The translations under genes were made by a program, and so were the position numbers. DNA of 37,775 nucleotides from an uncultured Oceanospirillaceae bacterium (lineage in GTDB: Bacteria > Pseudomonadota > Gammaproteobacteria > Pseudomonadales > Balneatricaceae). The stretch covers positions 1 to 37,775 of the forward strand of contig CAJXNY010000045.1 in assembly GCA_913057435.1 (NCBI GenBank), read 5' to 3'. Shown piece by piece: positions 1 through 37,775 of the stretch. Under the pieces are notes generated by a model, which was given only the letters and a program-made list of their open reading frames with translations, searched no databases and had not been told where the DNA came from. Positions within the stretch are counted from its first letter, which is position 1. Every line of letters begins with the position of its first letter.

Positions 1-50
1 TACGAGATCAGCCTCGGTCTCGTGGGCTCGGAGATGTGTATAAGAGACAG
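1..50. other. Illumina Nextera adapter (i7 side), not genomic
   Basis: The first 50 bases match the tail of the Nextera i7 adapter: an 8-base index (CAGCCTCG) at 9-16, then the transposase-side segment ending in the 19-base mosaic end AGATGTGTATAAGAGACAG at 32-50. The same sequence appears in reverse complement at the right end. Genomic sequence therefore starts at 51, and any ORF beginning in this stretch (peptide MYKRQ...) is an artefact. Confidence 0.97.
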
Positions 51-1043
51 GTGTACATAAGTGTCAGCACGTTTTGGCAGGTGCAGGTTCACCACATGGC
101 TGATATCCGCCAGATCCAGACCACGCGCTGCGACATCGGTCGCAACCAGCATCTGTATGCGGCCTTTACGCAGCTTTTTCATCCGCTCATTACGCAGGCC
201 CTGAGGCATTTCGCCGTGCAGGCCATCACACATGATGTTGAAACTGCGGACCTTGTTAACCCATGGGTCAACCTGGCTGCGTGAGGCAACAAAAATCAGT
301 ACTTTCTGCACCCCTTCGGATTTCAGAATGCGCTGCAGCAGGGCGGCTTTATGGTCGTCGTTGTCGGCCCGGTAGACAAACTGCTGAATGTTTTTGGTCA
401 CCCCGCGTGGATTTTCGATCTCCACGGTAACAGCTTCTTCATTCAGCAGATCATCCGCCAGCGGCTGCACTTTGTCGCCTTCAAGGGTGGCAGAGAACAA
501 CAGTGTCTGACGGTCTTTCGGGGTCAGGTCAGCGATTTTGCGAATATCATCAATAAAGCCCATGTCCAGCATGCGGTCGGCTTCATCAATGATAAGCTGC
601 TGCACAATTGACAGGTCCAGCCAGCCTTTCTCATCCATTTCGATCAGGCGGCCCGGCGTTGCAACCAGCACATCCAGTGGCTCACTGAGCAGTTTCTGCT
701 GCATGCCGTAGGGCACACCGCCGACGATGATATCGGAACGGATCTGGGTAAATTCAGTCATCTGCTGAATCACCTGCAAAGTCTGGCGCGCCAGCTCTCG
801 GGTCGGGCTGAGGATCACGACGCGCGGAGAGCTGCTGCTTTCCTGCTTATCCAGAATATGTTGCAGGGCCGGCAGAACAAAGGCCAGCGTTTTGCCAGTA
901 CCCGTTGGCGCAGAGGCAAGAATGTCCTTAGCGTCCATAATAAGTGGAACTGCCTGCTGCTGAATGGGGGTTGGGGTGGTCAGTTCCTGTTCAGCCAGGG
1001 CCTGGATCAACTCAAGATCAAATTGAAGATCAATAAAAGACAT
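51..1043 (-). CDS. DEAD-box ATP-dependent RNA helicase, SrmB-like (3' end missing)
   Basis: The gene reads leftward from ATG at 1041-1043 and is still open after 331 codons, where adapter begins, so the C-terminus is missing. Visible motifs in order: Q-motif region at about residues 3-30 (TPTPIQ), Walker A APTGTGKT at 45-52, PTREL at 80-84, TPGRL at 129-133, DEAD at 153-156 and SAT at 184-186. The helicase C-domain motif DVAARGLD follows. The read-through ends just after a RADTYVH stretch, where motif VI (HRIGR) would follow. These helicases unwind RNA during ribosome assembly or mRNA turnover. The LFSATLEGD segment and the YRAD...HK pattern resemble SrmB more than RhlE or DeaD, but the missing tail prevents a firm subfamily call. 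It is transcribed divergently from rapA across a 193-bp gap. Confidence 0.93.
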
Positions 1044-1236
1044 GGTGTTTCTCGGCAGCAGTCAATGGAATGGCGCGGTGAATTGTCGCCAGCAGTACCA
1101 CCGCAGGAGGCGGGGGGCTGCATAAAGGCGCATAGCATACCCGAACGTACCATAAATTAAAGGAGTGGGGCCGATAGGTTGAGTTCGGGCTAGTGGTGCG
1201 AAGGATCATTCTGTAAAATTCGCGCCTTCGTTTTTA

Positions 1237-4125
1237 ATGACCATTTGCGAGACAAAAGATTTGGCAGCATCAGAATTCCGCCCAGGCCAGCGTTGGATCA
1301 GTAATACTGAGTCCGAGCTGGGGCTGGGTCTTGTGGTTGAAGCCACAGCCCGTCGTGTAGAAATTCAGTTTCCGGCGGCAGAAGAGGTGCGTACCTATGC
1401 GCTGGACAACGCGCCTGTCAGCCGGGTGATTTATCCGGTCGGTGAAAACGTTCAGGCATCAGACGGTGCCAGTCTCAAAATTGTTGAGCGGATGGAGAAT
1501 AACGGCGTCTGGTTGTACATGACCGAAGACGACGACGGCGAAAGCCGCATCCTGCCGGAATCCGAACTGGCCGCCAGCGTTCAGTTCAGCCGCCCGCAGG
1601 ACCGCCTGTTCGCCGGTCAGGTCGATAAGAACCGGGCTTTCCGCTTGCGCGTCGAAACCCTGGAGCATCAGCACCGTCTGCAACATAACCGTGGCTATGG
1701 CCTGATGGGCCCGCGTGTCCAGCTGTTGCCGCACCAGTTCTATATTGCTGATCAGGTCGGTAAGCGTCAGGCACCCCGTGTGTTGCTGGCCGATGAAGTG
1801 GGGCTGGGTAAAACCATTGAAGCGGGTCTTATCCTGCATCAGCAGATCGTTACCGAACGTGCCCGTCGCATCCTGATCATGGTCCCCGACAGCCTGGTCT
1901 ACCAGTGGCTGGTGGAGATGCTGCGCCGGTTCAACCTGACCTTCTCGGTGATGGATGAGCTGCGTTGTATGACCTGGGAGATGGGCAACGACGGTAACCC
2001 GCTGGAAAGCGCACAGCTGATCCTGTGCAGTCAGTCCTTCCTGACCGGTAACGAGCAGCGTTTGCAGCAGGCACTGGAGGTTGAGTGGGATCTGATGATC
2101 ATCGATGAAGCTCACCACCTGGGCTGGAGCCCGGAAGCGCCTAGCCATGCTTATCTGACAGTCGAGAAACTGGCTCGCCATATCCCTGGCGTCCTGTTGC
2201 TGACCGCAACGCCAGAACAGCTGGGGCTGGACAGTCACTTTGCCCGTCTGCGTTTGCTGGACCCGGATCGTTACTATGATCTGGAAACCTTCCGCAAAGA
2301 AGAGCAGGGCTATCTGGAAGTCAGCGCGCTGGTGAATGAGCTGGTGGCCGAAGACGCTGACCTGCAGCTGATGAACAAAAACAGTGAGCTGAGCCAGGCA
2401 CTGATCGGCTTCCTGGGCGAAGAGACCTGGGCCGCTCAGCAGCAGCAACTGGAACTGGAAGCCGAACCGGCCATTGAAAGCTTCCTGGATCAGCTGATCG
2501 ACCGTCATGGTACGGGCCGCGCACTGTTTCGTAACACCCGCGATGGTGTTGATGGCTTCATGACTCGCCACCTCAACACCCATCCGCTGGAGATGCCGGA
2601 AGCCTTTGAAATGGCCTCTGTGGATGCCCCACTGACTGATCAGCTGCGCTCAGAAAAGCTGCTGGGTGAAGACTGGCTGCTGGAAGACCCACGTGTACAG
2701 TGGCTGATCGACTGGCTGAAAACCCGTCGTACCGAGAAAACCCTGCTGATCTGCCACGATGCCAAAACAGCCAATGCGCTGGAAGAGCACGTGCGTCTGC
2801 GTGGTGGTGTGCGCTCTGCCGTGTTCCATGAAGGCATGACACTGATCAACCGTGACCGTGCGGCAGCCTACTTTGCTGACACCGAAGAGTATGCCCAGGT
2901 ACTGATCTGTTCCGAGATCGGCAGTGAAGGGCGTAACTTCCAGTTCGCCGAACACCTGATCATGTTCGATCTGCCGCTCAACCCGGATCTGCTGGAGCAG
3001 CGTATCGGTCGGCTGGACCGTATCGGCCAGCGCCATGATATTCAGATCCATGTGCCGTACTACGAAGACAGTGCCCAGCACCGTCTGGTGGAATGGTTCC
3101 ACGAAGGCATTGATGCCTTCGAACAGACCTGTCCGGCAGGCCAGGCACTGTATCAGCAGTTCGCTGAACCGCTGCATGATGTGCTGTTGGGCCAGGCGAC
3201 CGGCGCGGATATCGAAGCGTTGATGCGTGATACCCGTATCGCGGCAGAAGAAACTCGCCAGACGATGCAGAAAGGCCGTAACCGCCTGCTGGAGATGAGT
3301 TCCTGCCGGCCAATGCGGGTAGAGCCGTTGCTGGCTGATGTTGATGAAGAGAGCAACCCGCTGGCGATCACCAACTACATGGAGCGGGTGTTTGACCACT
3401 TCGGAGTAGAAAGTAGCGCTCAGGATCAGAACTCCACCATCGTTCGCCCTGGCGATCATATGCTGGTGTCTGCATTCCCGGGCCTGCCTGAAGATGGCTT
3501 CACTGGCACCTTCCAGCGTAACGAAGCGCTGTCCCGCGAAGACATTCAGTACTTCAACTGGGAACACCCGATGGTGTCCGGTGCCATGGAGATGATCCTG
3601 GGCAACGAGTACGGCAATGCCACGGTTTCTTCTATCAAACTGCCATTGCCACCGGGTACACTGCTGCTCGAAGGTATTTTCCGGTTGAATTGCGCTGCGC
3701 CTAAAGCCGCCCAGATTGGTCGCTTTATGCAGAACGCCAGCAGCCGGGTCGTGGTTGATGTTACCGGTAATGATCTGACCAAAGTGCTGACCAGCGCGCA
3801 TCTGAACCAGCTGTGTGAGCGTTTGCCAAAACGCACCGCTCAGTCATTGGTGCAACAGGCCCGTACAGAAATTGATCAGATGGTGACGAAGCTGGAGCGT
3901 ATCGCTGCGCCACAGGAAGCACAGTTGCTGGACGACGCCCGTGCGCGTTGCCATCAGGATAAAGATGCTGATATCGAACGTCTGCAGGCCCTGTCTGCGG
4001 TCAACCCGGCGATCAGTGAAACCGAAGTAGCGGAACAGGTTGCCCTGCGTGATCAGTTGCTGGGTTACCTGGACAACGGAAAACTGGTGCTCGACGCCAT
4101 CCGTCTGGTCATTGTTACTGACTGA
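1237..4125 (+). CDS. rapA: RNA polymerase-associated SWI2/SNF2 ATPase RapA (HepA)
   Basis: A 962-residue protein, full length for RapA (E. coli about 968). The N-terminal Tudor-like region starts with the conserved GQRWISNTESELGLG block. Then come the SNF2 ATPase motifs: DEVGLGKT at about residues 186-193, DEAH at 290-293, LLTATPEQLG shortly after, SEIGSEGRNFQF near 559 and QRIGRLDRIGQ near 588. The C-terminus ends RLVIVTD, as in known RapA. RapA binds RNA polymerase and uses ATP hydrolysis to recycle it after termination. No strong Shine-Dalgarno precedes the ATG. The start is kept because the N-terminus needs only about 17 residues before the conserved block. A strong terminator follows directly. 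Confidence 0.98.
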   Translation: MTICETKDLAASEFRPGQRWISNTESELGLGLVVEATARRVEIQFPAAEEVRTYALDNAPVSRVIYPVGENVQASDGASLKIVERMENNGVWLYMTEDDDGESRILPESELAASVQFSRPQDRLFAGQVDKNRAFRLRVETLEHQHRLQHNRGYGLMGPRVQLLPHQFYIADQVGKRQAPRVLLADEVGLGKTIEAGLILHQQIVTERARRILIMVPDSLVYQWLVEMLRRFNLTFSVMDELRCMTWEMGNDGNPLESAQLILCSQSFLTGNEQRLQQALEVEWDLMIIDEAHHLGWSPEAPSHAYLTVEKLARHIPGVLLLTATPEQLGLDSHFARLRLLDPDRYYDLETFRKEEQGYLEVSALVNELVAEDADLQLMNKNSELSQALIGFLGEETWAAQQQQLELEAEPAIESFLDQLIDRHGTGRALFRNTRDGVDGFMTRHLNTHPLEMPEAFEMASVDAPLTDQLRSEKLLGEDWLLEDPRVQWLIDWLKTRRTEKTLLICHDAKTANALEEHVRLRGGVRSAVFHEGMTLINRDRAAAYFADTEEYAQVLICSEIGSEGRNFQFAEHLIMFDLPLNPDLLEQRIGRLDRIGQRHDIQIHVPYYEDSAQHRLVEWFHEGIDAFEQTCPAGQALYQQFAEPLHDVLLGQATGADIEALMRDTRIAAEETRQTMQKGRNRLLEMSSCRPMRVEPLLADVDEESNPLAITNYMERVFDHFGVESSAQDQNSTIVRPGDHMLVSAFPGLPEDGFTGTFQRNEALSREDIQYFNWEHPMVSGAMEMILGNEYGNATVSSIKLPLPPGTLLLEGIFRLNCAAPKAAQIGRFMQNASSRVVVDVTGNDLTKVLTSAHLNQLCERLPKRTAQSLVQQARTEIDQMVTKLERIAAPQEAQLLDDARARCHQDKDADIERLQALSAVNPAISETEVAEQVALRDQLLGYLDNGKLVLDAIRLVIVTD

Positions 4126-4140
4126 CTGAAGTGAGCGTGT

Positions 4141-4174
4141 AAAAAAGGGCTACCGCGAGGTAGCCCTTTTTTGT
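4141..4174. terminator. Bidirectional rho-independent terminator after rapA
   Basis: A perfect inverted repeat begins with an A-run, then GGGCTACC, loop GCGA, GGTAGCCC and a T-run. The A/T flanks make a U-tract on either strand. It ends rapA and can also serve the oxygenase gene converging from the right. Confidence 0.93.
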
Positions 4175-4209
4175 TTATGCCTGGGTGTCAGCTGCGCTGA
4201 AAGGCACCG

Positions 4210-4875
4210 CTATGACGGTGGGTCTACGCGTTTGGTGGTGGAGGTATTAATATGAAACCAGCTGGCAATGGAGTATCGATCATGATGAGCAGGTAGTACC
4301 TCATGGGGAAACTCATCACTGAGAAAAACAACAACGGTACCGAAGTCCGGTATCACCTTTATACCTTGCTGATCCTCTGCGTTCTCAAACAGCACCAGCT
4401 CGCCGCCATTTTCGGCTTTCCAGTCATGATTGAGATAAACAACAATCGACAGAATCCGGTTTCCTTCACCTTTAAACGCATCAAAATGGCGTTTATAAAA
4501 ATCCCCAGGTGAATAATGTGCAAAATGACTTTCAGAGGAGAATAAACCGAGGAATAAATGGCGATTAAAAAACTGCTGTGCTTCATCCAGCCAGTTTAAC
4601 CAGTCACGACCGGCATCCGACGCATCTGTTATCCAGCAGATCTCATCTTTTCGTATGGACTCATGTCGGGTTAACTGTTGGTTACGGCCAATTTCAGCCT
4701 GGTGAAACGCATCTTTCTCCATACTTATTAACTGCTGAAGAAGATCTTCACCTAACTGTTCAGGTAATGCTAGCGGATTAATACTGTAACCGGTGGACCT
4801 TAAGTCGTCTGATATTTTAGTAAAGAGCGCTGTATTATTTTTAACTTCATTTGAAGAACTAAGAGAGTGAGTCAT
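4210..4875 (-). CDS. 2-oxoglutarate/Fe(II)-dependent oxygenase, prolyl 4-hydroxylase-like
   Basis: A 221-residue soluble protein. The double-stranded beta-helix signature is visible: HFD at 130-132 gives the HxD pair, preceded by HYSPGDFYKR, with distal His191 in EFPHEVLP and Arg200 as the likely 2-oxoglutarate carboxylate ligand. This is the HxD...H iron triad plus Arg of the P4Hc/2OG-FeII_Oxy family. The enzyme would hydroxylate a protein or small molecule using O2 and 2-oxoglutarate; the substrate cannot be told. A GGAG lies about 12 bases before the ATG. It converges on rapA. Confidence 0.88.
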   Translation of the reverse strand: MTHSLSSSNEVKNNTALFTKISDDLRSTGYSINPLALPEQLGEDLLQQLISMEKDAFHQAEIGRNQQLTRHESIRKDEICWITDASDAGRDWLNWLDEAQQFFNRHLFLGLFSSESHFAHYSPGDFYKRHFDAFKGEGNRILSIVVYLNHDWKAENGGELVLFENAEDQQGIKVIPDFGTVVVFLSDEFPHEVLPAHHDRYSIASWFHINTSTTKRVDPPS

Positions 4876-5035
4876 TACTATTAATACTCCAGGTGGTTAA
4901 AAATCATTATTTTCAACCTGAGTTTATAGTAGAACTCCTGATTAAAGATTGAGCATAACAGAACAAGGCGACAATACGAGACTTTTCAATGACTTTCGAC
5001 AGATTGTCATGCTGCTGGCAATGCCTTAGCATTTC

Positions 5036-5063
5036 AGGCCACAGGCTGGCAGGGCTGTGGCCT
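5036..5063. terminator. Inverted repeat downstream of the YciI-like gene
   Basis: Arms CAGGCCACAG and CTGTGGCCTG pair perfectly over 10 bp around a 8-base loop. It sits about 10 bp past the stop of the minus-strand YciI-like gene. There is no clear T-run, so it may stabilise the 3' end rather than act as a classical terminator. Confidence 0.5.
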
Positions 5064-5072
5064 GTCTGGCGC

Positions 5073-5360
5073 TTAGCTAACCAGGGCTTCAAATCCTTTT
5101 GCTGCCATGGTCGGGGTAAACGCCTGTACCTCATACGTTGCCAGCTGCTCCCGGTAGAACGGGTCCTGCTCGAGAATAGCCTGCAGCGCTTCCCGATCAT
5201 CAACGGTCGCGATAATAATGCCCCCAGTACGCGGTTCTTTACGGCCAGACATAAGAAAGTGACCGCTTTGGTAAGCGTTTTTAAGATAAGCGATATGCTC
5301 ATTCAGGTGTTTATCAACATCGCTCAGATCACAGGTGTAGGTTAATGAGACTATAAACAC
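5073..5360 (-). CDS. YciI family protein
   Basis: A 95-residue protein with the YciI-type dimeric alpha/beta-barrel pattern: short N-terminal strand, a His-containing helix (HLNEHIAYLK), the SGR turn after a hydrophobic strand, a GGIIIATV strand, and the DPFYREQLATYEV segment. It starts with GTG at 5358-5360, supported by AAGGAG ending 6 bases upstream; no ATG is available nearby. Family members are small soluble enzymes or enzyme-like proteins of mostly unknown function. It lies between the oxygenase and the agmatine deiminase-like gene on the same strand. Confidence 0.87.
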   Translation of the reverse strand: MFIVSLTYTCDLSDVDKHLNEHIAYLKNAYQSGHFLMSGRKEPRTGGIIIATVDDREALQAILEQDPFYREQLATYEVQAFTPTMAAKGFEALVS

Positions 5361-5399
5361 GGAAGGCTCCTTGCTTGAATTAAATAAAATGCCGGGTTA

Positions 5400-6515
5400 T
5401 CAAATGCTGGTTTCTTGCTGCGTCGTACAGTGAATGCTTCCGCCACCGGAGGCAATCGCATCGGTGCGTATCTGTTCAATTATTCTATCCGGGAAAACCT
5501 TTTTCAGGGTGTCTCTGGCTTTTTTATCGGCAAAGGTATCACCGAAGCCTTGCATGATAATGGCGTTATTACAGACATAGTAACCAATATAACCCGCCGC
5601 AAAGTCTTCTGGTTCATACGCCTCATCAATCTCATCCGGGGTATCAATGATAATAACCTCAAGCCTGTTGCCATCAGCATCCGTGCTGTTGCGCAGGCGG
5701 GCTATATTATCGCGTGTGACAGCATAGTCAGGCGACGCTTGATAATTATCCCGGCTGACAACCACTTCGCCAGATCTGGCAAATCGGGCATAAAAATCGG
5801 TATGGGCGTCAGTGATATCTTTGCCCTTAACACCGTCAAGCCAGATAATCTTTCGCAGCCCCAGTAAGGCTTTTAACTCGGCTTCTACTTCCTGCTGCGT
5901 GAGGTGTGGATTACGGTTGCGATTGAGTATGCAGCTTTTTGTCATAATGGCGGTACCGTGGCCATCGACTTCAAAGCAACCACCCTCAAGTACCAGGTCT
6001 GTTTCTTCCCGTATGGCACCCGACTGTTTGGCGATGATACGGGCAACCAGAGCGTCCTGTGAGTGCTCCTGTTTATTGCCCCAGCCATTAAAATTAAAGT
6101 CGACCGCATATTTCTGCCCATCACTGCCTTGCACAAAGGCTGGCCCGGTATCACGCAACCACAAATCGTCTGTGGCAAACTCGACCAGCGTGATGGGGAA
6201 GGGGTGTGCCGTTAAACCGCCGAGCAAGGCAACGGCTTCATCATAGTCATCAGGGCTGACCAGCATGGACACCGGCTCGTACTTGGCGATGGTGCGGGCG
6301 ATCAGGGCCAGGTTACGTTTCACCCCGGGGATCTGTTGTGCCGACCAGATGTAATCATTAGCCACAAACGACATCCATGTTCTGTCATGGCGGTGGCTTT
6401 CATCAGGCATCGACAGCGTGGTTGCTGCTGAAGCGGCAGCCCCTGCGCGACTGCTCAGTGCGAACCCGCCAGACAGTAAACAGGCGTACTTTATAAAACG
6501 TCTTCGTGTGCTCAT
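5400..6515 (-). CDS. Exported agmatine deiminase / peptidylarginine deiminase-like protein
   Basis: A 371-residue protein of the guanidino-group-modifying superfamily. Signatures are WLRDTGPAF, LEGGCFEVDGHG, DAHTDFYARF and GGGSIHC, which places the nucleophile at Cys363, 9 residues from the C-terminus. Agmatine deiminases turn agmatine into N-carbamoylputrescine and ammonia. Unlike cytosolic AguA, the N-terminus reads TRRRFIK (residues 3-9), then a hydrophobic stretch and an AGAAASAA cleavage region, which is a twin-arginine signal. The enzyme is therefore probably periplasmic. Its substrate could be agmatine or another guanidino compound. The ATG has only a weak ribosome site, but it sits exactly where the Tat signal requires. 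Confidence 0.87.
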   Translation of the reverse strand: MSTRRRFIKYACLLSGGFALSSRAGAAASAATTLSMPDESHRHDRTWMSFVANDYIWSAQQIPGVKRNLALIARTIAKYEPVSMLVSPDDYDEAVALLGGLTAHPFPITLVEFATDDLWLRDTGPAFVQGSDGQKYAVDFNFNGWGNKQEHSQDALVARIIAKQSGAIREETDLVLEGGCFEVDGHGTAIMTKSCILNRNRNPHLTQQEVEAELKALLGLRKIIWLDGVKGKDITDAHTDFYARFARSGEVVVSRDNYQASPDYAVTRDNIARLRNSTDADGNRLEVIIIDTPDEIDEAYEPEDFAAGYIGYYVCNNAIIMQGFGDTFADKKARDTLKKVFPDRIIEQIRTDAIASGGGSIHCTTQQETSI

Positions 6516-6716
6516 CTCGGGTAACCGTTAATAATCCTGTGGTCGTTATATCAGAAAACCGGCTTCCCGACGTGGCGCAAAGAGATTTTGCCTGGCTGGC
6601 GCAATTGGCTGTCTGGCTGAAACGACGCACCAGGTAGTCATTCTCTGTACGTTCAGCCGGGTGTTCAGGGTCTACACTGAAAATAGCAGTCAAAAGGAAC
6701 TGAGAAGGGGTCTGCT

Positions 6717-6995
6717 ATGAATGCACCTGTATCTCTGAACTGTGATATCGCGCAGTGTTTTTGTGAAACACCGCTGGATGAACTTCGAGTCTGGGCCGTG
6801 CGGAAATACCAGATGGGGCTGACAACCCAGGCGCTGATGGCGCAAGCAAAAACGGACCATGATCGGGAGGTCATTGCTATTGTGGCACTGTTTGATGTGC
6901 CGGAAGAGGAACTGCTGCGGTTACTGGGGCCTTTGGGGGTACCCGAGCACCATATACTGCACTGCCGGGAACACTTTCGGGATTTGTTGAGCTGA
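6717..6995 (+). CDS. Small hypothetical protein (92 aa)
   Basis: Soluble, helical, acidic protein with no recognised family. It has several cysteines (CDIAQCFC near residues 9-16 and HCREHF near the C-terminus) and a DREVIAIVALFDVPEEELLRLL helix run. AAGGGG lies about 8 bases before the ATG. The clean ribosome site, good spacing and gene-like codon use support it as real. It is divergent from the agmatine deiminase-like gene across about 200 bp. Confidence 0.62.
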   Translation: MNAPVSLNCDIAQCFCETPLDELRVWAVRKYQMGLTTQALMAQAKTDHDREVIAIVALFDVPEEELLRLLGPLGVPEHHILHCREHFRDLLS

Positions 6996-7247
6996 GAAGC
7001 CACTGTTTTTAACAGGGGTACTGGCTGGCTGAGCATAGTCGCGGTACCCCGCTGCAAGATGGCTTTTTCCTGACACAGGGGAGAGGGGCTCTGCAGCGAC
7101 GCCATTGCTGGCGACACGTAGACGTATTCAAACGGTACGGATATATCGTCCACCGTGCTGCACTGGCTGAATTTGCTCATTATTCACTGCGTCTGTTTCC
7201 TATCCCCGTTACACTCTTCATTCCCAATACCTTTCGGAGCACGAACC

Positions 7248-7721
7248 ATGATTAAAGTGGGTGATTCTATCCCAGCGGTAAACCTGACCGCGATTACTGG
7301 TGATGAACAGCAGACGGCCACAGCAGACACGCTGTTCGCCGGTAAAAAAGTGGTGCTCTTTGCGGTGCCGGGTGCGTTCACCCCGACCTGTTCTAACGCA
7401 CACCTGCCAGGCTTTGTGGTGCAGGCCGACGCGTTTGCCGAGAAGGGCGTTGATATGATCGCCTGCCTGTCCGTCAACGATGCCTTTGTAATGAAAGCCT
7501 GGGCCCAGGCACAGAATGCCGAACAGCTGACCATGCTGGCCGATGGCGGCGCAGCGTTTAGCGAAGCGCTGGGCCTGACCATGGCCACCGGCGAATTTGG
7601 TGGTGTACGCAGCCAGCGTTTTGCGATGATCATCGACAACGGCACCGTCACCAGCCTGCAGGTTGAAGCACCAAAAAGCTTCGAAGTGAGCAGCGCTGAA
7701 GCGATGCTGAAACTGCTGTAA
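7248..7721 (+). CDS. Peroxiredoxin, Prx5 type
   Basis: A 157-residue thioredoxin-fold peroxidase starting MIKVGDSIPAV. The peroxidatic cysteine is in PGAFTPTCSNAHLPGF, the PxxxTxxC signature of the Prx5 subgroup. SVNDAFVMKAW and GVRSQRFAMI are also typical of this group. It reduces hydrogen peroxide and organic hydroperoxides with thiol donors in the cytoplasm. The ORF stays open 93 bases further upstream, but the ATG at 7248 has GGAG about 9 bases before it and matches the family N-terminus, so it is chosen. Confidence 0.94.
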   Translation: MIKVGDSIPAVNLTAITGDEQQTATADTLFAGKKVVLFAVPGAFTPTCSNAHLPGFVVQADAFAEKGVDMIACLSVNDAFVMKAWAQAQNAEQLTMLADGGAAFSEALGLTMATGEFGGVRSQRFAMIIDNGTVTSLQVEAPKSFEVSSAEAMLKLL

Positions 7722-7833
7722 ACGCCAGCTCCACACCGTGCTGGATACCCTCAGCGCGGTGAGCTGTGAAAGTTGACGCGGCTTGAGTCCGAGTCGCGTT
7801 GCCTCACCGCCAGTGTTCACAAGGAGAGATACG

Positions 7834-7995
7834 ATGGAAAGCATGGGAATAATCGGCTTTGTGTTTGGCCTGGCCGCACTGAGCTTTACTCTGCAATCAC
7901 AAAAGAAGATCAAGGAACTGGAACAGCGGCTGGAACAGCTTGAACGGCCAGGCTCAGACTCCGGCCCGGATGTTGAAGCAGATACTCAGGCGTGA
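7834..7995 (+). CDS. Small membrane-anchored coiled-coil protein (53 aa)
   Basis: An N-terminal transmembrane helix (GIIGFVFGLAALSFTL, about residues 5-20) is followed by a charged heptad segment rich in Lys, Glu and Leu (IKELEQRLEQLE), then an acidic tail. AGGAG lies 7 bases before the ATG at 7834. It is either a type I or II single-pass inner membrane protein. Function is unknown. The second Met, three codons later, is a possible alternative start. Confidence 0.68.
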   Translation: MESMGIIGFVFGLAALSFTLQSQKKIKELEQRLEQLERPGSDSGPDVEADTQA

Positions 7996-8126
7996 ACGCA
8001 ACGACGGTACCCCCGTTACTGCGGTGTTTCTGATGCCATCAACAAGGCTGATCGTCATCCTCAGCATTCTGCTGAAAAAGGGGCGTGCTGGAGCCTGATG
8101 TTATGACAGAGAGCCACAGGCACCTG

Positions 8127-8615
8127 TTATGTGTTTCTTTCATTGCTCGTGAACATACGTTTACGCCCGGCATATTTTTCATACAGCTCATTGTGAGCAG
8201 CCATAGAAAAGGTATCTTTTCTTTCTGGGTATTGGCCTATCCAGTCAATCAGCATGCCTAAGTTTGCATCCTGAGCGTCTCTGGTTGCGTATTTATGAGG
8301 CTCCCAGGGCCGGTTTCTGGCATTACTGATACAGGCATCAACAGGGAGGTTCATAAAGATTATTTCAGTGGACTCTGCAATCGCTATTTCAAGCAAGTCT
8401 GAATAACAGCCTTCAATCACCCAGCTTTCGTTTGATTCGATAAATATGGAAATATCTTGCTGGGAATCCACTAATGGTTTTCTGGACGGTGGTGATGAAG
8501 GAAGCCATGCAATAGTGTCCAGGTCCAAATGGGCCAGGGTATATTTCAGGCACAACGCCCTGGCAAGAGTCGACTTGCCGGAGCCAGAATTGCCAAATAT
8601 CAATATTCTTCTCAC
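8127..8615 (-). CDS. P-loop nucleotide kinase-like protein (adenylate kinase / FlaR-like)
   Basis: A 162-residue protein beginning with a hydrophobic strand and a Walker A loop GNSGSGKST, then a HLDLDTIAW segment typical of the small-kinase family once called topology modulation protein or FlaR-like. WVIEGCYSDLLEIA matches the second conserved block, and NARNRPWEP gives the lid-type basic residues. It probably phosphorylates a small molecule or nucleotide; the substrate is unknown. The start is GTG at 8613-8615, with AGAGG about 8 bases upstream. Confidence 0.82.
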   Translation of the reverse strand: MRRILIFGNSGSGKSTLARALCLKYTLAHLDLDTIAWLPSSPPSRKPLVDSQQDISIFIESNESWVIEGCYSDLLEIAIAESTEIIFMNLPVDACISNARNRPWEPHKYATRDAQDANLGMLIDWIGQYPERKDTFSMAAHNELYEKYAGRKRMFTSNERNT

Positions 8616-8783
8616 TCTCAGACCTCTAGTGACATATAACGCCTGATTTACCGGCCTGGTGAAGGTGGCCGCGCAGTAAAGCTCCCGCGTAATGAGTTGT
8701 AATGCTCACTGTTCTCTACTGACACCGTTTGACAGTAGCACCCTGTATTGTCTAACAAAACCGGGCAAACAAAGAGATGAAAT

Positions 8784-9146
8784 ATGTTCACTATTGACTC
8801 AATCGTTCTTTATGTCGAAAACGTTGACCTGAGCAAAGACTTTTACGCTGATATTTTTAACTGTGAACCACAGATGCTATCGCCTACATTCGCTCTGGTA
8901 GAGTTCGCGTCAAATGTAAACCTTACGCTTAAGCAAGCAGCAGACCTGACACCCGCCAGCAACATCAGGGGTGGGGGCACTGAGCTATCCATCTCCGTTA
9001 CCGATAAAGGCACATTTGATGCGCTTTACCAGGCGTGGAAAAGCAAAGGTGTTGAGTTTGCGCAACCACCAGTAGAGCTTGTCTTTGGGATCAGTTTTGT
9101 AGCGATCGACCCTGATGGGCACCGTATTCGAGTATTTACCAGGTAA
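8784..9146 (+). CDS. VOC family (glyoxalase / bleomycin-resistance fold) protein
   Basis: A 120-residue protein with the betaalphabetabetabeta pattern: IDSIVLYVENVDLSKDFY at the N-terminus, a central GGGTELSISV strand, then FGISFVAIDPDGHRIRVF at the C-terminus. The DPDGHRI block is the conserved VOC metal or substrate edge. Members include lyases, dioxygenases and antibiotic-binding proteins. Without strong metal-ligand spacing, no specific reaction can be assigned. Confidence 0.88.
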   Translation: MFTIDSIVLYVENVDLSKDFYADIFNCEPQMLSPTFALVEFASNVNLTLKQAADLTPASNIRGGGTELSISVTDKGTFDALYQAWKSKGVEFAQPPVELVFGISFVAIDPDGHRIRVFTR

Positions 9147-9282
9147 TCAGCCTCAGGCCACCGAGGCTATCATTGCTGAAAAGCTCCAGGAAATGGCCCT
9201 GCCACCCGCCGCCGTGAAGCCGTAACGCTCTGGAAGAGGCGGGTAAGGCCGGAGCGCAGGTTAGTAACCGGCTGACGTTGCC

Positions 9283-9522
9283 TTATTTCAGCTTGCCTTT
9301 CAGGCGATCAAAGGCGGTACGGATCTCATCATTAGTCGTTTCTGTCTCGGCCAGCGACAGATCATACCCGGTGCCTTTTTCAGCCTTCTGCATGATAAAT
9401 ACCTTCTTATCACCCTTTAACATCACCCTGGCCAACCCACCTGCCTTGAGGACCTTATCTAACGCCTTATGCGTATCTGGCTCGACCGGGATCAAAGAGC
9501 CGTCGATCTTCTTTTTCTTCAT
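9283..9522 (-). CDS. Small basic hypothetical protein (79 aa)
   Basis: Starts MKKKKIDGSLIPVEPD and ends FDRLKGKLK. It is Lys-rich, soluble and mostly helical at its C-terminus. GAGGA lies 7 bases before the ATG at 9522, which is why this start is preferred over the much longer open frame that reads into repeat sequence at 9523-9780. No family recognised. The strongly basic ends could bind nucleic acid, but that is a guess. Confidence 0.62.
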   Translation of the reverse strand: MKKKKIDGSLIPVEPDTHKALDKVLKAGGLARVMLKGDKKVFIMQKAEKGTGYDLSLAETETTNDEIRTAFDRLKGKLK

Positions 9523-9758
9523 TACACATCCTCTAACAGCAGTGATGCGCCGTATTAAGCACCTAAGGCTTTGTATTGTATCGTTAATGTGGGGGGATTG
9601 CTGGGGGGAGGTTGTTTTTGGCTGTGGGGTTGTGGGCGTTGCCGATGTGAATCGCTTCAGTGTCAGAGGGGGGAACTTGAGCCAACTGACGTTTTTGTCC
9701 GGGATCATTAGACCACTACAGTTCACCCGTCTGAGAGGAACGTGTCGAATATGCATTA

Positions 9759-9780
9759 CCACGCAGAGCGTGGGAACGAG
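9759..9780. repeat. REP-like palindrome (CCACGC / GCGTGG)
   Basis: CCACGC, a three-base AGA loop, then GCGTGGGAACGAG. Related half-copies are at about 9926-9944 and 19887-19900, beside the two dispersed-repeat copies. Confidence 0.68.
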
Positions 9781-9800
9781 ATTCAGTGCCTAAGGCGCAT

Positions 9801-9897
9801 TACCCAGAAAAGCGCTCGAAACCAGCTATGGCAAAGGTTTCATGTATAGGCGGCTATGGACTCCTGCCTTCGCAGGAGAGACGGGGTTCTATTAAAA
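9801..9897 (+). repeat. Dispersed intergenic repeat, copy A
   Basis: Shares the order ACCCA.AAAA, GCAAAG, TTCATGTA, GGCGG.TATGGAC, a CTCCTGC-CTTC-GCAGGAG hairpin and GTTCTATTAAAA with copies at 19974-20096 (inverted) and 20586-20708. This copy lacks the terminal ACCCGCG hairpin found in the other two. Confidence 0.85.
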
Positions 9898-9985
9898 TTC
9901 CCCGTATCTCGATTCTTTCACAGCCTCAGAGCGTGGGAGCGAGGTTTATCCACCACAAGGCTGAGCACCCACACAGATAGTTGAT

Positions 9986-10024
9986 TAATTAATATGTTAA
10001 CTATATATTGCTTAACATGTTACT
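9986..10024. promoter_or_regulatory. Candidate operator pair upstream of hpaH
   Basis: Two AT-rich near-palindromes, TTAATATGTTAA (9989-10000) and TTAACATGTTA (10012-10022), lie about two helical turns apart and end 23 bp before the hpaH start. A very similar TTAATATGTTAA occurs upstream of hpaD. In known hpa clusters the MarR-family HpaR represses through AT-rich palindromes, so HpaR is the likely but unproven ligand. Confidence 0.6.
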
Positions 10025-10045
10025 TATCAGCGAGATGATCAAACC

Positions 10046-10849
10046 ATGCTGACACCCGAACAGATCAACAACGCTGCCACCCAGCTGTACACCGCTGAGC
10101 GTGAGCGCACACAGATTCCGGCGCTGACCCTGGCGCACCCTGAGATGACCATGGATGACGCCTACAAAATCCAGAAAACCTGGGTTGATCGCAAGATCGC
10201 CGAAGGGGCCAGGGTACGTGGTTACAAGATTGGCCTGACCTCCCGCGCCATGCAGATGGCGGTGAATATCGATCAGCCGGATTACGGCGTGTTGCTGGAC
10301 GATATGTTCTTTGAAGATGGCGCGGAAATCCGCGCTGCTGATTTTCTGGACCCGCGTATCGAAGTCGAGCTGGCCTTTGTGCTCAAGGATCGGCTGGAAG
10401 GGGACAACATCACCATTTTTGATGTGCTTAACGCCACCGATTATGTGATCCCGTCGCTGGAGCTGATCGCGGCGCGTTGCCACCGCACCGACCCGGAAAC
10501 CGGTTACACCCGCAAGGTGCTGGACACCATCTCCGATAACGCCGCCAATGCCGGGATTATCCTGGGTGGCCGGCCGATCAAACCGATGGACATGGACCTT
10601 CGCTGGGCTGGGGCCTTGCTGTACCTCAACGGCCAGATTGAAGAGACCGGGCTGGCGGCGGGTGTGCTGGGCAACCCGGCCAACGGTATCTGCTGGGTGT
10701 GCAAGCGTTTTGCTCCCCACGGTGTAGCGCTGGAGCCAGGCCAGGTGGTGCTGTCCGGTTCATTCACCCGCCCGGTGCCGGTGAAAGCCGGTGACACCGT
10801 GCATGCCGATTACGGCCCATTGGGCGGTATCTCAGTGCGCTTCGTCTGA
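10046..10849 (+). CDS. hpaH: 2-oxo-hept-4-ene-1,7-dioate hydratase HpaH
   Basis: A 267-residue protein of the FAH/hydratase fold. Conserved blocks include [40 protein letters not shown] (acidic metal ligands) and [15 protein letters not shown], as in HpaH/HpcG. It adds water to the dienoate product of HpaG to give 4-hydroxy-2-oxo-heptane-1,7-dioate. It is the first gene of the hpaH-I-G1-G2-E-F run. The ribosome site is weak (GAGATGATC); the ATG fits the family N-terminus. Confidence 0.94.
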
Positions 10850-10874
10850 ACCTTTACCCCGAGGAGAACGGACC

Positions 10875-11681
10875 ATGGAACTCCCCATCAATCACTTTAA
10901 ACAGGCGCTGCACAGCGATGCTACCCAGTGGGGGCTCTGGCTGGGGCTGCCGGATACCAGCTGTGCCGAGATCTGCGCCGGTGCAGGGTTTGACTGGCTG
11001 CTGATCGACGGCGAACACGCGCCCTTTGATAACCGCAGCATTATGGCCCATCTGCAGGCGATCGCGCCGTATCAGGTGCCCGCCATTGTTCGCCCACCGG
11101 AGGGTCGTACAGCCCTGATCAAACAGCTGCTGGATATCGGCGCGCAGACGCTGCTTATTCCGATGGTCGACACCCCAGCACAGGCTGAACAGCTGGTGCA
11201 GGCTGTGCGCTACCCGCCGCAGGGCATCCGTGGCCTGGGCACCTCGCTGGCACGGGGGGCGAACTGGAACCGGATTCCGGGGTATCTGCAACAGGCTAAT
11301 GAACAGGTCTGCCTGATTGTGCAGGCCGAAACGACCACGGCGATGGATAACCTGGCTGAGATTGCCGCCATTGATGGCGTGGATGCGGTGTTTATCGGCC
11401 CGTCTGATCTGTCGGCTTCGATGGGTCATGTCGGCAACCCGGATCATCCCGAGGTGGTTGCGGCTATTGAGCAGGGCATTCGCACCATTAACGCGGCGGG
11501 TAAAGCGGCCGGGCTGATGTCGCTGAACCAGCAACAGGCCCGTCATTACGTTGAGGTGGGGGTGAAATTTGTCGGTATCGGCGTGGATACGCTGTTGCTG
11601 GCTAATGGGGCCAAAGCGCTGATTAACGCCTTTCGTAATGATGAAATCCTGGAAAGTGCCAAGGGTTCCAGCGGTTATTAA
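10875..11681 (+). CDS. hpaI: 4-hydroxy-2-oxo-heptane-1,7-dioate aldolase HpaI
   Basis: A 268-residue class II pyruvate aldolase of the HpcH/HpaI family. The residues expected from the family are all present: His48 (DGEHAP), Arg73 (VRPPEGR), Glu152 (QAET) and Asp178 (GPSDLS), each shifted by three from E. coli HpaI. It cleaves the seven-carbon acid to pyruvate and succinate semialdehyde, the last step of the pathway. ATG at 10875 has AGGAG about 8 bases upstream; the longer open frame extends into hpaH and is rejected. Confidence 0.95.
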   Translation: MELPINHFKQALHSDATQWGLWLGLPDTSCAEICAGAGFDWLLIDGEHAPFDNRSIMAHLQAIAPYQVPAIVRPPEGRTALIKQLLDIGAQTLLIPMVDTPAQAEQLVQAVRYPPQGIRGLGTSLARGANWNRIPGYLQQANEQVCLIVQAETTTAMDNLAEIAAIDGVDAVFIGPSDLSASMGHVGNPDHPEVVAAIEQGIRTINAAGKAAGLMSLNQQQARHYVEVGVKFVGIGVDTLLLANGAKALINAFRNDEILESAKGSSGY

Positions 11682-11717
11682 TACGTCGGATACGGCGGGG
11701 TGTCACTGCTAAAGGGC

Positions 11718-11743
11718 ATCGCCAGCAAGCTGGCTCCTACGGT
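11718..11743 (-). repeat. REP palindrome between hpaI and hpaG1
   Basis: GCCAGC-AA-GCTGGC stem with a CTCCTACGG tail. The same sequence occurs at 13288-13313 and 14950-14975. Read on the minus strand it has the Pseudomonas-type REP head GTAGGAGC. Confidence 0.85.
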
Positions 11744-11800
11744 AACAGCGGGCGTACCGGCCCCTCGTGGTCCACATACTGAATATAAGGATTCAAAGCG

Positions 11801-12463
11801 ATGCAAAATGCACTTAACACAACCGCCAGCAGCAAGTGGGTCTGCGTGGCGCTGAATGATCTGCAGCAGCTCAAGGCACTGCAGGGCACGTTTAACGAAG
11901 CGCCGTATAAGCAGCCACCGACGCAACCGGTGCTGTATTTCAAACCCCGCAACACCTGGAACGTCGACGGCGCGACCATCGACGCTCCGGTGGGTGAGCC
12001 GCTGGTGGTGGGTGCCAGTATCGCGGTGATTATTGAGCGCGAGTGTTGCCGGGTCAGTGCTGATCAGGCGCTGGACTATGTGGTGGGCTATCGTCTGCTG
12101 CATGACTTCTCCCTGCCGGAGCAGAGCTACTACCGCCCGGACATCAAAGGTAAATGCCTGGATGGCAGCGCACCGCTGAGCGAGGCGCAACTGGCGGTGA
12201 CGGCTATCGACACTCCCAACAGCCTGGTGGTGACGACCGATGTGAATGGCGTGCGGGTCGCGGAACAGTCGGTCAGCCAGCTGCACCGCAATATCAATAC
12301 GCTGATCGAAGCGGTGTCTCACATTATGACCCTGCAGCCAGGGGATCTGATTGCGGTGGGCTTTCCTGGTGAGCGGATTGCGCTGCAGCCAGGTGACCAG
12401 GTGAAATCTGAAATTGTCGGGCATATCGCCTTAACCAACAGCGTAGGGGAGTTAAGCGCATGA
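11801..12463 (+). CDS. hpaG1: HpaG1: N-terminal-half homologue of the HpaG decarboxylase/isomerase
   Basis: A 220-residue FAH-fold protein matching the first half of fused E. coli HpaG: YKQPPTQPVLYFKPRNTW, the QALDYVVGYRLLHDFSLPE block, SYYRPDIKGKCLDG and LQPGDLIAVGFP. In the fused enzyme the two halves together decarboxylate 5-oxo-pent-3-ene-1,2,5-tricarboxylate and isomerise the product. Here the halves are separate genes. Its stop overlaps the hpaG2 start (ATGA), pointing to coupled translation. AAGGA lies 10 bases before the ATG. Confidence 0.92.
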   Translation: MQNALNTTASSKWVCVALNDLQQLKALQGTFNEAPYKQPPTQPVLYFKPRNTWNVDGATIDAPVGEPLVVGASIAVIIERECCRVSADQALDYVVGYRLLHDFSLPEQSYYRPDIKGKCLDGSAPLSEAQLAVTAIDTPNSLVVTTDVNGVRVAEQSVSQLHRNINTLIEAVSHIMTLQPGDLIAVGFPGERIALQPGDQVKSEIVGHIALTNSVGELSA

Positions 12464-13230
12464 GACGGGCACGGGTATTACATAACGACATTGAGCTGGA
12501 TATCACCATTGATGAGCATGATCAGCTGCGCACCGAAAACGGTGAACTGCTGAATGAAGCAGATATCAGCTGGCTCTGCCCGGTGAAAGAATCGGGCACT
12601 ATCTTTGCGCTGGGCCTGAACTACGCCGACCATGCCTCCGAGCTGGCGTTCGCGCCACCCACGGAACCGCTGGTGTTTCTTAAAGGGGCCAACACCCTGA
12701 CCGGCCATAAACAGCCTGCTTACCGGCCCGATAATATCGAGTTTATGCACTACGAGTGTGAGCTGGTGGCGGTGATTGGTAAGACGGGTAAAAACATCAA
12801 ACGTGAAGACGCGCTGGAGTACATCGCCGGTTACACGGTCTGTAATGACTTTGCCATCCGGGATTACCTGGAGAACTACTACCGGCCCAACCTGCGGGTG
12901 AAAAGCCGTGACTCGCTGTGCCCGATCGGCCCCTGGATGGTGGATGCTTCTGATCTGCCAGACACCAGCAGCCTGAAGCTGACCACCCATGTGAATGGTG
13001 AGCTGACGCAGGAAGGCACCACGGCGGACATGATCTTTGACCTGCCGTTTCTGATCGAACACCTCAGCGCCACGATGACCCTGCAGCCCGGCGATATGAT
13101 CGCCACCGGCACGCCAAAAGGGCTCAAGGATATGCAGCCAGGCGACACCGTGGTGTGTGCCATTGAAGGCGTCGGCGCGCTGGAAACCCGGATCGTTTCC
13201 GAGCAGGATTTTTACGGCGACACCTATTAA
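12460..13230 (+). CDS. hpaG2: HpaG2: C-terminal-half homologue of the HpaG decarboxylase/isomerase
   Basis: A 256-residue FAH-family protein matching the second half of E. coli HpaG: LGLNYADHASEL, EPLVFLKGANTLTG, HYECELVAVIG, GYTVCNDFAIRDYLENYY and PGDMIATGTPKGL. The metal ligands are visible as Glu99, Glu101 and Asp130. This half should carry the catalytic metal site. It begins within the last codons of hpaG1 (4-base overlap), so the two subunits are probably made in equal amounts and form a heteromer. Confidence 0.94.
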   Translation: MRRARVLHNDIELDITIDEHDQLRTENGELLNEADISWLCPVKESGTIFALGLNYADHASELAFAPPTEPLVFLKGANTLTGHKQPAYRPDNIEFMHYECELVAVIGKTGKNIKREDALEYIAGYTVCNDFAIRDYLENYYRPNLRVKSRDSLCPIGPWMVDASDLPDTSSLKLTTHVNGELTQEGTTADMIFDLPFLIEHLSATMTLQPGDMIATGTPKGLKDMQPGDTVVCAIEGVGALETRIVSEQDFYGDTY

Positions 13231-13251
13231 TCATTGGTGACTTGAAGCCTT

Positions 13252-13273
13252 GTAGCAGCGACGTCCCGTCGCG
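13252..13273 (+). repeat. REP-like hairpin with GTAGCAGC head
   Basis: Stem GCGACG-TCC-CGTCGC preceded by a GTAGCAGC head, the same head-plus-hairpin design as the neighbouring REPs. Confidence 0.65.
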
Positions 13274-13287
13274 TCAGCTATTCAGGG

Positions 13288-13313
13288 ATCGCCAGCAAGC
13301 TGGCTCCTACGGT
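13288..13313 (-). repeat. REP palindrome, left half of an inverted REP pair
   Basis: GCCAGC-AA-GCTGGC stem followed by TCCTACGG, identical to the copies at 11718 and 14950. It faces the element at 13326-13351, giving the REP-doublet arrangement seen in Pseudomonas and relatives. Confidence 0.85.
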
Positions 13314-13325
13314 AGTGGATTGGCT

Positions 13326-13351
13326 TTCGTAGGAGCGAGCTTGCTCGCGAA
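13326..13351 (+). repeat. REP palindrome, right half of the pair (Pseudomonas type)
   Basis: CGTAGGAGC head followed by GAGC-TT-GCTCGCGAA, a close match to the common Pseudomonas REP class. It is oriented opposite to the element at 13288. Confidence 0.85.
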
Positions 13352-13415
13352 GGGCTGCCATCAATAGCCGATCCGATCCGCCAGGTTACCCGGATAATTA
13401 AAAGAGAACACATTC

Positions 13416-14936
13416 ATGACAACTGAACTGAACCGCAATATCGATAAAGCGCAGCAGTATCTGGCGCGTTTTAAAGAAACCACGCTGGGCCATTACATCA
13501 ACGGTGGCTGGACCCTGGGCAGCGAAGGTGAAACCTTCGATAACCTGACACCCGTCGATAACAGCTCGCTGGGTAAGGTCGTTAAAGGCACGGTTGCCGA
13601 TGTGAACGCCGCCTGTGATGCGGCTGCCAGCGCGTTTGATGGCTGGGCGGAGATGCCCGGTGCGCAGCGTAAAACAATCCTCCATAAACTGGCGGATGCC
13701 ATCGAAGCGCGCGCTGAAGAGATCGCCCTGGTGGAGTCCAGCGATTGTGGTCAGCCGTTGCGCTTTATGCGCCAGGCGGCGGTACGTGGTGCAGCCAATT
13801 TCCGCTTCTTTGCCGATAAAGCCCCGGAAGCGCGCAATGGTCTGTCACTGCATCAGGATCAGCACACCAACTTCACCGTGCGTAACGCGATCGGCCCGGT
13901 GGCGGTGATCACGCCCTGGAACACGCCGTTTATGCTCTCCACCTGGAAGATCGCCCCGGCGCTGGCGTCCGGTTGTACGGTAGTGCATAAACCGGCCGAG
14001 TTCAGCCCGCTGACGGCAGCGATTCTGGCGGAATGTGCTGCAGAGGCAGGGCTGCCTGCTGGCGTGTGGAACATGGTGAATGGCTTTGGTGAAGTGGCGG
14101 GTAAAGCCCTGACTGAGCACCCGGCGATCAAAGCGGTGGCCTTTGTCGGTGAAACCGGTACCGGTTCGATGATCCAGGCCCAGGGTGCGCCAACACTGAA
14201 GCGTGTTCACTTCGAGCTGGGCGGTAAAAATCCGGTGATCGTGTTTGATGATGCCGATTTCGACCGCGCGCTGGATGCCGTGGTGTTCATGATTTACAGC
14301 CTTAACGGCCAGCGCTGCACCAGCTCCAGCCGCCTGCTGATCCAGTCGGGGATCAAGGATAAATTTCTGGCTGCCCTGAAAGCGCGTGTCGACAACATCT
14401 GTGTTGGCCATCCGCTGGACCCGGCGACAGAGGTCGGCCCGCTGGTACATAAAACGCACTATGAAAAAGTACTCAGCTACATGACTGCCGCCCGTGAAGA
14501 CGGCGCGACCATTGCCGCTGGGGGTGAGGCGCGCAGTGATCTGGGGCCTGGTAACTATGTAGCCCCGACGCTGTTCACTGAAGCGAATAACCAGATGAAA
14601 ATCGCCCGCGAAGAGATCTTCGGCCCGGTGCTGACGGCCATTGAATTTGAAACCGAAGCTGATGCCATCGCCATCGCCAATGACACCCCGTACGGCCTGT
14701 CAGGCTACATCTGGACCAGCAACACCGGCCGCGCCATGCGCATGGCGAACAAGGTTCAGGCGGGTATGTTGTGGGTGAATTCTGAAAATAACCGCAACCT
14801 GCCATCGCCGTTTGGCGGGGTGAAAATGTCGGGTGTAGGCCGTGATGGTGGTGACTGGAGCTTTGATTTCTACATGGAAACGAAGAACGTCTGCATCGCC
14901 CATGATCTGCATAGCGTACCGGTGCTGGGGCGTTAA
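13416..14936 (+). CDS. hpaE: 5-carboxymethyl-2-hydroxymuconate semialdehyde dehydrogenase HpaE
   Basis: A 506-residue NAD(P)-dependent aldehyde dehydrogenase. Catalytic Glu267 is in FELGGKNP and nucleophile Cys301 in NGQRCTSSSR. VITPWNTPFML and the C-terminal SPFGGVKMSGVGRDGG block are also present. It oxidises the ring-cleavage semialdehyde made by HpaD to 5-carboxymethyl-2-hydroxymuconate. The family and operon context fix the role. The protein is about 18 residues longer than E. coli HpaE, mostly at the N-terminus. Confidence 0.95.
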   Translation: MTTELNRNIDKAQQYLARFKETTLGHYINGGWTLGSEGETFDNLTPVDNSSLGKVVKGTVADVNAACDAAASAFDGWAEMPGAQRKTILHKLADAIEARAEEIALVESSDCGQPLRFMRQAAVRGAANFRFFADKAPEARNGLSLHQDQHTNFTVRNAIGPVAVITPWNTPFMLSTWKIAPALASGCTVVHKPAEFSPLTAAILAECAAEAGLPAGVWNMVNGFGEVAGKALTEHPAIKAVAFVGETGTGSMIQAQGAPTLKRVHFELGGKNPVIVFDDADFDRALDAVVFMIYSLNGQRCTSSSRLLIQSGIKDKFLAALKARVDNICVGHPLDPATEVGPLVHKTHYEKVLSYMTAAREDGATIAAGGEARSDLGPGNYVAPTLFTEANNQMKIAREEIFGPVLTAIEFETEADAIAIANDTPYGLSGYIWTSNTGRAMRMANKVQAGMLWVNSENNRNLPSPFGGVKMSGVGRDGGDWSFDFYMETKNVCIAHDLHSVPVLGR

Positions 14937-14949
14937 GGAACTATAAGGG

Positions 14950-14975
14950 ATCGCCAGCAAGCTGGCTCCTACGGT
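14950..14975 (-). repeat. REP palindrome after hpaE
   Basis: Third identical GCCAGC-AA-GCTGGC-TCCTACGG element, placed 13 bp after the hpaE stop. Confidence 0.85.
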
Positions 14976-14998
14976 GGTGCGGTGGTTTGCCGGCTTAT

Positions 14999-15022
14999 GT
15001 GGGACCGGTGTCTTCACCGGGA
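14999..15022 (+). repeat. REP-like hairpin CCGGTG-TCTT-CACCGG
   Basis: Six-base-pair perfect stem with a GTGGGA head, a second REP variant beside the one at 14950-14975, in the hpaE-hpaF gap. Confidence 0.65.
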
Positions 15023-15156
15023 AGCTCTTGCTCTGATTCTGCGGGGTCGCCAGCATGGTTTGATCCCCCCGCGCTGCTTTACAGCTTTGTGCTCCTTGCC
15101 GTGGCGATGCCCACGGCTTTTTTCGTTGTTAAACTGAGTCATAACAGGAGGTGCCC

Positions 15157-15546
15157 ATGCCGCACTTTATTATGGAATATTCCGCTAACCTGGATAACGA
15201 TCTCGATATTCCTGAGCTGTTTCGCCAGCTTAATGAAACCGCCATCGCTACCGGAGTGTTTCCCATCGGTGGCATCCGTACTCGGGCTGTGCGTTGCGAG
15301 TATTATCGGATTGCTGAAGGTGATCCTGAAAACACCTTTGTCCATCTCACCGCTAAAGTGGGGGCCGGGCGTGCGCCTGAGGTGCTTAAAGCGGCCGGGG
15401 ATCAGGTGTTTGAAACCTTCACGGCCTGTCTGCAGCCGATCTTTGATTGCCGTTATATGAGCATCGGTTTCGAGCTGACCGAGCTGCATCCCACGTTGAA
15501 CTATAAGCAGAACAACATTCATCAGAAGCTGGCGGGGCAGGGCTGA
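15157..15546 (+). CDS. hpaF: 5-carboxymethyl-2-hydroxymuconate delta-isomerase HpaF
   Basis: A 129-residue tautomerase-superfamily protein beginning MPHFIMEYS, with the family blocks TGVFPIGGIRTR, FVHLTAKVGAGR and FELTELHPTLNYKQNN. The catalytic base is the N-terminal proline exposed after Met removal. That decides the start: ATG 15157 gives Met-Pro directly and has AGGAGG 5 bases upstream. The earlier in-frame GTG would bury the proline. It isomerises the HpaE product for HpaG. Confidence 0.95.
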   Translation: MPHFIMEYSANLDNDLDIPELFRQLNETAIATGVFPIGGIRTRAVRCEYYRIAEGDPENTFVHLTAKVGAGRAPEVLKAAGDQVFETFTACLQPIFDCRYMSIGFELTELHPTLNYKQNNIHQKLAGQG

Positions 15547-15557
15547 TCTCAGCCCTG
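15538..15557. terminator. Palindrome spanning the convergent hpaF and lysE-like stops
   Basis: CAGGGCTGA-TC-TCAGCCCTG is a perfect 9-bp inverted repeat containing both stop codons. It could act as a bidirectional 3' end structure, though no T-run follows on either side. Confidence 0.4.
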
Positions 15558-16187
15558 ACTGCTGCTGGCCAGCAGCACGCCCGCACCCATAAAGAGCCCG
15601 CCGGTGGCGCGGTTCAGACGGCGAGCGCCGCGTGAGGTTTTAATAAAACGGGTGATGTTCAGGCCGAACAGGGCATACACCGCAGCGGCGACATATTCTG
15701 TTAGCAGATAAGTGCCGCCGAGTACGACAAACTGCTCGGTGGCGGGCAGGGCGGGGTTGATAAACTGCGGGAAGACCGCCGTAAATAGCAACAGCGCCTT
15801 GGGGTTGCTGATCGCGACCAGAAACTCCTGCAATGCCAGTTTCAGCAACGCAGGCGGTGTTCGGTAAGCCGTTGCGCTGGGTGTTTCATCCGTGCCAGTG
15901 AACTGTCGGCTGCGCCAGCTTTTGATACCCAGATAAATCAGATAGAGCGCACCCACCCATTTCAGTACGGTAAATGCCAGTACAGAAGAGGCCAGCATGG
16001 TGCCCAGGCCGATGGCGGTAATGGTGATCAGAATGGCGAACGCCAGTACCCGACCGGTGGTGGCCAGTACGGCCGTCGCAAAGCCAGAGGTAATACCATT
16101 GCGCATCGACATAAAGTTGTTCGGGCCAGGGCTTAGCGCCAGCAGCTGGGCGACGGGCAAAAACAACAGCGCATCCAGTAACGTCAT
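15549..16187 (-). CDS. LysE/RhtB family amino-acid exporter
   Basis: A 212-residue membrane protein with about six hydrophobic helices. The signature LLALSPGPNNFMSMRNGI near residues 16-33 is typical of the LysE/RhtB superfamily, as are VKWVGALYLIYLGIKSW-type helix 3 and ISNPKALLLFTAVFPQF. It exports an amino acid or a related metabolite. GGGAG lies about 8 bases before the ATG. It converges with hpaF and is not obviously part of the aromatic pathway. Confidence 0.92.
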   Translation of the reverse strand: MTLLDALLFLPVAQLLALSPGPNNFMSMRNGITSGFATAVLATTGRVLAFAILITITAIGLGTMLASSVLAFTVLKWVGALYLIYLGIKSWRSRQFTGTDETPSATAYRTPPALLKLALQEFLVAISNPKALLLFTAVFPQFINPALPATEQFVVLGGTYLLTEYVAAAVYALFGLNITRFIKTSRGARRLNRATGGLFMGAGVLLASSSQG

Positions 16188-16316
16188 GCGGCTAACTCCC
16201 TGACAGGTATTCTGAGTGATGAATCAGGCAGTATAAGGCTGGAATTCTCTGTCGCAATGGCTTAATAGAACGATAACGATGCTGATGCAGGCGGGGGTGT
16301 CGCGGCGGGAGGAAAG

Positions 16317-16346
16317 ACGTCACCCAGCGGGTTAGCTGAGTGACGT
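16317..16346. terminator. Hairpin downstream of the MBL-fold lipoprotein gene
   Basis: ACGTCACCCAGC and GCTGAGTGACGT pair over 12 bp with one mismatch around a GGGTTA loop. On the minus strand it lies just past the gene's stop and is followed by only a weak T-rich run. Confidence 0.5.
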
Positions 16347-16357
16347 TAAAAATGTTT

Positions 16358-17257
16358 TTACATCGGCCACCTCATCTCGCCCATGGCGACTTTGGCACTC
16401 AGTTCCAGGCCACTGACATTGCTGAAGTCCGGGTAGAGTTGCTTCATCCGGGCGACCAGGTCAGCGCCATCTTTGGCCAGCGCCATCTGCTGTTCAAAGT
16501 TACGAATATACTGGCGGGTGTGTTCAACCGGAGCCATGCTCATTTCGCTGTCGCCAATCACGTGGCCTGGAATGATCTTCTCTGGCTGCAATGCAACGAT
16601 GTTGTCCAGTGTTTTCAGCCAGCTGCGACGGGATTCAGGCGTCTGATTGTCGGCCATCCAGACATGCAAATTTTCAGACAGCACCACGCCGCCAGTTACC
16701 GTTTTGATGGAAGGGATCCACAGTACGGTATGGGTTGGGTCATGGCTGTCCAGACCGACAATCTGCACGGTCTGGCCGTCCACCATCAGCGTATCGCCTT
16801 TGATTGCCTGTGGCAGTGCCAGCCGTTTCGGTGCGTTCTCTTTCAGAATAGGGCCCCAGTAATCCAGCTTTGGCTGTGCACTGGCCTTGATTTTCTTCAC
16901 CGTCGTCGGGGACGCGTAGAACGTTACACCGGGGAAGTTATCGGCGATCAGATCCAGCCCGAAGTAAAAATCAGGATCGTAGTGGCTGATATATACCGCG
17001 CTGAGTCTTTTACCGCTGGCGCGGATCTTGTCCACCAGCACCTGAGCGTCGTTGCGCTGGAACGGTGCATCTACCAGCAGCACTTCATTTTCACCGCTGA
17101 TCAGGCTGGACATCACCGGGAACAGGCTGGCCGCGCCTGGATTGAAGGTATCAACGGTAAGCGGGTGTTCAGGCGCAGAGTTAACGGCAGCGCAGCCGAC
17201 CAGGCCGCTGGCAGCGATGCAGGTAGCAAGCAGGGTGGAGCGGAAGGTTTTAAACAT
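16358..17257 (-). CDS. Metallo-beta-lactamase-fold lipoprotein
   Basis: A 299-residue protein with a lipoprotein signal peptide; the lipobox LVGC puts the lipidated Cys at 22. The MBL fold is recognisable from GENEVLLVDAPF, the SHYDPDFYFG motif at 91-100 (His92, Asp94, Asp96), then GLDSHDPTHTVLWIP and IIPGHVIGD. The usual HxHxDH is reduced to H-x-D-x-D, so metal binding may be altered. It is probably an envelope hydrolase of unknown substrate. The open frame extends 66 codons upstream, but the ATG at 17257 gives the signal peptide and is chosen. It is divergent from a LysR regulator. Confidence 0.85.
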   Translation of the reverse strand: MFKTFRSTLLATCIAASGLVGCAAVNSAPEHPLTVDTFNPGAASLFPVMSSLISGENEVLLVDAPFQRNDAQVLVDKIRASGKRLSAVYISHYDPDFYFGLDLIADNFPGVTFYASPTTVKKIKASAQPKLDYWGPILKENAPKRLALPQAIKGDTLMVDGQTVQIVGLDSHDPTHTVLWIPSIKTVTGGVVLSENLHVWMADNQTPESRRSWLKTLDNIVALQPEKIIPGHVIGDSEMSMAPVEHTRQYIRNFEQQMALAKDGADLVARMKQLYPDFSNVSGLELSAKVAMGEMRWPM

Positions 17258-17360
17258 GGCGGCGTCTCTTTGATCAGTTAAGATGTGAACTGACTGTAGA
17301 TTGCGTACAACGGTTAAAAAACTAGAATAAGATCGACTAACTATTGCGTGGATCGGTGTA

Positions 17361-18245
17361 ATGGACAGGCTTATCGCGGCAGATGTGTTTATCAACATTG
17401 TGGAGCAGGGCAGTATGACGGGGGCTGCCAATGCACTGGACATGTCCCGTTCCATGATCAGCCGTTATCTGAGCCAGATGGAAGACTGGGCCGATACCCG
17501 CTTGTTGCACCGTTCTACCCGTCGCCTGAGCCTGACGCCCGCCGGTGAGCAGGTGCTTGAACATTGTCGGGCGCTGCTGGCGATGGCCGCTGAAGTCCCG
17601 GTCGCGGGTGCGCTGGACAGTAAAGCCCCCAGCGGCCAGTTACGCATTAGCTGTTCGCAGACATTTGCCCAGGAAGCGCTGCCACTGATGCAGCGCTTTT
17701 TGCGACAGCATCCACAGGTGTCACTGGACCTGCACGTCAGTAATGATGCGGTGAACCTGGTGGAACAACGCATCGATCTGGCGATCCGTGTTACCAACGA
17801 ACTGGACCCTAACCTGATCGCCCGGCCGCTGGGGCAGTGTCGCTCCATGCTGGTGGCATCACCCGATTATCTGCATCAGGCGGGTACACCGTACAGCCCG
17901 CAAGCACTGGCCGACCATAACTGCCTGACCTACGCCTATTTCAGCAGCCAGTGGCAGTTTCAACAGGACGACGCACGGGTATCGATACCGGTGAAGGGCT
18001 CGTTCAGTGCCGATGAATCAACCGTGCTCCTGAATGCGGCGGTTGAAGGCATGGGGGTAACACTGCAGCCCTGGTACGTAGCACTGCCACGGGTGAAAAG
18101 CGGAGCGCTGGTGCAGCTGCTACCTGACTGGCAACCGACCACCCTGGGCGTTTACGGCCTTTACCGGTCCCGCCGCCACCAGTCAGCGGCGTTAAGAGCC
18201 ATGCTGGACAGCCTGGTCGACTATTTTGAGCAGATCGAAATGTAG
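17361..18245 (+). CDS. LysR family transcriptional regulator
   Basis: A 294-residue protein. The N-terminal winged HTH is MTGAANALDMSRSMISRYLSQ-like (residues about 15-45), in which MSRSMISRYL is the recognition helix. A substrate-binding domain from about residue 90 includes QLRISCSQTF, the LDLHVSNDAVNLVEQRIDLAIR block and MGVTLQPWYV. It is divergent from the MBL-fold lipoprotein across about 100 bp and so is the natural candidate to regulate it. Confidence 0.92.
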   Translation: MDRLIAADVFINIVEQGSMTGAANALDMSRSMISRYLSQMEDWADTRLLHRSTRRLSLTPAGEQVLEHCRALLAMAAEVPVAGALDSKAPSGQLRISCSQTFAQEALPLMQRFLRQHPQVSLDLHVSNDAVNLVEQRIDLAIRVTNELDPNLIARPLGQCRSMLVASPDYLHQAGTPYSPQALADHNCLTYAYFSSQWQFQQDDARVSIPVKGSFSADESTVLLNAAVEGMGVTLQPWYVALPRVKSGALVQLLPDWQPTTLGVYGLYRSRRHQSAALRAMLDSLVDYFEQIEM

Positions 18246-18267
18246 GATGGGCAAGACGCAGCGTGCG

Positions 18268-18627
18268 TTAGAACGCGCTCTTCCATTGCTCGGTGTCGAT
18301 AAACCAGCGTTCTTCACAGATCTTGTTGCCTTCGAACCTGAACAGCACAGACAGCTGGGAGCCCGCTACTTTCTCGGACGTCCACTCAACGATTGAGACA
18401 ACTTCACCTTCTCCTTCGATCTGGCGCAGGCCGGTGATTTCAAAACCGGGTGGTAACACCTCAGCCAGATTGTCCAGTGCGGCACGGAACGCCTGTCGCC
18501 CAGCAAGCACATCAGCCTGTCCCGGCATGATAAACCTCATGTCCTCTGTGTAGTCGGCCACCAGCGTGTCGAAATCTCCGGCCCCGACGGCATCCCAGCC
18601 CCGTTGTACGATATCAGCTAAATTCAT
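18268..18627 (-). CDS. NTF2-like / SnoaL-like fold protein
   Basis: A 119-residue cone-shaped alpha/beta barrel protein: VQRGWDAVGAGDFDTLVADYTEDMRFIMPG at the N-terminus, then the GRQAFRAALDNL helix and a C-terminal strand EERWFIDTEQW. SnoaL-like proteins are isomerases, cyclases or ligand binders; no catalytic signature can be named. GAGGA lies about 8 bases before the ATG. Confidence 0.85.
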   Translation of the reverse strand: MNLADIVQRGWDAVGAGDFDTLVADYTEDMRFIMPGQADVLAGRQAFRAALDNLAEVLPPGFEITGLRQIEGEGEVVSIVEWTSEKVAGSQLSVLFRFEGNKICEERWFIDTEQWKSAF

Positions 18628-18705
18628 TGAATGAGTCCTCTTGAATGAACTCAGTCTAGTCGTTGGTATTGTGTGGTGTATCCGCCAAACTACGTGCTAG
18701 TGGCT

Positions 18706-19872
18706 TTATAACTTCCCCATTCGGTAAACCACCAGCGCCAGCCCGCTGGCAACCAGCAAGGTGACGGGTAACAGCTGTACATCAACCTCGATGAAACGTG
18801 GCGTTAACTGCGCAATAATCGAGCCGACCAGCAGCTGGATAAACCCCAGTAATCCTGACGCGGTGGCAACTGCGCCAGGGGTGGCGCTGATCGCTGCAGA
18901 TTGTGCCGCAGGCTGGCTGAGGCCACGGCCAAAGGTGAACAGGGCCATGCTGCCAAACAGCCCGAGCCAGCTGACGCCCTGCCAGTGAAAACTGGCCAGC
19001 ATCCCGATGGCTGCGAGCATGGAGAGGCTGTGGCCCAGCACCATCATCCGCCCGACGCCCTGTGCTGCTGATATCCGCCCGGCAGTCATACTACCGAGGA
19101 AAAACCCAGCGGCCACCAGCATAAACCAGTTGCCGTAATCGGCTGAGTTCCCGCCCAGCCACTGGTCGGCGACAAAGGGGGCACTGGTAATAAAGGCAAA
19201 AAAGCAGGCCGCGATCAGAGTGCTGGACAGTGAGAAACAGAGGTACTGGCGGTTGCGCAGTACCTGCGGATAGCGCCGGAATAGTGCGGCCAGTGGCTCG
19301 CGCTGGTCATCTGGCTGTGCGGTTTCCGGTAGCCAGATGATGGCTGCCAGCCAGACGGTTGAGCCCATGGCCAGTGATAGCCAGAACACTGATTGCCAGC
19401 CGGTCGCCAGATTCAGATAGCCGCCCAGCGCCGGTGCCAGTGCCTGGGCGGCGGCGATGCCCAGGGTGATGTAGCCCAGTAATCCGGCGGCTTTATCACG
19501 GTCATGCTGATCCAGCAGAATACTGCGGGCCAGCAGCATGCCGGTGCAGCCGCCCAGCGCTTGTAGCACCCGGCCCAGCAGCAGCTGCCACACTTCAATC
19601 GCCAGCGCACCTAGCAGGCAGCCGACAATATGCAGGGCGAAGCCCCACAGCAATACCGGCTTGCGACCGTAACGGTCGGCCAGCGGTCCGCTGATCAGCT
19701 GGCCAAATGCCAGTGACAGCAAGTAGAGGGTGAAACCGAGCTGGATGGTAAACGGAGTGGTGCCGAAGTGGTCCACCAGTGAGGGCATCACCGGGGCAAA
19801 GATGTTCAGCGCCAGCGGACTGGCCATCGCCATCGCCAGCAGCATGGCGAAGGGTGGGGTGCGTTGTGACAT
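18706..19872 (-). CDS. MFS multidrug efflux pump, Bcr/CflA family
   Basis: A 388-residue protein with about 12 transmembrane helices. GPLADRYGRKPVLLWG near residues 62-77 is the MFS loop 2-3 motif. The LNIFAPVMPSLVDHFGT start and the SILLDQHDRDKAAG loop are typical of the Bcr/CflA drug:proton antiporters. It would export drugs or small toxic compounds. GAGG precedes the ATG at a long spacing. Confidence 0.9.
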   Translation of the reverse strand: MSQRTPPFAMLLAMAMASPLALNIFAPVMPSLVDHFGTTPFTIQLGFTLYLLSLAFGQLISGPLADRYGRKPVLLWGFALHIVGCLLGALAIEVWQLLLGRVLQALGGCTGMLLARSILLDQHDRDKAAGLLGYITLGIAAAQALAPALGGYLNLATGWQSVFWLSLAMGSTVWLAAIIWLPETAQPDDQREPLAALFRRYPQVLRNRQYLCFSLSSTLIAACFFAFITSAPFVADQWLGGNSADYGNWFMLVAAGFFLGSMTAGRISAAQGVGRMMVLGHSLSMLAAIGMLASFHWQGVSWLGLFGSMALFTFGRGLSQPAAQSAAISATPGAVATASGLLGFIQLLVGSIIAQLTPRFIEVDVQLLPVTLLVASGLALVVYRMGKL

Positions 19873-19973
19873 CGGTGTTATCTGGGCCTCGTTCCCACGG
19901 AATGTAAAAGATTCAGGGTGTCTCAGATGTATGAGTTGCCACGCAGAGGGACTGTGACAGAAATCAGGATGCT

Positions 19974-20096
19974 GTGAGTTTTAATAGAACCCCTGTCTCT
20001 CCTGCGAAGGCAGGCGTCCATAGCTGCCTGTACATGAAATCTTTGCAATAGCAGGTTATGAGCATTTTCTGGGTACCCGCGTGCGCGGGTAAGACG
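19974..20096 (-). repeat. Dispersed intergenic repeat, copy B (inverted)
   Basis: Reverse complement of the 20586-20708 copy at most positions: GTCTTACCCGCG...CGCGGGTACCCA, TTGCAAAG, TTCATGTAC, TATGGACGCCTGC, GCAGGAGAG and TTCTATTAAAACTCAC. With copy C it forms inverted repeats around the GlcG-like gene. Confidence 0.88.
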
Positions 20097-20150
20097 ATCT
20101 GCAGTATTTATTAAACCGGGTTTTGTAGACCCTATGAATACTTGCACAGC

Positions 20151-20558
20151 CTACAAGTCCAGTGCTTGCAGCCCGGCCTCGGCGCAGGCGATATCCTGGG
20201 CTTCGCTGGCACCGGAGACGCCGATGTGCTCGCCGTTGTGCTCAATCGGGGTGCCGCCGCCAAAGGTGATCAGCCCCGGCTGTTTTGACAGGCCGTCCAG
20301 TAATACCGGTTTCTCAGCCAGTCGCTGTTGCCAGTCTGCGGTTGGGAAGCCAAAGGCGGCCGCAGTAGTCGCCTTGTGGCGGGCGATATCGGTGCAGTGG
20401 GCCGGGGTGTTGTTGATGTGTTGCATCGCCAGTGGATTGCCGTGGCGGTCCAGCACCCAGGCGCAGATTGTCAGCTGTTGCTGGCGGGCAAAATCACAGG
20501 CTGCCTGCGTCGCACGGGCGGCGCTGTGCCAGTCCAGCAGGGTTTCGGTTATCAGCAC
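20151..20558 (-). CDS. GlcG/HbpS-like (DUF336 family) protein
   Basis: A 135-residue protein with the GlcG/HbpS pattern: CAWVLDRHGNPLAMQHINNTP, the KATTAAAFGFPT helix, GLITFGGGTPI, GVSGASEAQDIACAEAGL. Known members bind heme or accompany catabolic clusters. The start is set at GTG 20556-20558, which has CGGAG 7 bases upstream. An ATG six codons earlier (20576) has no clear ribosome site. The gene is on the same strand as hpaD, in a segment bordered by inverted repeats; it may be an accessory gene of the aromatic pathway. Confidence 0.83.
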   Translation of the reverse strand: MLITETLLDWHSAARATQAACDFARQQQLTICAWVLDRHGNPLAMQHINNTPAHCTDIARHKATTAAAFGFPTADWQQRLAEKPVLLDGLSKQPGLITFGGGTPIEHNGEHIGVSGASEAQDIACAEAGLQALDL

Positions 20559-20585
20559 GGTAATACTCCGAGTCATTTTCAAACA

Positions 20586-20708
20586 GTCTTACCCGCGAAC
20601 GCGGGTACCCACAAAAGCGCTCGAAACCTGTGATTGCAAAGGCTTCATGTACCGGCGGTTATGGACGCCTGCTTTCGCAGGAGAGGCGGTGTTCTATTAA
20701 AACTCACC
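20586..20708 (+). repeat. Dispersed intergenic repeat, copy C
   Basis: About 123 bp, with a terminal ACCCGCG-AA-CGCGGGT hairpin, TTGCAAAG, TTCATGTACCGGCGG, a CCTGCTTTCGCAGGAG hairpin and TTCTATTAAAACTCACCGC. It fills the gap between hpaD and the GlcG-like gene. Confidence 0.88.
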
Positions 20709-20723
20709 GCATCTTTTGTCTGG

Positions 20724-21575
20724 TCAGAGGGAGAAGACGACGTTGACCTGGCCAGTACCCGAGCTTGGGAAATACTCGCCGATAATTTCGCCTTTGCCTT
20801 TGTATTCATCCCAGCCCAGCGCGCCGAACAGCATGGCGGTGTCGTGCATACCGCCTTCGCCGCTGCAGAGCTGTGCGTACTCGGGCAGCATTTTAAGGAA
20901 CGTTGCGGTTTCGCCTTGCTGCCACAGTTCCAGTACCCGCAGATCAACCTGGCGGTTGAACTCTTTGGAGATGGTGAAGGTGCCGTTGTTGGCTTCGTAG
21001 TCGTCGTTGTCCCAGATGCGGTGAGACAGTGAGCCCGAGGCCAGCAGCATCACTTTGCTGTCGCTGGCTTCAATCGCTTCGCGGATGGCCTCGCCCAGTT
21101 TGCGGGAAGACTCCAGGCTGTGCACGGTACACCAGCCTGCCACGGATACGACCTTGAGGTCAGACTCCGGGTTCATATAGCGCATCGGTACCAGGGTGCC
21201 GTATTCCAGCGTCAGGCTGTCGACCTCATGGGACAGGGTGAACACGCCTTTGTTGGTCGCTTTCTTGGCAATCAGGTGGCCCAGCGCCGGGTTGCCGTCG
21301 TAAGCGTACTGCAGGTTCTGAATAAAGTGTGGAAACTCGTGACTGGTAAACGAGCCCTCGAAGTGTTTCCCCGCGTTAACGTGGTGACCGGCGTTGACCA
21401 GCCAGTGGGTATCCAGTACGACCACGGTGTCGGCACCGGCCGCGCGGGCCCGGCGGGCAATTTCTTTATGGCCGTCAATGGCCTGCTGACGGCAGCCTTC
21501 CAGTTTGCCCGGCTGCTCGGACAGCAGCATGGTTGGCACATGGGTAATTTTGGCAGCCAGTACGATTTCGCCCAT
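20724..21575 (-). CDS. hpaD: 3,4-dihydroxyphenylacetate 2,3-dioxygenase HpaD (HpcB)
   Basis: A 283-residue class III (LigB-type) extradiol dioxygenase. The iron-binding histidines are visible at His12 (KITHVP) and His57 (DTHWLV). GHKEIARRARAAG, LEYGTLVPMRYMN, ASGSLSHRIW and SSGTGQVN all match HpaD. It opens the homoprotocatechuate ring between C2 and C3. ATG at 21575 is chosen because GAGG sits about 8 bases upstream and the protein then starts MGEIVLAAKITHV, as in the family; the ATG 13 codons earlier is less likely. Confidence 0.95.
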   Translation of the reverse strand: MGEIVLAAKITHVPTMLLSEQPGKLEGCRQQAIDGHKEIARRARAAGADTVVVLDTHWLVNAGHHVNAGKHFEGSFTSHEFPHFIQNLQYAYDGNPALGHLIAKKATNKGVFTLSHEVDSLTLEYGTLVPMRYMNPESDLKVVSVAGWCTVHSLESSRKLGEAIREAIEASDSKVMLLASGSLSHRIWDNDDYEANNGTFTISKEFNRQVDLRVLELWQQGETATFLKMLPEYAQLCSGEGGMHDTAMLFGALGWDEYKGKGEIIGEYFPSSGTGQVNVVFSL

Positions 21576-21646
21576 TTCGTTTACCTCGTCTCTTATTGTT
21601 TGGATTGTACTCAATCGCCAACCACGGCAGGCATCTGAATTTATCT

Positions 21647-21692
21647 ACTTAATATGTTAAGTAAAAATCGAGGTTAGTTAATATATTATCTA
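21647..21692. promoter_or_regulatory. Candidate operators upstream of hpaD
   Basis: ACTTAATATGTTAAGT (21647-21662) is a near-perfect 16-bp palindrome, and a second AT-rich near-palindrome TTAATATATTAT follows at 21678-21689. The core TTAATATGTTAA is identical to that before hpaH. Co-regulation by a MarR-type HpaR is inferred. Confidence 0.6.
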
Positions 21693-21833
21693 ATGTCAAT
21701 GCCTGTGCAGTAGTACTGGCGTACAGCAGCTCAGTACTGATCGCCGGTTCCGTCAGTGGTCTGGCCTGGGCTAGAATGCAGGCTATAACGGCAGGAAAAT
21801 CCTGTCGGATAATTTAATCAGTAAGGGCGTTGT

Positions 21834-22112
21834 ATGGGTCTGTTTTCATCTATCAAATCTATCTTTTCCAGCGGTGACACCGCGCCACAAGCACCAGAAA
21901 CACTGCCTGCTGTGGAGTACAACGGTTTTACCATCACCCCGGCCCCGATACAGGAACAGTTCGGCTACCGGATCAACGGCACGATCACTAAAGGTGAGCA
22001 GTGCCACACCTTTATCCGCGCCGACACTCTGCCAACGGCAGAAAGCTGCGCTGACGAGATGGTCCGCAAAGCGAAGCAGATGATTGACTACCAGGGTGAT
22101 AAGATTTTTTGA
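21834..22112 (+). CDS. HlyU family protein (PF10115 type)
   Basis: A 92-residue protein starting MGLFSSIKSIFSSG, then EYNGFTITPAPI, GYRINGTI, HTFIRADTLPTAESCADEM and a KAKQMIDYQGDKIF end, which fits the small HlyU domain family. That family was named after a transcriptional activator of hemolysin genes, but most members, this one included, have no shown function. AAGGG lies about 8 bases before the ATG. Confidence 0.85.
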   Translation: MGLFSSIKSIFSSGDTAPQAPETLPAVEYNGFTITPAPIQEQFGYRINGTITKGEQCHTFIRADTLPTAESCADEMVRKAKQMIDYQGDKIF

Positions 22113-22164
22113 GAGGGTGAGTGCTGAGCGGTAAATGGCATGCCTGAGCTAACGTTAATCAGAA

Positions 22165-22194
22165 AGAAGGACCGCTATCAGGCAGCGTCCTTCT
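22165..22194. terminator. Hairpin after the HlyU-family gene
   Basis: AGAAGGAC-(C)-GCT pairs with AGCGTCCTTCT with a single bulged base. It lies between convergent genes and lacks a strong T-run. Confidence 0.5.
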
Positions 22195-22212
22195 CTCTAC
22201 TGTTTTGCCCGG

Positions 22213-22488
22213 TTAAACCAGGTGAAACTGGCTGTTCATCCCCTCATTCCGCAATGGAATTATCGCCTGATACGCATCGCTGTTGTACCAGTTGCGCGCC
22301 TGTTCTTTATCCGGAAATTGAATGACGGCCTTTAATGGGTGTGGCGCGTCGCCGTGCAGTGTTTCTATCTCGCCTTTGGCGATGAATTCGCCGTGAAACG
22401 GTGCCAGTGTTTTTGCCGCTTTTTCGCTGTATTGCGCAAGGCGGGCTTTATCCATTGGGGTCAGGTCAACAATAACTAAACAGCTCAT
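22213..22488 (-). CDS. DUF1330 family protein
   Basis: A 91-residue protein with the DUF1330 ferredoxin-like pattern: CLVIVDLTPMDKARLAQYSEKA at the N-terminus, HGEFIAKGEIE, AVIQFPDKEQARNWYNSDAYQAI and a C-terminal R. The FPDKEQARNWYNSDAYQ block is diagnostic. Function is unknown. It is divergent from a LysR regulator across 92 bp. Confidence 0.9.
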   Translation of the reverse strand: MSCLVIVDLTPMDKARLAQYSEKAAKTLAPFHGEFIAKGEIETLHGDAPHPLKAVIQFPDKEQARNWYNSDAYQAIIPLRNEGMNSQFHLV

Positions 22489-22580
22489 CGGGTGAGTTCC
22501 TGTGGTTGATGTGTTGACTCAGTGTAGGGAGTCGTAAAAAATTGAACAATAACCCTGAACTGAACGTATTGTTTAAAAAT

Positions 22581-23504
22581 ATGAACACTATCAAGCTTGC
22601 ACCGTTGCTGTTGATCTTTGTTGAAGTTGCCCGGCAGCGCTCTTTTTCTGAGGCGGCAAAGCAGCTGGGCCTTAGTAAATCTGCCGTCAGCCAGCAGATC
22701 ACCCGCCTTGAAGCGGCCACGGAGCAACAGCTGCTGGTCCGTAATACCCGGGGCGTTGTACTGACCTCGGTGGGTGAGTCGCTGTTGTCACGCAGTGAGC
22801 TGCTGAGTGAGCAGATGCGTCTGGCATTAACCGAGCTGGAGGCTGTGAAAGAGCAGCCTGGTGGTAAATTCAAGGTCTCCGTCCCATCGTTTTTTGAGCG
22901 CAACCTGGTGGTGCCCGCCATCAGCCAGTTGTGCCTTGAGTTTCCGCTGCTCCAGCCGGAGATTGTGGTGACGGGGCGGTGGCAGGATCTGATCCAGCAG
23001 AATCTGGAGGTGGCGATTTTCGGTGGCGATCTTAAAGACTGTAACTATCGGGCGCTCTCCATTGGCAAAACGGCTGAACGATTCTGTGCATCGCCACGTT
23101 ACCTGCAGGAACAGGGCACGTTAGCGTGTGTCGAAGATCTGCTATCCCACCGGTTTATCGCCACCGCCTGGCAACATACGGAGCTATCGTTGTTCGATAC
23201 CACCGAGGATCAGCCGCGATTGTTTCCTGTCGATCACCGTGCGAAAACAAACAATCTGACCACGCTGCGGGAGATGGTGTTAAACCATATGGGGGTTGCC
23301 TTATGCCCTGAATTTCTGGTTCAGGCTGATCTGAGGGCAGAGCGCCTGATCGATGTATTACCCGGTATAAAGGGCCGTGCCTGGCATTTTTATTTTATTC
23401 ACCAGTACATGGGGGATAAACCGGTCCATATCCGTCGCTTTTATCAGCTGATCTGTTACCACTTCAGGAAGATTCATCTGGGAAATGCCATCACTGATTT
23501 ATAG
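22581..23504 (+). CDS. LysR family transcriptional regulator
   Basis: A 307-residue protein with an N-terminal HTH: RQRSFSEAAKQLGLSKSAVSQQIT (about 20-43), in which GLSKSAVSQQI is the recognition helix, and a C-terminal binding domain with GGKFKVSVPSFFERN and LNHMGVALCPEFL. ATG at 22581 gives the standard LysR N-terminus. The frame stays open to a TTG 13 codons earlier without a ribosome site. It probably regulates the divergent DUF1330 gene or itself. Confidence 0.91.
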   Translation: MNTIKLAPLLLIFVEVARQRSFSEAAKQLGLSKSAVSQQITRLEAATEQQLLVRNTRGVVLTSVGESLLSRSELLSEQMRLALTELEAVKEQPGGKFKVSVPSFFERNLVVPAISQLCLEFPLLQPEIVVTGRWQDLIQQNLEVAIFGGDLKDCNYRALSIGKTAERFCASPRYLQEQGTLACVEDLLSHRFIATAWQHTELSLFDTTEDQPRLFPVDHRAKTNNLTTLREMVLNHMGVALCPEFLVQADLRAERLIDVLPGIKGRAWHFYFIHQYMGDKPVHIRRFYQLICYHFRKIHLGNAITDL

Positions 23505-23731
23505 TGATCTAATAATCTCGGACAGTCCATGGCGGCGTGTTCGAGTGATGCTTTTGCATCTTTTTCCCCATCTGGCTGTCTTAATGGGTACGACAAGGGT
23601 TGTCTGGTACAGGAAATAACACTTCTAAGGTAACCAGGCGTAATATCCGCTCGGCTGCCTGCCCCGTCATGGGTTGCAGGGTTTATCATTGCACTGATGC
23701 CAATGACCTTACCGGAAGTGAGAGACAGACC

Positions 23732-25522
23732 TTGAGCGAACAACCGACCGAATACGACTGGCGTTATATCTGTGATGTGGCGCTGAAACATAAGCGCGAG
23801 CTGGTGCTGGCCAATCTGATTGCCTTGCTGGCTACCCTGGCCTCGGTGCCCTTGCCGCTACTGATGCCATTGCTGGTGGATGAGGTGTTGCTCAATCAGC
23901 CGGGTACGGTGGTGAATACGCTGAACAGCTGGGTGCCCGAGCAGTGGCATGGCCCGGCGTTGTATATCGGTGCCATTTTGGTCTTCACGGTTTTTCTGCG
24001 GTTGCTGTCACTGGTGCTCAATGTCTGGCAGATGCGTCAGTTCACCACCATTTCCAAAGATATTATCTTTCGGATGCGCAGTGGGCTGCTTAAACGGCTG
24101 CAGCGTATCTCTATGGCTGAGTATGAAACCATGGGCAGCGGGGCGGTGGCGTCGCACTTTGTTACGGACCTGGCCACGGTGGATCACTTTGTCGGCTCGT
24201 CAGTCTCGCGGCTGCTGATTGCTTCACTGTCGATCCTGGGAACAGCGGCGATTTTGCTGTGGATGCACTGGCAGCTGGCGCTGTTCATCCTGTTTCTTAA
24301 CCCGCTGGTGATCTGGGTAACCGCCACTCTGGGCAGTAAAGTCAAAGAGCTGAAGAAGAAAGAAAACAGTGCCTTTGAGGTGTTTCAGAATGCCCTGACG
24401 GAAACCCTGGATGGTATTCACCAGATCCGTGCCAGTAACCGTGAACAGCATTATCTCAGCCGGTTAATTGATGAAGCCCGTCATGTGCGCGACCGCTCGA
24501 CGGCCTCTGAATGGAAGAGTGATGCGGCGGGGCGGTTCAGTTTTGTGGTGTTCCTGGTTGGCTTTGAAGTCTTCCGCGCCGTGTCGATGCTGATGGTGGT
24601 GTTTTCTGATCTGACCATCGGCCAGATGATGGCGGTGTTCGGTTATCTCTGGTTCATGATGGGGCCGGTACAGGAGGTACTGAATATTCAGTATTCCTTC
24701 TTTGCTGCCCGTGGCGCGCTGGCCCGGATTAATACGCTGCAGGCGTTGAAAGAGGAGCCGCACTACCCGACTCAGCATAACCCCTTCACCGCCGCCGGTA
24801 CGGTGTCAGTACGCTTTGACGACATACACTTCGGCTACAGCGATGATCAGGAGGTGCTCAAGGGGATTAACCTGGAGATCCGTGCCGGGGAGAAAATCGC
24901 TCTGGTGGGGGCCAGTGGCGGCGGTAAATCCACTCTGGTGCAGGTGCTGCTGGGGTTGTATCCGGCCCGTCAGGGCACGGTGCTGTTTGATGGTGTACCG
25001 ATGGAAGAAATTGGTCTGGGGGTGGTGCGCGAGCACGTTGCAACGGTGCTGCAACAGCCTGCGTTATTTAATGGTTCTATTCGCAGCAATCTGACCATGG
25101 GCCGTACCTTCAGCGATGAGCAACTCTGGCAGGCACTGGCGGTAGCGCAGCTCGGTGACTTTGTCCGTGAGCAACCTCAGCAGCTGAAAACACGGGTCGG
25201 TCGTCAGGGTATTCGGCTGTCCGGTGGCCAGCGCCAGCGGCTGGCGGTGGCGCGGATGGTGCTGGCAGACCCGAAAGTGGTGATTCTGGATGAGGCCACC
25301 TCGGCGCTGGATACTGAAACCGAGTTTGCCCTGCACCAGGCGCTGCAGACGTTTTTGCAGGGCCGTACCACTATTATCGTCGCCCATCGGCTTAGTGCGG
25401 TAAAGCAGGCTGACCGGGTGTATGTGTTTGACGATGGCCAGATCTGTGAGCAGGGAGAGCACGAGGAACTGATTAACAGCAACGGGCTTTATTCTCGACT
25501 GTACGGTCAGCTGCAGCACTGA
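23732..25522 (+). CDS. ABC exporter half-transporter (TM-NBD fusion)
   Basis: A 596-residue type IV ABC exporter from the chosen TTG start. It has an N-terminal membrane domain of about six helices (for example NLIALLATLASVPLPLLMPLLV) and a C-terminal ATPase: Walker A GASGGGKST at 393-401, signature LSGGQ from 496, Walker B ILDEATS with Asp520 and Glu521, and an IIVAHRLS H-loop. It works as a homodimer, exporting a lipid, peptide or drug. TTG at 23732 is chosen because the family N-terminus is a short DWRY lead into helix 1. An ATG at 23669 and a TTG at 23600 are alternatives. The phospholipase D-type gene downstream suggests a lipid connection. Confidence 0.9.
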   Translation: MSEQPTEYDWRYICDVALKHKRELVLANLIALLATLASVPLPLLMPLLVDEVLLNQPGTVVNTLNSWVPEQWHGPALYIGAILVFTVFLRLLSLVLNVWQMRQFTTISKDIIFRMRSGLLKRLQRISMAEYETMGSGAVASHFVTDLATVDHFVGSSVSRLLIASLSILGTAAILLWMHWQLALFILFLNPLVIWVTATLGSKVKELKKKENSAFEVFQNALTETLDGIHQIRASNREQHYLSRLIDEARHVRDRSTASEWKSDAAGRFSFVVFLVGFEVFRAVSMLMVVFSDLTIGQMMAVFGYLWFMMGPVQEVLNIQYSFFAARGALARINTLQALKEEPHYPTQHNPFTAAGTVSVRFDDIHFGYSDDQEVLKGINLEIRAGEKIALVGASGGGKSTLVQVLLGLYPARQGTVLFDGVPMEEIGLGVVREHVATVLQQPALFNGSIRSNLTMGRTFSDEQLWQALAVAQLGDFVREQPQQLKTRVGRQGIRLSGGQRQRLAVARMVLADPKVVILDEATSALDTETEFALHQALQTFLQGRTTIIVAHRLSAVKQADRVYVFDDGQICEQGEHEELINSNGLYSRLYGQLQH

Positions 25523-25558
25523 TTTTTCAGGCGGGCCGCGAACAGTACTGGAGGCGGT

Positions 25559-26674
25559 GTGCGAAAACGCTTTAGCTGGCGCGACGGTAATAAAGTTGAG
25601 TTGTTGGTGGATGGGGAAAATTATTTCCCCTCTATGCTGGAGGCACTGAGCCGGGCACGTCACAGTGCCTTACTGGAGTTCTATCTGGCGGCGTCCGGTG
25701 AGGTGGCGTGCTGGTTTATTGATGCCATGCTGGCGGCGGTCCGCCGTGGGGTGATGGTTAAACTGATCATCGATGGTTTTGGTGGCTATAAACTCAGTGA
25801 AGCGGATCGCCAGCGGCTGCAGCGTGGCGGGGTGGAGCTGGTGGTGTATAACCCGTTACAGCTGCTGAAGTGGACCCGCAATTTTGCCCGTAACCACCGC
25901 AAGCTGATGGTGATTGATCAGCAGGTCGCGTTTATCGGTGGCACCGGGCTGAGCGACCATTACTGGCAGCCCACTCAGCCCGGTGCGCCCTGGCACGATG
26001 TGATGGCCCGGGTTGAAGGGCCGGTTGTTCAGGATCTGCTCAGCCTCTATAACGCACTCTGGGAACGATGCACGAGTCGTCGATTGCCGCCCGGTGTCGC
26101 TGAAAGCCCCTGTGGCCCCTGTGCGGTGCGGGTGGCAACGGCGCATGGCATGTACCAGCAGGAGATCAAGGCCAGTTTTCTGAACCGGGTAAACCGGGCG
26201 CAACACCAGGTGTGGTTGATGACGGCGTATTTTATGCCGTCGTTCTCGTTGCGTATGGCGTTGCGGCGGGCGGCGCGTCGAGGGGTGGATGTACGGCTGG
26301 TCATTGCCGGACCCCATACCGATCAGCCCTGGGTGTTTCATGCGTCCAAACGTTATTATCGTCGCCTGCTCAAGGCTGGGGTGCGGATTTATGAGTACCA
26401 GCCACGCTTTCTGCATGCCAAAATGGCGGTAGTTGATGACTGGTCAACGCTGGGTTCCTGTAATCTGGATCACTGGAATCTGCGCTGGAATCTGGAAGCC
26501 AATATCGAGGTTCAGGATCCTGACTTTGTGGCGCAGGTGGATTTTTTACTGCAGCAGGATATGCAACAGTGTCTGGAAGTGTGCTGGGAGCAGTGGAGCC
26601 AGCGTCCCTGGTATCGAAAGTTACGTGAATTTGTCTGGGCCTGGATCAGCCAGCTGATTCTGAAAATCCGTTGA
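25559..26674 (+). CDS. Phospholipase D superfamily protein, cardiolipin synthase (ClsB)-like
   Basis: A 371-residue protein with two HKD motifs: HRKLMVID with His113 and HAKMAVVD with His286, each followed by the expected FIGGTG or LGSCN turn. There are no N-terminal transmembrane helices, which resembles ClsB more than ClsA. The enzyme would transfer phosphatidyl groups to make cardiolipin or hydrolyse phospholipids at the inner membrane. It starts with GTG at 25559, with GGAGG ending 4 bases upstream, 36 bp after the ABC exporter. Confidence 0.9.
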   Translation: MRKRFSWRDGNKVELLVDGENYFPSMLEALSRARHSALLEFYLAASGEVACWFIDAMLAAVRRGVMVKLIIDGFGGYKLSEADRQRLQRGGVELVVYNPLQLLKWTRNFARNHRKLMVIDQQVAFIGGTGLSDHYWQPTQPGAPWHDVMARVEGPVVQDLLSLYNALWERCTSRRLPPGVAESPCGPCAVRVATAHGMYQQEIKASFLNRVNRAQHQVWLMTAYFMPSFSLRMALRRAARRGVDVRLVIAGPHTDQPWVFHASKRYYRRLLKAGVRIYEYQPRFLHAKMAVVDDWSTLGSCNLDHWNLRWNLEANIEVQDPDFVAQVDFLLQQDMQQCLEVCWEQWSQRPWYRKLREFVWAWISQLILKIR

Positions 26675-26682
26675 GGTATAAG

Positions 26683-27159
26683 ATGAACAAGCAATTGAGT
26701 GCGGCCCTGCTGACCGGCGTGTTGGCGTTGGGCGTAGTGGGTTGTTCGGGCCCGCAGTTAACCGGACGCAGTTATTCAGCCCAGGAAGCCCGTCATGTAC
26801 AGACGGTCAGCTACGGTGTAGTTGAATCGGTTGACCTGGTGGTGATTGAAGGCCGTAAAAACGGTGTTGTCGGTACTGGTGCCGGAGCGATCATTGGTGG
26901 TATTGCCGGTAGCAGTGTCGGCGGTGGGCGCGGGAGTGCGATCGCAGCAGTGCTGGGTGCCGTCGCTGGTGGTGTGGTTGGCAATAAAGTGGAAGAGTCG
27001 ACTTCGCGTAAGCAGGGTCAGGAGCTGACAATCCGGCTGGAAGGTGGTCAGACTATTTCAGTGGTACAGGCTGTGGCTGAGGGCAGTGAAGTGTTCCGCG
27101 CCGGTCAGCGGGTACGGGTGCTGGAGCAGCACAACACGGTGCGTGTGGTCGGTAGCTGA
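26683..27159 (+). CDS. Glycine-zipper outer membrane lipoprotein (SlyB-like)
   Basis: A 158-residue protein with a lipoprotein signal: lipobox VVGC with Cys at about 21. A central glycine-zipper pair of hydrophobic segments (GTGAGAIIGGIAGSSVGGG and AIAAVLGAVAGGVVGNKVE) is the 2TM glycine-zipper domain of SlyB/PcP-type proteins. The C-terminal strand domain includes ELTIRLEGGQTISVVQ. SlyB-like proteins stabilise the outer membrane. ATG 26683 has GAGG about 8 bases before it and sits 9 bp after the ClsB-like stop, so the three genes may be one operon. Confidence 0.9.
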   Translation: MNKQLSAALLTGVLALGVVGCSGPQLTGRSYSAQEARHVQTVSYGVVESVDLVVIEGRKNGVVGTGAGAIIGGIAGSSVGGGRGSAIAAVLGAVAGGVVGNKVEESTSRKQGQELTIRLEGGQTISVVQAVAEGSEVFRAGQRVRVLEQHNTVRVVGS

Positions 27160-27172
27160 TCAGTTGATCAGA

Positions 27173-27206
27173 CAGCCTGCCCGGTGCTGTAGCGCCGGGC
27201 AGGCTG
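27173..27206. terminator. Strong hairpin between convergent genes
   Basis: AGCCTGCCCGG pairs perfectly with CCGGGCAGGCT around a TGCTGTAGCG loop. There is no T-run, but it is an 11-bp GC-rich stem between the lipoprotein gene and the UPF0149 gene. Confidence 0.6.
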
Positions 27207-27229
27207 GGGTAGTACTGATGTCACCGCGC

Positions 27230-27814
27230 TTATTTCTCAGGCGCGTGGAACATCAGGAACAGATCAACCAGCAGTTCTGGAATCTGTGCACACATACCGG
27301 CGCAGATAGATTTGTCTTTGCGCATCTGCTTAATTTCTGCTTCTTCAAATAGATCGGAGACCACCATAAACGGCAGTAGCAGCTCAGCTGCCAGATCGGC
27401 CTGTGGGCCATCCAGCCATTGTTCTTCGCGCAGGAAAATACCTTCCATAAAGGCCTGAGTCCAGGCAACCAGATCAGACAGATCTTCGTCATCTTCCGGC
27501 ACAATGGTCAGTTCGCACGGCACATCCAGCTCTTCATCGTTGTACAGGGTGCTGCCCAGCTCTTTGCTCAGGTTGACCAGCAGACCTTCGATTTCAGCTT
27601 TTTCTGCATCGGATGCCCATTTAGGTTCTTCACTGTTGAAGATAACCCCCAGCCATTCTTCGGCAGGAACCGCTTCCGGGCCGATGTTAATTGCGCAGAG
27701 CAGGCCATGTACGCCGATCAGATCCAGCGCTTCTTCTGGCACCGCATCGGAGTAGAAAAAATCATCCAGACGGTCCAGTTCTTCATCAGTCAATGGGGTA
27801 ACGGCGTAGCTCAT
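27230..27814 (-). CDS. UPF0149 (YecA/YgfB) family protein
   Basis: A 194-residue acidic soluble protein: EELDRLDDFFYSD at the N-terminus, VHGLLCAINIGPE, the AFMEGIFLREEQW block and LFEEAEIKQMRK. It matches the YecA/YgfB family in length and pattern. In some family members a C-terminal SEC-C zinc motif follows; it is absent here. Function is unresolved. GGAAG lies about 9 bases before the ATG. Confidence 0.9.
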   Translation of the reverse strand: MSYAVTPLTDEELDRLDDFFYSDAVPEEALDLIGVHGLLCAINIGPEAVPAEEWLGVIFNSEEPKWASDAEKAEIEGLLVNLSKELGSTLYNDEELDVPCELTIVPEDDEDLSDLVAWTQAFMEGIFLREEQWLDGPQADLAAELLLPFMVVSDLFEEAEIKQMRKDKSICAGMCAQIPELLVDLFLMFHAPEK

Positions 27815-27986
27815 GGCAAGTCTTCCGATAGTGGCCCTGCATCGCGCAGGGCGTGGCTAATCAATACTGGCAAGCATTCTACTCCTGCTGTGGCGCTTTG
27901 CGTACTGGAATATTCAGTCAACTGACTTTATCCCCCGGCCTTGTGCGCATTGATGTACCGGGCTGCATGGCGGATAATCCCGGCCC

Positions 27987-30113
27987 ATGATTAAACAGGC
28001 GCTGCAGGTTCTAAAAAACGTATTTGGCTATGACCAGTTCAGGCCCCCTCAGGATGCTGTGATTGAGCAGCTTTGTGGTGGCCGTGATGTGCTGGTGGTG
28101 ATGCCAACCGGGGGCGGTAAATCGCTCTGTTACCAGCTGCCAGCGCTGTTGCGCCCAGGCACGGCCATCGTGGTGTCGCCGCTGATCGCATTGATGCAGG
28201 ACCAGGTGGCCGCGCTGTCGCAGTGGGGGATTCGGGCTGGCTGCCTGAACTCTGCGATGGACTTTCCGGCATTGCAGGAAACCGAGCACCAGATCCGTAA
28301 TGGTGGGCTGGATCTGCTTTATATCGCCCCCGAACGGTTATTGCAGCCGCGCACCCTGGCGCTGCTGGAAGGCTGTCAGCTGGCACTGTTTGCCATCGAT
28401 GAAGCCCACTGTGTGTCGCAATGGGGCCATGATTTTCGCCCCGAATACCTGCAGCTGAGCCGCCTGTGCGAGCTGTTTCCCCAGGTGCCACGCATCGCCC
28501 TGACCGCTACCGCAGATGAACGGACCCGCGCCGAGATTATCGAACGGCTGGGGCTGCAGCAGGCGGCGGTGTTTGTGCAGGGCTTTGACCGGCCCAATAT
28601 TCGTTACCGCATCGGCCAGAAAGACCGCGCCCGCGAGCAGCTGCTCAAATTTATCAAAGATGAACACCTCAAAGATGTTGGCGTGGTGTACTGCATGTCG
28701 CGCAAAAAAGTCGAAGAGACGGCGGCGTTTCTGTGTGAAAAAGGCTTCCATGCGTTGCCGTACCATGCCGGGTTGTCCAACGATATTCGTGCCCAGAACC
28801 AGCACCGCTTTCTGCAGGAAGAGAGCATCATCATGGTCGCGACTATTGCCTTTGGCATGGGGATTGATAAGCCCAATGTACGCTTTGTAGCGCACCTTGA
28901 TCTGCCGAAAAGTGTTGAAGCCTATTATCAGGAAACCGGCCGTGCCGGGCGTGATGGCCAGCCCGCCAATGCCTGGATGGTGTATGGCCTGCAGGATGTG
29001 ATCTGGCAGCGGCAGATGCTGGAGTCTTCTCAGGCTGACTGGACCCATAAGCAGGTTGAACGGCAGAAGCTGGAAGCATTGCTGGGGCTGTGTGAAATCA
29101 CCACCTGCCGTCGCCAGGCGTTGCTGGGCTATTTCGGTGAGCATGACAGCCCGCCCTGCAATAACTGCGATACCTGCCTTGAACCGGTGCCGGTCTGGGA
29201 TGGCACCGATGCGACGCGCAAGGCGCTGTCAGCGGTGTATCGCAGTGGTCAGCGCTGGGGGGTTAATCACGTGGTGGATACGCTGATTGGCCAGGCCACA
29301 GAGAAGGTGAAGTCCAATGGCCATGACAAACTGACGACGTTTGGCATTGGTAAAGATCTGGACCGTAACCAGTGGCGCTCAGTGTTCCGCCAGCTGGTGG
29401 CCCGCGGCCTGTTAAGCGTCGATGCTGAAGGTCATGGCGTGCTGCATCTAACCGACCAGTGTCGGCCCTTATTACGCGGTGAAGATACCATCGAGCTGCG
29501 TCGAGATCTGCCGAAAAAACAGCGTGAGAAACTGGGCCGTAATAAAGCGCCACAACAGAAGCTGGATGCCGCAGAGTCGCAGCTGTGGGAAGCTTTACGC
29601 ACCTGTCGCAAAGCGCTGGCCGATGCCCAGGATGTACCGCCCTATGTTATTTTCCATGATGCCACGCTGATGGAAATGGTGATGTACCGGCCGCTGACCC
29701 ACGCTCAGTTCCATAAACTGAGCGGGGTGGGGGAACGCAAACTGGACCTTTATGCTGATGCCTTTATTGAGGTGATCAGCAACGCCGATCAGCCGCAGGC
29801 GGATACCAGTATCCAGGTGGAAGAGTCGCTGATGCTGTTCCGTACCGGGATGACCGTGGAGCAGGTGGGCCGTCAGCAACATCTGTCCAGCACGGTAATC
29901 TATGGTCATCTGGCGCAGGCCATTGCTAAACAGCAGATCGCCGTTAATGAGGTGGTGGAGCTACCTGATAACGAGCTGAGGAATATCGAGCAGGTGATGC
30001 TCGAATGTGCCGAGCAGTATGGTGCAGCGCTGAAACCAGTACATGAAGCACTGGCCGGTGGTTATGACATGGGTGTGCTGCGCTGTATCAAAATGGGGCT
30101 TGAGCAGGCGTGA
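27987..30113 (+). CDS. recQ: ATP-dependent DNA helicase RecQ
   Basis: A 708-residue 3'-5' SF2 helicase. Walker A MPTGGGKS ends at residue 46, DEAH begins at Asp138 ([17 protein letters not shown]), and [10 protein letters not shown] is motif VI. The four-cysteine RecQ zinc motif (C...C...CNNCDTC) is followed by winged-helix and HRDC domains. It is about 100 residues longer than E. coli RecQ; the extra C-terminus ([21 protein letters not shown]) looks like the helix-turn-helix tail of some RecQ variants. It acts in recombination and fork repair. Its stop overlaps the next gene's GTG start. Confidence 0.97.
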
Positions 30114-30544
30114 GCCTGCTGGCCTTACTGGGAGAATCCCCCTGGGCACTGTTTGCCAGTGCGCTGATTAGCTCTACCTTGTTGCCTGGCGGCTCGGAAG
30201 CCTTGCTGGTACTGCAGCTCAAGAGCGCGCTCTATCCGGTCTGGTTGCTGATGCTGGCCGCCATAACGGGTAACGTACTGGGCTCGATGCTCACGTTTGC
30301 CATGGGCCGCTGGATTGCCCGTCGTTACCCACTCAAAGCGCTGGATAAGCCTGGCCAGCAGCGTGCCTTGCGCTGGTTACAACGCTTTGGCCCCGGCTCA
30401 CTGTTGCTGGCCTGGCTGCCGCTGGTGGGTGATCCACTGTGTCTGGTGGCCGGCTGGCTGCGATTTCCGCTGCTGTTAAGCCTGTTGCTAATTACAATTG
30501 GTAAGACTCTGCGCTATCTTTTGATTGGCGGTATCGTCAGCTGA
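30110..30544 (+). CDS. YqaA-like membrane protein
   Basis: A 144-residue integral membrane protein with several hydrophobic helices. [33 protein letters not shown] and [15 protein letters not shown] match the YqaA branch of the DedA/VTT superfamily. Function in this branch is unknown; relatives are membrane lipid or homeostasis proteins. GTG start overlaps the recQ stop (GTGA), so translation is coupled to recQ. Confidence 0.86.
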
Positions 30545-30574
30545 GCTGCACCGGACAGGGAGGGAACCAGAGTC

Positions 30575-31330
30575 ATGCGCACACTCCGCTCTATTGTGTT
30601 CACTGTACTGATCGCTGTACTGCTCTTTAAACTGGCGCTGCAGATTTCGTTAGCACCAGATTGGGATAGGCCGATTACTGCGGTGATCTACCCCATCAAT
30701 GCTGATGGCCGATTCGACACAAGCCAGTATATTCAGGCGCTCAGTATTGAACATTTTGAGGAGATTGCGCAGTTTGTGAACCGTGAAGCGGCTCGCTATA
30801 AGGTGCCACTTGCTGAACCGGTACAGCTGACACTGGGACAACCGCTGGCCAGTTCACCACCCCTGTTTCCGGTGCAGGGCAGCAGTGCCGAGCATCTCAA
30901 CTGGAGCATCCGTATTCGCTTCTGGCGCTGGTGGAATCTGTCTGACAGTGAGGCCGATATCCATATCTATATGCGCTTCTTCTCGCCTCATCACAGTCGC
31001 CAGCTGGCCCACTCGCTGGGGCTGAAGCAGGGGATGATCGGTCTGGTGAATGGCTATGCGGCCATTGATCTGCAGGCACAGAACAACTTTGTCGTGGCGC
31101 ATGAGTTGCTACATACCCTGGGGGCATCAGATAAATACGATCTGAATACCCAGCTGCCGTTATTCCCGCAGGGCTATGCCCAGCCCGAACGCCAGCCCCG
31201 TTTTCCGCAACGACAGGCCGAGATTATGGGTGGGCGGATACCGGTAACGGTGGGCTTTGCCGTGATGCCCCGGGATCTGGAGCAGGCGGTGGTGGGCGCG
31301 GAAACGGCCCGTGAGATTGGCTGGCGCTAG
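30575..31330 (+). CDS. Membrane-anchored putative zinc metalloprotease (unrecognised family)
   Basis: A 251-residue protein with one N-terminal transmembrane anchor (about residues 6-27, VFTVLIAVLLFKLAL), then a periplasm-facing domain. The motif VAHELLHTLGASDKYD places His176, Glu177, His180, Gly183 and Asp186 in an HExxHxxGxxD pattern, as in metzincin-type zincins. It is therefore probably a zinc peptidase. I do not recognise the family. GGGAGGG lies 11 bases before the ATG, and the gene follows the YqaA-like gene by 30 bp, so it may be in the recQ operon. Confidence 0.72.
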   Translation: MRTLRSIVFTVLIAVLLFKLALQISLAPDWDRPITAVIYPINADGRFDTSQYIQALSIEHFEEIAQFVNREAARYKVPLAEPVQLTLGQPLASSPPLFPVQGSSAEHLNWSIRIRFWRWWNLSDSEADIHIYMRFFSPHHSRQLAHSLGLKQGMIGLVNGYAAIDLQAQNNFVVAHELLHTLGASDKYDLNTQLPLFPQGYAQPERQPRFPQRQAEIMGGRIPVTVGFAVMPRDLEQAVVGAETAREIGWR

Positions 31331-31382
31331 CAGCCTGAAACCGGAGGTTTCCTCGCTACGATCGACAAAACCCGACAGATGG

Positions 31383-32360
31383 CTAAAGCGCGCCAGCAAT
31401 TTCTCCAGCGTTTTCTGCCGCCTTTTCTTCATCGTTTTGTGTGCTGACCACCGGCAGGCGAATGGTAAAACAGGTGCCGACCCCCATCTTGCTGGTCAGG
31501 CCGATGCTGCCACCATGGTCTTTAATAATGCCGTGTACGACTGACAGCCCCATCCCGGTGCCGTGTCCGGGTGGCTTGGTGGTGAAGAACGGATTGAAGA
31601 TATCCTTTCTGATATCTTCCGGGATACCGGTGCCATTATCGACAATCTGAATTTTAATCTGGTCATTCTGGTGTGAGGAATGCATCCGTATCCTCCCGCC
31701 CTGTTCCATTGCGTGGGCGGCATTGATCACCAGGTTCATAAACACCTGACTCAGCTCGCTATTATTGGCAGCGGTTTTGGGTAACGAGGGGTCCAGGTCC
31801 AGATTAACGATACAGTGGTCTTTAATCTCGTTATTGACCAGCTTTAGTGAGGCTTCCAGGCAGGCATTAATATCAATGTACTGGCGTTCCCCCGGCTTGG
31901 TACGCGAGAACGTCTTCAGGTTGCTGACGATCTCCTGCATCCGCATCAGGCCTTCTTTCATATCTGCCATCATGTCGGGGGCATCTTCAATGATGAAGTC
32001 GAAATCGACATCGGCATCCATCTCGTTAAACGCGGCGACGATCGCATCGGGTAACTGGCCCTGTTGTTGCCACTGCTGCACCTGGGCCAGCAGCGCAAGC
32101 AGCTGCTGGTTATAGTCGGTGAGGGAGTTGAGGTTACTGATAACCACCGCCAGCGGATTGTTGATCTCATGGGCGACACCCGCCGACAGCATACCGATGG
32201 TCGCCAGCTTTTCATTTTTAAGCATGGCGGACTGTTGCTGTTGCAGGGCCTGATTTTTCTTGTACAGTTCCCGGCTGCTGTTCTCCAGCTGCTCTTCTGC
32301 ATCCAGCCGGGCCTGCTTTTCGCGATTCAGCGCCCGCTGATAAACCTCAACTTCACTCAT
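31383..32360 (-). CDS. hnoK: Soluble sensor histidine kinase of the H-NOX operon (HnoK-like)
   Basis: A 325-residue kinase with no transmembrane segment or sensor domain. A coiled coil (residues about 8-48) leads into the H-box GVAHEINNPLA with phospho-acceptor His64, then N-box VINAAHAMEQGG, G1 DNGTGIPEDIR, F-box NPFFTTKPPGHGTGMGLS and a second G loop. Lacking its own sensor, it depends on a partner, and the H-NOX gene overlaps its start (ATGA). In Shewanella and relatives HnoK is inhibited by NO-bound H-NOX. TGGAG lies 6 bases before the ATG. Confidence 0.9.
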   Translation of the reverse strand: MSEVEVYQRALNREKQARLDAEEQLENSSRELYKKNQALQQQQSAMLKNEKLATIGMLSAGVAHEINNPLAVVISNLNSLTDYNQQLLALLAQVQQWQQQGQLPDAIVAAFNEMDADVDFDFIIEDAPDMMADMKEGLMRMQEIVSNLKTFSRTKPGERQYIDINACLEASLKLVNNEIKDHCIVNLDLDPSLPKTAANNSELSQVFMNLVINAAHAMEQGGRIRMHSSHQNDQIKIQIVDNGTGIPEDIRKDIFNPFFTTKPPGHGTGMGLSVVHGIIKDHGGSIGLTSKMGVGTCFTIRLPVVSTQNDEEKAAENAGEIAGAL

Positions 32361-32905
32361 CAGGGCTCCAGGGTAATCAGGAAGTCACAGTGGTCCGCCC
32401 CCTGGTGCATGCAGGTTCGGTGATCGAGAGAGTATTTAACCTGATAGTGTTCGGCTGCACCGGCGATAAGGCCTTCTGCCAGCATACAGAACTTGCGCGG
32501 GGAGCTATAGCGCATCAGTAACTGTGTGTCATTAATCTGTTTGTGTTTGAAATCGGGTAGCGAGGGCTCGTCGTAGAGCTTTCGAACTTCTACGTGAATA
32601 ACATCGTGTACGCTTTTGAGAAAATCAAAAAAGGTGGTTTTCTGGTCGGTGAAAATGGGGTAACGCTGCACCAGCTTGCTGAACATATAACAGCCAAAGG
32701 CTTTGATCAGATCGCCGGTGGGAATGTCGAGCATCTCAGAGGCGCGGGTGGCCAGTGCGACAACCTCATCATCCGGGTAACTTTTGCCTGCGGTGTAGAT
32801 GCCCTGGCTATCCAGCTGGACATCATTTAACAGCTGATCCCAGGCGACCAGGCCTGCTTTTTCGATCACCATTTGTTCGAGTATATTAAAGACAATTCCT
32901 TTCAT
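32360..32905 (-). CDS. hnoX: H-NOX heme nitric oxide sensor
   Basis: A 181-residue H-NOX protein from ATG 32905 (AGGGA about 9 bases upstream). The heme ligand is His104 (VIHVEVRKLY), and YxSxR is Tyr133, Ser135, Arg137 (RYSSPRKFC). The residue five after Arg137 is Leu142, not the distal Tyr of O2-binding H-NOX, so it should be NO-selective. Cys140, His162, Cys165 and Cys173 match the Cys3His zinc site described for Shewanella and Vibrio H-NOX. Its stop overlaps the kinase start. Confidence 0.95.
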   Translation of the reverse strand: MKGIVFNILEQMVIEKAGLVAWDQLLNDVQLDSQGIYTAGKSYPDDEVVALATRASEMLDIPTGDLIKAFGCYMFSKLVQRYPIFTDQKTTFFDFLKSVHDVIHVEVRKLYDEPSLPDFKHKQINDTQLLMRYSSPRKFCMLAEGLIAGAAEHYQVKYSLDHRTCMHQGADHCDFLITLEP

Positions 32906-33025
32906 TGCAGCTTCCCTCACTGATCTGTTCAGTATTTATAGTATAAACCGGCCGCTAGCTGCTAAGATTTTCTGCATAAATACGCCCAAAGGGCACCATC
33001 GTTTTGCTGAACAAGGGATCGTGTG
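32906..33025. promoter_or_regulatory. Divergent promoter region of the H-NOX locus
   Basis: This 120-bp gap separates hnoX (minus) from the response regulator (plus). It contains a perfect 13-bp palindrome TTTATAGTATAAA at 32935-32947, and TATACT on the minus strand is a plausible -10 for hnoX. No recognisable NsrR, NnrR or NorR site was found. Confidence 0.5.
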
Positions 33026-34327
33026 ATGGAAACAGCCAACCGAGGAACTGTGCTGCTGGTTGATGATGAGCAGGCCGTACTGCGTGCATTACGCCGTATG
33101 CTGCGTGGCATTGGCTGCAAAGTATTAACTGCTGAAGGTGGTGCCCAGGGCCTGGCACTGATGGATGAAGAGCCGGTGAACCTGATTATTTCAGATATGC
33201 GTATGCCGCAGATGACCGGTGCTGAGTTTCTCAGTGAAGTGGCTCGTAAATGGCCCGATACCGAGCGTATTCTGCTGACCGGCTATGCTGACCTTGAATC
33301 AACCATTGCCGCAGTCAATGAAGGCCGTATCAGCCGGTATCTGAATAAGCCCTGGGATGATGAAGAGGTGCTGGAAGTGGTACGCCGTGGTTTGCGTGGT
33401 GTCCAGCTGGAGCATGAAAACCGTGAGCTGCAGGCGCTGACCGAGCAACAGAACAACCAGCTTAAAGATCTTAATCAGAACCTTGAAGCCCGCGTTAATG
33501 CCCGTACCGCCCAGTTACAGGCCGCACAGAAAAAGCTCAAAGGTGCCTACGACAATCTGACCGATGGCTACCGGGCTACGGTGCGGGTTTTTTCGACCAT
33601 GGTGCAGCGGCGCATGCGGGAAACCCATGAGGAGTCACAGCAGCTCAGCCGGATGATTATGCGGCTGGGGCAGATGCTGGAACTGGAGCCGGTAGAGATT
33701 AAACAGCTGCACTATGCCTGGCAGCTGCGCAATGTTGGTAAAGTCAGTTTTGCCGATGAAGTGATTCATGCCCCTTATGCGCTGCTGGAGCCAGAGGCTC
33801 AACGGCTGTTCCATAAACATCCGTTATTAGCCCATGCTTCTATTCTGACCATTAGGCCACTGGATCTGGCGGCGACGCTGATTCGCCAGCATAAAGAGTA
33901 TCTGGATGGCAGTGGTTATCCGGAACAGCGCAAGGATCTGGATATAGACCCCCGTGCGCAGATTCTCTGTGTGGCTAATGACTATCGTGAGATGGTGGCA
34001 GGCTTGATGTTTAAGCGCCCGCTGGGCTCTGAAGAGGCGCTGGGTTACCTCAAAGAGCATGCGGGTATCCGCTACCGTGCCGATGCAGTGGAAGCGCTGG
34101 AGAAACTGTTGCCACAGATGGCCCGTGAAGGGGAAGCACAGCACGATGGCAAGATTACGACCGCCGATATGAAGCCTGGTATGTCACTGACCCGTGATCT
34201 GATCAGTGAGCAGGGGGTGCTGTTGCTGACGCGAGGGTTCAAGCTGGACAACACTTCCATGTCTCGAGTGCGTGAGCTGGAGGCTAACCTGGGCGAGGCG
34301 TTTGAATTGTACGTACAGCTGCGCTAA
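33026..34327 (+). CDS. hnoD: Response regulator with degenerate HD-GYP domain (HnoD-like)
   Basis: A 433-residue protein: receiver domain (phospho-acceptor Asp57 in ISDMRMP; acid pocket VDDE; KPW), a coiled coil at about 120-175, then an HD-GYP-like domain. The catalytic HD is replaced by Arg235-Asn236 (LRNVGK) while GYP is retained at 297-299 (DGSGYP), so it is probably not a c-di-GMP hydrolase. Shewanella HnoD has the same architecture and is described as a degenerate HD-GYP that modulates another regulator. AGGGA lies about 8 bases before ATG 33026. Confidence 0.9.
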   Translation: METANRGTVLLVDDEQAVLRALRRMLRGIGCKVLTAEGGAQGLALMDEEPVNLIISDMRMPQMTGAEFLSEVARKWPDTERILLTGYADLESTIAAVNEGRISRYLNKPWDDEEVLEVVRRGLRGVQLEHENRELQALTEQQNNQLKDLNQNLEARVNARTAQLQAAQKKLKGAYDNLTDGYRATVRVFSTMVQRRMRETHEESQQLSRMIMRLGQMLELEPVEIKQLHYAWQLRNVGKVSFADEVIHAPYALLEPEAQRLFHKHPLLAHASILTIRPLDLAATLIRQHKEYLDGSGYPEQRKDLDIDPRAQILCVANDYREMVAGLMFKRPLGSEEALGYLKEHAGIRYRADAVEALEKLLPQMAREGEAQHDGKITTADMKPGMSLTRDLISEQGVLLLTRGFKLDNTSMSRVRELEANLGEAFELYVQLR

Positions 34328-34343
34328 CAGGGGATTAATAACC

Positions 34344-35684
34344 ATGACAGGGACGAAAAAGCTGCTGCTGGTCGATGATGATATCGGCGTACTGGGGGCG
34401 CTGCGGCGAAAATTCCGGGCGCTTGAGGTCTCGGTATCGGTTGAGAGTGATGTACTCAAGGCGTTGCACCGCTGCCAGTCAGAGCAATTTGATCTGATTA
34501 TTTCTGATCAGCGCATGCCACAGATGGAAGGCACCGAGTTTTTGCGTGAAATTCGCCACCTGCAGCGCGGTGCGCGCTGTATTCTACTCAGTGGCTATTG
34601 TGACTTCGATGCGGTAACGCTGGCCTTTAACGAGGGCACCATCGATCAGTTTATTGCCAAGCCCTGGGATGATGCCCAGTTACTGAGCTGTGTACGCCAG
34701 TTGCTGGGTGAGTCGGTACCGCTGGCAGCGGGCAGCCAGCTGTTTCATCAGATGCTCAGTGCTGCGCCTGTGATGCACGGATGCTTCGAGCAGATTCGCC
34801 GGATTGCCAGTGCCAATGCGCCGGTGTTTATCTACGGTGAAACCGGCACGGGCAAAGAGCTGGCTGCCACGGCGATCCATGCAGAGAGTTTTCGCCATGG
34901 CGGCCCTTTTGTGGCGGTTAACTGTGCCAACTTCAGCGAGCAACTGATGGAGTCGGAGCTGTTCGGGCATAAAAAAGGTGCTTTTACCCATGCGGTGTCT
35001 GATCGTAAGGGGCTACTGGCAGAAGCTGACGGTGGCACTCTGTTTCTGGATGAAGTCACCACACTGCCACTGGAATTGCAGGCGCGACTGTTACGGGTGT
35101 TACAGGAGCGGGAATATCGGCCCGTCGGTGACAATAACGTCTATAGCTTCGATGTGCAGCTGGTATCCGCATCTTCCACCCGACTCTCGGACGCTGTGGC
35201 CCAGGGGCTGTTTCGGGCGGATCTGCAGTATCGACTTGAAGTACTGCCGCTGGAACTACCGCCGTTACAGGCACGCGGTGATGATGCAGTGTTACTGTTT
35301 GAGTATTTTCTGCAACAGCTGGAGCCGACCCGTAAATGGCTGCTGGCAGCTGAGACAGCACGCTACCTGCGCAATCACTCCTTTCCTGGCAATGTTCGTC
35401 AGCTTTACAATATCGCTCAGTACACGGCAGCCATGGCGCAACAGGCACAGGTGACGCCGCAAGACTTGCCCACGCACCTGATGACAGTGCGGCCAGGCCA
35501 GCCGCAGATGACTCGAGAGGCCGTTGATGACGGTAAATCGGAGTGGGTGCTGGATGAGCTGGATGGCCCGCAGCTGTTGGCGTTACTGGCTGAGCATAAC
35601 GATAATCGTACGGCCACGGCAGCGACGCTTGGTGTCAGCCGAATGACATTATGGCGGCGTATGACCGCACTTGATCTGATCTGA
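34344..35684 (+). CDS. NtrC-family response regulator of the H-NOX locus (HnoC-like role)
   Basis: A 446-residue protein: receiver domain with Asp55 (ISDQRMP) and KPWDD as in its neighbour, AAA+ domain with Walker A GETGTGKE at 165-172 and Walker B GGTLFLDE, and a C-terminal Fis-type HTH (NRTATAATLGVSRMTLWRRM). The sigma54-contact loop reads GAFTHA at 212-217 instead of GAFTGA, so transcription activation through sigma54 is in doubt. It follows the HnoD-like gene by 16 bp with AGGGGA upstream. ATG 34344 is chosen over the longer frame that runs back into hnoD. It is the expected transcriptional output of the NO circuit. Confidence 0.9.
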   Translation: MTGTKKLLLVDDDIGVLGALRRKFRALEVSVSVESDVLKALHRCQSEQFDLIISDQRMPQMEGTEFLREIRHLQRGARCILLSGYCDFDAVTLAFNEGTIDQFIAKPWDDAQLLSCVRQLLGESVPLAAGSQLFHQMLSAAPVMHGCFEQIRRIASANAPVFIYGETGTGKELAATAIHAESFRHGGPFVAVNCANFSEQLMESELFGHKKGAFTHAVSDRKGLLAEADGGTLFLDEVTTLPLELQARLLRVLQEREYRPVGDNNVYSFDVQLVSASSTRLSDAVAQGLFRADLQYRLEVLPLELPPLQARGDDAVLLFEYFLQQLEPTRKWLLAAETARYLRNHSFPGNVRQLYNIAQYTAAMAQQAQVTPQDLPTHLMTVRPGQPQMTREAVDDGKSEWVLDELDGPQLLALLAEHNDNRTATAATLGVSRMTLWRRMTALDLI

Positions 35685-35701
35685 TCTCTCCCTTTCATGT
35701 C

Positions 35702-35727
35702 ACACCCGCTTGCTGGCGGGTGTTTTT
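35702..35727 (+). terminator. Rho-independent terminator after the NtrC-type gene
   Basis: ACACCCGC, TTGCTG loop, GCGGGTGT, then TTTT: a perfect 8-bp GC-rich stem, 18 bp after the stop codon. Confidence 0.9.
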
Positions 35728-36116
35728 CCGCTAGCGTAATGGCAATTCTGCCGCCGCAGTCGTCTCTGTTTTCTCATAAACTTTACAGTTTTCCCGCGTT
35801 TATGTAACAGCTGTAACACTGGTGTATCAGCTGTTACAGCTGTGACTGTAACAGCGCTGTTTATCCGGTCGTATATCCCCCTTCTTTATTTTTAACTATT
35901 TGAAATATAACAAATTATAAAAATTGGCGCGGTATTTGATTGTATCCCAGTGATATTAGTCATATCGGAGTACGTCACAGGGTTGTGACAGCGATGCAGC
36001 GATGAATCTACACAACACTGCCTGGCAGATGTGTATCACCACTGTGACAGCGCTCAGCCTTTAGCGTACCGCGTTAATTGTTCTTTCCAGGGTTGCTGCC
36101 CCGTTGCAATGGGGGC
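35728..36116. promoter_or_regulatory. Operator-rich region with possible non-coding RNA or leader
   Basis: No credible protein gene. CTGTRACAG-type sites are at 35803-35818 (two tandem), 35828-35839, 35846-35854, 35984-35993 and 36042-36050; arms TGTAACAGCTG (35803-35813) and CAGCTGTTACA (35828-35838) form a perfect inverted repeat. An AT-rich run (35885-35923) leads to TTGGCGCGGTATTTGAT (35924-35940), a weak -24/-12-like element (GG-N10-GA). A 20-codon ORF at 36002-36064 and a GCCCC/GGGGC hairpin (36098-36116) precede a terminator. Confidence 0.55.
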
Positions 36117-36147
36117 TTCAGGCGGTTTAACCACCGCCTGAATTTTT
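36117..36147 (+). terminator. Rho-independent terminator just upstream of the secreted protein gene
   Basis: TTCAGGCGGT, six-base loop, ACCGCCTGAA, then TTTTT: a perfect 10-bp stem with a U-run, only 27 bp before the next ATG. It either ends a short transcript or works as an attenuator in the leader of the downstream gene. Confidence 0.88.
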
Positions 36148-36174
36148 CAGCTCAGAAAGAAAAGGAGGGATACC

Positions 36175-36552
36175 ATGAAAACACTGCTGCATACGATTGC
36201 TTTGATTGCGCTGTTTACCGTCTTTTCCAGTGTGCCAGCGATGGCTGCTGACCTGCCGGCCGTGTCCCCGATTGACGCTGATGTTGCTGATAGCTGTATC
36301 CGTAAAAGTCGCCGACCGATTGCCGAGGTGGTATCGGGTCGTTGCACTGAGGATGAAACTCCCCATTACTTTGCAGATACGCTTCCCGAGTGTGACTGTC
36401 TGCTTGAACAGGATGCAGATGGCTTGTCTGTACTGCGCTTGAGCCTGCCGGTACCGCCATTACCACAGGCTGCCCAGGAGCACGCGCCAGCCGTACCAGC
36501 CGTATTCCGACGCCAGCTTGCCGATGCCAGTCATACTGCGCATATCCTGTAA
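36175..36552 (+). CDS. Small secreted protein (125 aa), unrecognised
   Basis: A clear Sec signal peptide (MKTLLHTIALIALF..., cleavage probable after SVPAMA at about residue 24). The mature part has four cysteines (SCIRK, GRC, CDC), an acidic middle and a Pro/Ala-rich tail. AGGAGG sits 6 bases before the ATG, the strongest ribosome site in this neighbourhood. No family recognised. It lies directly after the operator-rich region and terminator, and so may be controlled by the same signals as the H-NOX locus. Confidence 0.7.
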   Translation: MKTLLHTIALIALFTVFSSVPAMAADLPAVSPIDADVADSCIRKSRRPIAEVVSGRCTEDETPHYFADTLPECDCLLEQDADGLSVLRLSLPVPPLPQAAQEHAPAVPAVFRRQLADASHTAHIL

Positions 36553-36670
36553 TCACTGCTCACTTATTCGTGCTGATATGTCTATACAGTCATTAACCGG
36601 GGGCCTGGTGTTTGTCCACGGCCTGGTGTAGAACAGTAAGCCGATAAATTGACTGCAGGGATATCGTCTG

Positions 36671-37243
36671 ATGTTAAAACTGGTAGGCTCCACCCCGTCA
36701 CCTTATGTCCGCCGTATTCGCGTGTGGCTGGATGATATCGATTACGAATTTGTTGAGCTCGATATCTATTCCGAGTCAGGCCGCACAGCACTGCAAAACT
36801 ATAACCCGGCCATGAAAATCCCGATGTTGCTTGATGACGAGCAGCCGGTGTATGACTCGCGGGTAATCTTCCGTTATCTCAGTGAAAAACTGGACCGTCC
36901 GGCGTTAACGATTGCCCAGGAAAATCAGCTGACGCTGATTGATGCTGCCGTTGATGCCCATATTATCCTGCTGATCTCAGCACGTTCAGGGATTGATACT
37001 GAGCAGGATATGTTGCTGTGCAACCTGCAGCGCAACCGGTTAGCGCAAACGTTACCGGTATTGAGTGACTGGGTTGCCGAAGGTATTTTCAGCCAGTGGG
37101 AATACCCAGCGATTTGTCTGTTCAGCATGCTGGACTGGGTCAGCTTCCGTGAATTACTGGACTTGTCAGCCTGGCCGCAGTTACAGGCTTTCCACAATGC
37201 TCAGCTGGCACGCCCGCAAGTGCAGGCAACTGACCCTCGCTGA
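36671..37243 (+). CDS. Glutathione S-transferase-like protein
   Basis: A 190-residue protein with a thioredoxin-like GST N-domain: MLKLVGSTPSPYVRRIRVWL (Ser at the likely active position), NPAMKIPMLL with the cis-Pro, and DSRVIFRYLSEKL, the glutathione-binding SR/SxxI turn. The C-terminal helical domain is less conserved. It could be a true GST or a SspA-like regulator. Its stop is 3 bp from the stop of the convergent EAL gene. Confidence 0.86.
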   Translation: MLKLVGSTPSPYVRRIRVWLDDIDYEFVELDIYSESGRTALQNYNPAMKIPMLLDDEQPVYDSRVIFRYLSEKLDRPALTIAQENQLTLIDAAVDAHIILLISARSGIDTEQDMLLCNLQRNRLAQTLPVLSDWVAEGIFSQWEYPAICLFSMLDWVSFRELLDLSAWPQLQAFHNAQLARPQVQATDPR

Positions 37244-37246
37244 GGC

Positions 37247-37723
37247 TCAGGCGACACTGGGCTCAGTTGGCTGTGGTGAGATAATGTCCTGGTAGGCGGA
37301 GTGCTGTAGACGCTCAGTGAAATGCTGAGCGTCCATGGGCCGGTCGAACAGATAGCCCTGGTAACGCATACAGCCCAGCTGGCGCAGTACCGCCAGTTCC
37401 TCTGGCTCTTCCACCCCTTCGGCAATGACCTCCAGTCCCAGCTTTTCGGCCATCACGATAATGGTATCGACAATGGCGATATTGCTCGCTTCTTCGTGCA
37501 GGTTGGTGACAAAAGAGCGGTCGATCTTGAGCACATCCACGGTGAGAAACTTGAGGTAGCTTAGTGATGAGTAGCCCGTGCCAAAATCATCAATAGAGAT
37601 CTGAATCCCCTGTGCTTTAAGCAGCTGCATTTTTTCATCGGCCATGCGCACATTATCGAGCAGCATATTCTCGGTAACTTCCACCTCCAGGTAGCGGCCA
37701 TCGACGCCAGCGTTGTGCAGACG
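37247..37723 (-). CDS. EAL-domain c-di-GMP phosphodiesterase (C-terminal part only)
   Basis: 158 C-terminal residues; the N-terminal part is missing because the contig ends. EAL motifs are visible: EVEVTEN (metal Glu), [27 protein letters not shown] and GYLFDRPM. These include the metal and loop-6 residues expected of an active phosphodiesterase that breaks c-di-GMP to pGpG. The missing part may carry GGDEF, PAS or a receiver domain. The frame continues into adapter as MYKRQ, which is an artefact. Confidence 0.93.
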
Positions 37724-37775
37724 CTGTCTCTTATACACATCTCCGAGCCCACGAGACCGAGGCTGATCTCGTATG
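37724..37775. other. Illumina Nextera adapter (reverse complement), not genomic
   Basis: Starts CTGTCTCTTATACACATCT (the mosaic end in reverse), then CCGAGCCCACGAGAC, the index CGAGGCTG and ATCTCGTATG. It is the exact reverse complement of the left adapter plus two more bases. The peptides MCIRDS and MYKRQ from this stretch are familiar artefact sequences in metagenomic protein sets. Confidence 0.97.

Follow-up and report, generated by a model that had tools for sequence, protein, structure and literature searches.

The window analysed here, contig C45 with its 37,775 nt, comes from a 4.76-Mb genome that has three relatives of the same genus, G003 and G001 among them. It contains the set of genes that PMC8738867 and PMC6335343 (parts available to us) name hnoX, hnoK, hnoD and hnoC in Shewanella oneidensis. 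We use these names as look-alike labels, the Shewanella side being known from the descriptions in the papers. The features of the analysed locus, hereafter the own locus, are the following:

31383-32360, minus strand: histidine kinase gene, hnoK-like (Pfam HisKA and HATPase_c)
32360-32920, minus strand: H-NOX (haem NO-binding) gene, hnoX-like (Pfam HNOB, E 5e-39)
33023-34327, plus strand: gene for a response regulator with a degenerate HD-GYP domain, hnoD-like (Pfam Response_reg and HD_5)
34344-35684, plus strand: gene for an NtrC-type response regulator, hnoC-like (Pfam and an alignment of 14 proteins), with a GAFTHA motif
35702-35727, plus strand: intrinsic terminator, presumably of hnoC (-15.9 kcal/mol)
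35803-35853, plus strand: candidate operator/enhancer array, composed of an exact dyad TGTAACAGCTGTAACA (35803-35818), a near-dyad (35823-35838) and a further core (35847-35853)
35893-35905, plus strand: IHF-like box YAAN4TTGAWW
35925-35942, plus strand: sigma54-type promoter element TGGCGCGGTATTTGATTG, with TGG at 35925
35951-36147, plus strand: putative leader RNA, its start placed from the promoter position, with two TGTNACA cores (35984, 36043)
36117-36147, plus strand: intrinsic terminator with a 10-bp stem (-16.9 kcal/mol), separated by 27 nt from the next start codon
36175-36552, plus strand: gene for a small predicted secreted protein of 125 aa, the presumed target

The last 52 bases of the window (37724-37775) are presumably Illumina Nextera adapter sequence, an artefact, so that the EAL-type gene at the contig end is cut. 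The HnoC-like protein has a receiver, an AAA+ and a Fis-type HTH domain, and its gene adjoins those for the H-NOX protein, the kinase and the HD-GYP regulator. The hnoD-like product scores above the cut-off of NCBIfam NF053512 (NosR family) and, by eye, its HD and HHE motifs are altered, as in a degenerate HD-GYP domain. The neighbouring genes for H-NOX and kinase suggest NO as the input of this system.

A candidate operator array downstream of hnoC

The original prediction had described, between two strong terminators, a region lacking a convincing protein gene, with at least six CTGTRACAG sites, two of them forming a perfect 11-bp inverted repeat. We found both terminators, and the only ORF of the region is one of 20 codons (36002-36064), with no ribosome-binding site by eye. 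The number of sites was too high: CTGTRACAG occurs exactly three times in 35702-36147 (35831 on the minus strand, 35846 and 36042 on the plus strand), the others having one mismatch, and six is reached by the looser core TGTNACA (35803, 35812, 35832, 35847, 35984 and 36043). Four of these six cores lie upstream of the putative promoter and two within the putative transcript. We also found the perfect inverted repeat (35830-35839/35846-35855), with a length of 10 bp instead of 11. In the interval 35685-36174 we counted seven TGTNACA cores against a mean of 0.18 after dinucleotide shuffling, and none of 5000 shuffles reached seven.

Two places in the own genome have the exact dyad TGTNACANNTGTNACA: the array and the coding region of rpoS, the latter set aside as a chance match. 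When up to one mismatch is allowed there are 13 places, four of them in the window, against 8 for a reversed control pattern. Given this scarcity, the array may be the only target in the genome. No operators were found before the own hnoX or hnoD.

To find related loci we used an HnoC threshold of E 1e-90, because at E 1e-60 a match was obtained in 143 of 144 relatives, mostly to general NtrC-type proteins. At 1e-90 we found HnoC in the family (8 of 116 genomes), in the order (4 of 390) and in the class (4 of 369), each count including the own genome; four genomes around G563 and ten around G182 added none, and plasmids gave no match at this threshold. The distinct hnoC-type loci number 14 with the own one. 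A TGTNACA array lies downstream of hnoC in nine of them, so the sites are conserved in relatives, a check proposed with the original prediction. It is absent from this position in G304, G323, G101, G625 and G489; the first two of these have an exact dyad before hnoD instead. Exact dyads are also found just before hnoX in loci L045 and L066. Directly before the Amphritea hnoX (L066 293-326, also L127), four TGTCACA cores follow one another in a row, 9 bp apart, likely a site of autoregulation. The H-NOX locus of G036, considered as a second target, was rejected, with no TGTNACA across 14 kb.

A putative sigma54-type promoter at conserved distances from the array

For each of the nine array loci we give below the distance at which the last array site begins before TGG, the score of the promoter element with a sigma54 matrix, the length from the putative start to ATG, and the predicted product behind the promoter:

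Own locus: 78 bp; 11.6 bits; 224 nt; 125-aa secreted protein
G003: 78 bp; 11.6 bits; 125-aa secreted protein
G001: 79 bp; 17.5 bits; 240 nt; homologue of the 125-aa protein
G036: 69 bp; 18.3 bits; no evident secreted ORF
G017: 69 bp; 14.1 bits; 61 nt; a different secreted protein, 149 aa
G148: 69 bp; 13.5 bits; 60 nt; 149-aa protein
G147: 69 bp; 14.4 bits; 60 nt; 149-aa protein
G182: 71 bp; 8.7 bits; 34 nt; protein with a PEP-CTERM-like sorting tail (by eye)
G563: 69 bp; 14.8 bits; 56 nt; 149-aa protein

The matrix was made from 29 intergenic sites in Table 3 of PMC3844500, a source available to us in part. The own element ranks second among 75,516 window positions and, in all nine array loci, the same element is the top match in the first 400 bp after hnoC. 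The scores are modest, since seven of the nine elements, including the own one, lie below the lowest reference site (range 16.0-23.2), and 2.1% of random 400-bp stretches score at least 11.6. The five regions downstream of hnoC that have no array gave top scores of 2.3, 2.3, 9.8, 0.5 and 5.3, the 9.8 of G101 exceeding the 8.7 of G182 with its array. The GG at -24 and its spacing to -12 are kept in all nine loci; the -12 dinucleotide is GA or GT instead of GC in eight, as it also is in four of the 29 reference sites. A sigma70 promoter for the leader was considered and rejected, a scan of 34500-37775 giving none between 35860 and 35950.

The IHF-like box, whose pattern we take to resemble the IHF consensus, occurs once in the window, at 35893. 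It was found in seven of the nine array loci, 30-32 bp before TGG (32 bp, but 30 bp in G182), and in none of the five other hnoC loci; of the two remaining array loci, G017 has a near-match by eye and G563 has none. The AT-rich stretch and the TTGGCGC-N5-TTGAT element which had been predicted are both present. The predicted spacing was about 70 bp; the last upstream site starts 78 bp before TGG. The comparison backs a sigma54-type promoter, an IHF-like box and an enhancer array.

The distances between the last site and TGG, all nine being 69-71 or 78-79 bp, form two groups that differ by roughly one turn of the helix. At 200,000 random places in the fetched loci, taken irrespective of intergenic position or AT-richness, a -24 core at the observed offsets had a frequency of 0.0147, a core anywhere at 60-90 bp 0.074, and a core plus box 0.000195; the nine loci are not independent, G003 being close to the own genome and G017, G147 and G148 belonging to one genus. 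In G563, which belongs to another order (L074 6014-7996), hnoC, array, promoter and 149-aa secreted protein are all kept. Its genome gave no H-NOX match, and its HnoC module may serve another sensor.

Co-occurrence of the dyad with an HnoC helix

We compared the presence of the exact dyad with the helix of the HnoC proteins. All 11 aligned loci whose helix is SRM[TS]LWR have TGTNACANNTGTNACA, and none of the three loci with another helix (G101, G625 and G489) has the dyad. A more distant HnoC in L094 has the helix SRMTLWRKM yet no dyad, which brings the total to 11/12 against 0/3 (Fisher p 0.009, kinship uncorrected). Nine of 56 named H-NOX loci have an HnoC-like match. The four strong ones, over 600 bits (L077, L081, L102 and L127, that is G003, G148, G001 and G147), each carry an array with four or five sites, and the five weaker ones (L094, L096, L105, L110 and L132) have none; a loose pair of sites was seen in 2 of the 47 H-NOX loci with no HnoC match. 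The region is most likely an HnoC-bound enhancer followed by a sigma54 promoter, and the NtrC-type regulator that had been named as candidate binder is favoured by this comparison.

Predicted secreted proteins behind the promoter

The first ORF downstream has a signal peptide, by eye, in eight of the nine array loci. The own secreted gene is under purifying selection: of its codon changes relative to G003, 19 are synonymous and 5 non-synonymous. Its product has no Pfam or NCBIfam match. Predicted folds of two of the secreted proteins were unusable (mean pLDDT 40.6 and 32.6). The protein with the sorting tail in G182 is found at L070 5382-5850. In G017 (L045 8043-12501) the promoter leads a cluster encoding the 149-aa secreted protein, a secretin-like protein, which is below curated cut-offs, and an LruC-domain protein, which is above them; this cluster might serve to export a surface fibre. 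In G036 (L044 7602-8350) array and promoter are followed by about 600 bp with no evident secreted ORF, and then by a converging gene.

A putative terminated leader in two loci

Between the own locus and G003 the leader has one deletion and, over 196 bases, six substitutions. Among fourfold sites, 52 of 230 are changed in hnoC, 56 of 210 in hnoD and, within the secreted gene, 11 of 69; between array and box, 9 of 30 positions are changed. Relative to these the leader is conserved, with Fisher p ranging between 4e-12 and 6e-4; when it is compared with the hnoC-array spacer (9/111), the difference is non-significant (p 0.057). The leader is probably constrained, on the comparison of this one species pair, and DNA sites inside it may contribute to its conservation.

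The own leader has a fold z of -2.22, five of 200 shuffles being as stable. The folds of the own and G003 leaders have the 5' hairpin and the terminator in common and differ in the middle. The 5' arm of the terminator is partly paired before the 3' arm is made (0.05-0.95 per base), with no clear antiterminator. Several identities for the leader were set aside: a leader peptide (36002-36064 has two synonymous and two non-synonymous changes relative to G003 by eye), a known RNA family (no Rfam match better than E 0.5, all well short of the gathering score) and a repeated element (matched once in the own genome, with 8 of 23 first-look candidates scored). Around the promoters of L043, L044, L045 and L074, Rfam gave no match at gathering level.

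A leader of about 197 nt with a scan-positive terminator, placed between promoter and gene like an attenuator, is found in the own locus and G003, two of the nine array loci. In G001 one scan gave a weak candidate (-8.1 kcal/mol) and the other none; a strong hairpin (-25.2) near its gene is followed by GCCTTTTC. Within 330 nt, no terminator was detected in G017, G148, G147, G563, G182 or G036. Conservation of the leader, which had been proposed as a check, was seen towards G003; the terminated leader is absent from the other array loci.

Discussion

The array, the promoter-like element, their conserved geometry and the conserved leader lie in the DNA itself; binding by HnoC, use of sigma54, the start site, NO input, the direction of control and attenuation are what we infer from them. 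The reading that we consider probable is that of an enhancer and sigma54-type promoter for the secreted-protein gene at 36175, controlled by HnoC with NO as input, and with an attenuated leader. The H-NOX protein and its kinase would set the phosphorylation of HnoC according to NO, and HnoC would bind the dyads at 35803-35853. A bend at the IHF-like box at 35893 would bring it to RNA polymerase-sigma54 at 35925, and transcription would start near 35951 and read into the gene at 36175. In the own locus and G003, where the structured leader ends in a terminator just before the gene, expression would also need read-through.

The direction of control could be the opposite. The GAFTGA loop of bEBPs is intact in ten of the 14 HnoC proteins and reads GAFTHA in the own, G003 and G001 proteins and GAFTSA in that of G036; the own HnoC may therefore repress rather than activate. 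The available part of PMC2941729 describes NorR variants with each of the other residues in place of this glycine: full constitutive activity was seen with D and N, activity without NO with Q, S, C and M, and histidine is absent from the active substitutions listed there. A less probable but serious alternative is that HnoC, as a repressor, occupies the array together with both leader sites until it is phosphorylated, another protein activating the promoter. The GAFTHA motif of the three proteins is in line with this, as are the repression by Shewanella HnoC of its own NO-sensing hno regulon (PMC8738867, part available), the two TGTNACA cores in the leader of the own locus (8 of 5000 shuffles reach two) and of G001 (23 of 5000), and the operators before hnoX or hnoD in L045, L066, L068 and L069. 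However, the array keeps a fixed distance before the sigma54-type element, as for an activator, and GAFTGA is kept in most HnoC proteins. That an unrelated regulator binds the array, its position next to hnoC being incidental, appears the least probable of the alternatives: binding by HnoC is itself deduced from sequence, L094 has the helix without the dyad and G563 has array and hnoC in a genome with no H-NOX match, but dyad and helix otherwise co-occur, and L068 and L069, which lack a downstream array, carry the exact dyad before hnoD in the same cluster.

The other question is what the promoter makes. The original prediction gave preference to a small RNA and mentioned an attenuated leader as the alternative. 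It is unlikely that the product is a free, Qrr-like trans-acting RNA of about 197 nt ending at 36147, with the secreted gene reached by leaky read-through alone. The strong terminator, the conservation of the leader towards G003, its fold z and the array and promoter of G036 with no evident secreted ORF would suit such an RNA, but a protein gene is reached in eight of nine loci, the terminated leader exists in two, Rfam gives no match, and G036 has just a weak terminator-like site on the plus strand. Slightly less likely still is a mixed case, in which the sigma54 promoter under the H-NOX phosphorelay would give here mainly a trans-acting NO-responsive RNA of this length, serving also as leader upon read-through. 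As a general feature the small RNA is not supported: a predicted secreted-protein gene comes first in eight of nine loci, the putative leader is just 34-61 nt long in five of these eight, and the terminated leader itself is present in the own locus and G003. The attenuating leader is the simpler reading, since 27 nt separate the terminator from the protein gene; it fits better, and the leader probably matters, more likely in this way than as a Qrr-like small RNA.

Through this comparison the HnoC family gains an assigned DNA operator (TGTNACANNTGTNACA) and a sigma54-type promoter, with secreted proteins indicated among what H-NOX signalling controls. Binding site, target and the part played by the GAFTGA variants become directly testable. 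In the H-NOX papers surveyed by title and abstract opening, a set that lacks most subscription papers, no sigma54 target of HnoC is named, and the same survey gave no paper joining sigma54 and an attenuator.

Qrr small RNAs have a sigma54-type promoter and a terminated transcript under the NtrC-type response regulator LuxO. With its putative promoter, transcript and regulator the own locus resembles them in these three respects, and it differs from them in its terminator, placed just before a protein gene, in the lack of an Rfam match, and in the absence of the terminated leader from most relatives. With the HnoX-HnoK-HnoD-HnoC system of Shewanella oneidensis it shares a single cluster with H-NOX, kinase, degenerate HD-GYP regulator and HnoC-type factor (PMC6335343 and PMC8738867, parts available), but the Shewanella HnoC is described as repressing the hno genes, whereas the own operators precede the sigma54-type promoter of a secreted-protein gene. 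A further parallel is NorR-norVW, described in the available part of PMC2941729, with an NO-linked enhancer-binding protein and several sites upstream of a sigma54 promoter. NorR, however, senses NO itself through a GAF domain, whereas HnoC has a receiver domain, and its binding site is unlike the HnoC dyad.
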